DNA of 64,000 nt from assembly GCF_029433105.1 (NCBI RefSeq), contig NZ_JARNTW010000014.1:118480-182479 (forward strand). Direction: 5' to 3'. The stretch comes from Runella sp. MFBS21 (GTDB taxonomy: Bacteria; Bacteroidota; Bacteroidia; Cytophagales; Spirosomataceae). The translations under genes and the position numbers were made by a program. The notes under the pieces were generated by a model, which did not search any database, was not told where the DNA came from, and saw only the letters and a program-made list of their open reading frames with translations. Positions 1-64,000 of this stretch are shown one piece after another. How positions within the stretch are numbered: the stretch's first letter is position 1; each line of letters starts with the position of its first letter.

Positions 1-480
1 CACTTACAAGTACCTACTTTTGGGAAATTCAAATATGGGTTGTTTTTGCCAAATCGTTACTTTAGAGTACTAGCCGCCCAAGACAACATTCGTACAGATG
101 AAGAGCTATTGGTGGCGGTGGCGTCGTTTAGTGGGGCAAAAAAAATTACCAGAGATTATGAAGTTTATCGTTCTTTTGAATTGATACGGTTTGCCAATTT
201 GCTCAATTATACCGTGGTAGGTGGAGTGGACAAATTGCTGAAAGCTTTTATCAAAGAAATGAATCCTGACGATATTATGACGTATGCAGACCGCGATTGG
301 TCAAACGGAGAAAGCTACGAACGTCTTGGGTTTTTGTTCCAAAACGCTACGCTTCCCCAAGACTTTTGGGTTGATTCACTCACTTTTGAGCGACACTACG
401 ATAAGAAAGAGAATGACATAAAGGTATATAACTCAGGAAATTTGAAGTATTTGTTGGATGTCAAAAAAAACAGAAAATAA
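1..480 (+). CDS. Uncharacterised protein, C-terminal part (cut by window edge)
   Basis: The frame is open from the first base, so the start lies outside the window and 159 residues of the C-terminal part are seen. I cannot assign it firmly. About residues 75-120 contain a GG-x-x-K-L-L segment followed by a Y-A-D-R-D-W-S-N-G-x-x-Y-x-x-L-G-F stretch, a pattern I associate with the C-terminal region of Hef-like phage homing endonucleases and related uncharacterised bacterial proteins. No signal peptide or membrane segment is visible in the part seen. It overlaps miaA by 23 bases in another frame, which suggests cotranscription and coupled translation. The homing-endonuclease resemblance is a memory-based impression, not a search result. 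Confidence 0.7.
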   Translation, partial: HLQVPTFGKFKYGLFLPNRYFRVLAAQDNIRTDEELLVAVASFSGAKKITRDYEVYRSFELIRFANLLNYTVVGGVDKLLKAFIKEMNPDDIMTYADRDWSNGESYERLGFLFQNATLPQDFWVDSLTFERHYDKKENDIKVYNSGNLKYLLDVKKNRK

Positions 481-1408
481 CTTGCTAGTGATACTTGGCC
501 CGACGGCTTGTGGCAAAACTCGCTTGGCGACGCACGTGGCTTATGCCTTTGGCGGCGAAATCATCAGCGCCGATTCGAGGCAAGTATATCGTGATATGAA
601 CATCGGTACGGGCAAAGATTTGGCTGAATATGAAGTGCAGGGGCAGTCGATTCGGTATCATCTCATTGATATCGTAGAGGCAGGCGAAGCCTATCATGTG
701 CATCGCTTCCAACAAGACTGTGAGGCTGCGATTACCGACATTCTGGCGCGGCATAAGGTTCCTATTTTGTGCGGTGGAACGGGACTGTACATCGAGGCGG
801 TGCTGAATCAACATCAATTTACAAGTGTACCTATTGACGAGCATTTGAGACAACAACTCTTTGCCCTGACCGACGACGAATTGCGACATAGATTTGAGTC
901 ATTGCCTTCAGATTATACGCCTTTGGCTGATACCTCCACGCGCAAGAGACTGATTCGTGCGATTGAAATTGCCACTTTTTTGCAAGAAAATCCTTTGCCT
1001 TCTTCTTCAAAAAAGGAATTGCACTATCAAATCATAGGGCTTGATATTCCGGTAGAACAACGTCGGGACAGAATCACGCAGCGTTTGTACCAACGTTTGG
1101 AAGAAGGTATGATAGAAGAGGTAGCAGGATTGCTCAATAGAGGCATTCCGCCCGAAAAACTGATTTACTACGGATTAGAATACAAATTTATCACCGAACA
1201 CCTCCTAGGTAATCTCGACTATGGCACGATGGTTGAGCGACTCAATGTGGCTATTCATCAATTTGCGAAGCGACAAATGACTTTTTTTAGGAAAATGGAA
1301 CGTGACGGATTAGCAATTCATTGGTTAGATGCGCTACAACCTATTGATGAATTGGTAGAAGAGGTGAAAATTATATGGGAGAGGTATTGGGACAAAGAGC
1401 CTTTTTGA
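458..1408 (+). CDS. miaA: tRNA dimethylallyltransferase MiaA
   Basis: Transfers the dimethylallyl group of DMAPP to N6 of A37 in tRNAs that read codons starting with U; cytoplasmic tRNA modification. The 316-residue length is normal for the family. Visible motifs are the P-loop G-P-T-A-C-G-K-T at residues 14-21, S-A-D-S-R-Q-V-Y at 37-44 (tRNA and DMAPP site) and G-G-T-G-L-Y at 106-111. The start ATG lies inside the preceding gene (23-base overlap), and it is the only ATG that keeps the N-terminal beta strand before the P-loop. The middle insertion domain is short, as in the divergent second MiaA type of Bacteroidota; whether another miaA exists in the genome cannot be seen here. Confidence 0.95.
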   Translation: MSKKTENNLLVILGPTACGKTRLATHVAYAFGGEIISADSRQVYRDMNIGTGKDLAEYEVQGQSIRYHLIDIVEAGEAYHVHRFQQDCEAAITDILARHKVPILCGGTGLYIEAVLNQHQFTSVPIDEHLRQQLFALTDDELRHRFESLPSDYTPLADTSTRKRLIRAIEIATFLQENPLPSSSKKELHYQIIGLDIPVEQRRDRITQRLYQRLEEGMIEEVAGLLNRGIPPEKLIYYGLEYKFITEHLLGNLDYGTMVERLNVAIHQFAKRQMTFFRKMERDGLAIHWLDALQPIDELVEEVKIIWERYWDKEPF

Positions 1409-1465
1409 TGATTTGAAAAAGAAAATTTGAGTAATACAGTTGTGAAAACATTCAAAATAAACGAT

Positions 1466-2707
1466 ATGAATATAAACAAACATCAATGGGCAATCAAATC
1501 AATCATCGGAGGCCTGGGTGTAGCAATGATTTTGTGGGGATGTGGAGAAGAAAACGCCGTAACAGAACCCAAACAAACGCTGCCCGTATTGATGGCCAAA
1601 CAACTCGAAGATACCCTCAAAAACAGCGGAATTGGCTATGCTTTTACCATATATGAAGGTACTAAAATCATGGCGCAAGGCAGTGGGGGTTTAAAATCCA
1701 CGGTCAATGATGCAGGTGGGCAAAAAGCATTTACGGTCGATACTAAACTCCATATCGCAAGTATGAGCAAAACCCTGACTGCGATGGCTTTTTTGAAAGC
1801 TGCTCAGCAGAAAGGACTGAGAACTACCAACAAAATAGCCAATTATTTGCCGTCAAATTGGCCCAAAGGAGCAGGAATTGACCAAATCACTTTTGGAGAT
1901 TTGTTGACGCATCAAAGTGGGATACGCGGTTTGGGAAATAATTGCCAAAATGGAGCTTTTAGCGAAAATGTCTATTCGGGTCTTAAACAATTGATTGGGA
2001 AAGGAGCTAGCAGAGGTAGTTATTGCTACCAAAATGCCAATTTCGGTCTGTTTAGAGTGTTGATTCCGAGCATAATGGGCTATCAATTTACGGGCGATGA
2101 CAACGTAGATGATACCGAAACCCAGAAACTTTACCTAAGTTTTTTACAAAAAGAATTGTTTGAGAAAATAAACCTTCAAAACGTTTCTCCTTTTCCAACA
2201 GGAGAGATAACGTACACCTATAATTATCCTCTTACGGCTTCCCAATCAGGCTGGAATCCAGGGAATTTTAGTGCTACTATGGGCGGTTATGGGTTGTATC
2301 TGACGGCTGCTGAAGCCGGAAGTGTATATGCTTCGGCCTTATCGTCGACTGATAATACAGTGTTGAGTCCAGCCTTGGCAGATTCTCTTTTAATCAAAAA
2401 TCTGGGGTCTTATAAGGCTACTTCTAGTGCTGGTACTTATTATTATCATGATGGCTGGTGGTATGAATACTTGGGTCAAAATGGCCGGGGATTGCGTACT
2501 ATCTGGATGAAATTTCCTCAAAATATCACCTGTGTATTGTTTGTAAATGCCTTAAGGTATCAGAATGGAAGCTTGGGATTTCCTTTCAATAGCGGTAGCA
2601 TTTTGATTTTTGTATATAATGCTTACACCAAAGCCATCCAAGCCAAAAATTTAAGACAAAGTGCCGAGGTGCCTCCTTTGAGGGTCGAGCATCCCGAACC
2701 GCACTAG
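1466..2707 (+). CDS. Serine hydrolase lipoprotein of the beta-lactamase / DD-peptidase superfamily
   Basis: Class C beta-lactamase-like fold enzyme, probably anchored in an outer envelope layer. I chose the ATG at 1466 over an upstream TTG at 1427 because it gives a clean lipoprotein signal: a basic start, a hydrophobic stretch and the lipobox L-W-G-C-G with Cys at residue 26. Catalytic motifs: S-M-S-K with Ser99 and Lys102, Y-Q-N at 188-190, and H-D-G in place of K-T-G near residue 335. This motif set fits D-aminopeptidase/esterase-like serine hydrolases as much as true beta-lactamases, so the substrate is unknown. It starts 57 bases after miaA on the same strand and may be transcribed with it. 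Confidence 0.9.
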   Translation: MNINKHQWAIKSIIGGLGVAMILWGCGEENAVTEPKQTLPVLMAKQLEDTLKNSGIGYAFTIYEGTKIMAQGSGGLKSTVNDAGGQKAFTVDTKLHIASMSKTLTAMAFLKAAQQKGLRTTNKIANYLPSNWPKGAGIDQITFGDLLTHQSGIRGLGNNCQNGAFSENVYSGLKQLIGKGASRGSYCYQNANFGLFRVLIPSIMGYQFTGDDNVDDTETQKLYLSFLQKELFEKINLQNVSPFPTGEITYTYNYPLTASQSGWNPGNFSATMGGYGLYLTAAEAGSVYASALSSTDNTVLSPALADSLLIKNLGSYKATSSAGTYYYHDGWWYEYLGQNGRGLRTIWMKFPQNITCVLFVNALRYQNGSLGFPFNSGSILIFVYNAYTKAIQAKNLRQSAEVPPLRVEHPEPH

Positions 2708-3027
2708 GCAAAACGATAGTATGCAAAGCGAATTTTCTGTAAGTAAGGCCGCGAAAAGAATGACTAACTGCTATTTATTCCTTACTTTTGCGGCACTTTT
2801 CAAAGAGGAGTACTACTTAGCGTTAGGCAATAAGCAGTAGGCAGTAGGCATTTTTTGCGATTTTACTCGTTGAGTAAGCAAAATCATTTTTAATAAAAAG
2901 CTTATGGCCTAAAGCGTAGTGCTAAGTAGTTATCAAAATTAAATAAAGGAGCGTAGGGAAAGATGGCTTTCCTGAAGCGATGCTTGATTTACTAAAATCT
3001 AACGAGAATCCAAAAAACGATTTAAAA
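2708..3027. repeat. Gene-free stretch with an inverted-repeat element and TAGGC repeats
   Basis: This 320-base gap before aspS holds a TACTTTTG (2783-2790) that matches the Bacteroidota -7 box, but I see no matching -33 TTG. From 2812 to 2931 there is an element bounded by perfect 10-bp inverted ends, ACTACTTAGC and GCTAAGTAGT, with imperfect inner complementarity (GTTAGGC against GCCTAA). Inside are three degenerate copies of a (C/A)GTAGGC-like heptamer and a TTTTTT...TAAAAAGCTT segment. A similar arrangement (TTAGGC-GGTAGGC-GATAGGC, then T6 and TAAAAAGCTT) occurs at about 12384-12425. This suggests a dispersed non-autonomous repeat family. Confidence 0.55.
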
Positions 3028-4785
3028 ATGCTCAGAACGCACACTTGCGGAGAACTCCGAATTTCAGATGTTAACAAAGAAGTAACCCTCAGTGGATGGG
3101 TACAACGGATTCGTGACAAAGGAGGGATGATATGGATTGACTTGCGCGACCGCTACGGAATTACGCAGTTGATGCTAGAAGAAGGAAAAACCAGTGCCGA
3201 TATCCTCGCTCAAGCCAGAAGCTTAGGAAGGGAGTTTGTGGTACAGGCTACGGGTGTGGTAGCGGAGCGTATTGCCAAAAATGATAAAATTGCAACGGGA
3301 GATATTGAAATCAAACTAACGGGCTTAACAGTACTGAACCCCGCCAAGCTACCTCCTTTCTTGATAGAAGACGAAACCGACGGCGGTGACGACCTCCGTA
3401 TGAAATATCGCTATTTGGATTTGCGTCGGAATACAGTTCGCAAAAACCTCGAACTACGCCACCGTGTAGCGCAGCAGACGCGTATTTATATGGATGCCCA
3501 AAACTTTATTGAGGTCGAAACTCCCGTGTTGATTAAGTCAACACCCGAAGGAGCACGCGATTTTGTGGTACCTAGCCGTATGAATCCGGGGGAGTTTTAT
3601 GCCTTACCGCAGTCGCCCCAAACTTTCAAACAATTGTTGATGGTATCGGGTTTTGATCGTTATTTTCAGATTGTAAAGTGTTTCCGTGATGAAGACCTTC
3701 GCGCCGACCGTCAGCCTGAGTTTACCCAAATCGACTGTGAAATGTCGTTTGTAACCCAAGAAGACGTACTGCAAATGTTTGAAGGGTTGATTCGTCATTT
3801 GTTTAAGACTGTCAAAAATGTTGATTTACCCGAAGTGCCGCGCATGACTTATGCCACGGCCATGAAAAAATACGGCTCTGATAAGCCCGATGTGCGTTTT
3901 GGGATGGAGTTTGTAGAATTGAAAGGTGATATTGATGTCATATCTGGTAAAAACTTTGGGGTGTTTGATGCAGCCGAATTAGTGGTGGGTATCTGTGCCA
4001 AAGGCTGTGCCGAATATACCCGCAAACAAATAGACGAGCTGACAGAATGGGTAAAACGCCCTCAAATCGGTGCCAAAGGCTTGGTATATGCTCGTTATAA
4101 CGCTGATGGTACCATCAAATCGTCCGTAGATAAATTTTATGGCGAAGAAGATTTGAAAAAATGGGCAGAAGCTTTTGGGGCGCAGCCGGGTGATTTGATG
4201 TTGATTTTGGCCGGAGAAGCCAACAAAACTCGTAAGCAACTTAATGAACTTCGCCTCGAAATGGGAAGCCGTTTGGGACTTCGCAATCCTAATGAGTATA
4301 AAGTATTGTGGGTGTTGGATTTTCCGCTGTTGGAGTATGGCGAAGAAGAAAACCGCTGGTTTGCGATGCACCACCCATTCACTAGCCCCAAACCCGAAGA
4401 CATCGAACTACTCACTACCAACCCTGGCCAAGTACGTGCCAATGCCTACGATATGGTAATCAATGGTACCGAAGTAGGAGGGGGGTCTGTACGGATATTC
4501 CAGCGTCCTTTGCAAATGCAGATGTTCGAACTTTTAGGCTTTAGCCCCGAAGAAGCCAAGGCACAGTTTGGGTTCTTGATGGAAGCCTTTGAGTTTGGTG
4601 CACCGCCGCACGCAGGTATTGCTTTTGGATTCGACCGTTTGTGCTCAATATTTGGCGGAGCCGATTCGATTCGTGATTTTATTGCTTTCCCTAAAAACAA
4701 TTCTGGACGGGATGTCATGATTGATTCTCCGTCGCCGATTGACCAAAAACAATTGGACGAACTCAAGATTGCGACAAAAGCTTAA
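3028..4785 (+). CDS. aspS: Aspartyl-tRNA synthetase AspS
   Basis: Class IIb aminoacyl-tRNA synthetase charging tRNA-Asp. I start it at the ATG at 3028 (585 residues) because the family typically begins with M-L/M-R-T-H-x-C-G; an in-frame ATG at 2980 would add 16 residues with no family counterpart. Order: N-terminal OB-fold anticodon domain (about 1-105), catalytic core with motif 2 ([14 protein letters not shown] near 215-230), the bacterial GAD insertion (about 290-400), and motif 3 (G-I-A-F-G-F-D-R-L near 535). It has its own terminator at 4814-4843 and appears to be a single-gene unit. Confidence 0.97.
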
Positions 4786-4813
4786 AATGAAATTGTAATC
4801 CTATAATCATTTA

Positions 4814-4850
4814 AAAAACTCCTCATTTTGGTGAGGAGTTTTTGCTTTTT
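4814..4850 (+). terminator. Intrinsic terminator of aspS
   Basis: Arms AAAAACTCCTCA (4814-4825) and TGAGGAGTTTTT (4832-4843) pair perfectly over 12 bp with a 6-base loop and run into a T-rich tail, 28 bases after the aspS stop. Confidence 0.9.
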
Positions 4851-5168
4851 AATGGGATACATTCTTCACCCAAACGGAAAGATGAGTGATAAGGGTCAAA
4901 ATTTGTGGAAAAAACGCCTCACTTTCGAATATAGTTTTAAGCTATAATATCGTTTTTTTAATTCTACATCATAAATTGCGCCTTTCGTCCCATTTTCAAT
5001 CGTATGTACAATAATTTTAACCAACTTCCAGTTTTAGTAGCAATTGTTTGGAAGTTGTTGCAAGAAAATAATTGGGTCGCCAATCATTTAGTAATCAATC
5101 TTATGACAGTTTACAAAAAACAAATAACCGCCTCTGCGGATAACCTAACAGCCCCTCATTCATAGTCT
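4851..5168. other. Gene-free stretch before the coiled-coil gene pair
   Basis: About 320 bases between the aspS terminator and the next gene. I see no credible ORF, no RNA gene and no convincing TTG/TAnnTTTG promoter. It is AT-rich and presumably carries the promoter of the following two genes. Confidence 0.4.
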
Positions 5169-6380
5169 ATGAACCTCATTGATCGTATCAAAAACTACTT
5201 CAGTCGTGAAAACTTCAAATCCGATCCCGAATTGGTGTCATTTTCTGATTTGGAGCCACCCCAATCGCCCTTATCGGCGTCGGTGGTAAAATCTGTGGGG
5301 GCTTTTACCCCTCCTACGACTGTTTCTACCCCTACGGATTCTACCGTGATACCTTCCTCAATTTCTTCTATGCCTACTGAGCGTAGCGAATATTTAGAAG
5401 AAACACCCGCCGAAACCAAATCGTGGGTCTTTACGCCACCTGCCACACCCGTAGAGTGGCCAGCATGGCTTGAAGATGAGACGCTTTTGCGCGATGAAGG
5501 AGTAATATTTGGGCTGTCGGAGTCTAAACCAGAGGAAAAAGTGGCCATTATTAAAAACTATTTTGTGCATCAAACCGCTGGTTTAGAGCGCGAAGTAGAG
5601 CGCCATGGCGAAAAGATTCAGGAATTGAATTTGTTTATTGAACAAAAAGAAAATCGCATTAACGAATTAAAAGAAAAAACGTATCAGCTCGAAAATCGTA
5701 GGCCAGAAGGAGAGCATTATTTGCTTCGTACGGTCGTTGGTACGATTTTTTCGATAGCTATGTGTGTCGGCAATTATTTTCTGATTGATGACACCCTACG
5801 CCCATTGTACCCAAATAGTCAATGGATTGCGATTGGGGTGTTTTTGGCCGGAATGTTCAATTTGTTTGGCAGAGTATCGTTCTTTCATGACACTGACAGT
5901 CCAGTTTCATGGCGTCGAGGGCTTGAGGAGGTTGGAATGCCTTTCGCTGCCGCTTTGTTTGTATTTGTGCAAGCACTCCAAAACCAAAACTTAGTTCGGG
6001 CGGGTGCTTTGTTTGTTTTTGTGTTTTTCTTGTTTTTGTTTGCCGGCAAACTCCTTTTAAGCAACATGACCGTACTTCGCAATGACTTACGGATTTGGTT
6101 GACTGGGTCTAGCTTAAAAAAGGAAAAAATGAGTAAAACCGACACATGGGATGCCGAAATCAACCGCCTTACGTCTGAAATAGATGAATTGCGGGTGCAG
6201 AAGTGGCAGATTTTACCGCATCTCAACCGTGCAGAGGCAGAACTAGCGCGAGTCAATGCGCGCCGAGATGCTTTGATTAAGATGTTTGAAAGTGAGTTTA
6301 ATTTGGCTCGTCAACTTCGTGAACGCTTATCTGACCGTCAGGTGAGAGATATACATTCCTCCATCAACCGAGGACAATAA
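5169..6380 (+). CDS. Unknown membrane protein with N-terminal Pro/Ser/Thr linker and flanking coiled coils
   Basis: I do not recognise the family. The 403 residues show a low-complexity N-terminal part rich in Pro, Ser and Thr (about 25-95), a charged coiled coil with heptad-like Glu/Lys/Leu (about 135-178), three or four hydrophobic membrane segments between about 185 and 300, and a second coiled coil (about 325-390). There is no signal peptide. The next gene, 38 bases downstream, has the same coil / membrane / coil layout, so the two products may form one membrane complex. Function unknown; the layout resembles mechanosensing or gas-vesicle-like scaffolds only superficially. Confidence 0.85.
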   Translation: MNLIDRIKNYFSRENFKSDPELVSFSDLEPPQSPLSASVVKSVGAFTPPTTVSTPTDSTVIPSSISSMPTERSEYLEETPAETKSWVFTPPATPVEWPAWLEDETLLRDEGVIFGLSESKPEEKVAIIKNYFVHQTAGLEREVERHGEKIQELNLFIEQKENRINELKEKTYQLENRRPEGEHYLLRTVVGTIFSIAMCVGNYFLIDDTLRPLYPNSQWIAIGVFLAGMFNLFGRVSFFHDTDSPVSWRRGLEEVGMPFAAALFVFVQALQNQNLVRAGALFVFVFFLFLFAGKLLLSNMTVLRNDLRIWLTGSSLKKEKMSKTDTWDAEINRLTSEIDELRVQKWQILPHLNRAEAELARVNARRDALIKMFESEFNLARQLRERLSDRQVRDIHSSINRGQ

Positions 6381-6418
6381 ATGATAGATTTTAATATCAT
6401 AACTTAGTCATTGAAAAC

Positions 6419-7837
6419 ATGCAAGAAGAAAATCAGCATACCAATCAACAAGACTATGATCATGGTTATCATAGTGGTATAGAGGGGTCTGAAAATCGGA
6501 ATCCCTACGAGAGCTATTTGTCGAGCCAAATTCACTATAATTGGCTATCGCAACGTATTACTGATCGTCGCAATGAAATTCAACGCATTGAACGTGAGAT
6601 AGATGAGACGGTGGTAAAACGAAAAACGGCATTTGACCGATTACAAGAGTTTGTACAAAAAGTAGCTAAAACCACCAAAAGACTCACTGAACTTACTCAG
6701 CAAAGAGATGCCATCGATGCCGAAACCGACAATCTACGCTCACGACGCAAACAGACCCAATCTGAATATTCGCTTTTGGCGGGTTTGTTCTTTTTTGCGG
6801 CGGGTTTAGCATTTGTATTTGGTGACCTTATTATCTCCCACGAAATCGTGGCTTATGCCCTCAACATCCGAAATTCGAACGAAGCTTGGGCGTTTGCGGT
6901 TGGCTTGGCGATGATTTCAATTTTGTTAAAGCCTGCTTATGACCGTCTTATCGAAAAGCCTTACGTAGATCAGCATACCCAGCAGTCGCGTACACGCTAT
7001 GCTTGGTTTAAAGTAGGGTTGGCGGGTTTTGCCATTGTGACTTTGGGGATTTTAGGATGGTTTCGCTACGAGGCGTATCGCACCGATAAGCTCAAAGAAG
7101 CTATTAACAAGTCGGTCAAAAACTTACAACTTGGGGCAACTCCGCTCGACCCCACAAGTACTATTTCTCCTCAGGAACAGCAGGCTTTGTTGCAAAAAAT
7201 TGAACAGCAGCTATTGCGTTCAGATGAGTTGAATTTAGGGCTTGTCAATAGTCCGTGGGCTTTGGCTTCGTTTGTATTGAGTGGGATTTTGTTTGCCTTA
7301 GCGGGGGCTGTTTCGTTGGGGATGGCCTTGCCAGTATTGCAAAATTTCTGGTATCGTTGGCTACAGATTGACCCTCGTTTGTGGCGACTGAGCCGTCGTC
7401 GCAAAAAAGTCGTCAAACAAATAGAAGGTATAGAAAAAGAACTGGCCGAAGATACCACACAGCGTGATATTTTGGAGAATGAAATAGCTATCTTGCCCAA
7501 TCTGGATGAGTTAAGAGCAGACCGTACTAAGAAGCGAGACGAGTTAGATCAACTGATAGAAGATACGCGCTTGGCTCAAACGGATAGCCGCATTGCCTCT
7601 TTCAATGATGGTTATGCCAAAGGAGAGATTGCCCGTGAAATGATGAACGAAGAAGAGTTTACGCAGTTCAGAAATTCCATGCTCAATACGCACAATTTGG
7701 CCGTAAAAGCTTCATCGTCTTCTGATCGTAGTATCAACTATGGAAGTCCCAACAACGCTCGCCGCTCCAACGGACTGCGTCCTCATCAGATGATTAGAAA
7801 GATGATTACGGATGATCTGAATGGAGAAAAAGAATAA
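6419..7837 (+). CDS. Unknown multi-pass membrane protein with long coiled coils
   Basis: Not recognised. Of 472 residues, about 35-115 form a strongly charged coiled coil, followed by hydrophobic segments near 118-138, 158-175, 197-217 and 277-300, a second coiled coil near 325-385, and a polar tail (390-472) ending in basic and acidic residues. A soluble loop of about 60 residues lies between the third and fourth segments. The start at ATG 6419 follows a 38-base gap after the similar upstream gene, so the two are very likely one operon; the convergent terminator at 7855-7897 closes it. No enzyme motif is visible. Confidence 0.85.
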   Translation: MQEENQHTNQQDYDHGYHSGIEGSENRNPYESYLSSQIHYNWLSQRITDRRNEIQRIEREIDETVVKRKTAFDRLQEFVQKVAKTTKRLTELTQQRDAIDAETDNLRSRRKQTQSEYSLLAGLFFFAAGLAFVFGDLIISHEIVAYALNIRNSNEAWAFAVGLAMISILLKPAYDRLIEKPYVDQHTQQSRTRYAWFKVGLAGFAIVTLGILGWFRYEAYRTDKLKEAINKSVKNLQLGATPLDPTSTISPQEQQALLQKIEQQLLRSDELNLGLVNSPWALASFVLSGILFALAGAVSLGMALPVLQNFWYRWLQIDPRLWRLSRRRKKVVKQIEGIEKELAEDTTQRDILENEIAILPNLDELRADRTKKRDELDQLIEDTRLAQTDSRIASFNDGYAKGEIAREMMNEEEFTQFRNSMLNTHNLAVKASSSSDRSINYGSPNNARRSNGLRPHQMIRKMITDDLNGEKE

Positions 7838-7854
7838 GAGTCTTTCGTTTTTCA

Positions 7855-7897
7855 CTAATACAAGAAGCCCGCTCACTCAGCGGGCTTCTTGTATTAG
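7855..7897. terminator. Bidirectional hairpin between convergent genes
   Basis: Two perfect 19-base arms (7855-7873 and 7879-7897, core AAGAAGCCCGCT / AGCGGGCTTCTT) with a 5-base loop CACTC. It sits between a forward gene ending at 7837 and a reverse gene ending at 7909. A proper U-tract is missing on both sides. Confidence 0.8.
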
Positions 7898-7908
7898 TAA
7901 GTATGTCA

Positions 7909-8682
7909 TTAGTTACTCCATGCTTCTTCCAAAGTTTGTTTGAAAAGGGCGTCGAGTTTAGAATACTCAGGCGGATGAATGTTAGTAGAAGTTTTGAGGT
8001 AATGATTATAAAAAGAAATTTTATCTTCTAAAAAGTCATTAAGTGCTTGGATTTTAGGAGATTCATGAAGCTCTTCTCCCTTGGTTTTTCTATCCAATAA
8101 TGTTTGAATTATGGCTAATAAACCTTCATCGGACAGTTGGCTATCAAGTAACTGCTGAAACGCAATCGGAGGCATAGTTTTGTACTGTCTAATCCAATCA
8201 CAAGCCAAAATAGGACGTAGCACATAAAAGTATTTTTTTACTTTAACGACGTCTTTCTGCAAATAATCGCGGTAGTTGCCTTCTGCCATATGTAAGTAGT
8301 GATGCAAACACGAGTGCGGATTGACGTATTCGTTTCCTAAATCACGTAGTTGTTGAGCAGTAGAAAACGGCTCTGCATAAACAATCGGACTTCTTAACCA
8401 TTCCATAAGGGGAGGGTTAGACTTTCTAAAAAGCCGCAATGCTTTTTTTAGTTCCCAACCCGCCAAGTCGATGTCATTGGCTAAGATTTCTTCTTGATGG
8501 TCTTTAGGTAAGTCTATTTTTAGATACCACTCAAGACGATGAATATAAATGTATCTCACGTCCCAATCACTGTTGACAGAGGCAAATCCCCAAGCACGGC
8601 TTCCACTTTCTACTGCGTACAAAATCTTGATGTTGTGCTGTTGTTCGAGGCGAAGAAGTTCTTTTTGAATTTCTTGAATCAT
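7909..8682 (-). CDS. RlaP/YcgL-type predicted nucleotidyltransferase
   Basis: 257 residues of the DNA polymerase beta-like nucleotidyltransferase superfamily (RlaP, COG3541). The signature G-S-R-A-W-G at 27-32, followed by S-D-W-D-V-R (about 37-42) with metal-binding aspartates, is clear. In other bacteria the family was proposed to act in RNA repair; the true substrate is not known. It is the last gene of a reverse-strand trio with the phosphodiesterase (24 bases upstream) and the Nramp-like transporter; no RNA ligase is nearby, so a repair role is not supported by context. Confidence 0.88.
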   Translation of the reverse strand: MIQEIQKELLRLEQQHNIKILYAVESGSRAWGFASVNSDWDVRYIYIHRLEWYLKIDLPKDHQEEILANDIDLAGWELKKALRLFRKSNPPLMEWLRSPIVYAEPFSTAQQLRDLGNEYVNPHSCLHHYLHMAEGNYRDYLQKDVVKVKKYFYVLRPILACDWIRQYKTMPPIAFQQLLDSQLSDEGLLAIIQTLLDRKTKGEELHESPKIQALNDFLEDKISFYNHYLKTSTNIHPPEYSKLDALFKQTLEEAWSN

Positions 8683-8706
8683 TTTTTAGCATTGAGTGTA
8701 AAAAAA

Positions 8707-9216
8707 TTACGACAAAGCCCCTCTTTTCCCTAGTTCAATTACTTCAAGGTTGGAGATTTTGCGCTGGTCGAGGCTAAACCTCAGCACTGTGCGTATTTTA
8801 TGAAAACCTTCTCTGCCGGCTGCACCAGGGTTGAGATAAAGCATATTGTGAAGCTGTGGGTCACGCATTACTCGCAAGATATGCGAATGCCCACACACAA
8901 ATATATCAGGAGTTTGGCTTTTGAGTTCGGGTCTTACTTGAGGGTTGTATTTGGGAGGTGCTCCGCCAATGTGAGTCATCCAGATACGAAAACCTTCAAG
9001 CTCAAACCGCTGGTGCTCAGGTGCTTGCCAGCGTACCTCTTTGGCATCGATATTGCCATAAACTGCTCGTAGAGGCTTGAATTTTGCGAGTTTTTCTAAA
9101 ATTTCTACATTACCTACGTCACCAGCATGCCAAATTTCGTCACAGTTTTTGAAGTAGTCAAAAATAGCTTCGTCCAAATAATAATGCGTATCAGATAAAA
9201 GGCCAATATGAGTCAT
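8707..9216 (-). CDS. Calcineurin-type phosphodiesterase (YfcE/MJ0936 family)
   Basis: 169-residue cytosolic metallophosphoesterase. The metal-binding motifs are all present: S-D-T-H at 8-11, G-D-V-G near 33-36, G-N-I-D near 55-58 and G-H-S-H near 109-112. Small proteins of this group hydrolyse phosphodiesters with Mn or Ni in vitro; the physiological substrate is unknown. It lies 25 bases after the transporter gene and 24 bases before the nucleotidyltransferase gene, consistent with a single transcript. Confidence 0.93.
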   Translation of the reverse strand: MTHIGLLSDTHYYLDEAIFDYFKNCDEIWHAGDVGNVEILEKLAKFKPLRAVYGNIDAKEVRWQAPEHQRFELEGFRIWMTHIGGAPPKYNPQVRPELKSQTPDIFVCGHSHILRVMRDPQLHNMLYLNPGAAGREGFHKIRTVLRFSLDQRKISNLEVIELGKRGALS

Positions 9217-9241
9217 ATAAAGAAAACGCTTTTGTTAAAAA

Positions 9242-10429
9242 TTATGCCATTACACTGCGTATTGCCATTGCAGTCATGATAAAAACAACTAGCCAGCCCG
9301 CTGCTTGGAGCCAAAAGGGATGTCGATAATTGCCGACCAGTCTTTTTTGACGGACAGCCACAAGCATCACCGCTAGGGCTATGGGGAGAATAAACCCATT
9401 GAGTGTACCGACAAATACCAACACTTGAACAGGTTTTCCAATCCAAACAAATAAAAGGGTGGAAATGCTAATAAAAATGACCGTTAGATAACGATGATTT
9501 TTTTCTAAAATAGGGTGAAATGTACGTAAAAAAGACACAGAAGTATAAGCCGACCCAATCACAGAAGTAATGGCGGCACTCCACATCAATACCCCAAAAA
9601 GACGGTACCCGAGAGGCCCAGCAGCGAGTTGGAATACGGAGGCAGGTGGATTTTCTTTGCTAAGAACCAACCCCGTCGCGACGACTCCTAAAGTGGCCAA
9701 AAATAAAAAATAACGAATGATAGAAGTCACCAATATACCGGTAGTGGCACTTCGGTTGACTTGGGGAAGGGCATTTTTTCCTTTGATACCAGCTTCTAGC
9801 AAACGATGCCCTCCGGCAAAAGTGATATATCCACCCACTGTCCCACCTACGAGGGTGATAGTGGCAATCGGGTCAAATTGTTGAGGCAGAAGTGTCTTTG
9901 TGATAGCTTCTCCTAGGGGAGGATGAGCCGATAATACTACGTAAGCAATCATGACTAGCATCAATAACCCGAGCCATTTGGCAATGCTGTCCATGAGGTA
10001 GCCGGCTTGAGGTAGTAAAAAAATCAATATGGCAAGTGAGGCACTCAATATAGCACCTGTTTTCACATGGAGTCCACTCATGACCTCAATTCCTAACCCT
10101 GCGCCTGCCACGTTGCCGATGTTGAAGGCAAATCCGCCAATTACGATTAGAAACGACAAGAAATACCCAAGTCCAAAAAGCAAGTCATTGGCGATGTCTT
10201 GGGCGCGTTTTTCGGTAATGGCAATGATGCGCCAGATGTTGAGCTGCGCTCCTAAGTCAAGAAGGATAGACAGTAAAATTACAAATCCAAAGTTAGCCGC
10301 GAGTTGTTGGGTAAAAACCGTAGTTTGAGTCAGGAATCCAGGGCCTACGGCAGAAGTGGCCATCAGAAATGCGGCTCCCCAAATAGTATTTTGCTGTGAT
10401 GATGAAGTGAATTTATTAGAAGATGACAT
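9242..10429 (-). CDS. Nramp-superfamily divalent metal transporter-like protein (YcsG-like)
   Basis: 395 residues with about 11 hydrophobic segments in the Nramp (LeuT-fold) arrangement. The first helix reads S-A-V-G-P-G-F-L-T-Q where canonical Nramp has D-P-G-N, and the third helix contains F-A-F-N-I-G-N-V-A-G. The Asp/Asn metal ligands of helix 1 are thus replaced, as in Bacillus YcsG-type proteins, so transition-metal transport cannot be assumed; transport of a larger ion or of an organic substrate is possible. First gene of the three-gene reverse operon. Superfamily is secure, substrate is open. Confidence 0.88.
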   Translation of the reverse strand: MSSSNKFTSSSQQNTIWGAAFLMATSAVGPGFLTQTTVFTQQLAANFGFVILLSILLDLGAQLNIWRIIAITEKRAQDIANDLLFGLGYFLSFLIVIGGFAFNIGNVAGAGLGIEVMSGLHVKTGAILSASLAILIFLLPQAGYLMDSIAKWLGLLMLVMIAYVVLSAHPPLGEAITKTLLPQQFDPIATITLVGGTVGGYITFAGGHRLLEAGIKGKNALPQVNRSATTGILVTSIIRYFLFLATLGVVATGLVLSKENPPASVFQLAAGPLGYRLFGVLMWSAAITSVIGSAYTSVSFLRTFHPILEKNHRYLTVIFISISTLLFVWIGKPVQVLVFVGTLNGFILPIALAVMLVAVRQKRLVGNYRHPFWLQAAGWLVVFIMTAMAIRSVMA

Positions 10430-10567
10430 TGAGGCTGGTTTAGGTGTATCAGAATCTCCTCTAAAACTAGCAGAAAAAAGGATTCACCCCACCAGATTTA
10501 AGCATCAAAATTGAGAAAGTAGTTGGTTGGGGTATCGAAAAAGAAACAGAGAGCTGAATAGTCTTAC

Positions 10568-10606
10568 CTCTTCCCCCCACCTCAGGGAATGGGTGGGAGG
10601 AAGAGA
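10568..10606. terminator. G/C-rich imperfect hairpin after the acyl-CoA ligase gene
   Basis: CTCTTCC with CCCACC pairs, with a small bulge, to GGTGGG with GGAAGAG around a loop TCAGGGAAT. It lies just downstream of the reverse-strand ligase gene. A T-run follows on the forward strand only, so terminator activity is uncertain. Confidence 0.4.
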
Positions 10607-10618
10607 GGCGTTTCTTTT

Positions 10619-12298
10619 TTACCCCAAAATCATTTCTTTCATTTCGGCTCGAATGCGTTTTTTATCAATCTTTCCGACTGAAGTTTTGGGAATCTCTGTT
10701 ACAAGCTTGATGTGGTCAGGCACATACCATTTGTTGATTTCGCCTGCCTCTACTTTGGCTTGCAAATTTGCTTTGATAGTCTCAGGCGTTACTTTGTCAG
10801 CATATTCTGGTTTGATAACGACGATGGCGTGTGGACGCTCGCCCCATTTTGCATCCGCAAAACCAATCACCGCCGACTCTGCTACCCCTTCTATTTGTGA
10901 TAAAAGGTTTTCAATATCAAGTGACGATACCCACTCACCACCCGTTTTGATGACGTCTTTTACGCGGTCCGAAATCGTTACGTAATAGTCTGGGCCAATA
11001 GAGGCAACATCTCCGGTATGGAGCCATCCTTGGCTCCAAAGGGTCTCGGAGGCTACTACGTCTTTGAAATACCCTTGGGTCATCCACGGGCCACGAGCCA
11101 CCAACTCGCCCACGGCTTCGCCGTCATGGGGCAGGAAGTTGCCTTCATCGTCCATGATTCTTAACTCTACAAATGGAGCCACTTTCCCCGCTTTGGTTCT
11201 GAAAGGCAATTGCTCTTCAATGCTCAATTGAAGCTGTTCATCATTAAGGTGCACCACCGACATGATAGGCGCTGTTTCGGACATACCATAGCCTTGGGTG
11301 ATATTGATGCCTAATTCTAAAGCAGCTTTGGCAAGCCCTTTGGTGAGTGCTGAGCCACCGATGAGTACTTTCCATTGACTCAAATCCACTTGCTTGGCCA
11401 CAGGGCTATTGACTAGCATGGTCAAAATCGTGGGTACACAGTGCGAGAAAGTTACTTTTTCTTTAAGTAAAAGTTTCAGCAACATTTCGGGCTCGTATCT
11501 TCCCGGAAATACTTGCTTGAAATTGAGCATCGTAGCCAATAGCGGAAATCCCCAACCATGTACGTGAAACAAAGGCGTAATCGGCATATATACATCACGG
11601 TTATCAAGCGGCAAAGCTCGATACCCTGGAAAATACGACATCAGGCAGAAGGTGTGCATCACCAACTGACGGTGCGAAAAATACACTCCTTTTGGATTGC
11701 CCGTTGTACCCGTCGTATAGAAAGTAGTGGCTAGGCTATTTTCGTCAAAATCAGGAAAATCATATTGATCTGATGCTTTGGAGAGCAAGTTTTCGTATTC
11801 ACCAATCGTCTTAAAAGAAGTGGGAGTAAGTGAAGCCTCTGGGTTTTGGTATACTTTATCACTCACCACAATAAACTTCTCGACAGTGGTCAGTTGGTCT
11901 TTTACTGCTTCCACAATCGGGAAAAAATCTTCATGTACTATCACGAATCTATCTTCGGCATGATTCATTGTATAAAGAATCTGAGCCGGAGAGAGACGTA
12001 CATTGATGGTATGAAGTACTGCTCCAATGCAAGGAATCGCAAAAAAACACTCCAAATAACGATGACTGTCCCAGTCCATTACGGCTACGGTATCGCCAGC
12101 CTTTACACCTGCTTCGGTAAGTACATTGGCAAGCTGACGCACACGTTTATCGAAGGCAAGGTAATCCATGCGATACAAATCACGATAAACAATCTCTCTC
12201 TGTGGATTGTACCTAGTTACTTGCTCAAAGAGCATTTTTATAATCAATGGCGGGTCATAGGCCGAGGGCGTACGGGGAACAATTCTGGTCTGAATCAT
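10619..12298 (-). CDS. AMP-forming fatty acyl-CoA ligase
   Basis: 559-residue member of the ANL superfamily, activating a medium- or long-chain fatty acid to acyl-AMP and then acyl-CoA. Motifs: T-T-G-T-T-G-N-P-K-G near 195-204 (ATP/AMP loop), Q-G-Y-G-M-S-E near 340-346, W-L-H-T-G-D near 435-440, and the C-terminal lysine in S-V-G-K-I-D-K-K near 543. The overall length and the N-terminal P-L-I-I-K-M-L-F-E segment are like AlkK-type ligases. It stands alone between divergent and convergent neighbours, so no pathway partner is visible here. Confidence 0.93.
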   Translation of the reverse strand: MIQTRIVPRTPSAYDPPLIIKMLFEQVTRYNPQREIVYRDLYRMDYLAFDKRVRQLANVLTEAGVKAGDTVAVMDWDSHRYLECFFAIPCIGAVLHTINVRLSPAQILYTMNHAEDRFVIVHEDFFPIVEAVKDQLTTVEKFIVVSDKVYQNPEASLTPTSFKTIGEYENLLSKASDQYDFPDFDENSLATTFYTTGTTGNPKGVYFSHRQLVMHTFCLMSYFPGYRALPLDNRDVYMPITPLFHVHGWGFPLLATMLNFKQVFPGRYEPEMLLKLLLKEKVTFSHCVPTILTMLVNSPVAKQVDLSQWKVLIGGSALTKGLAKAALELGINITQGYGMSETAPIMSVVHLNDEQLQLSIEEQLPFRTKAGKVAPFVELRIMDDEGNFLPHDGEAVGELVARGPWMTQGYFKDVVASETLWSQGWLHTGDVASIGPDYYVTISDRVKDVIKTGGEWVSSLDIENLLSQIEGVAESAVIGFADAKWGERPHAIVVIKPEYADKVTPETIKANLQAKVEAGEINKWYVPDHIKLVTEIPKTSVGKIDKKRIRAEMKEMILG

Positions 12299-12383
12299 GG
12301 ATTGGTTAAAGATTTGTTGTTTGGGTAAAGTTATGTTTTTTCTTTGAATAGAAACAAAAAAAGCACACTAATTAGCTATATGC

Positions 12384-12425
12384 ATTAGGCGGTAGGCGAT
12401 AGGCTTTTTTAGTAAAAAGCTTTAC
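12384..12425. repeat. Second copy of a TAGGC / TAAAAAGCTT repeat element
   Basis: Contains TTAGGC-GGTAGGC-GATAGGC, a T6 run and then TAAAAAGCTT, the same order of motifs as in the gap before aspS (about 2825-2905). Probably a fragment of a dispersed repeat. Confidence 0.45.
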
Positions 12426-12564
12426 TTGCTTATTGATAAGACTAATTTTAGTGGCTACCAACATTGTTCATAATCCCTTCATTTTGATTAGATTTGAACT
12501 TTTGTGGGAAAATCTCCTTTATCTTCTTAAAACCAAACAAACCTATCTATTTAACATACACCTT

Positions 12565-13017
12565 ATGATGGCTATTATTGAAAAAATTGGCAATGTACGT
12601 CGTTTTCTATTGAATCAAATTAGTGATTTGTCGCCCGAACAACTCAATGAAATTCCGAAAGGATTCAACAACAATGTAATCTGGAATTTGGCGCATCTTG
12701 TGGTGGCGCAGCAGTCGCTTTGTTATTTACGGGCTGGCCAACCTGTAGTCATTGACGAAAGATATATGCCTCTTTATAAGCCTGGTACTAAACCTGAAGG
12801 ATTGGTAGATGCCTATGAAATTGAAAAAATCAAGGACATGATGTTGAGTACCCTTGATACGCTCAAAGTAGATTATGCCAATGGCGTTTTTGACAATTAC
12901 CCAGTTTCATCCATCCGTTATGGTGAAATGGCTAGCATCGACGACGCACTCCAATATGTGCTATTTCATGAAGGAATTCATTTTGGATACATTATGGCGT
13001 TGAAAAAACTCCTCTAA
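12565..13017 (+). CDS. DinB-family (DinB_2-like) protein
   Basis: 150 residues of four-helix DinB fold. I use the ATG at 12565 (another follows at 12568); the open frame extends 44 codons upstream but that part is poor in charge pattern and has no family counterpart. The metal-binding histidines expected in the fold are seen in N-L-A-H-L-V (near residue 44) and in H-E-G-I-H-F-G-Y near the C-terminus. Members include thiol-dependent S-transferases and many proteins without known substrate. Its stop overlaps by 4 bases the end of the convergent SDR gene. Confidence 0.85.
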   Translation: MMAIIEKIGNVRRFLLNQISDLSPEQLNEIPKGFNNNVIWNLAHLVVAQQSLCYLRAGQPVVIDERYMPLYKPGTKPEGLVDAYEIEKIKDMMLSTLDTLKVDYANGVFDNYPVSSIRYGEMASIDDALQYVLFHEGIHFGYIMALKKLL

Positions 13018-13748
13018 CTATTCTTCAATATTTTATCGGCTACTGAGGGCGCGATTCTTTGTAAGAATCGCAGCAGTTTCGTTTTGCCTATATTGATTTC
13101 GAACTGGTCTTTTTGGAAGCTTTTCATAAACTCCTCCACTAGTTGCTGTGGACTTATTTTTCCTTTACCTCTTCCTGCGGTCATGGGCGTTTCGACCAAG
13201 GCCGGAATGATTTCAAAAACCTTGACCGAGGTTTCTTCGAGTTGATACCGAAGTGCTTTGGTACCGATATGAATTGCGGCTTTGGTCGCACAATAAATCG
13301 GCGCCGATTTTTTTGGTGCAAAGGCCAAGCCCGAAGAAACATTGACAATCGCCGCCCTAGGCTGCTTAAGTAACAATGGTAAAAGCCCCTCAATCAACTG
13401 AAATACACTCGTAAAATTGGTATGGATTTCAGAAGCAATTTTGTCATATCCTACCTTCTCAGAAATAAAGGAATAATTATACTGAACGGCAGCGTTATTG
13501 ATAATCAGATTGAGCGACGGATATTGCTTACTACACTGAATGATAAGTTGTTGAACAGAACGCTCCGATGCCAAATTACATACAATAGTATCGATTTTGG
13601 GAAAACGTTGTTTGGTTGCTTGCAGTTGGGCTTGGTTACGAGCCGCTACAATGATGACATTGTTTAATTCATAAAAACGAGTAAGAAGCTCAAGACCGAT
13701 ACCCGAAGTACCACCTGTGAGTAAGATTGTGTTGCCGTGGGTTTGCAT
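13014..13748 (-). CDS. Short-chain dehydrogenase/reductase (DltE-like)
   Basis: 244-residue classical SDR. NAD(P) motif T-G-G-T-S-G-I-G at 11-18, N-N-A near 85-87, active-site Ser in N-V-S-S-G, and Y-C-A-T-K (Tyr/Lys pair near 154-158). Of the family members I know it is most like DltE-type oxidoreductases, whose substrate is undefined. It is transcribed away from the Crp-family gene, with the DinB gene converging on its 3' end. Confidence 0.92.
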   Translation of the reverse strand: MQTHGNTILLTGGTSGIGLELLTRFYELNNVIIVAARNQAQLQATKQRFPKIDTIVCNLASERSVQQLIIQCSKQYPSLNLIINNAAVQYNYSFISEKVGYDKIASEIHTNFTSVFQLIEGLLPLLLKQPRAAIVNVSSGLAFAPKKSAPIYCATKAAIHIGTKALRYQLEETSVKVFEIIPALVETPMTAGRGKGKISPQQLVEEFMKSFQKDQFEINIGKTKLLRFLQRIAPSVADKILKNS

Positions 13749-13831
13749 AAGAGATTGATTTTGGATGAGTTATGATGTCATCACAAAACTATCGACCTGC
13801 TTTGCCAAAAGCATTTACATAGGTAAAGAAA

Positions 13832-14446
13832 TCATCTACCCGATATTTTTTTACGAATGCGGCTCAGTTGGGTGGGGCTGACTCCCAAATAAGAAGCAAT
13901 GTGATATTGAGGAATCATTTGCTCTAATCCAGGATATTGATTTTGGAAAATTTCGTATCGCTTTTCGGCATCGAGCAATACGAGGTCTATCTCTCTTTCT
14001 TCTTTTTGTACAAAATAAGCTTCTGCAAGTTTGCGAGCGATTCGCTCCAAATCACCATGATTGTCGTATAGAGCGGTGAGTTGCCGAAAATCGGTTGTCA
14101 ATATTTCACAATCTGTCAGGGTCTGTAGTACAATAGTAGTGGGCTTGTGGGTAATAAGAGAAGCATAACCTCCTATAAACGAAGGGGTAACAAAAAAATG
14201 TTTGTTGTATTCTATACCCTCACTCGTCCGATAAAAAGCCCGAACCACACCTTTGCGGAGAAAACCAATTTGGGTAGCTATTTGCCCTTCTTGCAGAAAA
14301 AAAGCACCTTTTTTGAGGAATGTTTCTTCAAACAAAGGTTGTACTGCTCTCCACGTATTGTCGGATAGCGGTGAAAAATGGTTAAAAAATTGGTACAAAT
14401 CTTTCAAAGCAGCTAAAAATTGTTGACTTTTTAGAAATATAACCAA
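13832..14446 (-). CDS. Crp/Fnr-family transcriptional regulator
   Basis: About 204 residues: an N-terminal cyclic-nucleotide-binding-like beta roll (about 20-125) and a C-terminal winged helix whose recognition part reads I-A-S-Y-L-G-V-S-P-T-Q-L-S-R. The long frame starts with TTG and overlaps the upstream gene by 16 bases; TTG codons at about 14407 and 14398 would give a start close to the common L-Y-Q-F-F-N-H-F-S-P-L beginning of these proteins, so the exact start is uncertain. No cysteines for an Fe-S cluster are evident. Last gene of the VWA / DUF2279 / Crp operon. Confidence 0.88.
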   Translation of the reverse strand: MVIFLKSQQFLAALKDLYQFFNHFSPLSDNTWRAVQPLFEETFLKKGAFFLQEGQIATQIGFLRKGVVRAFYRTSEGIEYNKHFFVTPSFIGGYASLITHKPTTIVLQTLTDCEILTTDFRQLTALYDNHGDLERIARKLAEAYFVQKEEREIDLVLLDAEKRYEIFQNQYPGLEQMIPQYHIASYLGVSPTQLSRIRKKISGR

Positions 14447-15327
14447 TGACCTTTCCAGCCATGTCTCTGATTAAATTCAAGGGTTGGGGCAGGTACTTTA
14501 AGGGTATTAAGCATAAAAAACAAGGTCTTAAGGGCTTTATGACGCGTCGGAATCCGACGAAAATCCACATCCAACGACAAATAAAACTGCCGATATGGAT
14601 TGTAGCCTAAGGATTGGCTTTTCTCAATTTCGGCTCCTACCATGTCGTGGATGCCATAGCCCAACGATACACTTAGCCATTTGGGTAGTCGGGTATTGGG
14701 CGCAAACGACGATACATTCACTGAAAACCAATACGTTTGGCCATTGTAATCTTTGAGCCACTGCTCACTGAAGTTTCGTCCTAGCAGTTCGGGGCGGACT
14801 TTGGCGAGATTGGTGGGATAAAAAGAAAATTTGGGTTGAATACGCTCTTCTCCCCAAAGGGCATACTGAGCTAAATACATAGAAGGACCTACGATATTGG
14901 CGAGCATATCGCTGGGCGAAAACCCATAAGTAGGATATTGAAAACCATCGAGTATTTCGATAGGGGTCAAAAACAAAAAACCCGACAAGGCACCATACAA
15001 GGCTGCTTGGCGATTGGTAATCCCAGTTTTTTTATAAATCACCGCCGTATGACGACAAATCTGATAGGCCGTAAAAAAATGACCTACCTTATCGATTTGC
15101 AACCACTCGTGAGAGTCGTCGTTGATACTAAACCTTGTGAAAGGTGTTTTGTACCAAGCTTGACTCAAACCATAAATAGAAGCACTATAAGCCAACGACT
15201 CCCCCGCCAATATCCACCGCAAAGCCCGGTAATTGGGACGTGGAAGACTGTCGGATTGTGCTTTAACACTGTTGTTACAAACTAGAAAAAACAGAAGAAA
15301 ACAAAAAAAATAGTGGATATTTCTCAC
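14431..15327 (-). CDS. DUF2279-type periplasmic or outer-membrane protein
   Basis: I start it at the GTG at 15327, two bases after the upstream VWA gene's TGA; translation from there begins V/M-R-N-I-H-Y-F-F and gives a standard signal peptide ending near V-K-A-Q. The longer open frame would overlap the VWA gene by 73 bases. The about 298-residue product has the DUF2279 features: a conserved D-K-V-G-H-F segment, helices with small residues, and a C-terminal beta-rich part (aromatic strands ending in W-L-Y-F). Function unknown; relatives include the YfiM lipoprotein family. Confidence 0.82.
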   Translation of the reverse strand: MRNIHYFFCFLLFFLVCNNSVKAQSDSLPRPNYRALRWILAGESLAYSASIYGLSQAWYKTPFTRFSINDDSHEWLQIDKVGHFFTAYQICRHTAVIYKKTGITNRQAALYGALSGFLFLTPIEILDGFQYPTYGFSPSDMLANIVGPSMYLAQYALWGEERIQPKFSFYPTNLAKVRPELLGRNFSEQWLKDYNGQTYWFSVNVSSFAPNTRLPKWLSVSLGYGIHDMVGAEIEKSQSLGYNPYRQFYLSLDVDFRRIPTRHKALKTLFFMLNTLKVPAPTLEFNQRHGWKGHWLYF

Positions 15328-15329
15328 GG

Positions 15330-17414
15330 TCAATAACTGCCCTGATACTTTCTTATGCCCCATTCCAACGTCGCTAAAAGCAAGAGTAAGAAAAACAACC
15401 ATTTGTTTTGAATCAGCTCGGAGAGGTCTTCGGTACTATCTAAGCGATCAGGGGCTTTGTTTTTTATTAAATAATCCTTCAAACTTTCGATTTGCTCTCC
15501 TCTCACAAACTGTCCTCCCGACTGCTGTGATAATGATCTCAACATGCCGAAATCGGCGGTAAGGTTAAGAGATTCGAGGGCTAAATCTCTCACAATAAAT
15601 TGCCCGGTTACATTTTCGATTTTATTGTTGAGACTGGTGGTAGCTTTGTATTGATACACTCCCTCGGTAAGCCCACTCAATTCAAATCTCGAATTGCCTT
15701 CTGCATTGGTGTAAGTATAGGCTTGTACTTTGTTGCGCTCGTCCGTAATTTCGAGGCGGATACTTTGCCCGTACGTTTTCTCATAAATATCATTATACAC
15801 TTCCGTTTCGAAAGTTACTTTATCGCCTACATTGTATTCGTTGGCAAGTGGGTAAATCCTAAATTTTCGTTTATCGTCTTTGACCGAAATCAATTGGATG
15901 ATTTTTTGAAGTAACTCGTCAACCGCTTCTTGTTTGTCGGTAAGGGCATATTCTTCTAAACGCCATTGCCAAATACCTTCTCCTGCCAACACGGCCGATT
16001 TGCGAGCACCACCTGTGTTAATCACCAAAAGAGGTTTGTTGGTTTTGAGATTTCCTACATTTTGGTATAGTACCACCTCACTCCCTGGCATAAGACGATA
16101 TTCGCCAAAAGGTACGGTAAGGGGTGGCATTTTTTCTAAAATAGTTAATTTTTCAGGGTCCAAATTCAACAATCGGAAATTGGGGTTAAACCTTCCCGAA
16201 ACTTTGTCGATTTGACCTGGATTTGCACTGATACTTAAAGCCGAATTGAGCTGACTTGTTTTGGTAGTATTGGATTGAGTTCCTAAAATAAAAAATACGG
16301 GAGTATTGTCGCGCTGAAGATAGCGCTGTAAAATATCACCACCTACATTAAACAAATCGGGGAGTTGGTGGAGAACGATTAGATCGTATTTTTTTTCAGG
16401 ATAGGTTTCCGAAGAAGGATTCAACCCAAATATTTTCACATCTACCTCATAATTAAGGTTTTTCTCCAAAATCGTACGAATCGCCTTAATGTCAGGATGA
16501 GTAGCAAGGGCCAATAAAAGTACTTTCTCTTTGCCGTCGATGATATCGATATACACATCGCGGCGATTGTTGCGCGGGGTGAATTCGCCTTTAAGGGTCT
16601 CAATCTCAATCACATAGTGTTGAACGCCTTTTTGGGTAGAAGTAGTTTGGAAGGTGATTTGTTTAAAATCTTCTTTTTGTCCAAAAGTCACGCGTTGACT
16701 TGAAATAGTATTGCCGTTTTGACGTAAAGATATGGTAGCTGTTTGTCCTTGAAAACCACTAGCTACTATATCAGCCTGAATCGGGAATTGGTTGCCTAGG
16801 TAGGCGATTTTATTAACGGCAATAGCCTTGATACTCAAGTCACGTTTGGGAAGGGTATCACCCACGCCCACGCTGTGAATTCGAAACGGGTATTGTCCAT
16901 AAGTGGGCGAAAGACCTTGGTTGCTAATACCATCGGTGAGCAAAATCACGTCGGTAAGGTTACGCCCTTCGTAGTTGCTTTTTGCCCCACTAAGTAAGCC
17001 CGACAGATTGGTAGTGGGACGGTCAAAACGGAGTTTGGTAATGTCTTCTTGGTAATTTTCGCTATTGAGCGTTTGGACAGCCACCTCTATTCCCTCGTCG
17101 GTTAGGGTTTCGCGAAGTTTGTCTAAAGCCTCTAAAAACGTAGGAGCATAATTTTTGACAGACTCAGAATTATCAATCGCCAATACGACCTTGGGGCTAT
17201 CAGTAAGGGTTTGAATGCTTCGCAAGAGAGGATTGAGCAGCAAAAAAGCGATGATACTTACCAATGCCCCCCGCAAAATGGCCAACAGGATGTTGAGGTT
17301 TTTGCTCCAAATGGGTTTGGGTTGGTAAAGGAAATATGCATAAGCCGCTCCCAACAACAGGCAAAGCCCTACGTACCAAGGTGAAGTCTGAAAGATAATT
17401 TCGTTTAAGAGCAT
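15330..17414 (-). CDS. Membrane-anchored von Willebrand factor A domain protein
   Basis: 694 residues. Two N-terminal membrane helices (about 12-30 and 42-62), a VWA domain starting at A-I-D-N-S-E-S (about 78-84; MIDAS D-x-S-x-S intact) with L-L-T-D-G-I-S-N near 155, then a long extracytoplasmic region with beta-sandwich segments, and a final membrane helix just before the C-terminus (W-L-F-F-L-L-L-L-L-A). In Bacteroidota such proteins occur alone or near BatA/MoxR sets; no MoxR ATPase is present here. The reading frame flows into DUF2279 with a 2-base gap, so the two are translated in succession. Confidence 0.9.
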   Translation of the reverse strand: MLLNEIIFQTSPWYVGLCLLLGAAYAYFLYQPKPIWSKNLNILLAILRGALVSIIAFLLLNPLLRSIQTLTDSPKVVLAIDNSESVKNYAPTFLEALDKLRETLTDEGIEVAVQTLNSENYQEDITKLRFDRPTTNLSGLLSGAKSNYEGRNLTDVILLTDGISNQGLSPTYGQYPFRIHSVGVGDTLPKRDLSIKAIAVNKIAYLGNQFPIQADIVASGFQGQTATISLRQNGNTISSQRVTFGQKEDFKQITFQTTSTQKGVQHYVIEIETLKGEFTPRNNRRDVYIDIIDGKEKVLLLALATHPDIKAIRTILEKNLNYEVDVKIFGLNPSSETYPEKKYDLIVLHQLPDLFNVGGDILQRYLQRDNTPVFFILGTQSNTTKTSQLNSALSISANPGQIDKVSGRFNPNFRLLNLDPEKLTILEKMPPLTVPFGEYRLMPGSEVVLYQNVGNLKTNKPLLVINTGGARKSAVLAGEGIWQWRLEEYALTDKQEAVDELLQKIIQLISVKDDKRKFRIYPLANEYNVGDKVTFETEVYNDIYEKTYGQSIRLEITDERNKVQAYTYTNAEGNSRFELSGLTEGVYQYKATTSLNNKIENVTGQFIVRDLALESLNLTADFGMLRSLSQQSGGQFVRGEQIESLKDYLIKNKAPDRLDSTEDLSELIQNKWLFFLLLLLATLEWGIRKYQGSY

Positions 17415-17431
17415 TTTCTATAATGGCATTA

Positions 17432-17476
17432 GACATTGGACAAACTGAGCAAATACCGCTTCGGCTGTCCAATGTC
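17432..17476. repeat. Inverted repeat between fabG and the VWA gene
   Basis: Perfect 11-bp arms GACATTGGACA (17432-17442) and TGTCCAATGTC (17466-17476) around a 23-base loop. It lies after the reverse-strand fabG and before the VWA gene and could slow or end fabG transcription; there is no T-run. Confidence 0.5.
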
Positions 17477-17497
17477 CAGCGTTAAGGGTCAATAAGT

Positions 17498-18244
17498 TTA
17501 CATTACCATTCCACCATCCACTTGCAGTACTTGTCCTGTAATATATTTAGACAAATCTGATGCCAAAAATACGGCACTATTGGCGACTTCTTCTGGCTGA
17601 CCGCCGCGTTTGAGCGGAATACTTTGTTTCCACTCTTCCACAGCTTTATCGTTGAGTTCACCCGTCATTTCGGTTTCGATAAAGCCAGGAGCTATGGCAT
17701 TGGAACGAATATTGCGCGAGCCTAGTTCTTTGGCAACTGATTTTGTAAATCCGATGATACCCGCTTTGGAGGCTGCGTAGTTGGCTTGTCCGGCATTTCC
17801 GGTAAGTCCTACTACTGATGTTATATTGATGATTGACCCACTTTTGGCTTTCATCATCACCCTCGTTACGGCTTTTGTTAAATTAAAGATTGATTTTAGA
17901 TTAACGCGAATTACCTCATCCCATTGTTCTTCGGTCATTCTCATTAATAGGCCATCGCGTGTAATGCCCGCATTGTTGACCACTACATCTACTGTGCCAA
18001 AGTCGGCCACCACTTGGGCGATGAGCTCTTCGGCTGCTTTAAAATCAGAGGCATCAGAGCGATATCCTTTTACCTTGGTGCCAAATTGTTGTAGCTCTTC
18101 TTCAAGGGCCAAGCCTTTTTCTACACTTGATAAATAAGTAAAAGCTACTTGTGCGCCTTCTTGGGCAAATCGAGTAGCAATAGCTTTGCCGATACCCCGA
18201 GAGGCACCTGTAACGATAGCTACTTTGTTTTGTAATAGAGACAT
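17498..18244 (-). CDS. fabG: 3-oxoacyl-[ACP] reductase FabG
   Basis: 248-residue NADPH-dependent SDR reducing 3-ketoacyl-ACP in fatty-acid elongation. T-G-A-S-R-G-I-G at 12-19, N-N-A-G near 89-92, S in I-N-I-T-S-V near 140, Y-A-A-S-K near 154-158, and the terminal L-Q-V-D-G-G-M-V-M typical of FabG. No other fab gene is adjacent; the gene stands alone between the VWA gene and gmhA, which is common in Bacteroidota. Confidence 0.94.
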   Translation of the reverse strand: MSLLQNKVAIVTGASRGIGKAIATRFAQEGAQVAFTYLSSVEKGLALEEELQQFGTKVKGYRSDASDFKAAEELIAQVVADFGTVDVVVNNAGITRDGLLMRMTEEQWDEVIRVNLKSIFNLTKAVTRVMMKAKSGSIINITSVVGLTGNAGQANYAASKAGIIGFTKSVAKELGSRNIRSNAIAPGFIETEMTGELNDKAVEEWKQSIPLKRGGQPEEVANSAVFLASDLSKYITGQVLQVDGGMVM

Positions 18245-18327
18245 TTATTTATTTTTACGGGTTGTGATATTTAACTTAGGGAGCACTATATATATAGTTT
18301 ACGCTTTTTATCATAAATCTCGCCCCT

Positions 18328-18903
18328 TTATTTCGGAAATACATTGGCCTCCACAATCTCACACATGATGTGTCCGAGCAAGATATGGCATTCTTGGATA
18401 CGGGGGGTATCTTTGGAAGGAATATTAATCAAAAACTTACTGATATCTTTCATTTTTCCGCCTGTTTCGCCCGTCATCGCAACCGTAATCATTCCTAGCT
18501 CGTTGGCTACTTCCAAGGCTTTGACTACGTTGGTAGAATTGCCCGAAGTCGAGATACCTACCAATATATCGCCTTCGCGTCCCATGGCTTGTACAAGGCG
18601 CGAATAAATCACATCATAGCTATAGTCATTTCCTACAGCCGTCACATAAGAAGAATTGACATGAAGGGCTTCCGAAAACAAGGGCGGACGGTCGTAGTAG
18701 AATCTTCCGCTAAACTCTGCGGCGAGGTGTTGGGCATCGGCGGCACTGCCACCATTACCACAAAAAAGCACTTTTTTACCGTTTTGGAAGGCAGTAGTCA
18801 TGGCTTCTGCTACTTGTGCAACGGTACCGAGGAGGGCTTCGTCGGCCATAACTCGGATTTTAGTATCAATAGAGGCTTGAACGATAGCTTGGATGTTGGT
18901 CAT
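18328..18903 (-). CDS. gmhA: SIS-domain phosphoheptose isomerase (GmhA-like)
   Basis: 191 residues, the usual length of sedoheptulose-7-phosphate isomerase, the first step of ADP-heptose synthesis for LPS core. The SIS phosphate-binding segment G-N-G-G-S-A-A-D-A-Q-H appears near 50-60, followed by S-T-S-G-N-S near 118-123. H and E residues expected at the active site are present in A-A-E-F and near the C-terminus (H-I-L-L-G-H). No other heptose gene lies nearby. A TATTTTTG (18936-18929 on the reverse strand) is a candidate -7 box. Confidence 0.9.
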   Translation of the reverse strand: MTNIQAIVQASIDTKIRVMADEALLGTVAQVAEAMTTAFQNGKKVLFCGNGGSAADAQHLAAEFSGRFYYDRPPLFSEALHVNSSYVTAVGNDYSYDVIYSRLVQAMGREGDILVGISTSGNSTNVVKALEVANELGMITVAMTGETGGKMKDISKFLINIPSKDTPRIQECHILLGHIMCEIVEANVFPK

Positions 18904-18961
18904 TAAAATACGTTGTTTAATCAGGGGGCAAAAATAGCAAAATTGCGAACTCTCCGAAAGA

Positions 18962-20509
18962 TTAAAACTTACGAGCAGCTCCTAAGCGGCTAATTCTTAC
19001 CGAAGATTCTTTTAATTTTTCGATTTCTCGAATCACTTCTACGATACCGCGCATCGGGATTTTGACCCACGACGGTCGGTAGCTAATTTCATAGCCTAGT
19101 TCGTAAACGGCTTTTTCGAGCAAGAAAAAGAGCAGCAAAAAGTTGATTTCGATTTGACTTTTAAAAAGTGGATGAGGCCAGCCAAAAGTTTCTAAATAAG
19201 ATTCGATGTAGGTATCGCGCATAAGTTTATACCACCGGTCGGATACAATCTGTAGTTTTTCGGATGAAATACCCTGCGTTTCTCTACTTTCAAAAAGTTT
19301 AGCGCTTACTGCATAATGATAACTCCTGATCATCCCCGCCACATCTTTGAGAGGGCTATGTTTGATTTTACGGTCTGCAATGCTTGCTTCGGGTTCCCCT
19401 TCAAAATCAATCAAAATAAAATCACCGTCTTGGGTCAATACTTGTCCTAAGTGATAATCACCATGAATGCGGATGCGGAGTGATTCGAGAGGGCGGGTGA
19501 GCATTTCATGGGCAAATTCGTCAATCAACTCGCGCGCTTCCATGAATATCCACGCAAGTTGTTGGGTAGATTCGTCGAGCTTTTGGTAGTTTTCAATCAA
19601 TAACGCATAGCGGCGGTCGAGCAAATCGGTAAGGCGATTGACCAAAAAATGCCGATAAAATTCATCAAAAGGCTCAGGTGCAAATTCTGCGGAAGCTTCG
19701 GGCGCAAAAAGCCCTTTGTGCATTTCGCCCGTACGTTTGCCCAACAAAACTACTTCATCAAATACCTCTTCTTTGATTCCAAAAAGCCCCTGCGGCACGC
19801 CATACATAAAGTCATTGAGGAAATCGCCCGTCAAAGCCCAGTTGTCTTTGTTGGTATTAATGGCCTGTTGCATCATGCCCAAAGTGATGTCTGGTAAGTC
19901 GTGGCGTTTCCAAGTGACACTACCCGCGTAAGCTGGAATGTGTTTGAAATCGGAATGTTGGGTCAAAAAACTTACCATTTCTACTTCGGGGTTAGTCTGG
20001 TCAAATAGCTTTCTGTATAACTTCATAAAGTATTTGCCATCAAAAAGCATCGCAGAATTGCTCGAATCTACTGGCAGCACTCTGCTTTCTACTTCATGAG
20101 AATCCGCCTCCGACAGTCCTTTGCCTCGCTCAAAAAACAAACTATTGGCTTCCTCTGATGAAGGAAGGCTGTGGTTATGATAGATATTGCTAAAAATGTG
20201 GTGCCGAAATTGTGCATCATAAATGGCATCGATAAATTGAGTCTGCTCCGATTTTTCGAGGATACCTTTCTCTGGTATCTCTATCGCCGCACTTAATTGG
20301 CTCAATGGAAGCTGATAAAACTCCGAGGGACCGTCATGATAAGTAGTTTCGACAATCAGAATGAGGGCATTACCCAAAGGCAATTGCTGACGGATATGAA
20401 AGCTATCCTGAGCGCGTGCTTTGCCCGCAAACCATCGGCAGGTGTTAAAATAAACAGGAAAAACAATATTTTCTAAATGACTGATTTGGGATACGTTGAG
20501 TGTGTTCAT
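18962..20509 (-). CDS. Maltokinase-like aminoglycoside-phosphotransferase-fold kinase
   Basis: 515 residues. N-terminal C-R-W-F-A-G-K-A-R (about 23-31) is the typical opening of maltokinase (Mak) and of the kinase half of TreS-Mak fusions; the catalytic loop R-I-H-G-D-Y-H-L-G-Q (near 345-355) and the metal-binding I-D-F-E-G-E-P (near 370) are intact. By family this would make maltose-1-phosphate from maltose and ATP for GlgE-type glucan synthesis. No treS, glgE or glgB gene is in the window, so the pathway cannot be confirmed from context. It is transcribed towards gmhA. Confidence 0.85.
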   Translation of the reverse strand: MNTLNVSQISHLENIVFPVYFNTCRWFAGKARAQDSFHIRQQLPLGNALILIVETTYHDGPSEFYQLPLSQLSAAIEIPEKGILEKSEQTQFIDAIYDAQFRHHIFSNIYHNHSLPSSEEANSLFFERGKGLSEADSHEVESRVLPVDSSNSAMLFDGKYFMKLYRKLFDQTNPEVEMVSFLTQHSDFKHIPAYAGSVTWKRHDLPDITLGMMQQAINTNKDNWALTGDFLNDFMYGVPQGLFGIKEEVFDEVVLLGKRTGEMHKGLFAPEASAEFAPEPFDEFYRHFLVNRLTDLLDRRYALLIENYQKLDESTQQLAWIFMEARELIDEFAHEMLTRPLESLRIRIHGDYHLGQVLTQDGDFILIDFEGEPEASIADRKIKHSPLKDVAGMIRSYHYAVSAKLFESRETQGISSEKLQIVSDRWYKLMRDTYIESYLETFGWPHPLFKSQIEINFLLLFFLLEKAVYELGYEISYRPSWVKIPMRGIVEVIREIEKLKESSVRISRLGAARKF

Positions 20510-20535
20510 TATGATTTAGGGCTTAATAATCAATG

Positions 20536-22398
20536 CTATGGTTTAATAGCCGACATGTGCAAGTGCGAATCGTTTTTGGGGGCATGGTAGATTCTGATGG
20601 TTGCTTTCTGAAAATCTTTTTCATCGGCCTCGCTGATATTCATGAATTTTTGGGGATTTCTATCTACCAACGGAAACCAAGAACTTTGAATCTGTACCAT
20701 TATTTTGTGCCCTTTCTTAAAAGTATGTAACACATCTGGCATACGCACTTTTACGTCAGTGATTTGATTCGCGACAAAAGCTTCGGGCTTTTCAAAACTA
20801 TTCCTAAATTTTCCTCTTAGTACTTCTGCTCTTACAAGTTGCTGATAACCAGCCAAGGTGATGTTTTTAGGGTTGGGGCTTGGGGCAGGTGTATCGTCGG
20901 GAAGTACGTCAATCAATTTTACAATAAAATCGGCATCACTCCCCGTGGTAGAGGCAAAAAAATGAGCCGTAAGCGGGCCTGCCAATGTAACATCTTCGGT
21001 GAGAGGTTCGGTTTCATAGGTAAGCACATCGGGACGACGAGCGGCAAAACGCTGATCTTCTATCATATATTGATTGTTGCGACGTGCAAAAACTCCGTCG
21101 GTATAAGGAACAGGTTTGTGCGGGTCGCTGATGTATTCATCAAATCCCTCCGCATTGGCAACTTCTTCCCAAGTAAGTTTGCCATTGGCCTGAAAATGTA
21201 ATTCTTTGGCTTCGCGGTTTTTGGGTGGCCACGTCTCAAAAGTTTTCCATTCATTGGTGCCTGTATCAAAAACCGTGGCTTCGGCGGCGTTCCATTGTCC
21301 TTTGTCTTTTAGATAAAAATTAAAAAACTTCAATTCCAATTCTTCCTGAAAGTACTTGGCGGTGTTGGAACCAAAATTGAGATTGCCAAAACTAGACCAA
21401 TCTGGCCGCGACCAAGCACCATGCGTCCACGGCCCCATAACAAGCTGATTTTTATTAGAAGGAGTTTGCTTTTCAATAGCTTCATACGTCCGTAAAGCGC
21501 CAAACAAATCTTCGGCGTCAAACCATCCTCCTACTACCAAAGTGGCAGGTTTGACGTTTTTGAGGGCTGTACGGATATTGCGCGATTTCCAATACTCATC
21601 GTAGGTTTCGTGTTGGAGGTATTCGTTCCAAATCCGCCCTTTATTGTTGAAATACGCGGCATTATTGGCATTCTTAAGCGGGCCAAGTTTCAAGAAAAAA
21701 TCATAGGCATCTTTGATTTTGGCACTAAACAGAGGATTATAATTGGCAACGGGTTGACTGGGTTGGGCGTCAAAATAGCTCAAAAAACTAAAGTTGTCCA
21801 TGAGAAAAAAAGCACCATTGTGACGGGCATCATCTCCCACAAACTCATCCGTAACGGGCGCTTGGGGCGATACTGCCTTGATGGCAGGGTGAGCATCGGG
21901 CAAGGAAGCAGAAGCATAAAACCCTGGGTAAGATATTCCCGTAATCCCTACGCGCCCGTTGTGTTGAGGTATGTTTTTGAGAAGCCACTCTACGGTATCA
22001 TAGGTATCAGTGCTTTCATCGGTGTCTTTGGGTGTTTTTTTGGAAAACTGATGAGGTGTCATTTCTTCAAACTTTCCTTCGCTCATGTAGCGTCCTCTCA
22101 CATCTTGGGTCACAAAAATATACTTCTCTTCCGAAAGCAATTGACTTGGGCCGGGGCCATTTGTGGTGTAGTTTGTTTCGCCATAAGGCCCTGCCGAATA
22201 AGGTGTACGCTCCATCAAAATGGGGTATTTTTGACTGTTGTCTTTTGGAATATAAATGACAGTGTACAGCTTCACGCCATCACGCATCGTAATTTGTCGA
22301 TCCCATTTTGTATAATTATCCTTTACAAAATTAGAAGATTGGCCATGGCTGTTTGCCAACAAAATAAAAAAGAAGAAAGCGGATAAAAGGGTTTTCAT
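20536..22398 (-). CDS. Secreted CocE/NonD-type (X-Pro dipeptidyl-peptidase-like) alpha/beta hydrolase
   Basis: About 620 residues from the ATG at 22398, which begins a clear signal peptide (M-K-T-L-L-S-A-F-F-F-F, cleavage near S-H-G-Q). The open frame extends 30 codons further upstream, but the promoter found at 22430-22462 lies inside that extension and rules it out. The catalytic core carries G-I-S-Y-P-G-F (nucleophile Ser), an acid in G-W-F-D-A and a His in G-P-W-T-H-G. The C-terminal beta-jelly roll is that of the CocE/PepX C domain. Probably an exported peptidase or esterase. Confidence 0.93.
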   Translation of the reverse strand: MKTLLSAFFFFILLANSHGQSSNFVKDNYTKWDRQITMRDGVKLYTVIYIPKDNSQKYPILMERTPYSAGPYGETNYTTNGPGPSQLLSEEKYIFVTQDVRGRYMSEGKFEEMTPHQFSKKTPKDTDESTDTYDTVEWLLKNIPQHNGRVGITGISYPGFYASASLPDAHPAIKAVSPQAPVTDEFVGDDARHNGAFFLMDNFSFLSYFDAQPSQPVANYNPLFSAKIKDAYDFFLKLGPLKNANNAAYFNNKGRIWNEYLQHETYDEYWKSRNIRTALKNVKPATLVVGGWFDAEDLFGALRTYEAIEKQTPSNKNQLVMGPWTHGAWSRPDWSSFGNLNFGSNTAKYFQEELELKFFNFYLKDKGQWNAAEATVFDTGTNEWKTFETWPPKNREAKELHFQANGKLTWEEVANAEGFDEYISDPHKPVPYTDGVFARRNNQYMIEDQRFAARRPDVLTYETEPLTEDVTLAGPLTAHFFASTTGSDADFIVKLIDVLPDDTPAPSPNPKNITLAGYQQLVRAEVLRGKFRNSFEKPEAFVANQITDVKVRMPDVLHTFKKGHKIMVQIQSSWFPLVDRNPQKFMNISEADEKDFQKATIRIYHAPKNDSHLHMSAIKP

Positions 22399-22429
22399 AG
22401 AGTATTTTCGAATACAATTGATGTTTTGA

Positions 22430-22462
22430 CAAAAGTAGGATAAAACATGAGTTACACACCAA
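22430..22462 (-). promoter_or_regulatory. Promoter of the CocE-type hydrolase gene
   Basis: Read on the reverse strand: TTG (22462-22460), 22-base spacer, TACTTTTG (22437-22430). This matches the Bacteroidota consensus TTG-N(19-23)-TAnnTTTG and predicts a transcript start about 25 bases before the ATG at 22398. Confidence 0.7.
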
Positions 22463-22476
22463 TTCCCCCTCAAAAA

Positions 22477-23376
22477 ATGGACACACAATCGCAGCGTAGA
22501 AATTTCATCAAATCGTTGGCAATAGGTGCATTAGGTTCGCTTGGTAGTGAAGCGGCACAAGCCCATACGGTGGCTACGCCCAAACGTCTTAAGACAAGTC
22601 TCAATGCTTATTCTTTCAATGCGCCTCTCATGAATGGCAGCATGAATCTTGATGACCTCATTGATTTTTGTGCAGAAATTGGCTTCGATGCGGTAGACAT
22701 CACGGGATATTATTTTAGAGGTTATCCTCAAGTACCGAGCAACGAATACATATATCATGTCAAAAGAAGGGCATTTCGGCAAGGATTAGAAATAAGCGGA
22801 GCGGGCGTGAGAAATGACTTTACCCTTTCCGACAAGGAAAAAAGAGAAAAAGAAGTACAACTTGTAAAAGCATGGATTGAAGTAGCCGCCAAACTAGGTG
22901 CCCCCGTATTGAGGATTTTTTCAGGAGTGCAAAAAAATGAAGGCGTAGCGCGAGAGCAGGTACAAGAATGGATGCTGGAATCTATTGACGCCTGCGTAGC
23001 CTATGGCAAGCAAAATGGGGTGATTATCGGATTACAAAATCATGCTGATTTTATTCAAACAGCGCAGCATGTTATTTCTGTTTTTGAGGCGATTGAGTCC
23101 GAATGGTTTGGGCTTATTCTGGATACGGGTAGCTACCGTATCGGAGACCCTTACCAGCAAATACAGCAAACCATACAATACGCAGTAAACTGGCAACTGA
23201 AAGAAAAAATCTTTGTAGAGGGGCAAGAAGTAGATACCGACTTAGAGCGAGTCATTAAAATGATAAAGCAATCCGATTATCAAGGATATGTACCTATCGA
23301 AACCCTCGGCCCCGGTGACCCTAAGGTAAAAGTAGAAGCGATGTTGAGGAAGGTGAAAAGTTATTTGTATATTTGA
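22477..23376 (+). CDS. Tat-exported sugar phosphate isomerase/epimerase-like TIM-barrel protein
   Basis: I start it at the ATG at 22477 (299 residues): M-D-T-Q-S-Q-R-R-N-F-I-K-S is a standard twin-arginine signal start. An upstream in-frame ATG at 22447 would place the gene over the divergent promoter's -33 region. The mature part is an AP endonuclease family 2 / xylose-isomerase-like TIM barrel (N-A-Y-S-F near the first strand, metal-ligand pattern E/D-H-D/E on later strands, e.g. L-Q-N-H-A-D and L-D-T-G). Exported members of this group are common in Bacteroidota with unknown sugar substrates. Confidence 0.9.
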   Translation: MDTQSQRRNFIKSLAIGALGSLGSEAAQAHTVATPKRLKTSLNAYSFNAPLMNGSMNLDDLIDFCAEIGFDAVDITGYYFRGYPQVPSNEYIYHVKRRAFRQGLEISGAGVRNDFTLSDKEKREKEVQLVKAWIEVAAKLGAPVLRIFSGVQKNEGVAREQVQEWMLESIDACVAYGKQNGVIIGLQNHADFIQTAQHVISVFEAIESEWFGLILDTGSYRIGDPYQQIQQTIQYAVNWQLKEKIFVEGQEVDTDLERVIKMIKQSDYQGYVPIETLGPGDPKVKVEAMLRKVKSYLYI

Positions 23377-23458
23377 ATTATTCCGATAAAAAACTGCTAT
23401 TTTCTTCTATTTTGTGTACTTAATATTGTACTCATCTGTGTTTTTGATAAAATAGTTG

Positions 23459-23466
23459 TACCTTTG
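23459..23466 (+). promoter_or_regulatory. -7 box upstream of typA
   Basis: TACCTTTG matches the Bacteroidota -7 element; it predicts an about 100-base 5' leader for typA. No good -33 TTG at 19-23 bases is seen. Confidence 0.5.
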
Positions 23467-23569
23467 CGGGTCTTTTTGAAGACAAGTTAATTGTTGAAAA
23501 TTAATCGTTTAGCTAACCTAAAGCGAATCTTTCACAATTGACAATAACACAGTTAACAAAACAACTCAA

Positions 23570-25384
23570 ATGCAAAGCATCCGCAACATTGCCATCATTG
23601 CGCACGTTGACCACGGTAAAACCACTCTTGTGGATAAGTTTATCCACTTTTCAAAACTGTTCCGTGAAAACCAACAGTTTGACGACCTCATTTTGGACAA
23701 CAACGACCTCGAACGCGAACGGGGTATTACTATTGTCTCTAAAAACGTATCAGTACGCTACAAAGACGTAAAAATCAACATTATAGATACGCCAGGCCAC
23801 GCCGACTTTGGGGGTGAGGTAGAGCGTGTACTCAAGATGGCCGATGGCGTTGTGCTTTTAGTAGATGCTTTCGAAGGACCTATGCCCCAAACTCGCTTTG
23901 TATTGGGCAAGGCTTTGCAATTGGGACTCAAAGTGGTATTGGTCGTAAATAAAGTAGATAAACCCAACTGCCGCCCCGACGAAGTACACGAATCGGTTTT
24001 CGATTTGATGTTTAACTTAGAGGCCAACGAAGATCAGCTTGACTTCCCAACCGTTTTTGGTTCTTCAAAACAAGGCTGGATGGGGCCTGATTGGCAAAAA
24101 CCTACCGATGATATTTCTTATCTTTTGGATGTCATTGTGGAGCATATCCCTGCGGCACCTGTCAATGAAGGGGAGCCTCAAATGCAAATTACATCTTTAG
24201 ATTATAGCTCTTTTGTTGGGCGTATCGCCATTGGTCGCGTGCATCGTGGTACTTTGAAAGAAGGTGCTCAACTGGGTCTTTGCAAATCAGACGGAAGTGT
24301 AAAACGCGCTCGTATCAAAGAGTTACAGACTTTTGAAGGGCTAGGCCGTCAGAAAGTAAGTGAAGTTTCTTCGGGTGATATTTGTGCCGTGACAGGTTTG
24401 GAGGATTTTGAAATCGGAGATACCATCACGCTTTACGAAAATCCAGAGCCGCTTCCTCGTATCTCAGTAGATGAGCCTACGATGAATATGTTGTTTACCA
24501 TCAACAATTCACCTTTCTTTGGTAAAGAAGGCAAGTTTGTAACTTCACGTCACTTGCGCGATCGCTTGTTTAAGGAAATGGAGAAAAACCTTGCCTTGCG
24601 CGTAGAGCCAACCGATACTGAAGATAAATTTTTGGTGTTTGGGCGCGGAATTCTTCATTTGTCGGTATTGATTGAAACCATGCGCCGCGAAGGTTATGAA
24701 CTACAAGTAGGGCAGCCACAGGTGATTTTCAAACAAGATGATCGTGGACAACGTCTCGAGCCGATTGAGATGCTAGTGGTAGATGTACCCGAAGAATCGG
24801 CTGGAAAGGTAATCGAGCTCGTGACTCAACGCAAAGGAGATTTACTTGTGATGGAGCCACGGGGCGATTTGCAACATTTGGAGTTCGATATTCCGTCGCG
24901 CGGGTTGATTGGACTTCGTTCTAATGTATTGACAGCTACGCAGGGAGAAGCGGTAATTTCTCACCGTTTCAAATCTTATGAACCTCATAAAGGGGCGATT
25001 CCTGGGCGTATCAATGGTTCGATTATTTCGAAAGGAACTGGCCCTGCTACTCCTTATGCCCTCGACCGTTTGCAAGAGCGTGGTAAGTTTTTTGTAGATC
25101 CAAGCGAAGAACTTTATATGGGTATGGTAGTAGGTGAACATAGCCGTCCTGGAGATATTGTGGTAAACCTGCAAGAAACTAAGAAATTGACCAACATGCG
25201 TGCTTCTGGCTCAGACGACAACGTTCGGATTGCACCCAAAATCAATTTCTCATTGGAAGAATCAATGGAGTATATCCAAAAAGACGAATACCTAGAGGTA
25301 ACCCCTCTTACGCTTCGTATCCGTAAGATTTATCTTGACGAAAACGAGCGTAAGCGTTATTCAAAAGATTTGGAAATGGCTTAG
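23570..25384 (+). CDS. typA: Ribosome-associated GTPase TypA/BipA
   Basis: 604-residue translational GTPase of the BipA family, involved in 50S assembly and stress or cold adaptation. G1 A-H-V-D-H-G-K-T (12-19), switch R-E-R-G-I-T-I, G3 D-T-P-G-H near 74-78, G4 N-K-V-D near 129-132, then domains II, III, V and the BipA-specific C-terminal domain ending in a basic segment. It is monocistronic, with a strong terminator directly after the stop. Confidence 0.96.
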
Positions 25385-25400
25385 GCTTTTTCATCCACAT

Positions 25401-25441
25401 AAAAAATCCCCCTCTTGCTCATCAAGAGGGGGATTTTTTTA
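25401..25441 (+). terminator. Intrinsic terminator of typA
   Basis: 17-base perfect arms (25401-25417 and 25423-25439; core ATCCCCCTCTTG / CAAGAGGGGGAT) with loop CTCAT and a T7 tract, 16 bases after the typA stop. Confidence 0.93.
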
Positions 25442-25567
25442 TAAATACAGCCTAATTCAAGCGGCTTTTCTTCAAAATTTTAGGATGCCTATTTCAGTTT
25501 GATTCCCTGACAACCCACATACAGATAACAGATATACAGCTACTGGATGATAACAGCTGTGAGACTC

Positions 25568-25780
25568 CTAATGTTTGGGACAATCACAAGCATTGCGCTT
25601 ACGAAATAGTCCCCACATAAATCCTTTGCGCTGACGATTACGCTTACGTTTTCGAAGCAAAGACTTTTCGGAAGCGGCTTCTACGGTCGCTTTTTGATTT
25701 GTATTGACTTTGGCCTCTGCTTCAGGGGCGTCTACTTGCAAAAGGACAATGGTCAGAATGAGCCAAACGCTACGTTTCAT
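25568..25780 (-). CDS. Small exported basic protein, unknown
   Basis: 70 residues. The first 20 form a signal peptide (M-K-R-S-V-W-L-I-L-T-I-V-L-L), the middle is polar, and the C-terminal third is strongly basic (R-K-R-K-R-N-R-Q-R-K) ending in a C-D-C pair. I know no family. It follows the Arg/Tyr-rich lipoprotein gene by 38 bases on the same strand, so the pair may be cotranscribed. A short gene with no homology evidence, so moderately sure. Confidence 0.6.
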   Translation of the reverse strand: MKRSVWLILTIVLLQVDAPEAEAKVNTNQKATVEAASEKSLLRKRKRNRQRKGFMWGLFRKRNACDCPKH

Positions 25781-25818
25781 GATATTTTATGTCTAATTCA
25801 AAAAGTTAATATGCTTTT

Positions 25819-26079
25819 TTACCAACGTCTACGTCCCGAACGATAGTCGCGATGACGATGTCTACTTTCATATCGGGGGCGATAATTATAACGTGGAGGA
25901 GCTACATATACCCTTGGCCGGACCACCATAGGAGGCGGTACAACCCGCGCATATGGCCGAGGAGCATAATAGCGCGACCCATAATAATCGGGACGCCCAC
26001 GATAACCTCCGTAAAAACAACTACTCAAAAAAGTAGTTAATGCGATAAAGGTAGCTAAAAGAGTGATTCGCGATTTCAT
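25819..26079 (-). CDS. Small Arg/Tyr/Pro-rich lipoprotein
   Basis: 86 residues with a lipoprotein signal: basic start, hydrophobic stretch and lipobox L-S-S-C with Cys near residue 21. The mature part is made almost entirely of Tyr, Arg, Pro and Gly. Similar short RY-rich lipoproteins are frequent in Cytophagales; function unknown, plausibly envelope-bound and binding acidic polymers. Lies directly upstream of the small basic exported protein. Confidence 0.7.
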   Translation of the reverse strand: MKSRITLLATFIALTTFLSSCFYGGYRGRPDYYGSRYYAPRPYARVVPPPMVVRPRVYVAPPRYNYRPRYESRHRHRDYRSGRRRW

Positions 26080-26185
26080 AGCATGTCAGAGTTTGGTATG
26101 TAAATATATAACGTTTTTTTGTTGATTTTCTTTCTAATGACAGTTTAAAATGTTAATACCCTCATCTTTAGGAAAAGAGTTTTTT

Positions 26186-26193
26186 TATTTTTG
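26186..26193 (+). promoter_or_regulatory. -7 box upstream of the exported DinB gene
   Basis: TATTTTTG fits TAnnTTTG, 46 bases before the ATG at 26240. No clear -33 element. Confidence 0.35.
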
Positions 26194-26239
26194 GAAGATA
26201 TTACTAATATAACTTAATCTGTACCTTAACTTTTATCTC

Positions 26240-26773
26240 ATGAAACAACTATGTATCGTATTGGGCTTGGCCACTTTGCTGATTTTGGCAAACGCCACCA
26301 CCAAGCCTGTAGCCAACGTGGCGCAAGCCGTGAAAGATTGGGAACGTGCCAAGGAGTACACCAAAGAGTATTTGGATGCGATGCCTGAAGATGGCTACAA
26401 ACTCAAACCCACCCCAGAGATTCGTTCTTTTGCGGAGCAAATGATGCACCTTGCGGATGCAAATTTCGGATTTACGGCTGCGGCTACTGGCAAAGCAAGC
26501 CCTATGGAGAGAGGAGCTGCCGAAAAAGCTGCTGCTACAAGTTCTAAAGAACAAGTAATCAAAACCGTAATGGATAGCTATGACTTTGCTATCAATGGCT
26601 TGAAAGGAATGAGCGATGCCCAACTCGGAGAGACTATGAAGCTTTTTGGACGGGATATGACCCGCGAAGTAGCCTTTGCCAAGTGTTTTGAACACCAAAC
26701 CCACCACCGTGGTCAAACCACTATTTACCTTCGCTTGAAAGGTATTAAACCCCCAAATGAAAAACTGTTTTAG
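26240..26773 (+). CDS. Exported DinB-family protein
   Basis: 177 residues. A signal peptide (M-K-Q-L-C-I-V-L-G-L-A, cleavage near A-N-A) precedes a DinB four-helix domain. Candidate metal ligands are His in Q-M-M-H-L-A-D (near 73) and the C-terminal H-Q-T-H-H-R-G-Q (near 153-160), the classical DinB end motif. Exported DinB proteins are numerous in Bacteroidota without a known substrate. Monocistronic; a hairpin terminator follows at 26829. Confidence 0.9.
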   Translation: MKQLCIVLGLATLLILANATTKPVANVAQAVKDWERAKEYTKEYLDAMPEDGYKLKPTPEIRSFAEQMMHLADANFGFTAAATGKASPMERGAAEKAAATSSKEQVIKTVMDSYDFAINGLKGMSDAQLGETMKLFGRDMTREVAFAKCFEHQTHHRGQTTIYLRLKGIKPPNEKLF

Positions 26774-26828
26774 TAAAAACAGTATTTGATAGCTCGCTTT
26801 TGTAAGGGCTTATATCAAACCCTTTTTG

Positions 26829-26864
26829 CCCTCGGCTTATCCTAAAGTCGAGGGTATATTTTAA
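26829..26864 (+). terminator. Terminator after the exported DinB gene
   Basis: CCCTCG (26829-26834) pairs with CGAGGG (26849-26854), extended inwards by about four more pairs including one G-T; a T-rich stretch follows. Confidence 0.6.
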
Positions 26865-26960
26865 GTAAAGGGGCAGAAAAGAGCTATGGAGCTGTTTGTA
26901 TTGAAGCAGCTTAACCAATTAGAACTTCTCAATACAGAAATCAAAGAATTCAGATTAATT

Positions 26961-27527
26961 ATGCAAGAAAAATTAAGCGAGTATAATATTGAAGAGTTAA
27001 TTTCCCATTTTGAGAAGGGAAAACGGTTAAAATATTTATTTTTCTGGGGGCATCACCCAAGTAAGAATGGAGACATTACCCAATCGTGTCTGAGCCAATG
27101 GTGGTTTTCTCCTTTCGTCGTCAATAGCGTGAAATATAATACGGCAGAGCATTGGATGATGGCTCAAAAAGCTCTACTCTTTGATGATATTGAGGTATAT
27201 CACAAGATTATAAATACTCAATCTCCAGCGGAAGCTAAAGCGTTAGGGCGTAAAGTGAGTCATTTTGATGAAAAAATATGGCTTAGGGAGAGGGAACGCA
27301 TTGTGGTAGAAGGGTCGTGGCACAAATTTTCTCAAAATGAAGATTTAAAGGCTTTTTTGTTGAATACCAAAGACAGAATTTTGGTGGAAGCAAGCCCAGT
27401 TGACAAAATCTGGGGCATAGGACTAGCAGCGAATGACGAAAAAGTGAAAAATCCTAAACTCTGGAAGGGACTCAATCTGCTGGGATTTGCTTTGATGGAA
27501 GTGAGGGATAAGTTGAGAGAAGACTAA
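26961..27527 (+). CDS. NADAR/YbiA-family protein
   Basis: 188 residues from the ATG at 26961; an ATG at 26886 would add 25 residues without family counterpart. Signature features of NADAR (DUF1768): F-W-G-H near the start, Q-W-W-F-S-P-F, the Y-N-T-A-E-H-W-M-M-A-Q-K-A segment, and G-x-N/G-x-G-L near V-D-K-I-W-G-I-G-L. The family includes YbiA, acting on early riboflavin intermediates, and ADP-ribose-releasing enzymes. Some are linked to phage or NAD metabolism, but the surroundings here are ordinary. Confidence 0.92.
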   Translation: MQEKLSEYNIEELISHFEKGKRLKYLFFWGHHPSKNGDITQSCLSQWWFSPFVVNSVKYNTAEHWMMAQKALLFDDIEVYHKIINTQSPAEAKALGRKVSHFDEKIWLRERERIVVEGSWHKFSQNEDLKAFLLNTKDRILVEASPVDKIWGIGLAANDEKVKNPKLWKGLNLLGFALMEVRDKLRED

Positions 27528-27647
27528 AAGTGAGTTAAGAAAAATATTAGTAGGGATGTTGTGTGCAATGTCTTCCCTGTCGGAATTTTCATTAACAGAA
27601 AGTAATCAAGATATTTGGGCCTTTTTCTTTTAAAATATTCTTATTGT

Positions 27648-28112
27648 ATGTCATCAGTTTGTTATTGTGGGTCGGGGCAGGAATTCGAAGATTGTTGTGA
27701 GGGTATTATCAATGGAAAACGCAAAGCTGAAACAGCTTTAGAACTCATGAAGTCGCGTTACTCGGCCTATTGTACAGTGGCGGGAGCCTATCTGATGGCC
27801 ACTACGCATCCTGCTACACGATTTCAGTATCACCAAGAATCAATAGAAGCTTGGGCGAGAGAGTCGGAATGGAAGGGGCTAAAAATCATCTCAACTCATA
27901 AAGGTACAGCCGTAGATGAGCAAGGAGAGGTAAGTTTTCAGGCTTTTTATAAAGATGAGCAGAAAAAAAGCCGCGTGCATTATGAACACTCGCTTTTTGT
28001 GAAGCAACAAAATGAGTGGTTTTATCACTCTGGAAAAATAATACCGATTAATCGCAACGATAGTTGTCCTTGCGGGAGCGGTAAAAAATATAAAAAATGC
28101 TGTGCGACTTAG
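27648..28112 (+). CDS. YchJ-family SEC-C motif protein
   Basis: 154 residues from the ATG at 27648 (an upstream ATG at 27615 adds an implausible 11). Two zinc-binding SEC-C-like cysteine clusters: C-Y-C-G-S-G-Q-E-F-E-D-C-C near the start and C-P-C-G-S-G-K-K-Y-K-K-C-C at the very end, with the UPF0225 (NTF2-like) domain between them. Role unknown in all bacteria I know of. It converges on katG, and the two share a bidirectional terminator. Confidence 0.92.
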   Translation: MSSVCYCGSGQEFEDCCEGIINGKRKAETALELMKSRYSAYCTVAGAYLMATTHPATRFQYHQESIEAWARESEWKGLKIISTHKGTAVDEQGEVSFQAFYKDEQKKSRVHYEHSLFVKQQNEWFYHSGKIIPINRNDSCPCGSGKKYKKCCAT

Positions 28113-28123
28113 GCTAAAAAAGT

Positions 28124-28160
28124 AAAAGCGGTGGTTGATATCAAACCACCGCTTTTTATT
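28124..28160. terminator. Bidirectional terminator between ychJ-like gene and katG
   Basis: 13-bp perfect arms AAAAGCGGTGGTT (28124-28136) and AACCACCGCTTTT (28144-28156), loop GATATCA, with T-rich tails in both directions. Confidence 0.9.
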
Positions 28161-28182
28161 AGTAAGCCTTGATACTTAGCAA

Positions 28183-30444
<2,262 letters not shown>

Positions 30445-30551
30445 TTAAGAAACTCTGTGTTTATTGGTTTTATGAAAGAAGAGTAGGGTGAAATGTATAT
30501 TTTACTTCAAATTCTTCCAACTTGTATCTGGATTTTTCCATGATTGGTTTT

Positions 30552-30582
30552 CAAAATTACAATAAGCTTTTTGATAAATCAA
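30552..30582 (-). promoter_or_regulatory. Promoter of katG
   Basis: Reverse strand: TTG (30582-30580), 20-base spacer, TAATTTTG (30559-30552); fits TTG-N(19-23)-TAnnTTTG. The predicted start lies near 30545, giving a leader of about 120 bases. The surrounding 30424-30759 gap is very AT-rich and otherwise shows only the dyad described next. Confidence 0.6.
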
Positions 30583-30603
30583 ATTGATTGTTTTTATATC
30601 GAT

Positions 30604-30618
30604 ATAGTTTTTGTCTAT
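30604..30618. promoter_or_regulatory. OxyR-like half site (ATAG-N7-CTAT) upstream of katG
   Basis: ATAG (30604-30607) and CTAT (30615-30618) are separated by exactly 7 bases, the spacing of half of the OxyR operator known from enterobacteria. The dyad is centred about 65 bases upstream of the predicted start, a normal activator position. The second ATAG-N7-CTAT half is not preserved. Confidence 0.4.
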
Positions 30619-30759
30619 AATTGTGGTTGTTTCCGAAGTTATTGATAAAATTGTAAAGTTATATGATTGCAGGTCAGTTAATTGTAAAAAATAACTGAGA
30701 AATCTTACTCAATCATAGACATAATTGATAATAATAACCATCAGTATATTATAAACACA

Positions 30760-31062
30760 ATGATTTATATCACCCAACTTATTTATATAAGGCCAGGCCA
30801 AGAAAAGGTTTTTGATGAGTTTGAAAGCGTGGCGATTCCTCTCATTGCCAAATACCACGGGAAGCTTTTGTTTCGGGTACGCCCTTCGGACGATTCTTAT
30901 ATTGCATCTCACATAGAGAATCCCTATGAGATTCACCTTGTTGAATTTGGGACTCAGCAAGATTTTGAAGATTTTATGAAAGATGAAGAGCGGAAAAAGT
31001 TTTTAAGTCTAAAAGAACAGGCCATCAAAGCTTCGGTATTGTTTAAAGGTACCAAGCTTTAA
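30760..31062 (+). CDS. DUF1330-like dimeric alpha/beta-barrel protein
   Basis: 100 residues with the ferredoxin-like pattern of the DUF1330 / NIPSNAP superfamily: a first strand I-T-Q-L-I-Y-I-R-P-G-Q-E, helix F-D-E-F-E-S-V-A, and a conserved I-H-L-V-E-F strand followed by an acidic helix. No catalytic residues are certain. It stands alone between the divergent katG and the convergent moaE gene. Confidence 0.8.
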   Translation: MIYITQLIYIRPGQEKVFDEFESVAIPLIAKYHGKLLFRVRPSDDSYIASHIENPYEIHLVEFGTQQDFEDFMKDEERKKFLSLKEQAIKASVLFKGTKL

Positions 31063-31084
31063 ATGTGATAAAGAGATACAGGCA

Positions 31085-31501
31085 TTAAGGATGAGCTGCT
31101 ACCCATACTTCGCCATCTTCAAAAAATTCTTTTTTCCAAATAGGTACAGTTTCTTTAAGAGTATCTATTGCAAACTGACAAGCTTCAAAGGCGGCGCGGC
31201 GGTGCGCGCAGGCCACGGCAATCACTACGGGTATCTCGCCCACTTCCAAAATACCCACGCGATGATAAATTGCTATCTTAAGAACGGGCCATTTTTGGGC
31301 GGCTTCTTCAGCAATTTTTTGCATTTCTTTGATGGCCATTGGTGCATAGGCTTCAAATTCGAGCCGTAATACTGTTTTGCCTTTGGTCTGATTGCGGACT
31401 GTACCTACAAAGGTGACAATTCCGCCAGCAGCTTCTGAAACTACGGAGTCAAAACAAGTTTGTGGATTGAGGGTTTTATCAGAAAGTTGTATGTCAATCA
31501 T
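31085..31501 (-). CDS. moaE: Molybdopterin synthase catalytic subunit MoaE
   Basis: 138 residues, the usual length. MoaE inserts dithiolene sulfur into precursor Z using MoaD thiocarboxylate. Family features: G-A/G-x-x-x-F-x-G-x-V-R near residue 30, L-E-F-E-A-Y near 50, the H-R-x-G-x-L segment (Y-H-R-V-G-I-L-E-V-G-E) and the catalytic lysines towards the C-terminus (I-P-I/V-W-K-K-E). No moaD, moaA or moaC gene is adjacent, so its partners must be elsewhere. Confidence 0.95.
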   Translation of the reverse strand: MIDIQLSDKTLNPQTCFDSVVSEAAGGIVTFVGTVRNQTKGKTVLRLEFEAYAPMAIKEMQKIAEEAAQKWPVLKIAIYHRVGILEVGEIPVVIAVACAHRRAAFEACQFAIDTLKETVPIWKKEFFEDGEVWVAAHP

Positions 31502-31639
31502 GTCGAATCAAAAGGGATAAAAGCCAAAAATAGCAGGTTCATCCTAAAAATCTTCCGTTTCCCACAAATCTCTGTCAGATAATACACTTTTTGATGATGT
31601 ATTTTGTTGTACTTCCAAATCCATTCTAATCATTTAACC

Positions 31640-32902
31640 ATGAATCGTTTGCCTTCTATTCTCATAACTATAGGCGTCTTTTTTTTGTTGGACTTGTATG
31701 TTTTTCAAGCTGTTCGTACCCTAACTCGCGGCCTATCTCTTGATGCCCGCCGCCTTATTCACGCTATTTATTGGGCTATTCCTATTGTCAGTTTAGGGAT
31801 TTGGATTGTGACGCAGTTTTTGATGCCTGCCGACTCGCTCAGTCGCATGACACGCCAATTCATCTGGACGGGGCTATTGATTCCTTATTTTGCCAAGGTA
31901 TTTGCTTTGTTTTTTGTGTTGCTCGATGATGTCGTACGCTTTGGAAAGTGGGTCATAAGTTTGTTTGGAGACCAAGCTGCCGCACCAAGTCCGGCGGTGG
32001 GAGAGCCTACAATTCCGCGTTCAGAATTTTTGATGAAATCTGCTTTGGCTGTTGCCGGAACTACCGTTGCTGGTTTTACATATGGCATTATTTCAGGAGC
32101 GCATGATTACCGGATTCGTCGGATAAAAGTACCTTTGAAAAACTTACCTAAGGCTTTTGAAGGTATCAAAATCGCACAATTATCAGACATACATTCTGGT
32201 AGTTTTTTTAATAAAACAGCAGTAAAAGGTGGAGTAGAAATGTTGATGGAACAGAAGCCAGATTTGTTTTTCTTTACGGGTGATTTGGTTAACAACACTG
32301 CTGATGAAGTAAAAGACTACATCGATATTTTCAAAAAAATTAAAGCCCCCCTCGGGACCTTTTCGGTGCTTGGTAATCACGATTATGGGGATTATTACCA
32401 ATGGCCAAGTGCCGAAGCCAAACGCCGAAATTTACTAGATTTGAAAGAAGCACATCAGCTATTGGGCTGGGACTTGTTGGTTGACGAACATCGCGCAATC
32501 AAAGTAGGTAACGAGCAGATTGGTTTGTTGGGAATTCAAAACTGGGGAATGGGTGGTTTTGCCCAATATGGTAGTTTGGAAAGGGCTGCTCAAAACACCG
32601 AAGATTTTCCTGTTAAACTTTTGTTGTCGCACGACCCAAGCCACTGGAATGCTCAAGTAACTACCGATAGATTTAAGGATATTGATGTGGCTTTTGCAGG
32701 GCATACGCACGGTATGCAATTTGGGGTAGAGGTAGGAGGGTTTCAGTGGAGCCCGGTTCAGTATCGTTACAAACAATGGGGTGGATTGTACACGCAAGGT
32801 GAGCAGCACTTGTATGTCAATAGAGGTTTTGGGTACATTGGCTACCCTGGCAGAGTAGGGATTTTGCCTGAGATTACGATTCTGGAATTGGTGAGAGGAT
32901 AA
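31640..32902 (+). CDS. Membrane-anchored metallophosphoesterase (YkuE/YaeI-like)
   Basis: 420 residues from ATG 31640. Four N-terminal membrane helices (about 5-25, 37-58, 70-95, 135-155), then a calcineurin-type domain: Q-L-S-D-I-H near 176-181, T-G-D-L-V-N, G-N-H-D-Y-G-D and G-H-T-H-G. By family it acts on the outer side of the inner membrane, possibly on UDP-diacylglucosamine-like or polyprenyl phosphate substrates, but this is not established for this subgroup. A strong convergent terminator follows. Confidence 0.92.
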   Translation: MNRLPSILITIGVFFLLDLYVFQAVRTLTRGLSLDARRLIHAIYWAIPIVSLGIWIVTQFLMPADSLSRMTRQFIWTGLLIPYFAKVFALFFVLLDDVVRFGKWVISLFGDQAAAPSPAVGEPTIPRSEFLMKSALAVAGTTVAGFTYGIISGAHDYRIRRIKVPLKNLPKAFEGIKIAQLSDIHSGSFFNKTAVKGGVEMLMEQKPDLFFFTGDLVNNTADEVKDYIDIFKKIKAPLGTFSVLGNHDYGDYYQWPSAEAKRRNLLDLKEAHQLLGWDLLVDEHRAIKVGNEQIGLLGIQNWGMGGFAQYGSLERAAQNTEDFPVKLLLSHDPSHWNAQVTTDRFKDIDVAFAGHTHGMQFGVEVGGFQWSPVQYRYKQWGGLYTQGEQHLYVNRGFGYIGYPGRVGILPEITILELVRG

Positions 32903-32950
32903 AAAAAACGTCAGTCGTCACTCGGATGCCCAAGACAGGAATATCTTTGG

Positions 32951-33012
32951 AAAAGGGTAAAACTTAACAAGTGGTATAAAATCTAACACTTGTTAAGTTT
33001 TACCCTTTTTTT
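32951..33012. terminator. Bidirectional terminator with 23-bp arms
   Basis: Perfect arms at 32951-32973 and 32987-33009 (core AACTTAACAAGTG / CACTTGTTAAGTT) with a 13-base loop and a T8 tract; separates the forward phosphoesterase gene from the reverse MFS gene. Confidence 0.92.
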
Positions 33013-33035
33013 TCTGTTTATTAATTGTTGTAAAT

Positions 33036-34289
33036 TTAAACTACTTGAATTTCAGCGCTTTGATTTTGCTGTCTTTTAATTAAGCGATTTACACGATACA
33101 TCATCAATATACACAGAAGCGTAATCACTGCGGCTACTCCTCCAAGGGTATTATAGTGTTCTAAAGGGCTGAAATTGTCTTTTTGAACCACAATCAAACC
33201 TGCTACAAAGGAGGCAATTCCGCCCGCTATTTGTTGAAGTGAAGAGTTGATACTCATAAATGCCCCTCTATCTTGAAGTACAGGAAGCGCAGAAATCATC
33301 GTAGTAGCCGGAACCATCCGACTCATGATGCCAGCCATCATCAAGACGTTGAAAAAGATGATAATGCCAAGGGGAACTATACCCAAATTGGTGTAAATCA
33401 AAATCATGACCACCATCCAAAGTGAGGCGCCAGTGAAAAGTTTGTATTTGTCTATTTTGTCACTAAGACGACCAATAAACGGCATTATAATCAGCGAACT
33501 AATGCCCGCTACCATGAAGATAAGGGGGAGTTGTTGGGGAGTTACTTTAAGGTTGTTGATAGCATATACACTTCCAAAAGGCATCATCATAAATCCCCCA
33601 ATAGACATAAGCGCCGTGGCCAAAAAGCCTATTCGATAATCATGTTTGGTAAGAGTATGCCAAAGGTGAGCCCCTGCCTTACGCTCACTTTGATGCTTGA
33701 GGTGCTGGTCGACGGGGCGCATCATTTGGATGATGACTATGGTCAAAATAATGCTTAATCCTACGATCATTAAAAAGGGAGATTGCCACCCCCAAATATT
33801 AGCCAAATAAAGACTAATAGGAATCCCTAATACCTGACTTGCCCCAAAGCCCATTTGTACAAAGCCCATGACACGGCCTCGTTGCTCAAGATTGAAAAGG
33901 TCAGTGATAATTGCCATACTAATTGAGCCGATGACACCCCCAAACAAACCCGTCAGAACGCGAGCCGCTACGATGGTTTCGTAGGTAGGAGCGAGGCCAC
34001 AAAAGAGCGTGCCTACGATAAACCCAATGTAGAAAAATAGGAGTAATTTTTTGCGGTCATACTTGTCGGCAAAGCCAGCCGTAAGTAGCCCAGATACTCC
34101 CGCACTAAAGGCGTAGCTCGATACCACAAAGCCAAATTGAGAAGGAGTGATTTTCATGGATTTCATCAGTTGGTCGCCCAAAGGAGACATAACCATAAAA
34201 TCTAGCACGACGGTAAATTGGGTGAGTGCGAGTAGAGCGACTACCCATTTTTGATAGTTCGAAAAAAGCGGTTTTTTGTCTTGCATCAT
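33036..34289 (-). CDS. MFS drug-efflux-type transporter
   Basis: 417 residues, 12 predicted membrane helices. The MFS signature between helices 2 and 3 is G-F-A-D-K-Y-D-R-K-K (near 72-81), and a motif-C-like Gly/Pro-rich stretch (G-x-x-x-G-I-P) lies near 158, typical of proton-driven drug exporters (DHA1 type). It is the last gene of the TetR operon, 39 bases after the AlkZ-like glycosylase gene, which suggests export of a DNA-damaging or toxic compound. Substrate unknown. Confidence 0.9.
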   Translation of the reverse strand: MMQDKKPLFSNYQKWVVALLALTQFTVVLDFMVMSPLGDQLMKSMKITPSQFGFVVSSYAFSAGVSGLLTAGFADKYDRKKLLLFFYIGFIVGTLFCGLAPTYETIVAARVLTGLFGGVIGSISMAIITDLFNLEQRGRVMGFVQMGFGASQVLGIPISLYLANIWGWQSPFLMIVGLSIILTIVIIQMMRPVDQHLKHQSERKAGAHLWHTLTKHDYRIGFLATALMSIGGFMMMPFGSVYAINNLKVTPQQLPLIFMVAGISSLIIMPFIGRLSDKIDKYKLFTGASLWMVVMILIYTNLGIVPLGIIIFFNVLMMAGIMSRMVPATTMISALPVLQDRGAFMSINSSLQQIAGGIASFVAGLIVVQKDNFSPLEHYNTLGGVAAVITLLCILMMYRVNRLIKRQQNQSAEIQVV

Positions 34290-34328
34290 GGTTGTTATCG
34301 ATTTTTATTTGTCAGAGAGAAGAAAGTC

Positions 34329-35372
34329 TTACTTCTCTAAAAAGTGGATATATTGTTTGAGGGCTTTTTCTAATAAGTCTGATTCAAAGTCCGTGTCGAA
34401 AAAGGAGGTTTGAACCTTTGTTTGTTTTTTGGAAATGACTTTTTTCCATATGCCTGTTACTTTTCCATCCACTACGATGATAGGTTTGAAGATGCCATTT
34501 CCCGTAATCGCCTCTTGGTGTTTGTTGGGCGAAAGCGATGCCGTACGGTCTTTATAGCTGACCATAAACTCATCAAAAGCAGGGAGCAGATGCACGCTAT
34601 GAGTGGATATAGAAGAAGAGTTGAGAAAATAATAAAGTTGGTCGTTTATTTTTTCATTGATAAAACTAGATTCCACCAAGGCAACAGCCTTTCGCGCGTC
34701 AGTGATTTTGAGTCCCGACCACCACGCAAAATCTTGTACAGTAGCGGGGCCGTGACTTGTAAAATATTTGAGGGCTAGCTTTCCTAGTGCTTCTTCCCGA
34801 TACAAAGATTGCGTAGCAGGAATACGCTCATCGACAAGTGCGTAGGTGATTTGTTTGTCGCGCATAGGTCCGTTACAAACCAAGCAATTGAGTTCGGCAT
34901 ACGCCATCAGATGCGCCGCTCTCAAATCGGAGGTAATGATACCTGCTTGTTCAATTTGGGTCATCAGCTCACTTCTCGTAAGATAGTTGTGACCCGCTAA
35001 AGCCGTGGTCATTACCTCACTAGCTTTACGGAGTATTAGATCATCTAGCTCTAGTTTACGATTCATAGACGCTACTAACTGTTGTACATGAGGAGCCGTA
35101 AGCGCCATTATCCATCGGAGGTCTTGCGCTGCTACCCAATGCCACGTAGGACGCATGATGTGTGTGCGCACAATTTGTCCTTCTGTGATAGCCTGCTCCA
35201 CTTGCGAGTTGGTAGTTTGTGGAATACGCAGCCCAATGCCCCATTTGGACATGGTATAATCTTGCGCTTGCACCGCTCCCAAGTGTGATACTACCTCGGC
35301 GGGAGTCAGTAAATCGCTATTGATAATTTTTTGGGACAGGAGCCGATGGGTTGCAATATGGATAGGCTGCAT
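34329..35372 (-). CDS. HTH_42 winged-helix protein, AlkZ-like DNA glycosylase
   Basis: 347 residues of the HTH_42 (winged-helix DNA-binding) family, which comprises DNA glycosylases AlkZ and YcaQ/AlkX that unhook bulky alkyl or cross-link lesions. The segment L-G-A-V-Q-A-Q-D-Y carries Q35-x-Q37, the Q-x-Q motif of the AlkZ-like (resistance) subgroup; the YcaQ subgroup has Q-x-D. H-I-M-R-P-T-W-H near 76-83 matches the conserved H-x-R-x-T-x-H region. Cytosolic. Set in an operon with TetR and MFS genes, as expected for self-protection against a genotoxin; the enzymatic role is inferred. Confidence 0.85.
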   Translation of the reverse strand: MQPIHIATHRLLSQKIINSDLLTPAEVVSHLGAVQAQDYTMSKWGIGLRIPQTTNSQVEQAITEGQIVRTHIMRPTWHWVAAQDLRWIMALTAPHVQQLVASMNRKLELDDLILRKASEVMTTALAGHNYLTRSELMTQIEQAGIITSDLRAAHLMAYAELNCLVCNGPMRDKQITYALVDERIPATQSLYREEALGKLALKYFTSHGPATVQDFAWWSGLKITDARKAVALVESSFINEKINDQLYYFLNSSSISTHSVHLLPAFDEFMVSYKDRTASLSPNKHQEAITGNGIFKPIIVVDGKVTGIWKKVISKKQTKVQTSFFDTDFESDLLEKALKQYIHFLEK

Positions 35373-35375
35373 ATA

Positions 35376-35603
35376 TTAATGGGTTAGTTCTTCACAAATA
35401 AAACCAGCGTTGGATACCAATTCTTGAATTTGAGTACTTATGAGCTGCGTTGTTTCGATTCGTAATACACAGTCACAATCTTCACAATCGACCGTCCAGC
35501 GCCGAATGTCAGCTACTGCATCCAATACCAGTCCTATGCTATGTTTGTGGGCCTCGGTTTTGATGTCGGTTTTGAAGATGAGTATTTCGAATGGAATTTC
35601 CAT
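35376..35603 (-). CDS. Small HMA-like protein of unknown function
   Basis: 75 residues with a beta-alpha-beta-like pattern resembling metal-chaperone (HMA) or ACT folds: an I-L-I-F-K-T-D-I strand, a helix beginning with H-K-H-S, and C-E-D-C-D-C-V-L-R-I in the centre. The Cys pair is not in the usual M-x-C-x-x-C position, so metal binding is uncertain. Three bases separate it from the glycosylase gene, so it is surely in the same transcript. Confidence 0.75.
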   Translation of the reverse strand: MEIPFEILIFKTDIKTEAHKHSIGLVLDAVADIRRWTVDCEDCDCVLRIETTQLISTQIQELVSNAGFICEELTH

Positions 35604-35646
35604 GATTTTTGTAGTGAAGACGATTCATACGTTAAAAGATAGATAA

Positions 35647-36240
35647 TCAAGAAGGCGTTAAAGCTTTGATGGTAAGTGCTAGGGTTTGCTCTATGATGTC
35701 ATTAGAAATTTTAAATGGCTGTCCTCCGATGCTGCGCCCTTCGTGATGAAACCGAATCAGATTGTAAAGAGGTGCGTAGGCTATTGACCAAAATACTTCT
35801 ATGGGCATAGGAGTAAGCTCGCCACGCCTGATGGCATTTTTTACAAACATCCCCATCGAGATTTTGAAATCTTCTACAAAGTTTTCCATAATTTTTTCTT
35901 TGAAAGAAGAACTTCTAATCTGTTCATAAAATTCTGATTCTAATCGATTTTCGATAGCGTACTGAGCGCGGTTTCGCCACTGAATGCGGAGCCCTTCGGC
36001 AAAAGGCAAATCTGCGTGGAAATCTTTCAAAACACTTTCACTGAATTTTTTGCCGATGATTAGCCCAATGCTCGTAATGAGGTCTTCTTTGTCTTTATAG
36101 TAAATATACAAAGTGGCAGGGGAGACCTCCGCCGCTTTTGCCAGTTTTTGCATACTAAAACCCTCTAATCCGTGAGCTACGATTAGCTCAATGGCTTTTT
36201 GTTGTACTTGTATTTCTTTGTTTTCGTCACGTGTTCTCAT
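35647..36240 (-). CDS. TetR/AcrR-family regulator
   Basis: 197 residues. The N-terminal helix-turn-helix contains F-S-M-Q-K-L-A-K-A-A-E-V-S-P-A-T-L-Y-I-Y-Y (near 24-44), highly typical of TetR proteins; the rest is the all-helical ligand domain. It is the first gene of the four-gene operon and probably represses it until an inducer, perhaps the exported compound, binds. TATCTTTG (36256-36249, reverse) is a fitting -7 box, and AATGAATGTTTGTTTATT beside it may hold the operator. Confidence 0.93.
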   Translation of the reverse strand: MRTRDENKEIQVQQKAIELIVAHGLEGFSMQKLAKAAEVSPATLYIYYKDKEDLITSIGLIIGKKFSESVLKDFHADLPFAEGLRIQWRNRAQYAIENRLESEFYEQIRSSSFKEKIMENFVEDFKISMGMFVKNAIRRGELTPMPIEVFWSIAYAPLYNLIRFHHEGRSIGGQPFKISNDIIEQTLALTIKALTPS

Positions 36241-36248
36241 GATGGGTA

Positions 36249-36256
36249 CAAAGATA
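36249..36256 (-). promoter_or_regulatory. -7 box of the tetR operon
   Basis: TATCTTTG on the reverse strand, nine bases before the tetR ATG. This is very close, implying an almost leaderless transcript. No -33 TTG at normal distance. Confidence 0.45.
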
Positions 36257-36305
36257 AATGAATGTTTGTTTATTTTTAAATTAAAAAATGATTAAGTAAT
36301 TTAAT

Positions 36306-36942
36306 TTAACGCAGGGAGCGTTTTGAACGCTCCCTGCGTTGAAATGTTAGCGCCGCCTGCGTTTAAAGCTTTATTCTACAAATGCTAATTTGTTCGTTAC
36401 GAAAATCTGCTTATAGCCTTGTGTGTGCATACTTAACGCAGGGAGCGTTCAAAACGCTCCCTGCGTTAAAATGTTAGCGCCGCCCGCGTTTAAAGCTTTA
36501 TTCTACAAATGCTAATTTGTTCGCTACGAAAATCTGCTTATAGCCTTGTGTGTGCATACTTAACGCAGGGAGCGTTCAAAACGCTCCCTGCGTTTAAATG
36601 TTAGCGCCGCTTGCGTTTAAAGCTTTATTCTACAAATGCTGATTTGTTCGTTACGAAAATCTGCTTATAGCCTTGCGTGTGCATACTTAACGCAGGGAGC
36701 GTTCAAAACGCTCCCTGCGTTGATATGTTCAAAACGCCGCCTGCGTTTAAAGCTTTATTTTACAAATGCTAATTTGTTCGTTACGAAAATCTGCTTATAG
36801 CCTTGTGTGTGCATACTTAACGCAGGGAGCGTTTTGAACGCTCCCTGCGTTGATATGTTCAAAACGCCGCCCGCGTTTAAAGCTTTATTCTACAAATGCT
36901 AATTTGTTCGCTACGAAAATCTGCTTGTAGCCTTGCGTGATC
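36306..36942. repeat. Five tandem ~127-bp repeats, each with a 15-bp-arm hairpin
   Basis: Copies begin at 36306, 36433, 36560, 36687 and 36817; the first three periods are exactly 127 bases and the fourth 130. Each starts with arms AACGCAGGGAGCGTT and AACGCTCCCTGCGTT around a 3-base loop. The loop reads TTG in copies 1 and 5 and CAA in copies 2, 3 and 4, so the hairpin has been flipped. The rest of the unit matches the 3' end of the neighbouring nitrilase gene, which ends inside copy 5. The whole 36241-36876 gap holds nothing else. Confidence 0.93.
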
Positions 36943-37776
36943 TTTAAAATTGAAGACTTGACCATCCATACGTACTTGGTCGATTTTGGTAAAATCAAGG
37001 GTTTCTACCAGCCATCCTACTTTTTGGGGAGTCATGCTATTGATAATACCTTCTTCGGGGAGATTTTTGTCGGGAGTACAATAACAAGCTGCAAAGCCAT
37101 AGTTCACATCCACGGCAGGCGACCACGTAGCCTCGCCAATGGTTTGCGAGACTACCGTATAGGCTTGATTTTCGAGGGCACGAGCGCGAGCACCTACATG
37201 TACACGCGTAGCCCCTCGGATGGTTTCTGTACAACTTGGCACCAAAATCAGTGACGCGCCTGCTTCGCTAAGTTTCTGGCTTCCAATGCTAAACTCCACA
37301 TCATAGCATATCTGTATCCCAAAACTGCCCCATTCGGCTTCAAAAAGCGTCAACACTTTAGGAGAGGTTTGGATACCCCATTCTTCATCTTCAAAACGAG
37401 TCATGAAAAATTTGTCCTGATAGCCTACCAATCCTTTGGACGAGAAGACAAATGCGCGATTGTGTGCTTTTCCATTTTCGATAACAGGGATGCTCGGAGC
37501 CACAATCACGACTTGATGCATACGTGCCAAATTCTCAAAAACTGCGCAAAAATCGTTTTTGATGGTGTCAAGTTCTAGTATTTGTCGCCTAATATCAAGG
37601 CGAATTTCGTCGGGAAAGATACTCACCAATTCCATCGAGCCATACTCAGGAAATACCAAAAGCTGCGCTTGTTGCTTCACAGCCTGAGCGACCCATTCAG
37701 AGGTGTGCTGTTGCCATGCTTCAAAATGTATATGATGACTGATAGGGTATTGGGCAGAGGCTACGGTAACGTTCAT
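36877..37776 (-). CDS. Carbon-nitrogen hydrolase (nitrilase superfamily)
   Basis: 299 residues. The Glu-Lys-Cys triad is visible: F-P-E-Y-G near 43-47, Y-Q-D-K-F-F near 124-129, and I-Q-I-C-Y-D-V near 160-166. Amidase or omega-amidase-like action on a small amide is likely. The last 19 codons lie in the tandem repeat; codon 284 (CAA at 36927-36925) is TAA in the other four repeat copies, so the product may have gained 16 residues by stop loss. Third gene of the NTF2 / GNAT / nitrilase operon, one base after the GNAT gene. Confidence 0.92.
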   Translation of the reverse strand: MNVTVASAQYPISHHIHFEAWQQHTSEWVAQAVKQQAQLLVFPEYGSMELVSIFPDEIRLDIRRQILELDTIKNDFCAVFENLARMHQVVIVAPSIPVIENGKAHNRAFVFSSKGLVGYQDKFFMTRFEDEEWGIQTSPKVLTLFEAEWGSFGIQICYDVEFSIGSQKLSEAGASLILVPSCTETIRGATRVHVGARARALENQAYTVVSQTIGEATWSPAVDVNYGFAACYCTPDKNLPEEGIINSMTPQKVGWLVETLDFTKIDQVRMDGQVFNFKDHARLQADFRSEQISICRIKL

Positions 37777-37777
37777 T

Positions 37778-38368
37778 TTATAATTCTTTTTTCCAATAAA
37801 CCATCGGTTTTACAGTAGGAGAGGTATCGCCTACATCAAGCCATTCAAAACTGCTTTGTAAGCTTGGGTCTTTTTGATAGCCTCTTTTGAGCCAAAAGAC
37901 ATCGTTGGAGCGGTAGTTTTGGGGTTGAGCAGGGTGGTTCTCTACTCTTACTACGGCACAAAAACAGGTAATAGTATAAGTGCCAAAACTTTGGGCATGA
38001 GCTTCGCGTTCGTCAAAAAAACGATGACCTAGTCCTAACCCTCGATAGGCAGGAAGTAAAATGCTTTCGCCAAAATAAAATATTTTACTTAAATCATAAC
38101 CTGCTTCCTCAAAGGGCAAACGTACTTCGGGGGTTTCGTTGAGAAGTGGAATACAGGTGGTAGCTCCTACCATTTGTGGGCCGTCATATACTGCAAACAA
38201 AAACCCTCTTTCGGCATTGGCGTAGGTTTGTAAGTATTCTTTTTCGTGAGAAAGTGTACCTTCATATAGATAGGGGAAATCTCGAAAAACAGCGATACGG
38301 AGCTGACCTAGGTCTTCAAACACGGTAGCGATTTCGCCACCGTGCTTGCTGATAAAAGATAGATTCAT
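37778..38368 (-). CDS. GNAT-family N-acetyltransferase
   Basis: 196 residues. The acetyl-CoA-binding motif A is seen in L-L-P-A-Y-R-G-L-G-L-G-H-R-F-F-D-E (near 110-126), preceded by I-F-Y-F-G-E-S-I. Acceptor unknown. Its start is 8 bases after the NTF2-like gene and its end 1 base before the nitrilase gene. This three-gene order recurs in other bacteria, which hints at one pathway for a small amine or amide, but no reaction is established. Confidence 0.9.
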   Translation of the reverse strand: MNLSFISKHGGEIATVFEDLGQLRIAVFRDFPYLYEGTLSHEKEYLQTYANAERGFLFAVYDGPQMVGATTCIPLLNETPEVRLPFEEAGYDLSKIFYFGESILLPAYRGLGLGHRFFDEREAHAQSFGTYTITCFCAVVRVENHPAQPQNYRSNDVFWLKRGYQKDPSLQSSFEWLDVGDTSPTVKPMVYWKKEL

Positions 38369-38376
38369 GCGTCAGA

Positions 38377-38775
38377 TTACGAAACTAATTTAATCCAAAG
38401 AGGTAGGTTGTAATAGGTGGTGACGCGGGTGATTTTGCCGTTTTTTACTTCCAAAAACGCCCCTGCTGGCAACACATACTGCTGTCCATGAGCGGGAGGA
38501 AGGCCTTCTTCAGCTTGCTTGTAAGTGCCATTGACCACAAATTCGGCGGCGATGCGGCTATCGTCTGAAGCACTAAAAAATACCATGTCGGTCAGGGTTT
38601 CTTCGTACGATTCGTCCATGTGCTGCATAAATTCCGTGAACTTTTCGTTGCCGATTCTGACCTCGCCTTGGTTGGGCTCGTGGCGCACTTCGGGGTCTAG
38701 CAAAGACAACATTCCCTCCCAGTTTTTTTCATTAAAATAAGCGTAGTACTGTCTTACGATGTCTAAAGAAGTCAT
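38377..38775 (-). CDS. NTF2-like, ketosteroid-isomerase-related protein
   Basis: 132 residues from the ATG at 38775; the frame runs 14 codons further upstream without a better start. SnoaL/NTF2 fold pattern: N-terminal helix D-I-V-R-Q-Y-Y-A-Y-F-N-E-K-N-W-E, central L-L-D-P-E-V-R-H-E-P-N-Q-G, and C-terminal strands L-E-V-K-N-G-K-I-T-R-V. Belongs to the group called ketosteroid isomerase-related that is often coded beside a nitrilase and a GNAT gene, as here. Leads that operon. Confidence 0.88.
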   Translation of the reverse strand: MTSLDIVRQYYAYFNEKNWEGMLSLLDPEVRHEPNQGEVRIGNEKFTEFMQHMDESYEETLTDMVFFSASDDSRIAAEFVVNGTYKQAEEGLPPAHGQQYVLPAGAFLEVKNGKITRVTTYYNLPLWIKLVS

Positions 38776-38822
38776 TTGAATAAAAACGAATTTTATAAAG
38801 TGTAGCAGATTATACAATCATA

Positions 38823-39611
38823 TTACCCTTTCGTACGGTAAAGAGTTCCATTTTCGACTACATATAGCATTCCTCCCATGGCAGTCATAAGACTGACTTC
38901 ACTAAGGATACCTTTAGGGCCAATTTGTTCATAAGTTCCAGTTTTGTCAGTACGGAAAAGTGTACCGTCTTTCTCAACGCTCCAAAGGAAACCACCATCG
39001 GCCACCATTGCAACTGTATTTTCCCAATCTCCCTCATCACCTACTTGTTGCCAACGAAGCGTACGCATGTTGGTTTTGTAAAGAGTACCTTTTTCGACAG
39101 TCCAAAGGTGGTTATCCATTGATTCTAGCATTTCAGCAGAGGAAAACGCTCCATTGTCACCGATTTGAGACCAAGTTCCATCTTTGTTTGTTTCGTAGAG
39201 TGTGCCGTTTGTCTCAATACTATAAAGTTTGCCGTTTAGCCCTACCATGCCTATGGTATTCTTCCAATCACCTTTTTTTCCTACTCTTTCCCAAGTTCCT
39301 GTTGTGGGGTTAGTGTGATATAAATCTCCATCTTCCACTGTCCAAATTTCGTTGCCCATAGCGACTAGAAAATTGACGTTATCAAATTCTCCTTTGGTGC
39401 CGATTTGTTCATAGCTTCCGTTTTTATCAGTTTTAAAGAGTGTGCCGTTTTTTTCGATACTATATAGGTATCCGTTCATCGCTACTACATCAATTGTATT
39501 TTCCCAGTCACCTTTTTTTCCTATTTGCTCCCATCTTTGAGCAAAGGTAGAACTTGATAAAAACAGAATGATGGTTATTAAAGTAAATGAGAAGGAAAAC
39601 AAGTTTTTCAT
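38823..39611 (-). CDS. Secreted six-repeat tectonin-like beta-propeller
   Basis: 262 residues: a signal peptide (about 1-24, ending S-T-F-A-Q) and six consecutive repeats of about 40 residues with W/Y-x-Q-I/V-G-x-x-G-x-W/F and L-Y/W-S/T-V/I-E-x-x-G-T-L-Y/F-x-T-x. This is the tectonin repeat pattern, predicted to close a six-bladed propeller. Tectonins bind sugars such as O-methylated glycans or LPS, so a surface or secreted lectin is likely. Single gene; TACATTTG (39647-39640, reverse) is a possible -7 box. Confidence 0.82.
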   Translation of the reverse strand: MKNLFSFSFTLITIILFLSSSTFAQRWEQIGKKGDWENTIDVVAMNGYLYSIEKNGTLFKTDKNGSYEQIGTKGEFDNVNFLVAMGNEIWTVEDGDLYHTNPTTGTWERVGKKGDWKNTIGMVGLNGKLYSIETNGTLYETNKDGTWSQIGDNGAFSSAEMLESMDNHLWTVEKGTLYKTNMRTLRWQQVGDEGDWENTVAMVADGGFLWSVEKDGTLFRTDKTGTYEQIGPKGILSEVSLMTAMGGMLYVVENGTLYRTKG

Positions 39612-39920
39612 TGAGATTTTAAGTTTAGATTAGAAATCTCAAATGTAATCCAAACCACATTAAAAAAACATTAACTTTTGTGAGTCTGTTTATCCCTTGT
39701 TGAGAGTGATTTTTTAGGTTTAAGTGGCTGATAGTCAGTGTGAATATTGCATTGTAAAAGTTGAATAGATGTTGCTGTAACAGAATAAAATACAGCTAAA
39801 CATGGAAAATTTCATCAGGACTTTCCATGTTAAAATCAACCAAACTTAGTTCACTGCTCGGCCTAGGGGAAAACTAATTGTCAATCACCTTAAGGAGCGT
39901 AGATAAATAAACACCTGTAT
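39612..39920. other. Gene-free stretch with one perfect hairpin
   Basis: Contains the putative promoter of the tectonin gene at its left edge and a perfect 10-bp hairpin AACATGGAAA / TTTCCATGTT (39799-39808 and 39822-39831) without U-tract. No ORF worth calling on either strand. Confidence 0.4.
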
Positions 39921-39970
39921 TTACAAACCAAAAAAACCTAGCTCATGAGCTAGGTTTTTTTGGTTTGTAA
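39921..39970 (-). terminator. Terminator after the S9 peptidase gene, 25-bp arms
   Basis: A perfect 50-base palindrome with centre CTCATGAG; each 25-base arm contains CCTAGCTCA and runs of T/A. It lies 15 bases beyond the reverse-strand peptidase stop and would give a U7 stretch in its 3' arm. Confidence 0.88.
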
Positions 39971-39984
39971 AGAATAAAATGATT

Positions 39985-42468
39985 TTATTTTTCGCCTGAC
40001 ATCTGTCCAGTTTTACTACCAGAGGTTTTGGCGGGGGCGTTTTTGACATATTTGTCGAGCCAGCCGTTCATCTCAAATAGCATATGCAAAAGCGATTCTT
40101 TGGCAGTATAGCCGTGGCTTTCGTAAGGTAAGAATACCAATTTTGCAGTGGCACCCATGCCTTTGAGAGCGTTGTAATAGCGTTCTGATTGGATCGGGAA
40201 AGTACCGGTGTTGTTGTCGGCTTCGCCGTGAATCATGAGAAGCGGTGTTTTCATCTTTTCCGCATTCATAAAAGGCGACATTTTGTTGTATACATCAGGA
40301 GCCTGCCAGTAGGTACGTTGCTCATTTTGGAAACCGAAAGGAGTCAAAGTACGATTATAAGCACCTGAGCGGGCAATTCCTCCTCTAAACAAATTGCTGT
40401 GTGATAGTAAGTTGGCTGTCATAAATGCTCCATAAGAGTGACCACCTACTCCTACACGGCTGGCATCTACCACCCCAAGTCTTACCCCTTCGTCGATAGC
40501 CGCTTTGGCACTGGCCACGAGTTGTTCTACGTAAGTATCGTTGGGCTCTTTGTCGCCTTCACCCACAATCGGAATAGAGGCATTTTCGAGTACGGCATAT
40601 CCCATAGTGACAAAAGCCGCACCCGTCCAGTAGCTAATACGATTGAACTGGTAAGGCGAACCATTGACTTGGCTAGCGGCTGCTGCGCTTTTGAACTCCG
40701 CAGGGTAAGCCCACAAAAACGTAGGTAGCGGGCCATCTTCTTTTTTATAGCCAGGAGGCAACAAAAGGGTAGCGGTCAAATCTACGCCGTCGGGGCGTTT
40801 GTAGCGGAGTTGTTGTTTTTGAATCCCTTTGAATTGTGGGTAAGGGTGCGGGAAAAACGTAATCTGAGTCAAAGCCGGCTCGGCAGGCTTTTTGCCTTTT
40901 TTGGGAGCAGGCTTGAGGTTACGAATAAAATAGTTGGGTTGCTCTTCTTGGGATTCGCGAGAGGTAAGAATCAATCCCTTTTGGGCATCAAGGATGCTGA
41001 TAGGGCGCTCAAAATAAGGCGCTTCCGAACGCCACAAGCGGGTGCTTTGTTTGGTGGTAAGATTAAAAATATCTACAAAAGGACGGTCTCCTTCGGGAGA
41101 AGCTCCTTGGCCAGTGAGGTAAATTTCATTGTTGGGGGTAAGGTCCAAAACATATTCACCATACGCATTTTTTTTCAATTCGGGCGAGCCTGGGTTGTTG
41201 TAGCGGTCTTCCGAAGAGCGGTCAAATAGTACCACTGGATTGGCTGGGTTAGTTGGATTGACCCATTTTGTCAAGGTTTTACGAGTACTGTACCAGCGTT
41301 CTGAAAACAAAGCCACTTGGTCATTTCCCCAAGTAACGCCCGCAAAACGATAGGCGGCATTGTACAATTCTTTAGGCGTTCCTGAAAAAGGAGCCTCCAA
41401 AGCGTATACTACATCGCGAACATCAGCTTTGCGTTTGGGGTCGCCGCCGTCTTTGGCTTCTACCCAATAGACAGTTGCAGGAGCGTCGTTGCGCCAGTTG
41501 TGGTTGCGTTGCCCCATGGGCGCTGCATCTGGTCCCCAAGGTACGTTTTCGTGTAAAGGGGTGTCTGTAAGGGTTTTTACAAAACTTCCTGTACTACCAT
41601 AAATGTCAATTTTGGAAGGGAAGCGATTGACAGTTACCAGATAGGAGAAAGGACGGTGAATGGTTTCAACCATCACATAGCTTCCATCAGGCGAAGGGGT
41701 TGCACTTGCAATAACACCCATATTACCTATTTTTTGGATTGCACCCGTCAAACTGATTTTAGCCACTTGGGCAGTACCATAGTACTCAAAAAGCGTTTCG
41801 TCGGTAGGGTTTTTGAGCAGATCCTGGTAGGTTGCTGCTTGGGCTTTTTTGCCCAAGTTTTCTTGTACGGTTGGCCCTGAAGGTACGCGACTGATTTCGG
41901 GAGCGCTACCACGCTCGGCAGGAATGATTTTGGCAATAATGCTTTGATTGTCTGAAACCCACTGATATGGACCTCGTAAAGTGGCATTAAGAGCTACATC
42001 AGAAAGTTTGGCAGCGGTAGCAGTGGCCACATCGGCTACGTACAATTCAATTTTGCTTTCGGTCGTGTTAGTAAAAGCAATTTTACTGTTGTCGGGCGAC
42101 CACTGAATATTGGCTAATTTAGGGTTAGCAGGCAAACCCTTGATTTGAATGTCTGTAGCGCTTGCAGATATTTGTCTCAATTTCAGATTGTTGACATATA
42201 CTGCACGACTTGGACCGCTATTGGCAGGGTTGAGGCGTAAGCCTGCTATTCGAAGCTCTGGCTCAGAAAGCTCTTCGATGGTGGTAGTCGCTGTGTTTCG
42301 TTCAGAAATCAGCAGCCATTGACCTTTGCTATCAACACTTACCGTAGGAGTAGGTGGAGCCAACACCAAATCAGCCAGCGGTTTGGGTGGTGTTTGATAG
42401 CCGACATTGTCTTGCGCAAAGGCTGTAAACCCGCCTAGACACAGCAAATACAATAGTGGTTTTCTCAT
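39985..42468 (-). CDS. Exported S9-family serine peptidase (glutamyl endopeptidase / prolyl oligopeptidase type)
   Basis: 827 residues. Signal peptide (M-R-K-P-L-L-Y-L-L-C-L, cleavage near A-F-A-Q), a beta-propeller of about 500 residues with WD-like W-S-P-D-N-S-K-I strands, then the alpha/beta-hydrolase domain: nucleophile G-G-H-S-Y-G-A-F (near 665), acid in G-E-A-D-N-N, His in E-S-H-G-Y. Sequence order is like chloroplast glutamyl endopeptidase and related Bacteroidota proteins. Downstream of the DUF2721 gene by 39 bases. Confidence 0.94.
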   Translation of the reverse strand: MRKPLLYLLCLGGFTAFAQDNVGYQTPPKPLADLVLAPPTPTVSVDSKGQWLLISERNTATTTIEELSEPELRIAGLRLNPANSGPSRAVYVNNLKLRQISASATDIQIKGLPANPKLANIQWSPDNSKIAFTNTTESKIELYVADVATATAAKLSDVALNATLRGPYQWVSDNQSIIAKIIPAERGSAPEISRVPSGPTVQENLGKKAQAATYQDLLKNPTDETLFEYYGTAQVAKISLTGAIQKIGNMGVIASATPSPDGSYVMVETIHRPFSYLVTVNRFPSKIDIYGSTGSFVKTLTDTPLHENVPWGPDAAPMGQRNHNWRNDAPATVYWVEAKDGGDPKRKADVRDVVYALEAPFSGTPKELYNAAYRFAGVTWGNDQVALFSERWYSTRKTLTKWVNPTNPANPVVLFDRSSEDRYNNPGSPELKKNAYGEYVLDLTPNNEIYLTGQGASPEGDRPFVDIFNLTTKQSTRLWRSEAPYFERPISILDAQKGLILTSRESQEEQPNYFIRNLKPAPKKGKKPAEPALTQITFFPHPYPQFKGIQKQQLRYKRPDGVDLTATLLLPPGYKKEDGPLPTFLWAYPAEFKSAAAASQVNGSPYQFNRISYWTGAAFVTMGYAVLENASIPIVGEGDKEPNDTYVEQLVASAKAAIDEGVRLGVVDASRVGVGGHSYGAFMTANLLSHSNLFRGGIARSGAYNRTLTPFGFQNEQRTYWQAPDVYNKMSPFMNAEKMKTPLLMIHGEADNNTGTFPIQSERYYNALKGMGATAKLVFLPYESHGYTAKESLLHMLFEMNGWLDKYVKNAPAKTSGSKTGQMSGEK

Positions 42469-42507
42469 GAGTTTTAGTTGTTTTTGAAGTGTGTCAATCT
42501 ACTTTTA

Positions 42508-42945
42508 CTATTCATCTACTCTAAAGCGTCCAAAGAAGCCTGAGCGTTTCCCGAGTTGTTCTTCCATATCGCTAAGTTCGATTTTGAGCGCGTGAATGGA
42601 AAGCGAAATTTCCCAAACCGAAAGCCCCAAAGCAGCTATCTGGAGCAATAAAGCAACGAAAAATAACATTTGTGCGGCAGATTGGTAATGTAAGTAGATG
42701 AAAAGCATGGAAATTGCGCTCAACAGCAAGCTCGTCACGATGATAAACTGTATGTTTCTAATAATATGCACACGTCGGTGGAGGTGTTTGATTTGTTCGA
42801 CGTAGTTGACGTCGGGGGTGATTCTGAATTTGTCGTGCAATTCGCGAATGAGGCTCGCAATCGCTAGATAACGATTGGTGAAGGCAATCATCATCAAAGA
42901 TACTGTAGAAAACAAAATGGCTGGGGTACTTATGGCGAGTTCCAT
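42508..42945 (-). CDS. DUF2721 membrane protein
   Basis: 145 residues with three hydrophobic segments (about 8-28, 65-85, 92-115) and the DUF2721 features: S-T-P-A-I-L-F at the start and N-R-Y-L-A-I-A-S-L-I-R after helix 1. No known function. First gene of a likely two-gene unit with the S9 peptidase. Confidence 0.88.
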   Translation of the reverse strand: MELAISTPAILFSTVSLMMIAFTNRYLAIASLIRELHDKFRITPDVNYVEQIKHLHRRVHIIRNIQFIIVTSLLLSAISMLFIYLHYQSAAQMLFFVALLLQIAALGLSVWEISLSIHALKIELSDMEEQLGKRSGFFGRFRVDE

Positions 42946-43111
42946 GTTTTTATTGAAATTGTAATTTGCTAGGGAGAAGCCGCTATGTGCTATCGGTTGA
43001 ATCTCTTAAAATCAATGTAAATATACCAAGTTAAGAATATCCCCCAACTACTTAATATATCTATCCCAACTAAGCGGCGAAAAAGTTGGAATAAACACAA
43101 TAAAATTAGTT

Positions 43112-43148
43112 TTTGGCTCAAATTCAACTTGGATTAAAATTACCTTTG
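43112..43148 (+). promoter_or_regulatory. Promoter of the NUDIX gene
   Basis: TTTG (43112-43115), 25-base spacer, TACCTTTG (43141-43148), 15 bases before the ATG at 43164. The -7 box is a perfect match; the spacer is a little long. Confidence 0.55.
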
Positions 43149-43163
43149 TCCAAAATTTTGACA

Positions 43164-43835
43164 ATGAAAGAAAACGTTTTTGATTCCCACAAATTTAAAC
43201 TTTGGAAGGGGCATTTGTTAAGTAATGGCCTTCAAATCCATAATATTGATGAAAAATATACCCGTCATAATAGCAATGGCGAAGCTCTTTTTTCACTTTT
43301 AATGCTCGATGCTACCACGCCCGAAGGCGACAAAATCCCCCCTATTTGTTTTTTGAAAGGTGAAGTACTTTGTGTGTTGGTGTGCCTGATAGATGAGCAA
43401 ACCAAAGACAAATACCTCTTGCTGGTAAAACAGCGCCGCATCTGCGATGGTTCGATGACGTACGAGCATCCCGCAGGTATGCTCGATAGTGAATCGGATG
43501 CCTATAAAGTGGCCGCAAAAGAGGTGTGGGAAGAAACAGGGATTCAATTAGACAGAAGTCAATTGGTACGCCTGTTAGATTTTCCCACTTACCCTTCTAC
43601 AGGTACGAGCGACGAAGCAATGCACTATTTCTATTGTGAAATCGAACTTCCATTAGCTCAAATCAAAGCCTACGATGAGCAATTTATGGGAGAAGCCTCT
43701 GAGCATGAGCGCATCGTGACTTGTGTGTTGCCTTTTGTAGAGGGTCATCGACTTATCAACAATGTCAATGGTATTTTACTGGACTTTTTATATCTAAAGG
43801 CTATTGGTGATTGGGAGTTGATGGCAAAACTGTAA
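43164..43835 (+). CDS. NUDIX hydrolase (ADP-sugar diphosphatase-like)
   Basis: 223 residues from the ATG at 43164; a TTG at 43113 is excluded because it lies within the promoter. The Nudix helix reads G-M-L-D-S-E-S-D-A-Y-K-V-A-A-K-E-V-W-E-E, with the K-E-V-W-E-E-T-G core intact and Ser at the first Glu position. E-H-P-A-G-M-L-D is the pattern of ADP-ribose or ADP-sugar diphosphatases. Monocistronic. Confidence 0.92.
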   Translation: MKENVFDSHKFKLWKGHLLSNGLQIHNIDEKYTRHNSNGEALFSLLMLDATTPEGDKIPPICFLKGEVLCVLVCLIDEQTKDKYLLLVKQRRICDGSMTYEHPAGMLDSESDAYKVAAKEVWEETGIQLDRSQLVRLLDFPTYPSTGTSDEAMHYFYCEIELPLAQIKAYDEQFMGEASEHERIVTCVLPFVEGHRLINNVNGILLDFLYLKAIGDWELMAKL

Positions 43836-43973
43836 GGTCTTGGCATGGTTTTTTGAATCAGTATAACAAGAAGTACTCAATACAAGCAAAATGAGTAAGA
43901 GGTAAAAACTGTGCCATAGTTCTCACTGAATGTTTGGAGTTGAGTTTTTGATAACCAATTAAATACTTAACAC

Positions 43974-44510
43974 ATGAAAACAATTAAAAAAATTGCCGAA
44001 AAATACCAAGTAAGTGAAGAAACTGCCCAAGCTCTGCTGATGGGGCTGAAAGTCACTGGTGGACGACAAGTACAGTTTAACATAGGCGAACTGGGCGGAA
44101 TGGGTCAATGGCAACCCGGAATGATCATGGTAGGAGATATGTTTGACATAGGTTTGAAATACAAAGTAGACGGATTATGCACTGAGCTATCGGAACTAGT
44201 TCGTTCAGAGGAAGAAACGCCTAAAACTCCCACTAAAACCACTTCCAAAACCAAATCGCCTCCAAAAACTGAAAGCACAAATACCAAATCTTCTGCCTCA
44301 TTTCGGGGAAGCCAAAATGGGTATCATTATGCTTATTTTTCCTCAGAGGATAAGTTAGAGATTGAGCATGAAGGTAAAATTACAAAGTATAGTACCAAAG
44401 GTTATCCGCTTTCAGGAGTGCAGCAATCCCAATCAAACAGTGCTCAAAATCTTACTTTTAGCTATCCTGGAGGTACGGTAAGTGTCAAAGATTTGAAAAA
44501 AATAAAATAG
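43974..44510 (+). CDS. Unknown protein with Lys/Thr/Ser-rich linker
   Basis: 178 residues, not recognised. N-terminal helix-rich part (about 1-78) contains I-A-E-K-Y-Q-V-S-E-E-T-A-Q-A-L-L and a G-G-M-G-Q-W-Q-P-G-M segment that recurs in other Bacteroidota proteins; a low-complexity linker (about 80-108) of Lys, Thr, Ser, Pro; and a C-terminal beta-rich part. No signal or membrane segment. It might bind DNA or an envelope partner; nothing in the context helps. Confidence 0.75.
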   Translation: MKTIKKIAEKYQVSEETAQALLMGLKVTGGRQVQFNIGELGGMGQWQPGMIMVGDMFDIGLKYKVDGLCTELSELVRSEEETPKTPTKTTSKTKSPPKTESTNTKSSASFRGSQNGYHYAYFSSEDKLEIEHEGKITKYSTKGYPLSGVQQSQSNSAQNLTFSYPGGTVSVKDLKKIK

Positions 44511-44520
44511 ACTTGATAAC

Positions 44521-44560
44521 AATCCTAAAAGCTCCAAGGCGAAGCTTTTAGGATTGTATA
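44521..44560. terminator. Bidirectional terminator between the linker protein and hxlR
   Basis: 13-bp perfect arms AATCCTAAAAGCT (44521-44533) and AGCTTTTAGGATT (44543-44555). The right arm overlaps the hxlR stop codon. Confidence 0.75.
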
Positions 44561-44955
44561 TCTTCTTCTACTAAAGCAAAGTCTTCAGCGTGTACTACTT
44601 CATTAGATATACCCGCACCCATAATACGCTTGCGGTGCTGTATGCCCCATGCTCTCATTTCGTTCAGAACATTGCGTAATGAATGCCCGTAGGGAGTTAA
44701 TTCATATTCTACGGTGACAGGAACAGTGTCGTACACGGTACGTTTGACCATTTGATTGATTTCTAACTCACGCAATTCTTTAGACAACATCCGAGGGGTA
44801 ATGTTGTGAATAGATCTTTCTAATTCTTTGAATCGCTTTTTGCCCTGTATTAAGGCACCCAAAATGGGCAGTTTCCATTTGCCACTGATGATGTCAAGAC
44901 AGTCGCGAACGGGTACTACATAGTCTGCACAATTGGGCAATTCTTCTTTCATCAT
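44548..44955 (-). CDS. HxlR-family redox/electrophile-type regulator (YtfH/YodB-like)
   Basis: 135 residues of the HxlR/MarR-like winged-helix family: W-K-L-P-I-L-G-A-L (near 28-36), R-F-K-E-L-E-R-S-I-H-N-I-T-P-R-M-L-S-K-E (near 43-62). An N-terminal Cys at residue 9 and another at 19 match the position of sensing cysteines in YodB and related proteins that respond to quinones and aldehydes. Divergent from a QorB-like gene, as ytfH and ytfG are in E. coli; the shared intergenic region holds a fitting operator. Confidence 0.93.
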   Translation of the reverse strand: MMKEELPNCADYVVPVRDCLDIISGKWKLPILGALIQGKKRFKELERSIHNITPRMLSKELRELEINQMVKRTVYDTVPVTVEYELTPYGHSLRNVLNEMRAWGIQHRKRIMGAGISNEVVHAEDFALVEEDIQS

Positions 44956-44992
44956 TTTATATAAATCGTTTAGTTGCTATAATAGAGTATAT

Positions 44993-45029
44993 TACTATAC
45001 TTTGGTATAGTAGTTACTTTTGTATAGTA
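44993..45029. promoter_or_regulatory. YodB-like operator between hxlR and the qorB-like gene
   Basis: TACTATAC (44993-45000) and GTATAGTA (45005-45012) form a perfect 8-bp dyad over a 4-base gap; a further GTATAGTA lies at 45022-45029. The form TACTAT-gap-ATAGTA is that of YodB operators in Bacillus. The sites overlap two -7-like boxes (TACTTTTG at 45015, TACCTTTG at 45038). Confidence 0.75.
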
Positions 45030-45037
45030 AAGGTAGC

Positions 45038-45045
45038 TACCTTTG
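45038..45045 (+). promoter_or_regulatory. -7 box of the qorB-like / doxX operon
   Basis: TACCTTTG, 39 bases before the ATG. TTG at 45020-45022 is too near to be a regular -33 element. Confidence 0.45.
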
Positions 45046-45084
45046 CTGTTGATAAAAAGAGTATCCATAAAATAAATTACAAAG

Positions 45085-45936
45085 ATGATATTAGTAACAG
45101 GAGCGACAGGGCATTTAGGTTCAGCTACGATTGATTTTTTATTAGAAACAACGCCTAGTACACAAATAGCAGCATTGGTGAGAGATGTAGCTAAAGCAGG
45201 CAACCTCACGGAAAAAGGGGTTGAGGTTCGTCAGGGAGATTATTCGGATATCGATTCACTATCAAAGGCTTTTGAGGGAATAGATACTTTGTTGTTGATT
45301 TCATCAAGTTCAATGGAAAACCGATTTTTACAGCATACCAATGCCATAGATGCCGCCAAAAAAGCGGGCGTAAAATACATTGTATATACAAGTGTAGTGA
45401 AGCCATCTTACGAAACCAAGTTTTTGCCAGGTCTTGATCACATCAAAACCGAAGAATACCTCAAAGCGTCAGGGCTAAATTATGTTATTTTTAGAAACAC
45501 TTTTTATGCCGAAGTATTGCCGATGTTGTTGGGTAATGCACTCGAAACAGGGGATTGGTATTATCCTGTGGGAGATGCCAAGATCAACTTAGTAGCACGT
45601 TTTGATATAGCTGAAGGATTGGCAAAGGTACTCGTAGCCCCCGAAAAGCACCTCAATCAGGTATATGAAATTACCTCGGGTGAGTCGTTATCGTTTACCC
45701 AAATTGCTGCCCTTTTGACCGAAGCGAAGGGCAAGACGATTACTTATACAAGTATTCCGACCGAAGCTTTTGTGGGTGGATTGCAACAAGCGGGTCTGCC
45801 CGAACCCGTCATAGGGATGATTGGAGGGATAGCAGAAGCAATCAAAGATGGCGAACTAAGTACCACAGATGCTGCCTTGGAAAATATCTTAGGTCGTAAA
45901 ACGACCCCGTTGAAGTCTTGTATAGAATTGTTATAA
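45085..45936 (+). CDS. NmrA-type NAD(P)H:quinone oxidoreductase (QorB/YtfG-like)
   Basis: 283 residues, atypical SDR. N-terminal T-G-A-T-G-H-L-G (5-12) binds NADPH; A-L-V-R-D follows the second strand; the family lacks the Y-x-x-x-K pair, as here. E. coli QorB (YtfG) reduces quinones in the same way and is divergent from the HxlR gene ytfH. Followed 25 bases later by a DoxX gene; the three genes make a quinone/electrophile response module controlled by HxlR. Confidence 0.93.
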   Translation: MILVTGATGHLGSATIDFLLETTPSTQIAALVRDVAKAGNLTEKGVEVRQGDYSDIDSLSKAFEGIDTLLLISSSSMENRFLQHTNAIDAAKKAGVKYIVYTSVVKPSYETKFLPGLDHIKTEEYLKASGLNYVIFRNTFYAEVLPMLLGNALETGDWYYPVGDAKINLVARFDIAEGLAKVLVAPEKHLNQVYEITSGESLSFTQIAALLTEAKGKTITYTSIPTEAFVGGLQQAGLPEPVIGMIGGIAEAIKDGELSTTDAALENILGRKTTPLKSCIELL

Positions 45937-45961
45937 CTCACATCTTTATCAAACCAATCTC

Positions 45962-46342
45962 ATGAAAATTACGCTTTGGATTGTTCAAGTATTGCTTGCG
46001 GCTATGTTTTTGATGGCTGGTTTCATGAAACTGACGACTCCAATCGCCGAGTTGGCACCTCAAATGCCCTGGGTTAATGATTTTTCGGAAGGTATGGTAC
46101 GATTTGTGGGAGCAGTAGAGCTGCTTGGAGCAATCGGCCTTATTTTGCCTTCGCTTCTGAGAATAAAGCCTATTCTGACTCCCCTTGCTGCCTTAGGACT
46201 GGCTACGGTGATGATTGCAGCGGCGGTTTATCATGCGCTTAAAGGTGAATTTGCGGCTATTGGTTTCAATTTCGTATTGGGAGCTTTGGCGTTGTTTGTG
46301 GCTTGGGGAAGATACCAAAAGGTCCCTATTAGTGCTCGTTGA
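45962..46342 (+). CDS. DoxX-family membrane protein
   Basis: 126 residues with four membrane helices. Start M-K-I-T-L-W-I-V-Q-V-L-L-A-A-M-F-L and the conserved G-F-M-K-L, plus V-G-A-V-E-L-L-G-A-I-G-L-I-L-P between helices 2 and 3, are typical of DoxX_2. Such proteins often accompany quinone reductases and redox regulators; here it is the second gene of the qorB-like operon. Confidence 0.9.
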   Translation: MKITLWIVQVLLAAMFLMAGFMKLTTPIAELAPQMPWVNDFSEGMVRFVGAVELLGAIGLILPSLLRIKPILTPLAALGLATVMIAAAVYHALKGEFAAIGFNFVLGALALFVAWGRYQKVPISAR

Positions 46343-46400
46343 AAATTATCAACGATTTAGGCTAGAATTTTGCCAAAATAAACCACTTTGGTAACTTAGC

Positions 46401-46440
46401 AACCGCTTAGTGTGTACGCACTAAGCGGTTTTTGTTTTTT
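46401..46440 (+). terminator. Terminator after doxX
   Basis: 12-bp perfect arms AACCGCTTAGTG (46401-46412) and CACTAAGCGGTT (46419-46430), 6-base loop, then TTTGTTTTTT. Confidence 0.92.
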
Positions 46441-46459
46441 CACCTCTTAACCGATAGTC

Positions 46460-47698
46460 ATGTCTTCTACTGTTTTGGAGCGTTTTCTTCGCTATGTGCA
46501 AATAGATACTCAATCAGATCCTCATTCTTCTACTCAACCTTCTACCGAAAAACAAAAAGATTTAAGTCGGGTTTTGGTAAATGAGCTTTTTGAAATGGGG
46601 CTTGTAGATGCTCATTTGGACGAGTATGGCTATGTATATGCTACTTTACACGCCAATACTCCCAAGCTTAATGTTCCCGTGATTTGCTTTTGCTCGCACG
46701 TAGATACGGCGCCAGATTGTTCGGGAAAAGGTGTAAAGCCACTTGTGCATCAGCAATGGGATGGCTCAGATATTGTTTTGCCGGAGGATATATCGCAAGT
46801 TTTGAGAGTAGCTGACCATCCAGATTTAGCAGCCCAAATCGGTAATGATATCGTGACGGCCAGTGGGACTACGCTTTTGGGGGCTGACAATAAAGCAGGG
46901 GTAGCCGAAATCATGGATGCCGTTTATCAGCTTGTCAATCATCCTGAGATAAAACACGGCACTATCAAAATCCTATTTACGCCCGATGAAGAAATAGGGC
47001 GAGGAACTGCCAAGGTCGATTTGGAGAAATTGGGGGCAGATTTTGCCTATACGATTGACGGGGAAAGCCTCGGAACGCTCGAAGATGAGACTTTTAGCGC
47101 CGATGCGGTCAAAATCACAATTTATGGCGTTAGTACTCACCCTGGGTTTGCCAAAGGGAAATTGGAAAATGCCCTTAAAATAGCGGGCGATGTGTTGGCC
47201 GCTTTGCCCAAAGACCGCCTTTCGCCCGAAACCACCGAAGAAAAGGAAGGATTTATTCACCCGACACACATAGAAGGCATTCTCGAAAAAGTAGTGTTGG
47301 AGTTTATCATTCGTGATTTTTCGGTAGAAGGTTTGCACGAAAAAGAAACTTTTTTGAAAAATATTTTGGACAATATACTCGTCAACTATCCTCACTCTAG
47401 GGCTGATTTTGAGGTGATTGAGCAGTACCGAAATATGAAAGAAGTGTTAGACCAGCATCCCCAAGTAAGCGAATACGCCCTAGAAGCCATCAAACGCTCA
47501 GCCTTGACTCCCCTAAGAAGAAGTATTCGAGGAGGAACCGACGGCTCGCGTTTGTCTTTTATGGGTTTGCCTTGCCCTAATATTTTTGCGGGTGAACATG
47601 CCTTCCATTCCAAACTAGAGTGGGTATCGGTGCAAGATATGCAGAAGGCCGTTGAAGTGATTGTGAATTTGTGCCAGATTTGGGAGGAAAAAACGTAA
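46460..47698 (+). CDS. pepT: Peptidase T (tripeptide aminopeptidase)
   Basis: 412-residue M20B zinc peptidase releasing N-terminal residues from tripeptides in the cytosol. Zinc ligands are visible in C-S-H-V-D-T-A-P (near 76-83), L-G-A-D-N-K-A-G near 140, D-E-E-I-G-R-G-T near 175, Y-T-I-D-G near 197 and the C-terminal G-E-H-A-F-H. Length is normal. Single gene with a clean terminator. Confidence 0.96.
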   Translation: MSSTVLERFLRYVQIDTQSDPHSSTQPSTEKQKDLSRVLVNELFEMGLVDAHLDEYGYVYATLHANTPKLNVPVICFCSHVDTAPDCSGKGVKPLVHQQWDGSDIVLPEDISQVLRVADHPDLAAQIGNDIVTASGTTLLGADNKAGVAEIMDAVYQLVNHPEIKHGTIKILFTPDEEIGRGTAKVDLEKLGADFAYTIDGESLGTLEDETFSADAVKITIYGVSTHPGFAKGKLENALKIAGDVLAALPKDRLSPETTEEKEGFIHPTHIEGILEKVVLEFIIRDFSVEGLHEKETFLKNILDNILVNYPHSRADFEVIEQYRNMKEVLDQHPQVSEYALEAIKRSALTPLRRSIRGGTDGSRLSFMGLPCPNIFAGEHAFHSKLEWVSVQDMQKAVEVIVNLCQIWEEKT

Positions 47699-47795
47699 AT
47701 TCAGTTGGAAAACAAACAAGTAAAATTCTTTACTATATACCAAAGGAATAAGACATAAAAAAATGATATACTTAAAAAGTTAGTTATTTTGTATT

Positions 47796-47826
47796 AAATG
47801 AGCTTTTTGTAAGCTCATTTTTTGTT
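47796..47826 (+). terminator. Terminator of pepT
   Basis: 10-bp arms AAATGAGCTT (47796-47805) and AAGCTCATTT (47811-47820), loop TTTGT, T-rich tail. Confidence 0.85.
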
Positions 47827-47859
47827 TATTAGCACTTCATATAAATAAAAACAAAAGTC

Positions 47860-50316
47860 ATGACCCGTTACAGCCTCTTAACTTTTACTATTGTACTAAG
47901 TCTTTTGTTGAGCTCCTTCCAAATGGACGATGCTTGGTTTGACAAAATTGTGAGTAAATTTCAAAGTTACCAGCGTAGCTATCCTCAAGAAAAAGTCTAT
48001 TTGCATCTAGACAGGCCCTATTATTCGGCAGGAGAACGAATTTGGTTTAAAGCCTACCTTGTAACGGCTATGCTTCACGAAGCCGATTCCATCAGCCGAG
48101 TGCTTTATGTGGATTTGGTAAACAAGCAAAATGGAAATATCATTTTGATGAAAAAAGTCGCTATGTCGGGTGGAATAGGAAGGGGGGAGTTGGCTCTTGG
48201 AGACTCGCTAGCAGTAGGAGAGTACCGTTTAAGAGCGTATACCAATTGGATGCGTAATTACGACGATTCTTTCTTTTTTCAACGAGATATAAAAATTCTG
48301 CGTCCCGATTTTAAAGCGTCGTCATTGCCACCAAACCCTGATGATATTGATGTGCAGTTTATGCCAGAAGGTGGGCATCTTGTAGTCAATTTAGAAAGTC
48401 GAGTTGCTTTTAAAGCACTCAATACCTTGGGAAAAGGAACCGATATTACAGGAGCAGTATTGAACCAAGCCAATGATACTGTGGCAGGTTTTAATACTGG
48501 GCATTTAGGGATGGGCTTTTTTAATCTAAAACCTGAGTCTGGGCAACAATATAGAATAGAAGTTCGAAAACCTAATGGACAATACGTCAAATATCCGATG
48601 CCCGAGATAGTGGCTGAAGGCTTTGTACTGACCGTCGATAATCTCTCGAATAAAGATAACATAAGGGTGATTGTGAGGCATAATAAAAACGTGACTCAAG
48701 GAGAATTAGCACTTTTTGCACACACAAGGGGACTAGTAGTATACGGTGCCAAAGGGGCAATGGCAAAAAAAACGCTGCTTTTTAGCGTCCCACGCGCTGA
48801 ATTGCCCGAAGGTGTTATTCATTTTACGTTGTTTGATGAGCAAGCAAAGCCCGTAGCTGAGCGTTTGGCTTTTATCAATAAAAACCAACAATTAAATATT
48901 CAGGTTGCGACTGATAAGCAAGTCTATAAATCGCGCGAAAAAGTAGAGGTAGAAATTACCGCCAAAGACGCTAATGGACAGCCTGTGAGCGGTAATTTTT
49001 CGTTGGCAGCCGTTGATGCTGGTCAAATCATTGACAAAGAACTTTACCCTAACAACATCCGCTCGTACTTTTTGTTGACTTCTGATTTGAAAGGAAATAT
49101 TGAAGAACCTGCAAGGTATTTTAGTACCCAAAATACCAATTCAAATGCGCAACTTGATTTGTTGATGATGACCCAAGGCTGGCGACGGTTCAATTGGGCG
49201 TCGGTTTTGGGTGATTCTTTGGGCACTCATCCCTTTTTCTTAGAGCAGGGTATAAGTTTCCAAGGCAAGGTAACGCGCCTCAATAAAAAGCAACCCGGTA
49301 AGGTAAAACTGACTTTCATGATGATGCAAAAAGACAGCGCTCAGTCGTTTTTGACGGGCGAAAGCACCGAAACAGGAGAGTTTGCAGTATATGACGTAGA
49401 CTTGCGAGATACTACCAATCTGTTGGTACAGGCTGTTACGGAAAAAGGCAATAGAAACCTCGTTCTTAGTCTTACGCCCATTCAGCCTGCCAAAATGACG
49501 GTGACTAAAGTACCTTACAATCCAGTCGAATTTGACGCCAACGAATTGGCGGAGTATCTCAGACGAACCGAAGAATACCTGCGCATTGAGCGGCAAATAC
49601 GGGCAAGCCGAGAGCAAATGCTACAAGAAGTGGTAGTAAAAGCAAAAAAAGCTGACCCACTAAAAGATGATGGACGAAGGGCACTTTATGGTAATCCTGA
49701 TGCCACTGTGAAATTTGACCAAATCAATACAGCGGGAGCTATGAATATTTTTGATGTGATTCAGGGCAGAGTAGCGGGGGTTACTATCACGGGAAGTGGT
49801 ATGAACCGAACAGTCCAAATTCGGGGAGCGGCCAATTTTAGTGGCGTAGTAGAACCGCTTTTTGTGTTGGACGGCACACCCGTTGACAAACAAGCTATCA
49901 TGAATCTCCCACCGTCGGACGTAGATGCGGTCGATATTTTGAAAGGTGCTTCGGCGGCTATCTATGGGAGCCGTGGCGGAGGAGGAGTGATTGCGATATT
50001 GACAAAGCGTGGTGGTAGCAACTACGATTGGTCAAAAGAAGCGGTTCCAGGCACCTTAGTCACCAAAATCTTAGGATACAGCCCAGAAATAGAATTTTAC
50101 GCTCCTAAATACGATACGCCTGCTCCTGAGCATGTTCGACCTGATTTTCGTCCTACTGTATTTTGGGCACCTCTCATCCAGACCAACCAAGAAGGAAAGG
50201 CCAAAGTGACCTTTTTTACTTCCGATGCAAAATCTACGATTCAACTAAAAGTAGAAGGTATGACCAGTGCAGGGAAAATGGGCGTAGGGCAAGGGCAGTT
50301 TAAAACTTCTGAATAA
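47860..50316 (+). CDS. MG2-domain protein carrying a TonB plug domain, no barrel
   Basis: 818 residues. A signal peptide (about 1-20), then beta-sandwich domains of the alpha-2-macroglobulin MG2 type (E-K-V-Y-L-H-L-D-R-P-Y-Y-S-A-G-E near 43-58 is the Bacteroidota hallmark), a second sandwich near 330-430, and at about 590-715 a TonB-dependent-receptor plug with R-G-A-A-N-F, F-V-L-D-G-T-P-V and the D-V-D-A-V-D-I-L-K-G-A-S-A-A-I-Y-G-S-R-G signature. The rest is too short for a 22-strand barrel. It may sit in the outer membrane with a partner. Function unknown; monocistronic. Confidence 0.92.
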   Translation: MTRYSLLTFTIVLSLLLSSFQMDDAWFDKIVSKFQSYQRSYPQEKVYLHLDRPYYSAGERIWFKAYLVTAMLHEADSISRVLYVDLVNKQNGNIILMKKVAMSGGIGRGELALGDSLAVGEYRLRAYTNWMRNYDDSFFFQRDIKILRPDFKASSLPPNPDDIDVQFMPEGGHLVVNLESRVAFKALNTLGKGTDITGAVLNQANDTVAGFNTGHLGMGFFNLKPESGQQYRIEVRKPNGQYVKYPMPEIVAEGFVLTVDNLSNKDNIRVIVRHNKNVTQGELALFAHTRGLVVYGAKGAMAKKTLLFSVPRAELPEGVIHFTLFDEQAKPVAERLAFINKNQQLNIQVATDKQVYKSREKVEVEITAKDANGQPVSGNFSLAAVDAGQIIDKELYPNNIRSYFLLTSDLKGNIEEPARYFSTQNTNSNAQLDLLMMTQGWRRFNWASVLGDSLGTHPFFLEQGISFQGKVTRLNKKQPGKVKLTFMMMQKDSAQSFLTGESTETGEFAVYDVDLRDTTNLLVQAVTEKGNRNLVLSLTPIQPAKMTVTKVPYNPVEFDANELAEYLRRTEEYLRIERQIRASREQMLQEVVVKAKKADPLKDDGRRALYGNPDATVKFDQINTAGAMNIFDVIQGRVAGVTITGSGMNRTVQIRGAANFSGVVEPLFVLDGTPVDKQAIMNLPPSDVDAVDILKGASAAIYGSRGGGGVIAILTKRGGSNYDWSKEAVPGTLVTKILGYSPEIEFYAPKYDTPAPEHVRPDFRPTVFWAPLIQTNQEGKAKVTFFTSDAKSTIQLKVEGMTSAGKMGVGQGQFKTSE

Positions 50317-50341
50317 GCAATTAAGTACTACCATTGAAAAT

Positions 50342-50390
50342 AGACAAGCCTGCTGAGGATTTCTCTCAGCAGGCTTGTCTATTTTTTACC
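50342..50390. terminator. Bidirectional terminator of the MG2/plug and PhyH genes
   Basis: 16-bp perfect arms AGACAAGCCTGCTGAG (50342-50357) and CTCAGCAGGCTTGTCT (50365-50380), loop GATTTCT, T6 tail on the forward strand. Confidence 0.92.
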
Positions 50391-51363
50391 ACTTTTCAAG
50401 TCCTAACAATTTCTTGCCTAGTTCGTTGAGTTCGGCACGGTCATATTTGATTTGTTCCCAACGGCGAGGGTCGCCCGGAAAAGCGTAGCCTTCAGGGGCA
50501 ATGCGGTTTTTCCATGAATTGATGCGCCATTCGCGCATGGCATCATTGTCTTCTTCGGCGGGCATCATTGAGATATACTGGGCGATTCTGACTTTATCTC
50601 CTGACAAGTTGGGCCGAATACCGTGCGGCTGACTGCTATTAAATATCAGTAAATCACCCGCTTCGAGTTTTACTTTTACGAGTTTGTCTTCCAAACCACT
50701 GATGTCGGGCTGGAAGCGATTGCGGTCGGCGGGTTGGGTAAGCTTCCAAGTATCGTAAGTTCTGAAAAGCTCAGGAATACACTGAAACCCACCCATATTT
50801 TCGTCGGTTTGGTCGGCAAGGGCGAGTACCCCCTGTACATTTTGGGGTTTGGTTTCGGGGTCATAATCCCAGTGAATAAACCCTTTGTATTCAAAACCCG
50901 GACGAATAGGGAAGTTGAGGTTGGCGCGGTCGATGGTGACCCATAGTTTTTCTGTACCCCACACATCCACAAAGGCATCATAGACCCGCTGCATTTGGCG
51001 ATTGTTCCAGAGATGTTGATGGTTGTATACTTCTACCATTCCGGTGCCCGTCAACTCCTTCATTTTCATTTCGGCGCGCGGTGGAGCATACCACGTTTGG
51101 GGATTGTTGGGGTCTTTTTCTTCAAATTCCCACAAAAATTCTGCGGTTTTTAGGGCTTGCTCGCGTGGTACTGCATTTTTGACAACTACGTAACCGTTAT
51201 GTATCCAAAATGTCCAATCTTCTTCGGTCAAAACTCTTAAAGACTGTCCATTGGAGCGGTCGCTGAGTTTGATATGACTGCTTGTAGCGGTAGAGGGGTT
51301 ACCGGGTATTTCTTTGTGATTCTGATTCGGAATCATGGTAGGGGTCATTGTTTGCGCTTCCAT
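50386..51363 (-). CDS. Phytanoyl-CoA dioxygenase (PhyH) family protein
   Basis: 325 residues. Fe(II)/2-oxoglutarate dioxygenase of the PhyH family; the iron triad is in H-W-D (near 179-181) and the later H in Q-P-H-G-I-R (near 255-260), followed by Arg for 2-oxoglutarate. The N-terminal 45 residues are polar and probably disordered. Substrate unknown; related enzymes act on lipids, antibiotics or quaternary ammonium compounds. TATCTTTG (51403-51396, reverse) is a fitting -7 box. Confidence 0.88.
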   Translation of the reverse strand: MEAQTMTPTMIPNQNHKEIPGNPSTATSSHIKLSDRSNGQSLRVLTEEDWTFWIHNGYVVVKNAVPREQALKTAEFLWEFEEKDPNNPQTWYAPPRAEMKMKELTGTGMVEVYNHQHLWNNRQMQRVYDAFVDVWGTEKLWVTIDRANLNFPIRPGFEYKGFIHWDYDPETKPQNVQGVLALADQTDENMGGFQCIPELFRTYDTWKLTQPADRNRFQPDISGLEDKLVKVKLEAGDLLIFNSSQPHGIRPNLSGDKVRIAQYISMMPAEEDNDAMREWRINSWKNRIAPEGYAFPGDPRRWEQIKYDRAELNELGKKLLGLEKW

Positions 51364-51395
51364 GTTTTGTAATATTTTTGATTGAAATAATAATA

Positions 51396-51403
51396 CAAAG
51401 ATA
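51396..51403 (-). promoter_or_regulatory. -7 box of the PhyH gene
   Basis: TATCTTTG on the reverse strand, 33 bases before the ATG. The -33 element is not clear. Confidence 0.4.
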
Positions 51404-51522
51404 ATGGAACCTCAAAGTCAATTTCTAGCCTTCAAATTGCCAAAATTTGAACTATATTGATTTTTTAAGGGTATATTGAATTTGTAATTGTTGAAAATTA
51501 TACAAATAAATGAATGCTGAGC

Positions 51523-54417
51523 TTATTTGGTAGCTGGTAGTTTCAATAAATAACCGGCCAAATCAGCAAGGTCTTTCTCTTTGAGTCCTAGCGACGACGG
51601 CTCTGGCATAAGGCTATTGGTAAGTTGTTTGCGAGAGGCGATATTGGTAGCTTTGATAGCGGTAGTTTGACCGCCTGCATCTTTGAGCACCACCGTGGCG
51701 CCGTCACCTACAATAAAACCATAATAAGTATTTTGGTCTTTGGTTTGGATAATCCAAGGTTCATAGCCGAAAGCCATGCTAGCACTTGGGTTGATGATGG
51801 CGTCAAGCAAGCCGGGTTTATCAAACTTCTTGCCAATCAACGACAAATCTGGGCCGATGTCTTTGCCGTCTTTACCAAAACGGTGGCAAATGGCGCAATT
51901 GGTTTGGAAAATTTTCTGCCCCTTTGCAGCGTCACTTGGAAAGCTTGCTGCCAAATTGATTGAGAGTCCCTTGCCGCTTGGACGTGGGAAATAATCGCCC
52001 GCCATCATACGAATACTACGGTCGGGATTGTTGAAAATATGCTCGGCAATGACGGGACGTACTTCTTTAGGAATTTTATATTCGCTTGCGGTCGCCAAAA
52101 TCAATTGTCCCCCAAACACATCAGCGGCGAGGCTTTTTGCGGCATTTTCACGGTCAGGTTTGGAAGCTAAGGTATCGAGCATTATTTTTTGCCATTCGAG
52201 CATTTTTTTCTGTTCAGGAGTCAGTTGTGCCGCAGCGGCCTCTTGCCAGTTGAGGAGGTCTTGCCAATCGTTGGTTTTGCGGAAATTGACCCAATAGAAT
52301 GCTTGCTCGGCTACATCTTTAAGCTGATTTTTAGAAAGTTCAAGCATCGTGAGTGCAGCTTCTTTGTCTTTGATAAAAGCCAAAGCCGTAATAGCCCTTT
52401 TACGCTCGTCGGCGGGCAGGGTAGCCGCGGTTGCTCTTGTTTTCAAATCAGAAAGAGAAGCTTTGGGGTGAATTCTCCACGTGAGCCAAGCTTGCTGAGG
52501 TGTCCATTGAACCGGATTTTTAGGCCAAGAAGGGCGAAGGTCACGGTAGATATCCTCTTCTTTACTGTCCAATCCAATCCCAAGTGCTTCGAGATAGTAG
52601 CGGTCTTTACCGTCAAATTTAGCAATGAGCGCTTTGAGAGGATTTTTGGAAGTTTCGTAAGGAACATCCCGCAATGCAATGGCGATTTCGCGTAGCAAAG
52701 CCACATCTGTGATGCTATTGATAGCGGGCACCCACGAAAGGTCGTTGGCAGGGTAGAGCTGTTTCAGCGCTCTGAAAGCGGTGATTTTGAGTTGATTATT
52801 AGGGCTATTTTTGAGAATTGTAGCTACTTCAGCTTTTCCTTTTGGCCCCAATTGCGCCAATAGCCACACCGCTCTTGCTTGTACAAAGGGATTGGGGGCA
52901 TTGAGTAAGGCTTTTACTTCAGGTGTTACCTTTTCTCCTTGTGCTTTCAGTGCCACAAAACCGAGGTTTCTTACGTTGATAGCGGGATTTTTGAGGGCTT
53001 CGATTTGTCCAGCGGTAGTGGTCAAATCGATTTTGGGCGTGGTAAGTTTTTTACCTTTGGGCGTAATCCGATAGATGCGACCATAGCCGATTTTATCGTG
53101 CATTTGGTGGCCTCCCACGACAGCATCGTACCAATCGGCCACATAGATAGCACCATCAGGGCCAGTAGCAGCATCGCTTGGACGAAACCATTTCCGTTTG
53201 TCTTGACCTGTTTCATGCCAAATATAATGTTCGTCCACTTTAGGAAACGAACTTATCAAATCAATGCGCTGACTGAGGTCGTAGCCTGCGCCCTTGGGTT
53301 TGGGCCAATACATCCATACTACATTTCGACCTGCTTCACAGCTCAGTACCGTGCCTCGGTATTTGGAGCCAAGGGCGTCGCCTTCATACACGAGCATACC
53401 CGTAGGAGAGCCTGCGCCGGTATTGTCGCTAGCGATGAGCACACCAGGGTCTTCTTGGTGCCAATGAGCCGTAAACATATCTTGATCGGGGCGGCGGTCG
53501 GCTTGCCAGTAGCGTGTACCGTCGGCGCTAAAATAGCCCGCATTAGAGCCTTCCATGACCCAACTTGTACGACAAGTTACGACTTGGTCGTCGTTGTCGT
53601 TTTGCCAATAGTTGCCATAACTATCGATAGCGGTTTCGTAGCTATTCCTGAAATTGTGCGCCATTACTTTGAGTCCCGTTGCATCGGGATTCATACGAAG
53701 CGCCAAGCCACCCACCCACACGCGTCCGTCGTCGCTTTTCTGATTGCCTTGGTTGTTTTTGTTGTAGGGAGTACCGCCAATATAAATACTTCCTGAGCGA
53801 AGCGTCCAGCCGCTTTTGTCTTTGACGAGATGTGAGCCGGCGTTGCCAGTATTGAAATGCCAAAGTCCATCAGGCCCTGCCGTAAGCGAATGCAGCGAGT
53901 GATCGTGGTCGAGTCCACCAAAACCCGTCAATATGATTTCTTTTTTGTCGGGCACATCGTCGCCGTTTTCGTCGGTATATACAATGAGATTAGGCGCACA
54001 GCTTACGATTACTTTGTTGCCAATGACTCCAATCCCCAAGGGCGCCACCAAATCTTTGTCTTGGACAAACACCTTCGACTTGTCGGCTTTGCCGTCGCCG
54101 TCGGTATCTTCCAAAATCACCACCCGGTCGCCTTCGGCAAAACTGAGTTTTTGGTCAGGTTTGTTATTGAAATTTCGGTAGTTGACCGCCTCCGTAATCC
54201 ATACCCGGCCTTTGGCGTCGATGTCCATATTGGTAGGATTATGAAACAAAGGTGTGGTAGCCCAGAGCGTCGCTTCGAGGTCTTCGGGTACATATACTTG
54301 ATTAGAATCTCCTTGGGTTACTGTTTGATACGCTTGTTGGAGGGTGTTGGTTCCGGTAAAAGAAAGGGCAGCTACCAAGCCAGCACAAGTGCCTAATATG
54401 AAAAGGGTATGGCGCAT
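51523..54417 (-). CDS. PVC-type heme-binding dehydrogenase-like protein (propeller, HEAT repeats, cytochrome c)
   Basis: 964 residues, exported (signal peptide about 1-24). First a six-bladed quinoprotein-dehydrogenase-like propeller (about 40-440; e.g. N-P-T-N-M-D-I-D-A-K-G-R-V-W-I-T), then HEAT-like helical repeats (about 470-760), then a cytochrome c domain with C-A-I-C-H near 855-860 and an axial Met towards the end (S-L-M-P-E-P). This order is that of the membrane-bound dehydrogenase / PVC heme family, abundant in Planctomycetes and Cytophagales. Probably oxidises a sugar or alcohol in the periplasm. Confidence 0.92.
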   Translation of the reverse strand: MRHTLFILGTCAGLVAALSFTGTNTLQQAYQTVTQGDSNQVYVPEDLEATLWATTPLFHNPTNMDIDAKGRVWITEAVNYRNFNNKPDQKLSFAEGDRVVILEDTDGDGKADKSKVFVQDKDLVAPLGIGVIGNKVIVSCAPNLIVYTDENGDDVPDKKEIILTGFGGLDHDHSLHSLTAGPDGLWHFNTGNAGSHLVKDKSGWTLRSGSIYIGGTPYNKNNQGNQKSDDGRVWVGGLALRMNPDATGLKVMAHNFRNSYETAIDSYGNYWQNDNDDQVVTCRTSWVMEGSNAGYFSADGTRYWQADRRPDQDMFTAHWHQEDPGVLIASDNTGAGSPTGMLVYEGDALGSKYRGTVLSCEAGRNVVWMYWPKPKGAGYDLSQRIDLISSFPKVDEHYIWHETGQDKRKWFRPSDAATGPDGAIYVADWYDAVVGGHQMHDKIGYGRIYRITPKGKKLTTPKIDLTTTAGQIEALKNPAINVRNLGFVALKAQGEKVTPEVKALLNAPNPFVQARAVWLLAQLGPKGKAEVATILKNSPNNQLKITAFRALKQLYPANDLSWVPAINSITDVALLREIAIALRDVPYETSKNPLKALIAKFDGKDRYYLEALGIGLDSKEEDIYRDLRPSWPKNPVQWTPQQAWLTWRIHPKASLSDLKTRATAATLPADERKRAITALAFIKDKEAALTMLELSKNQLKDVAEQAFYWVNFRKTNDWQDLLNWQEAAAAQLTPEQKKMLEWQKIMLDTLASKPDRENAAKSLAADVFGGQLILATASEYKIPKEVRPVIAEHIFNNPDRSIRMMAGDYFPRPSGKGLSINLAASFPSDAAKGQKIFQTNCAICHRFGKDGKDIGPDLSLIGKKFDKPGLLDAIINPSASMAFGYEPWIIQTKDQNTYYGFIVGDGATVVLKDAGGQTTAIKATNIASRKQLTNSLMPEPSSLGLKEKDLADLAGYLLKLPATK

Positions 54418-54501
54418 TACAACGAATATTAAGGTCTTAAACTCAAAAGAAAAATAAGTTTCTCAACTACTCAAAAACTTATTATAAAGAGTTTTGTGCT
54501 A

Positions 54502-55491
54502 TCATTGATAACGCTCCAAAGCAGCTTGGTGGTATTGACATACTTGTTGAATTAGTTTTGCAGGTGATACTACCCGTACTTCAGCTCCTAAGCGAGCTAG
54601 TTCGTACACAATTTCTTTGTTGATGATGAGGTGAAGTTTTACCCTAAACTCTATGCTGTTGTCGCAGATTACATTTTCAGGATGATAAGGAAAAAAAGGC
54701 TGCGTTTTGAAATAATTGGCTTGGAAAGGGGTAAAGCTCAAAATCACTTCTTCTACAGGTTCTTGGTCATAAATGGCGATACCAAGTGCTTTTTCAAAAT
54801 AAGCTTTGGAGTCAAAAACGGGCACTTCGTCAGCGTTTTCAAATGCGGTAAGGGAGCTTTCTTCGATGCGTTCGAGGCCAAAGGCGCGGATGTGTTGGCG
54901 TGTTTTTTCCCAACCTACCACATACCAACGGTTGCGGTGTTCTTTGATGAGATACGGAAACAGGTGGTAGGTATTGCTGACATTGGCCTCAAACTTGCGG
55001 TGCTTGAAAGTGACCCACTGTCTTCCCCGCATCACATCGAGTAGCGGTGCGATGAGCTCTCCCCCTGGAATGACCGGGACGTACTCAAATTGAAGGTAGT
55101 TGTTTTCTTCTTTGGGTCTTTGAAATCGGTATTTGACGGCTTGGTCGAGCTTGGTCACGGCCGAATTCAATTCTTTGAAAGGCTCAAGGTGACTAAACTG
55201 ACGTAGGGTTTGGACGGCTGCATCCAAGGCAGCTAATTCGCTTTTGGTAAGGTGGACGCGCATTTCGAGGTCGAAGGGCTGACTGTAGTAAAAGCCTTTG
55301 ATTTTGTAATCATATTTGATAGGAGCTTGATAAAGCTCTCGCATCATCGCAATGTCTTCTTTTAGGGTACGTTCTTTGGCTCCGCAATAGTTCATCAACT
55401 CTAGTTTGGAAACAGGCTTTCCACCCCAAGCCTGTAGTCTCTGATTGATTTTTTGAAAACGTTCGTACTGAGTCGGAATAATTTTTTTCAT
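54502..55491 (-). CDS. WYL-domain transcriptional regulator (first of two)
   Basis: 329 residues: N-terminal winged helix (about 5-65; C-G-A-K-E-R-T-L-K-E-D-I recognition part) and a WYL ligand-binding domain with the W-Y-V-V-G-W form near 195-200, followed by the C-terminal WCX extension. WYL proteins frequently sit at CRISPR loci and sense nucleic-acid ligands or second messengers. It is divergent from the stand-alone cas6 at 55658, and the 166-base region between them carries several TGATA / TATCA repeats (55560-55602) that could be its operators. Confidence 0.88.
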   Translation of the reverse strand: MKKIIPTQYERFQKINQRLQAWGGKPVSKLELMNYCGAKERTLKEDIAMMRELYQAPIKYDYKIKGFYYSQPFDLEMRVHLTKSELAALDAAVQTLRQFSHLEPFKELNSAVTKLDQAVKYRFQRPKEENNYLQFEYVPVIPGGELIAPLLDVMRGRQWVTFKHRKFEANVSNTYHLFPYLIKEHRNRWYVVGWEKTRQHIRAFGLERIEESSLTAFENADEVPVFDSKAYFEKALGIAIYDQEPVEEVILSFTPFQANYFKTQPFFPYHPENVICDNSIEFRVKLHLIINKEIVYELARLGAEVRVVSPAKLIQQVCQYHQAALERYQ

Positions 55492-55550
55492 CTTTTTAAA
55501 AAGGCGTGCATGTAGATTGCACGCAAGGTAATTTACTTTGTTGCAGTCAT

Positions 55551-55602
55551 TGATACCACTTGATAAATTTATGATAACTATCAGTCTTTATGATAAAAAG
55601 AT
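55551..55602. promoter_or_regulatory. Cluster of TGATA motifs between WYL-1 and cas6
   Basis: TTGATA (twice), TATGATA (twice) and one TATCA within about 50 bases of the divergent intergenic region. Could be binding sites for the WYL protein; no consensus is known to me for this group. Confidence 0.35.
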
Positions 55603-55657
55603 TCTTTAATTTGAGATTTTAAACCCTACCGTGTTCCAAAATACATACAGCTTTATT

Positions 55658-56485
55658 ATGCGCTTTAAGATATACCTAAAACCTCTACGTGACCGACAAA
55701 AACTTTTGTTTAATTACCAATACCCTTTACAGGCTTGGATTTATGGGTTGTTGGCGCGGGCAGATGCGGATTATGCTACATTTTTGCATCAGCAGGGCTA
55801 TGAGTTGGCAGCCACCCGAAAAACATTTAAGCATTTCACTTTTTCGAGTTTGGTGATTCCACGCACGGAGCCCATTCGAAAAGGAGATACGTATATGGTG
55901 CTTCGTTCGGATATATTGAGTCTTGTTATTTCGTTTTATGTAGACAAAGCCGCCGAGGGTTTTATCATAGGATTGTTTCAAGAGCAGCAGCTTTGTATTT
56001 ACAACCGTGAGTATCGCGCCGACTTTGTGGTAGAGCGGGTAGAGACGCTACCCGTGGTGCCCATAGATGCGACCATGGCCTTTCGTACGTTATCGCCGAT
56101 GGTAGTGGCCAAAAAAACAGACAGTTTAGATCAGTATTTAGCCCCGACAGATGCGGAATTTGGACGATTTTTTGCGGTCAATTTGGTCGATAAACTACGT
56201 TCGATACAGCCTTCCATGCACATGGATGTAGCAATTGCCGAGCGACTCGTGAAGTTTGAACTCTTGAGCGACCCTGAGCGCATCAAAAAACGAGGTATTT
56301 TGACCAAAGAGGGGAAAGAAAGGCTACAGACGAAAGTGATTGGTTATCACAATTTTACATTTGCGTTAACGGCTCCACCCGAACTTATTGAAGTGGGGTA
56401 TTTGGGAGGATTTGGCCGCTATAGCGCGATGGGATGTGGGTGTGTGGAGGTTTGCGAAAGACCGTTTGCTAACTCATCGTTTTAA
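55658..56485 (+). CDS. cas6: CRISPR endoribonuclease Cas6 (stand-alone copy)
   Basis: 275 residues from the ATG at 55658; a GTG at 55631 would add 9. RAMP-fold Cas6 cleaving CRISPR precursor RNA. N-terminal R-F-K-I-Y-L-K-P-L, then the catalytic region F-L-H-Q-Q-G-Y-E with His, followed by F-K-H-F-T-F-S-S-L with Lys in the position known from Pyrococcus Cas6, and a C-terminal Gly-rich loop G-Y-L-G-G-F-G-R-Y-S-A-M-G. It is not followed by other cas genes, and sits between two WYL genes. A second, shorter Cas6 opens the cas operon at 57956. Confidence 0.9.
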   Translation: MRFKIYLKPLRDRQKLLFNYQYPLQAWIYGLLARADADYATFLHQQGYELAATRKTFKHFTFSSLVIPRTEPIRKGDTYMVLRSDILSLVISFYVDKAAEGFIIGLFQEQQLCIYNREYRADFVVERVETLPVVPIDATMAFRTLSPMVVAKKTDSLDQYLAPTDAEFGRFFAVNLVDKLRSIQPSMHMDVAIAERLVKFELLSDPERIKKRGILTKEGKERLQTKVIGYHNFTFALTAPPELIEVGYLGGFGRYSAMGCGCVEVCERPFANSSF

Positions 56486-56582
56486 ATTACAGCTTTTGTT
56501 TTCAATTTTAAGGTTAAAGCATAAAGGTTCGTAAAAAGATATATATAATCACCCAAAATAGGTTGTTTTATTGGTTTGAATT

Positions 56583-57509
56583 ATGAATAAATTTAATGAT
56601 AATAGCCCCAAATACCGTTTGTTAGCGATTCTTAAGCTATTGATTGAGAGTCCGTATCAATATACTAAAAAGACATTGGCTACTAAGTACAACGTTGACC
56701 CTGATACAATTAAAAAAGACTTTGAGGAGCTTCGAGATGCTGATTTTAATGTTGATTATGATAATAAATATAGGTATGCTATTGTGCCCAACAAACCTTT
56801 AGAACACTTAGAGGATATGCTATTTTTTACCGAAACCGAAAAAGAAATTTTAATGGAGGCGCTTTCAGTCAATCCAAAAGCTTCCGAGAAAAGATCTAAG
56901 CGAATGCAGGAAAAGCTCAATATGATTTATGATGTGTCGAAGCTAGGGAGTAGTTTGTTTTCGCGGACTTTTCTCTCAAAAGTCAACTTGCTCCAACAAG
57001 CTAAGCAACAGAAGAGAGTTGTGAAACTTGTCAATTATCGTTCGACGAATAGCAGTGAAGTTTCCAATAAATTGGTTGAACCCTTTTCGGTGAATGTCAA
57101 AGAAGATATTCTTCACGCCTTTGCCCTAGACCGTATGGATATTCGACATTACAGGATTTCGAGGATTGAGCGCGTAGAATTACAAGAAATGACGTGGCAG
57201 CACGAAACGCTACACTATGTGACCGCTACCGACCCATTTAGGATTGTAAACGACCATAAAGTAAGGGTGCACATTCGATTGAAGGTAGGAGGATACAATG
57301 AGCTGATTGAGCGTTTTCCGTTGACACAAGCCTATCTACAACCCTCGGCGGAGGAACCTAGTGTGTATGATTTTGAGTGTAATGTGAATGAAAGGTTTTT
57401 CGGACTAACCAATTTTATATTGGGATATCACGAGCATATTGTAGAAATAGTAGAACCAGAATCGCTCATTGAGCATATCCGAAGGCACATTGCAAAAATA
57501 AATTTTTAG
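56583..57509 (+). CDS. WYL-domain transcriptional regulator (second of two)
   Basis: 308 residues, divergent in sequence from WYL-1. N-terminal helix-turn-helix (K-K-T-L-A-T-K-Y-N-V-D-P-D-T-I-K-K-D near 28-45), WYL-like core near 155-205 with V-N-Y-R-S-T and I-L-H-A-F-A-L-D-R, and a WCX end. It lies directly upstream of the crRNA-like RNA and the cas operon, and is the likely protein-based regulator of that promoter. Palindrome 57565-57584 or the direct repeats further downstream could be its sites, but the crRNA-like explanation covers the latter better. Confidence 0.88.
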   Translation: MNKFNDNSPKYRLLAILKLLIESPYQYTKKTLATKYNVDPDTIKKDFEELRDADFNVDYDNKYRYAIVPNKPLEHLEDMLFFTETEKEILMEALSVNPKASEKRSKRMQEKLNMIYDVSKLGSSLFSRTFLSKVNLLQQAKQQKRVVKLVNYRSTNSSEVSNKLVEPFSVNVKEDILHAFALDRMDIRHYRISRIERVELQEMTWQHETLHYVTATDPFRIVNDHKVRVHIRLKVGGYNELIERFPLTQAYLQPSAEEPSVYDFECNVNERFFGLTNFILGYHEHIVEIVEPESLIEHIRRHIAKINF

Positions 57510-57564
57510 AAATTTTGAGGGGTAGGGCAGATAATGAGGGGGGAGGGGTGTAGGTTTGGGGCAT

Positions 57565-57584
57565 AGATTATAACATTATAATCT
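57565..57584. promoter_or_regulatory. Perfect AT-rich palindrome after WYL-2
   Basis: AGATTATAA-CA-TTATAATCT, 9-bp arms with a 2-base centre. Preceded by a G-rich stretch, followed by no T-run on the forward strand. Could be an operator for the WYL regulator or part of the end of the WYL-2 transcript. Confidence 0.5.
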
Positions 57585-57591
57585 GTAGAGG

Positions 57592-57672
57592 AAAAAAGGT
57601 TTTTACCTGTCGAGTACGATTAATATCTAACGATTTACTTGTATTTTTCAATTCCCTGAAGGTAAAAACCAG
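57592..57672 (-). ncRNA. CreR-like crRNA-like regulatory RNA (repeat-spacer-repeat)
   Basis: Read on the reverse strand. Degenerate repeat 1 (57670-57645) begins GGTTTTTACC and ends GGAATTGAAAA, so it holds the ATTGAAA handle typical of type I-B-like CRISPR repeats. The next 17 bases, ATACAAGTAAATCGTTA (57644-57628), are the spacer-like part. Degenerate repeat 2 (57627-57598) contains TTAATCGTAC and ends GGTAAAAACC. A T6 tract (57597-57592) follows; the first 10 bases of repeat 1 and the last 10 of repeat 2 are complementary and would form a terminator-like stem. TAATTTCG (57682-57675) is a one-mismatch -7 box at the right place. The spacer equals a site in the cas promoter. Function inferred. 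Confidence 0.75.
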
Positions 57673-57745
57673 TTCGAAATTAGGTGTTATAGGTGATAAA
57701 TAGAAATAAAATAGGAACGATATTAATTACAAAATAAAAATATTT

Positions 57746-57765
57746 TAACGATTTACTTGTATTGG
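57746..57765. promoter_or_regulatory. Target site of the crRNA-like RNA in the cas promoter, CCA PAM
   Basis: TAACGATTTACTTGTATT (57746-57763) is an 18-base exact repeat of the spacer region at 57628-57645, of which 17 bases belong to the spacer. On the strand that equals the spacer, the three bases immediately 5' are CCA (57765-57763), a known good PAM class for I-B systems. The match ends after the 17 bases of the spacer, which would allow binding but not cleavage. Confidence 0.75.
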
Positions 57766-57788
57766 AAATTATGATTGTGCTACCTTTG
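57757..57788 (+). promoter_or_regulatory. Promoter of the cas operon
   Basis: TTG (57757-57759), 21-base spacer, TACCTTTG (57781-57788): a textbook Bacteroidota promoter, with start near 57795 and a 20-base leader to the ATG at 57815. The -33 TTG lies entirely within the crRNA-like target site. Confidence 0.8.
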
Positions 57789-57814
57789 TTGCATAATCAT
57801 AAGATACTATCAAT

Positions 57815-57943
57815 ATGAGCAACAAAGAAGTATTAATTAATCGCCCTAAAACAGTTTGTATGAATTGTGGCCTTTGCTTTTTTACTGATTTGCAAGGAGA
57901 TTGTGCTATTTGCCTTGGGCTTCATTTCACCAAAGAGTCTTAA
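57815..57943 (+). CDS. Small four-cysteine protein leading the cas operon (42 residues)
   Basis: ATG at 57815, 20 bases after the predicted transcript start, TAA at 57941. The product has C-M-N-C-G-L-C in the middle and C-A-I-C near the end, so five cysteines in all, four of which form two C-x-x-C pairs 13 residues apart: the layout of a zinc ribbon. It contains an aromatic stretch and no signal. The next gene, cas6, begins 12 bases later. I know no family; a zinc-binding accessory Cas protein or a small regulator are possible, as is a decoy ORF. Too short for standard gene callers, which may be why such genes go unnoticed. Confidence 0.65.
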   Translation: MSNKEVLINRPKTVCMNCGLCFFTDLQGDCAICLGLHFTKES

Positions 57944-57955
57944 AAAAAGAAAAAA

Positions 57956-58621
57956 ATGAGGTTACACATTAGTCTTACACAAAATACAACTATCGTTCCG
58001 TTTAACTATCAGGAACAGCAAGTCAGTAAGTTACATTATTGGCTTGGCAAAAATGAGATACACGATAAGTTATCTCTTTATTCTTTTTCATGGCTAAAAA
58101 ATGGTCGTCAAGAGGGAAGTAAAGGTTTAAATTTTAGAACTGGAAGTCAGTTTTTTATTAGTTGTTATGATAGTTTACTCATAAAACAACTAATAAAGAG
58201 CATACAGCAAAATAATGACTTTGGTTGGGGAATGAAAATCACGGCTTTGGCTCTTGAAAAAGAGCCAGATTTTGAATCTGAACACAGATTTTTAGTGGGT
58301 AGTCCTATTTTTATCAAACGGTCAACTCCAAATGAAAAAGGGGCTAAGTTTTTCTATTATAATGATAAAGAAGCGAATCAGTTTTTGACCGAAAGCTTAC
58401 AGCATAAGCTTAATGATGCTGGATTGTCGTATGAAGACGTTTTTGTTCAGTTTGATGAATCTTATCAAAATCCAACGACTAAAGGAGTTACCTACAAAGG
58501 CATTTTTAACAAAGGCTCGATATGTCCCGTAATCATCAACGGAACTCCCGAACAACTGGCATTTGCATGGAATGTTGGCGTAGGAAATTCAACAGGTATT
58601 GGCTTTGGCTCATTAATTTAA
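57956..58621 (+). CDS. cas6: CRISPR endoribonuclease Cas6 (operon copy)
   Basis: 221 residues, shorter than the stand-alone Cas6. N-terminal M-R-L-H-I-S-L-T, a candidate catalytic His in N-E-I-H-D-K-L-S-L-Y-S-F-S, which aligns with the H/K/F-T-F-S region of Cas6, and a C-terminal G-V-G-N-S-T-G-I-G-F-G Gly-rich loop. Processes pre-crRNA and would stay with the type I effector. It precedes cas5 by 6 bases. Two Cas6 proteins this close usually mean two repeat types, or one serving another system. Confidence 0.9.
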   Translation: MRLHISLTQNTTIVPFNYQEQQVSKLHYWLGKNEIHDKLSLYSFSWLKNGRQEGSKGLNFRTGSQFFISCYDSLLIKQLIKSIQQNNDFGWGMKITALALEKEPDFESEHRFLVGSPIFIKRSTPNEKGAKFFYYNDKEANQFLTESLQHKLNDAGLSYEDVFVQFDESYQNPTTKGVTYKGIFNKGSICPVIINGTPEQLAFAWNVGVGNSTGIGFGSLI

Positions 58622-58627
58622 GATACA

Positions 58628-59215
58628 ATGGAAAAATATTATGTAGTTAAATACAGCGGACAATTCGGTTTTATAAAGCCGTGGACTGCGGTAAGAGATA
58701 GCGAAACATTTTCGCAACAATTTCTTACTCCTTCAATTGTTGAAGGTATCGAGAAAAAGCTGTTTCCTGAGTTGTTGGGGGAAAATGGAATCAAAAAAAT
58801 TGTAAGATATAGACTTTCCTACGCTCAAATTAATGCACAACAGGAGGTAATACAAACAAGAGGATGGAATTCTACTCGTCAGGGAAAACAGGTTTTATTC
58901 GATAGACCCAAAGCCATTTTATTGAGAGGAGTACTACTTGAACCCGACTTATTTCTGGTATTCAACACAAAGGAAGATGCCCAAAGAGCATTTACGCAAC
59001 ACATTTGCTTGTGTAGAAATGAAGATTTGTTATTTCCTGTATCAACAGAAGAAATTTTCATCAATCAATTTGATGAAGATACTGAGCGTTTTTCTGGTTA
59101 TGAGTTAATGTTCGAGAAAAACGAAAAATCGTTTATGGTGGGGTATCATCGTGTTACAAATGAACCCATGTATGGCTGGTTAAAAATAGTAGGAACACCT
59201 GTTAAACAATTTTAA
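58628..59215 (+). CDS. cas5: Cascade subunit Cas5 (type I-B-like)
   Basis: 195 residues. RAMP fold; the start Y-V-V-K-Y-S-G-Q-F-G-F-I-K and T-P-S-I-V-E-G-I-E-K-K-L-F correspond to the Cas5 F-x-x-x-F-R...P-T-S-T-V-x-G-I-x-x-x-L pattern. Caps the 5' handle of the crRNA. Its TAA shares one base with the ATG of cas3 (TAATG), so translation is coupled. Identification rests on this pattern and on position. Confidence 0.8.
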   Translation: MEKYYVVKYSGQFGFIKPWTAVRDSETFSQQFLTPSIVEGIEKKLFPELLGENGIKKIVRYRLSYAQINAQQEVIQTRGWNSTRQGKQVLFDRPKAILLRGVLLEPDLFLVFNTKEDAQRAFTQHICLCRNEDLLFPVSTEEIFINQFDEDTERFSGYELMFEKNEKSFMVGYHRVTNEPMYGWLKIVGTPVKQF

Positions 59216-61365
59216 TGGAAAAGCTATATGCAAAGTCAGGTCCAGAATGGACGAGCTTAGAAGACCACTTACATCATGTGGCTATTGCTGCTCAAAAATT
59301 TGCTAATCATTTGGGATTAGACCAACATTTAGCCTATAAAGGAGCAATTCTTCACGATATAGGAAAAGCTCACCCTGCTTTTCAAGAACGTTTGATAAGT
59401 AATGGTGTAAAAGGAAAAACCTATAGACACGAAATAGGTTCTCTTTTCTTTCTATCTATATTTCAAGATTCAGAATGGAATATCCTGATTGAAATGGTTG
59501 TTGGACATCACAAATCAGTTAAAAATGATAGTGGAGAAAAAGGATTACTTGATTTAGACAATGGCTATGATTATTTAGACCATCATTTAGGGAAATGGGA
59601 GGAATGGAGCGATAGAGGTATTGCTTTATTTAATCAATTTGGCATAGTTGCACATCCTATTACTAAAGAAAAAGCATTAGAAAATATCGAATACGTTATC
59701 AAATATTGTAAAAAGAGAGTAAAGCAACGTGGTTATTCTGAATGGCGTGGCGTGTTAATGGGAGCAGACCATTTTGCCTCTGCACTGATTCATGATACAG
59801 AAAAGAATTTAGATAGATTATTCAAGTCACCTAACCTATCTTTTTTTCAGAGAGAAAGTAAACTATATCCATTATCTCAAGTGAAAAACTTTACTTCTGA
59901 CAAAAGACATACGATTGTTGTAGCTTGTACGGGAGCAGGAAAAACTGACTATCTATTTAAAAGATGTAGAGGACGAGTTTTTTATACGTTACCCTTTCAA
60001 GCATCTATCAATGCGATGTTTAAAAGAGTAGCCCATTCACTTCAAGATACTAATCCTGATTTGGATATTAGGGTTTTACACGCTGCTTCAAGTGTTGTAA
60101 AGAGAGGAAAAGAGGAAGAAGAAAGTGTTTTACAGTCATTATTTGGCTCATCCGTAAAAATCTTGACTCCTCACCAATTAGCGGCTGTTGCTTTTGGGCT
60201 GAAAGGTTATGAAGCCTTATTATTAGACTTGAAAGGTTGTGATATTATTCTCGATGAAATTCATACATACTCAGGTATTTCACAAGCCATTGTTTTGAAA
60301 CTTATTGAGGTTTTAAATAAAATTGATTGCAGAATTCACATTGGAACGGCTACTATGCCAACTATACTCTATACCAGAATTCTTCAGTTATTAGGAGATA
60401 ATGTATTGGAAACAAGCTTGCCACCTGACGAATTAGATAAATTTGACCGTCATAGAGTTCACAAAGTAGAGTCTTTTGATTCCACTAAACAATTGATTTC
60501 CAATGCTGTGAATAATAATGAGAAAGTTCTAATTGTTCTCAATACCGTTGACAAAGCACAAGAGGTATATGCCTTGATTAGAGAGCTTTACCCAAAAACA
60601 CCAACGTTATTATTGCATAGTAGATTTAGAAGAGGTGATAGAAATAGTAAAGAAAAAGACTTGTTAGGCTTAGATGAACAAGGTACTTCTATCAATTTAT
60701 TCAATACATCAAATAAAGCCTGTATTGTCGTTTCTACTCAGATTGTAGAAGTTAGCTTAGATATTAGTTTTGACATAATGGTGACTGAAACCGCACCCTT
60801 GGATGCACTTGTTCAACGATTTGGCAGAATTAATAGAAAAAGAACGGAAGACACGATTGGTAAAATTAAGGATGTTTATGTGATTGCTCCGCCTGACACA
60901 GAGAAAGAAGCTAAACCGTATGAGTTAGAGGCGCTGCAACGGACATTTGAAGTACTCGAAGATGGAGAGATACTTAAAGAAAGAAATCTACAAGCAAAAA
61001 TAGACCAAGTTTTCACAGAAATCAATTTTATGAAAATTGAAGAACACGCCATATTCAAAGAAGACGGTAGAATTACTATTGATTGTCTTACACACAATAG
61101 CAAATCCATTCTGTTTGAATTACTTGATATTGATTCAGTTGCTTGCATCAGAGAAGCAGACCAAGAGGAGTATGAGAAATCTTATTTTGAGAGAAGGCTC
61201 GAATTAGAGATTCCTGTACGATATTTTTCTGTGTGCAAAATGAACCAGATTGAAAAAGGCAACCGCCCGTTCCTTATACCAGACAAAGCTTATAGTGAAG
61301 AAATGGGGCTTTTTGTAAGAGAAATAAAGGAAGGAAATTTTAACTCTAAATATCAAATATTATGA
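59215..61365 (+). CDS. cas3: CRISPR helicase-nuclease Cas3 (HD plus DEIH helicase)
   Basis: 716 residues. HD nuclease (about 15-200): D-H-L-H-H-V near 18-23, L-H-D-I-G-K-A-H near 48-55, R-H-E-I-G and V-V-G-H-H-K-S. Helicase: Walker A A-C-T-G-A-G-K-T-D near 238, Walker B/DEIH in I-L-D-E-I-H-T near 345, motif V V-S-T-Q-I-V-E-V-S-L-D-I near 508 and motif VI Q-R-F-G-R-I-N-R-K near 538. Unwinds and degrades DNA recognised by Cascade. Overlaps cas8 by 4 bases (ATGA). Confidence 0.95.
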   Translation: MEKLYAKSGPEWTSLEDHLHHVAIAAQKFANHLGLDQHLAYKGAILHDIGKAHPAFQERLISNGVKGKTYRHEIGSLFFLSIFQDSEWNILIEMVVGHHKSVKNDSGEKGLLDLDNGYDYLDHHLGKWEEWSDRGIALFNQFGIVAHPITKEKALENIEYVIKYCKKRVKQRGYSEWRGVLMGADHFASALIHDTEKNLDRLFKSPNLSFFQRESKLYPLSQVKNFTSDKRHTIVVACTGAGKTDYLFKRCRGRVFYTLPFQASINAMFKRVAHSLQDTNPDLDIRVLHAASSVVKRGKEEEESVLQSLFGSSVKILTPHQLAAVAFGLKGYEALLLDLKGCDIILDEIHTYSGISQAIVLKLIEVLNKIDCRIHIGTATMPTILYTRILQLLGDNVLETSLPPDELDKFDRHRVHKVESFDSTKQLISNAVNNNEKVLIVLNTVDKAQEVYALIRELYPKTPTLLLHSRFRRGDRNSKEKDLLGLDEQGTSINLFNTSNKACIVVSTQIVEVSLDISFDIMVTETAPLDALVQRFGRINRKRTEDTIGKIKDVYVIAPPDTEKEAKPYELEALQRTFEVLEDGEILKERNLQAKIDQVFTEINFMKIEEHAIFKEDGRITIDCLTHNSKSILFELLDIDSVACIREADQEEYEKSYFERRLELEIPVRYFSVCKMNQIEKGNRPFLIPDKAYSEEMGLFVREIKEGNFNSKYQIL

Positions 61366-62678
61366 TAATAACAGTAGTTGGAAAGACATTTTTAGAGGCA
61401 TATAATCAAAAATATCAGACCCAAAAAACGCCAAAAGAGTTTTTTGAAGAGGTATATTTTGAATTGTTTTATAATCATTCAAAGTATATGCAATGGGTCA
61501 CAAATTCTCCTTTTGTACAGATGAAAACTGGACAAAAACCTGAAAATTTAACCTATACTGAAAGAAAGGAAAAACTTGAAAACTTATTCGAGAAGGTAGA
61601 GAATAATGAACCAGATGCAAGTTTTGCTATTGGTTTTCCTGCGTCTGAATCCAAAGAGTATGCAAGTACGTCGGGATTAGTTAGTGATTTGATTATTCCT
61701 ACTACGGTTGATGATGTTTACCTCTCATGGATAGGTAGTGGCTTAGGCATTGGCGTTGCAGGAGGTTTTACAATTTTGTTTGATGACCCTACTATTACAT
61801 TACAAACATTTGAAGGATGGAAAGTTTATCGTAAATACCTAAAAGACGATGGATTGGATAAACTTAGGGGCAACCAAATAAGTACATGGAATGGACAGTG
61901 GCTAAGATACTCTCTTGACGAAGACTTATTTAGAGAAGATTTTGATTTTGCAGAACTAACCAACAATAAGATTTTTGAAGTTAGTTCTACATTGGTAGAA
62001 GTAAATACAGTGAATTGGTCAGAGCTATTTTTCAGTCTTTCTCAACTTTATCCAAAAGGAGAACTAACAGGATATGTTTATGGTTTGGGGCAGACCAACA
62101 AAACCATTGGATTTATACCTTTTTATTTCAAATCAGGGACAAGAATAATAGAAGTTTATAAAGAGCTATTTGGTTCGACAAACACAGATAAAAAGAAGTT
62201 TGAGGCACTTTTTGGCATGCACATAAAACGTGCTTGCGAACTTGGAAGTATTGGTTTACAAGCTTTACGTCCTGAAAAGTTAAAAGATTTCATGAGTAGT
62301 GACAAAACTATATCATTCAAAAAAGAAGAAGATACAATAAATTATTTCGCATATAAAACTTGGTTAGTAGCAATGCTTTCAAAAAACAAAGAAGAAATAA
62401 CAGATTATACACTTGAGATAGCGGAGACTATTCAGAGGTATAGAAATGGGTCTAAAGGAATGGAGAGACCTACCTTGATTAATAAGGAATTATTTGCATC
62501 CAAAACTAAAAGAGGTTTCATCGATGCTTTAACTGTTATGGTTAAAGACTTAGATACCAATGATTTGGAGCGAATAAAAAAATTAAAAGACGAAATACAT
62601 CTAATGACCAATGAAGAATTTGGGTATTTCTGTACTCTATTAAAATTTGATTACGCATTTCTTGAAAAAAAATCTTAA
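61362..62678 (+). CDS. Cascade large subunit, Cas8-like
   Basis: 438 residues. It occupies the cas8 place in the operon between cas3 and cas7; Cas8 proteins are highly divergent and I find no defined motif. Features: an N-terminal helical region (about 20-80), Gly-rich W-I-G-S-G-L-G-I-G-V-A-G-G (about 125-137), and a helix-rich C-terminal third (about 280-430), as expected for the R-loop-facing subunit that reads the PAM. It is shorter than usual Cas8b (about 500-600). Function inferred from position. Confidence 0.7.
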   Translation: MIITVVGKTFLEAYNQKYQTQKTPKEFFEEVYFELFYNHSKYMQWVTNSPFVQMKTGQKPENLTYTERKEKLENLFEKVENNEPDASFAIGFPASESKEYASTSGLVSDLIIPTTVDDVYLSWIGSGLGIGVAGGFTILFDDPTITLQTFEGWKVYRKYLKDDGLDKLRGNQISTWNGQWLRYSLDEDLFREDFDFAELTNNKIFEVSSTLVEVNTVNWSELFFSLSQLYPKGELTGYVYGLGQTNKTIGFIPFYFKSGTRIIEVYKELFGSTNTDKKKFEALFGMHIKRACELGSIGLQALRPEKLKDFMSSDKTISFKKEEDTINYFAYKTWLVAMLSKNKEEITDYTLEIAETIQRYRNGSKGMERPTLINKELFASKTKRGFIDALTVMVKDLDTNDLERIKKLKDEIHLMTNEEFGYFCTLLKFDYAFLEKKS

Positions 62679-62698
62679 AAAGATAAACTACCATAATA

Positions 62699-63751
62699 AT
62701 GACAATGATTTATATTAGAACTTTAAAAAGAGCAGAGCATACTGTGTTTTGTGTGTCTGATGGACAAAAATACTATTATGACACCCAATTTAATAGAAGA
62801 ATCCCTTATTCAAGTGGACAACAGATAAAACGTTCCTTGATTGATTCCTTGTGTGCTGAAATTAAACAAACGCCATCACCTACCACTTTTTTATTTGATG
62901 TTACAAAACAAAAGGAACTAAAAGAAGGTGAGGTTTATGGTACTTGCGACCCTACTTATGCAGACCAACTATTTGGTGGTTGGATGAAAGCAGCTAAGGG
63001 AGGAAAAGATAGAACACTCAAAAGAAGAAGCCCTTTATCAATTTCTGCAATGAGAGCATTACATCCTTTATTAGCTGGTACTTATGCCGAAAATGCGTCT
63101 TTTGACAGAAGTGAAAGACCTAATAACTTGGTAATAGTGCGTGATGAAAAAGGTAACGAATTGAATGACAATGAAATTGTTGCGTTTTTAGAGGACAAAG
63201 ATAGAAGCTTGAGTCGTAAATGGATTCCAGATAATAAAAGAGCAACAGGTTTGTTTGTTTCTGATATTGCTATTGATTTAAGACGACTTTTTTCCGTTTC
63301 AGTTAATTCATTTGAGCCTGAAATGTCAGATTCTACTATTGAAAAACTTCGTTCAGAGGGGTGGATTGAGTCTGAAAATGTATTTGGGAAATGCTTAGTA
63401 GCTCCTAAATCTCTTCGTGAAAAATGGATAAAAGGTTTGGCTAAAGCTCTCATTGATTGGAAAATAACATCTAATCAAGCCAGAACATTTAGTTTGATGG
63501 ATACTTTGGCTATTTCCATAAGTGATAATGCGAATCTTATTGCAGGTAGTATTCGGGCTAAACTATCAGAAGAGGATTCTGATAAGGCAAATCCAATCAT
63601 AGACGAATCGTTGAAAGGGGTTAACACATTTATTACTTTACAGGCAGGCGGTTTTATCCAGACAAAAGGAGAAACATACGATGCTCTCGAAAAAGCAGAA
63701 ACCCATCTTATCCAACTTCTTTCTGATTTTGATTACGAAAATCAGGTTTAA
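62699..63751 (+). CDS. cas7: Cascade backbone subunit Cas7
   Basis: 350 residues. DevR/Cst2-like RAMP: R-T-L-K-R-A-E-H start, R-R-I-P-Y-S-S-G-Q-Q-I-K-R-S near 33-46, and R-S-P-L-S-I-S-A-M-R-A-L-H-P near 105-118. Multiple copies coat the crRNA along the spacer. Last gene of the operon in the window; the 249 bases that follow contain no cas4, cas1 or cas2 and no array. Confidence 0.88.
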   Translation: MTMIYIRTLKRAEHTVFCVSDGQKYYYDTQFNRRIPYSSGQQIKRSLIDSLCAEIKQTPSPTTFLFDVTKQKELKEGEVYGTCDPTYADQLFGGWMKAAKGGKDRTLKRRSPLSISAMRALHPLLAGTYAENASFDRSERPNNLVIVRDEKGNELNDNEIVAFLEDKDRSLSRKWIPDNKRATGLFVSDIAIDLRRLFSVSVNSFEPEMSDSTIEKLRSEGWIESENVFGKCLVAPKSLREKWIKGLAKALIDWKITSNQARTFSLMDTLAISISDNANLIAGSIRAKLSEEDSDKANPIIDESLKGVNTFITLQAGGFIQTKGETYDALEKAETHLIQLLSDFDYENQV

Positions 63752-63847
63752 TTAGTCTTTTCTGGTAATGGGATTAGGTTGTATAGCAATTCAATATATC
63801 ATTCCCTAATCCTGCGATATTTATGGTGAATCTGCGGATTGTTGGTG

Positions 63848-63873
63848 TAGAGACGTTGCATGCAACGTCTCTA
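63848..63873. repeat. Perfect 26-bp palindrome, dispersed-repeat type
   Basis: Centre GACGTTGCATGCAACGTC extended to TAGAGACG...CGTCTCTA. From memory, this palindrome recurs in many genomes, including cyanobacteria and Bacteroidota. It might be a mobile or regulatory hairpin. The last 127 bases of the window show no gene. Confidence 0.7.
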
Positions 63874-64000
63874 TGTATCACCCTGAAATAGCTTGACAGA
63901 TTTAGGATTCATTTTTGGTCACTGAAATAGTTTCTAAAATTGTACTTTTTGCTTTTTCTCACGTTTTGATGCTCTCCATCTTTTAGTTAATGGTCCCTTC

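Follow-up and report, generated by a model that had tools for sequence, protein, structure and literature searches.

A predicted CreR-type guide RNA beside the type I-B cas operon of a Runella species, with similar elements in related Bacteroidota

The minus-strand element at positions 57674-57592 of the DNA analyzed here is, judging by its sequence features, very probably a CreR-type guide RNA, and Cascade carrying this RNA likely represses its own type I-B cas operon. This DNA, termed the window, is a 64,000-nt stretch from Runella sp. MFBS21 (GCF_029433105.1, contig NZ_JARNTW010000014.1, 118,480-182,479), and all coordinates are given within it; L-numbers denote loci from relatives or other genomes that were compared, while C25 and C29 are contigs of the window's own genome that carry CRISPR arrays. 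The element combines a pseudorepeat-pseudospacer-pseudorepeat (ψR1-ψspacer-ψR2) architecture, a target match with a PAM, a closing stem and a promoter-like box, and it recurs with changed sequence in relatives.

The element and its repeats

Genes flanking the element lie on the plus strand and comprise a first cas6 (55631..56485, found by profile match and PADLOC) and a WYL-domain regulator (56583..57509) on one side, and, on the other, an ORF for a 42-aa small protein with a CxxC...CxxC pattern (57815..57943, from ORF analysis and comparison), cas6b, the second Cas6 gene (57956..58621), cas5b (58628..59215), cas3 (59215..61365), cas8b of family PDLC01511 (61362..62678) and cas7b (62699..63751). 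PADLOC types the series as Cas6b, WYL, Cas6b, Cas5b, Cas3b, Cas8b and Cas7b, which corresponds to type I-B. The ψrepeat-ψspacer-ψrepeat arrangement beside a cas operon that had been claimed in the original prediction was confirmed. Two different Cas6 proteins thus flank the CreR region, and one of them may serve CreR or another array type.

Including a candidate -7 box, the predicted CreR gene spans 57592..57682 on the minus strand. Its ψR1 (30 nt, 57645..57674) keeps the Cas5-binding 5' handle ATTGAAA, with a stem arm in place of the 5' half of the repeat; it is followed by the 18-nt ψspacer ATACAAGTAAATCGTTAG (57627..57644) and by ψR2 (30 nt, 57597..57626), which starts with ATATTAATCGTAC, keeps part of the first half of the repeat (TTAATCGTAC) and has lost the handle. 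A T6 tract at 57592..57597 marks the predicted end of the RNA. The two degenerate repeats, the first ending with GGGAATTGAAA, and the T6 tract were all found where the original prediction had placed them; the spacer-like segment, described there as 17 bases, is present but measures 18 nt when the 30-nt repeat length of the genome sets its boundaries, and 17 of these match the target.

The resemblance to type I-B repeats, put forward in the original prediction, also holds against the genome's own CRISPR repeats, so that the refuting outcome named there, an unrelated genome repeat, did not occur. Its two large arrays have 30-nt repeats ending in CTTTTAATTGTACCATTTAGGAATTGAAAT / TTTAATTGTACCATTTAGGAATTGAAAT (C25) and GCTTTAATCGTACCATTTAGGAATTGAAAC / TTTAATCGTACCATTTAGGAATTGAAAC (C29), and the ψrepeats are related to them, with GGAATTGAAA and TAATYGTAC common to both. 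ψR1 ends with GGGAATTGAAAA, and the GGAATTGAAA of the genome repeats is retained in full (10/10) as the ten letters before its final base, while the first 14 letters of ψR2 are identical to the genome repeat at 10 positions. Over the full 30 letters, just 15-18 are identical between either ψrepeat and the genome repeats, divergence having occurred outside the kept parts. The array spacers are mostly 34-38 nt long, compared with 18 nt for the ψspacer. The element stands outside any array and next to a cas operon, and its repeats derive from the CRISPR repeats of the genome. A search against Rfam gave no family match in 57300-58000 at E values up to 1.

Target, PAM and cas promoter

Positions 1-17 of the ψspacer are identical, at all 17 letters, to a protospacer at 57746..57762 on the minus strand, which is flanked by the PAM CCA in guide sense (57763..57765). 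A match of this kind in the cas promoter region, with a PAM, is the decisive feature of CreR and was unnoticed in the original prediction; together with the same architecture in relatives, it supports the likeness to CreA/CreR RNAs claimed there. Bacteroidota promoters take the form TTG (-33) / TAnnTTTG (-7). Within the target lies a plus-strand candidate -33 TTG (57757..57759), 21 nt upstream of the candidate cas -7 box TACCTTTG (57781..57788), which lies 15 nt past the PAM, with identical spacing in L131; the next ORF begins at 57815. Over 17/17 nt next to CC, the ψspacer thus matches the promoter region of the neighboring cas operon, this promoter being predicted from motifs only. An imperfect 15-nt inverted repeat (57769..57802) spans the cas -7 box and may be a protein operator, e.g., of the WYL protein, providing a second control of the promoter.

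With the last base of ψR1 included, the match extends to the 18-letter AATACAAGTAAATCGTTA, whose second copy occupies 57763-57746. This 18-mer has two sites in the window, and none of 100 shuffles contained two or more; allowing up to two mismatches, the 7.88-Mb genome contains these two sites only, where a reversed control pattern gave two chance sites. When the PAM and guide positions 1-11 (position 6 free) were searched genome-wide, two sites were obtained, the cas promoter and one other, against one for the reversed control. In guide sense, CC precedes the target copy and AA precedes the copy inside the RNA gene, so that the latter would escape recognition.

For the type I-B system of Bacteroides fragilis, with the repeat ATTTCAATTCCATAAGGTACAATTAATAC (reverse complement ending in AATTGTACCTTATGGAATTGAAAT), PMC9367070 describes a G at the second and third positions downstream of the protospacer, which corresponds to CCN in guide sense and agrees with the CC found here, the repeat being of the same type. 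A search of a phage collection with array stretches from five loci (L012, L013, L032, L028 and L086) gave no match, and this published PAM was therefore used as the reference instead of one from the genome's own arrays; a comparison of 1654 distinct array spacers with the compared loci yielded nothing usable, with three partial rows within L073.

Recurrence in related operons

Upstream regions were collected from 71 loci found via Cas7, eight of which had no usable cas5 (63 kept), and from 45 found via Cas5, eight of which were left out as duplicates; a script removed six further regions, among them L038, a near-duplicate of L042, whose match has no CC. After duplicates and loci without cas5 were dropped, there were 95 regions, and 93 of these were scored, L022 and L085 being skipped as array-like. 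The scan required at least 8/10 for ψR1, at least 8/11 for ψR2 and a target with at most four mismatches in positions 1-17, with no PAM rule and no favored mismatch position. It returned 26 matches, 17 of them with a CC PAM, whereas 950 shuffles gave 61 matches, three with CC (Fisher p 5e-9). No CC match was found in 76 of the 93 scored regions, and the nine matches without CC fit the shuffle rate (61/950).

Mismatches between guide and target in the 17 CC elements fall at position 6 in nine cases, at position 12 in 14 and elsewhere in 11, so that 23 of 34 lie at positions 6 or 12 against four expected. The binomial p of about 3e-14 assumes equal positions and independent cases and is too small given sister species; their elements share ancestry, and these counts and p-values are therefore not for independent cases. 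In Cascade, every sixth crRNA base is described as flipped out and unpaired (PMC5904413), and since the guide numbering follows array spacers, positions 6 and 12 correspond to these flipped-out bases. The mismatch pattern was taken only from this position-neutral scan, an earlier score having left out positions 6 and 12. A loose composite scan (17/64 versus a null of 27/512) was not counted as evidence by itself, and two weak loci, L106 and L091, were left uncounted.

Hosts named among the 17 elements are Emticicia (2), Cyclobacterium, Lunatimonas, Anditalea, Marivirga, Chitinophaga, Ilyomonas and Epilithonimonas, as well as MAGs of Cytophagales, Cryomorphaceae and Proteiniphilum; they span four orders of Bacteroidota. 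In L131, from the same family as the window, the guide AAACAAGTAAATTGTAA differs from the ATACAAGTAAATCGTTA of the window and the target AAACAAGTAAAATGTAA has changed in step, with a single mismatch, at position 12, over positions 1-17. A share of related operons across the phylum thus has similar predicted elements in which the guide has changed and the target has changed to match.

The arrangement varies among these loci. The RNA lies on the cas strand in L101, L105, L107 and L024; in L101, L105 and L107 (and, more weakly, L106), such cas-strand CreR-like elements have upstream targets 78-408 nt away, representing a second layout. In L018, L023, L037, L068 and L099, the target is located a few bases before the start codon, with no recognizable -7 box between. 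Among close relatives, no convincing CreR candidate was found between the WYL gene and cas6b in L017/L125 (Flectobacillus, Cas7 96%) or L090 (same genus), where this gap is just about 90 bp; a search elsewhere gave nothing beyond weak, chance-like candidates in L017 and L090, and none in L128, with about 3.5 kb of sequence for each of L090 and L128. L017/L125 and L090 lack the entire stretch with CreR and the small ORF and have kept sequence resembling that immediately past WYL, an observation that points to gain or loss of a cassette.

Promoter of the RNA and closing stem

Immediately upstream of ψR1, the candidate CreR -7 box TAATTTCG (57675..57682, minus strand) is one letter off the Bacteroidota motif TAnnTTTG, and L131 has a full -7 box, TATCTTTG, at the corresponding place. 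Of 18 elements, 13 have a T[AT]nnTT[TC]G box 27-40 nt ahead of the guide (shuffle mean 1.0, maximum 6 in 2000 trials), and the strict TAnnTTTG form at the same place in 10 (mean 0.3, maximum 4 in 2000 trials).

The 5' part of ψR1 pairs with the 3' part of ψR2 in a closing stem, which in the window is a perfect 11-bp inverted repeat on the minus strand with arms GGTTTTTACCT (57660..57670) and AGGTAAAAACC (57598..57608), also unnoticed in the original prediction. The predicted RNA folds at -16.8 kcal/mol (z -2.5), and two of 200 shuffles were equally stable. Stems of 12 bp (L032, L071 and L145), 11 bp (L131 and L143) and 9 bp (L049) occur in relatives, with mostly unrelated letters. A MAFFT alignment of ten elements left the stem arms unaligned, so arm-swapping permutations were used instead of pair counting: across 22 elements, own arms had a mean of 16.1 against 10.4 for swapped arms, and across the first 18 elements 15.4 against 10.4, with none of 20,000 permutations reaching the observed value in either set. 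Four elements found through the small ORF, with the stem not a criterion (L142, L143, L145 and L146), have stems of 8-12 bp, and of the 24 possible arm arrangements, the true one pairs best; the stem of L142 alone is no better than swapped arms. The stem is slight or absent in L027, L033, L037, L039 and L041. The cas-strand elements L101 and L105-L107 were left out of the stem and promoter tests. L021, a match of the loose composite scan with a weak ψR2 and a position on the other strand, was left out of the stem tests. On inspection by eye, several elements are followed by T-runs or a further hairpin.

Small protein of the operon and alternative readings

The predicted cas promoter leads into the 42-aa ORF and then into the cas genes. 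The encoded protein carries the motif LINKP-CxNCG...CxxCxGF and is a candidate new CRISPR accessory protein. A protein search recovered three relatives only; within the host family, matches with E no higher than 0.01 occur in 15 of 222 genomes, its own included and the weakest probably by chance, and at E up to 0.001, two of 395 genomes across the phylum match, namely its own and a weak one with an internal stop. Being the first gene behind the target and recurring in other CreR-bearing operons, the ORF could be viewed as the toxin of a CreTA/CrePA-like addiction module repressed by the RNA. This is very unlikely, as the ORF was seen with just three of the 18 elements (the window, L032 and L131; L148, the L071 copy, matches weakly), is oriented like the cas genes, stops 12 bp short of cas6b and has no Pfam or NCBIfam family match.

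The two exact 18-bp copies, 118 bp apart, might also be read as an operator pair for a protein regulator such as the product of the adjoining WYL gene, with incidental repeat-like flanks, a reading with which the dyad across the cas -7 box would fit. It leaves unexplained, however, both the halves of type I-B repeats and the mismatches of relatives at positions 6 and 12. The copies are moreover not equivalent, the CC PAM being present at one only and the other being set between repeat halves; guides are unrelated in relatives, and L047 and L033 show no WYL-gene match in the sequence examined. Such an operator pair is accordingly regarded as highly improbable. Least probable of all is a decaying, functionless mini-array with a self-acquired spacer, for although the repeats are degenerate and the element is absent from sister genomes, the ψspacer is far from array length, guide, target and stem are kept with changed letters in distant relatives, and the promoter-like box upstream is kept in 13 of 18 elements.

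Proposed mechanism

Under the preferred reading of a CreR-type RNA directed at its own cas operon, transcription, Cas6 processing, Cascade loading, repression and feedback can be proposed from these features as follows. The RNA would be transcribed from its own promoter, starting near 57670, and the 11 bases at its start would pair with the 11 at its end, closing the molecule ahead of the T6 tract. The kept ATTGAAA handle and the TTAATCGTAC motif would let Cas6 and/or Cas5 take up the RNA, whose processed form would carry the 5' end AUUGAAAA. Bound at 57746-57763, Cascade with this RNA would likely lie over the predicted -33 box and so repress the operon. The short guide would allow stable binding with too little pairing for cutting by Cas3. 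This fits published observations that matches no longer than 18 bp suffice for maximal Cascade affinity and that Cas3 action requires extensive pairing (PMC5904413), and that a 24-bp spacer in the Haloarcula type I-B system gave repression without interference (PMC10989794), as far as these sources describe them. Canonical crRNAs would compete for Cascade, and the operon would therefore be released at high crRNA levels, or if an anti-CRISPR blocks Cascade.

Relation to known systems

CreR stands for Cas-regulating RNA, for which the reviews PMC12737573, PMC12948488 and PMC13131331 cite Liu et al. 2023 (doi 10.1016/j.chom.2023.08.005), and the name has been applied to types I-B, I-E and V-A (PMC13131331). 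As in the present case, CreR is described in these reviews, the source of this comparison, as a crRNA-like RNA with a guide matching the promoter of the cas operon to which it belongs; the predicted family differs in belonging to Bacteroidota type I-B systems, in the stem joining ψR1 and ψR2, in a mostly divergent promoter and in the 42-aa CxxC protein of some operons.

CreA, the RNA of CreTA in type I-B haloarchaea, shows the same split retention, ψR1 keeping the last 8 nt for Cas5 and ψR2 the first nucleotides for Cas6 (PMC9458426), and has a ψspacer that partly matches a promoter beside a PAM (PMC9458426, PMC8501985). According to PMC9458426, no hairpin is conserved among ψR1 or among ψR2 sequences of CreA, whereas a stem joins the two ψrepeats in many of the present elements. 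CreA is moreover directed at a toxin RNA, in contrast to the cas operon here. In Cas9 systems, tracr-L mediates autoregulation through a short promoter-matching guide. Gene regulation by a short guide is also described for scaRNA of these systems (PMC9458426). Both resemble the present element in their guides but involve a type II effector and an unrelated RNA. Racr, the phage RNA anti-CRISPRs, are likewise repeat mimics outside arrays, but are described as phage-borne solitary repeats that inhibit Cas proteins and have no promoter target (PMC10651486).

Among the literature matches listed, with the original CreR report outside that comparison, no paper on CreR in Bacteroidota was found, and the string 'bacteroid' is absent from PMC12737573, PMC8501985 and PMC13131331. 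The CreR class is known; the Bacteroidota family, the closing stem and the associated 42-aa CxxC protein appear new, as judged apart from the content of the original CreR paper. If borne out, this would extend RNA-guided CRISPR autorepression to a phylum prominent in the gut and the environment, and would open to direct test how type I-B defense is held at a low level in Bacteroidota and whether it is turned on by anti-CRISPRs. Mismatches at flipped-out positions together with the PAM may provide a comparative signature for recognizing CreR genes from sequence alone. The persistence of the closing stem despite changed letters suggests a means of short-guide stabilization that could be used in type I-B gene-repression tools.

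Association with different Cas8b families

The 42-aa ORF again heads the operon beside a CreR-like element in L142, L143, L145 and L146, where Cas8b belongs to PDLC01507 (L142 and L143), PDLC01387 (L145) and PDLC01109 (L146). In a search of these ORF-linked loci that required CC and left positions 6 and 12 unscored, targets with seed matches of 10/10 were obtained for L145 and L146, and no CC target was found for L142 or L143. Without a PAM rule, and with positions 6 and 12 again ignored by the search score, L142 and L143 have one target each, preceded by TC, with guide-target mismatches at 6, 12 and 17 (L143) and at 6, 9, 12 and 17 (L142). L144 has the ORF beside a Cas8b of PDLC01623, and no CreR was recognized at this locus. 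It would be reasonable for the PAM to change with Cas8b, since Cas8 is the subunit that reads it, although a claim to this effect would need more than two cases.

These data raise the tentative possibility, somewhat short of an even chance, that type I-B systems of Bacteroidota share a portable cassette, in which a divergent, stem-closed CreR blocks the cas promoter and is joined, in one family, to the 42-aa zinc-ribbon-like protein. Such a cassette would move among at least four Cas8b families, its guide and target re-evolving each time and its PAM following Cas8b (CC with PDLC01511, PDLC01387 and PDLC01109; TC with PDLC01507). If so, the closing stem would represent a separate solution to producing and protecting a guide RNA.

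Wider locus

The contig of the window ends 249 bp past cas7. Contig C25 carries cas1 between ORFs that by eye resemble cas4 and cas2, followed by an array, and its cas1 stretch has 69% identity over 2521 nt with the stretch before the array behind cas7 in the Flectobacillus locus L017; because of this likeness in layout, the window contig and C25 probably form one locus. Shared short repeats are located near contig ends, in the vicinity of cas7 and cas4-cas1, in L002 (322-359), L012 (15205-15234 and 16698-16727) and L017 (near 11065). In L012, an ORF beside these repeats resembles, by eye, a REP-associated transposase, and such repeats are a likely reason for the contig break.
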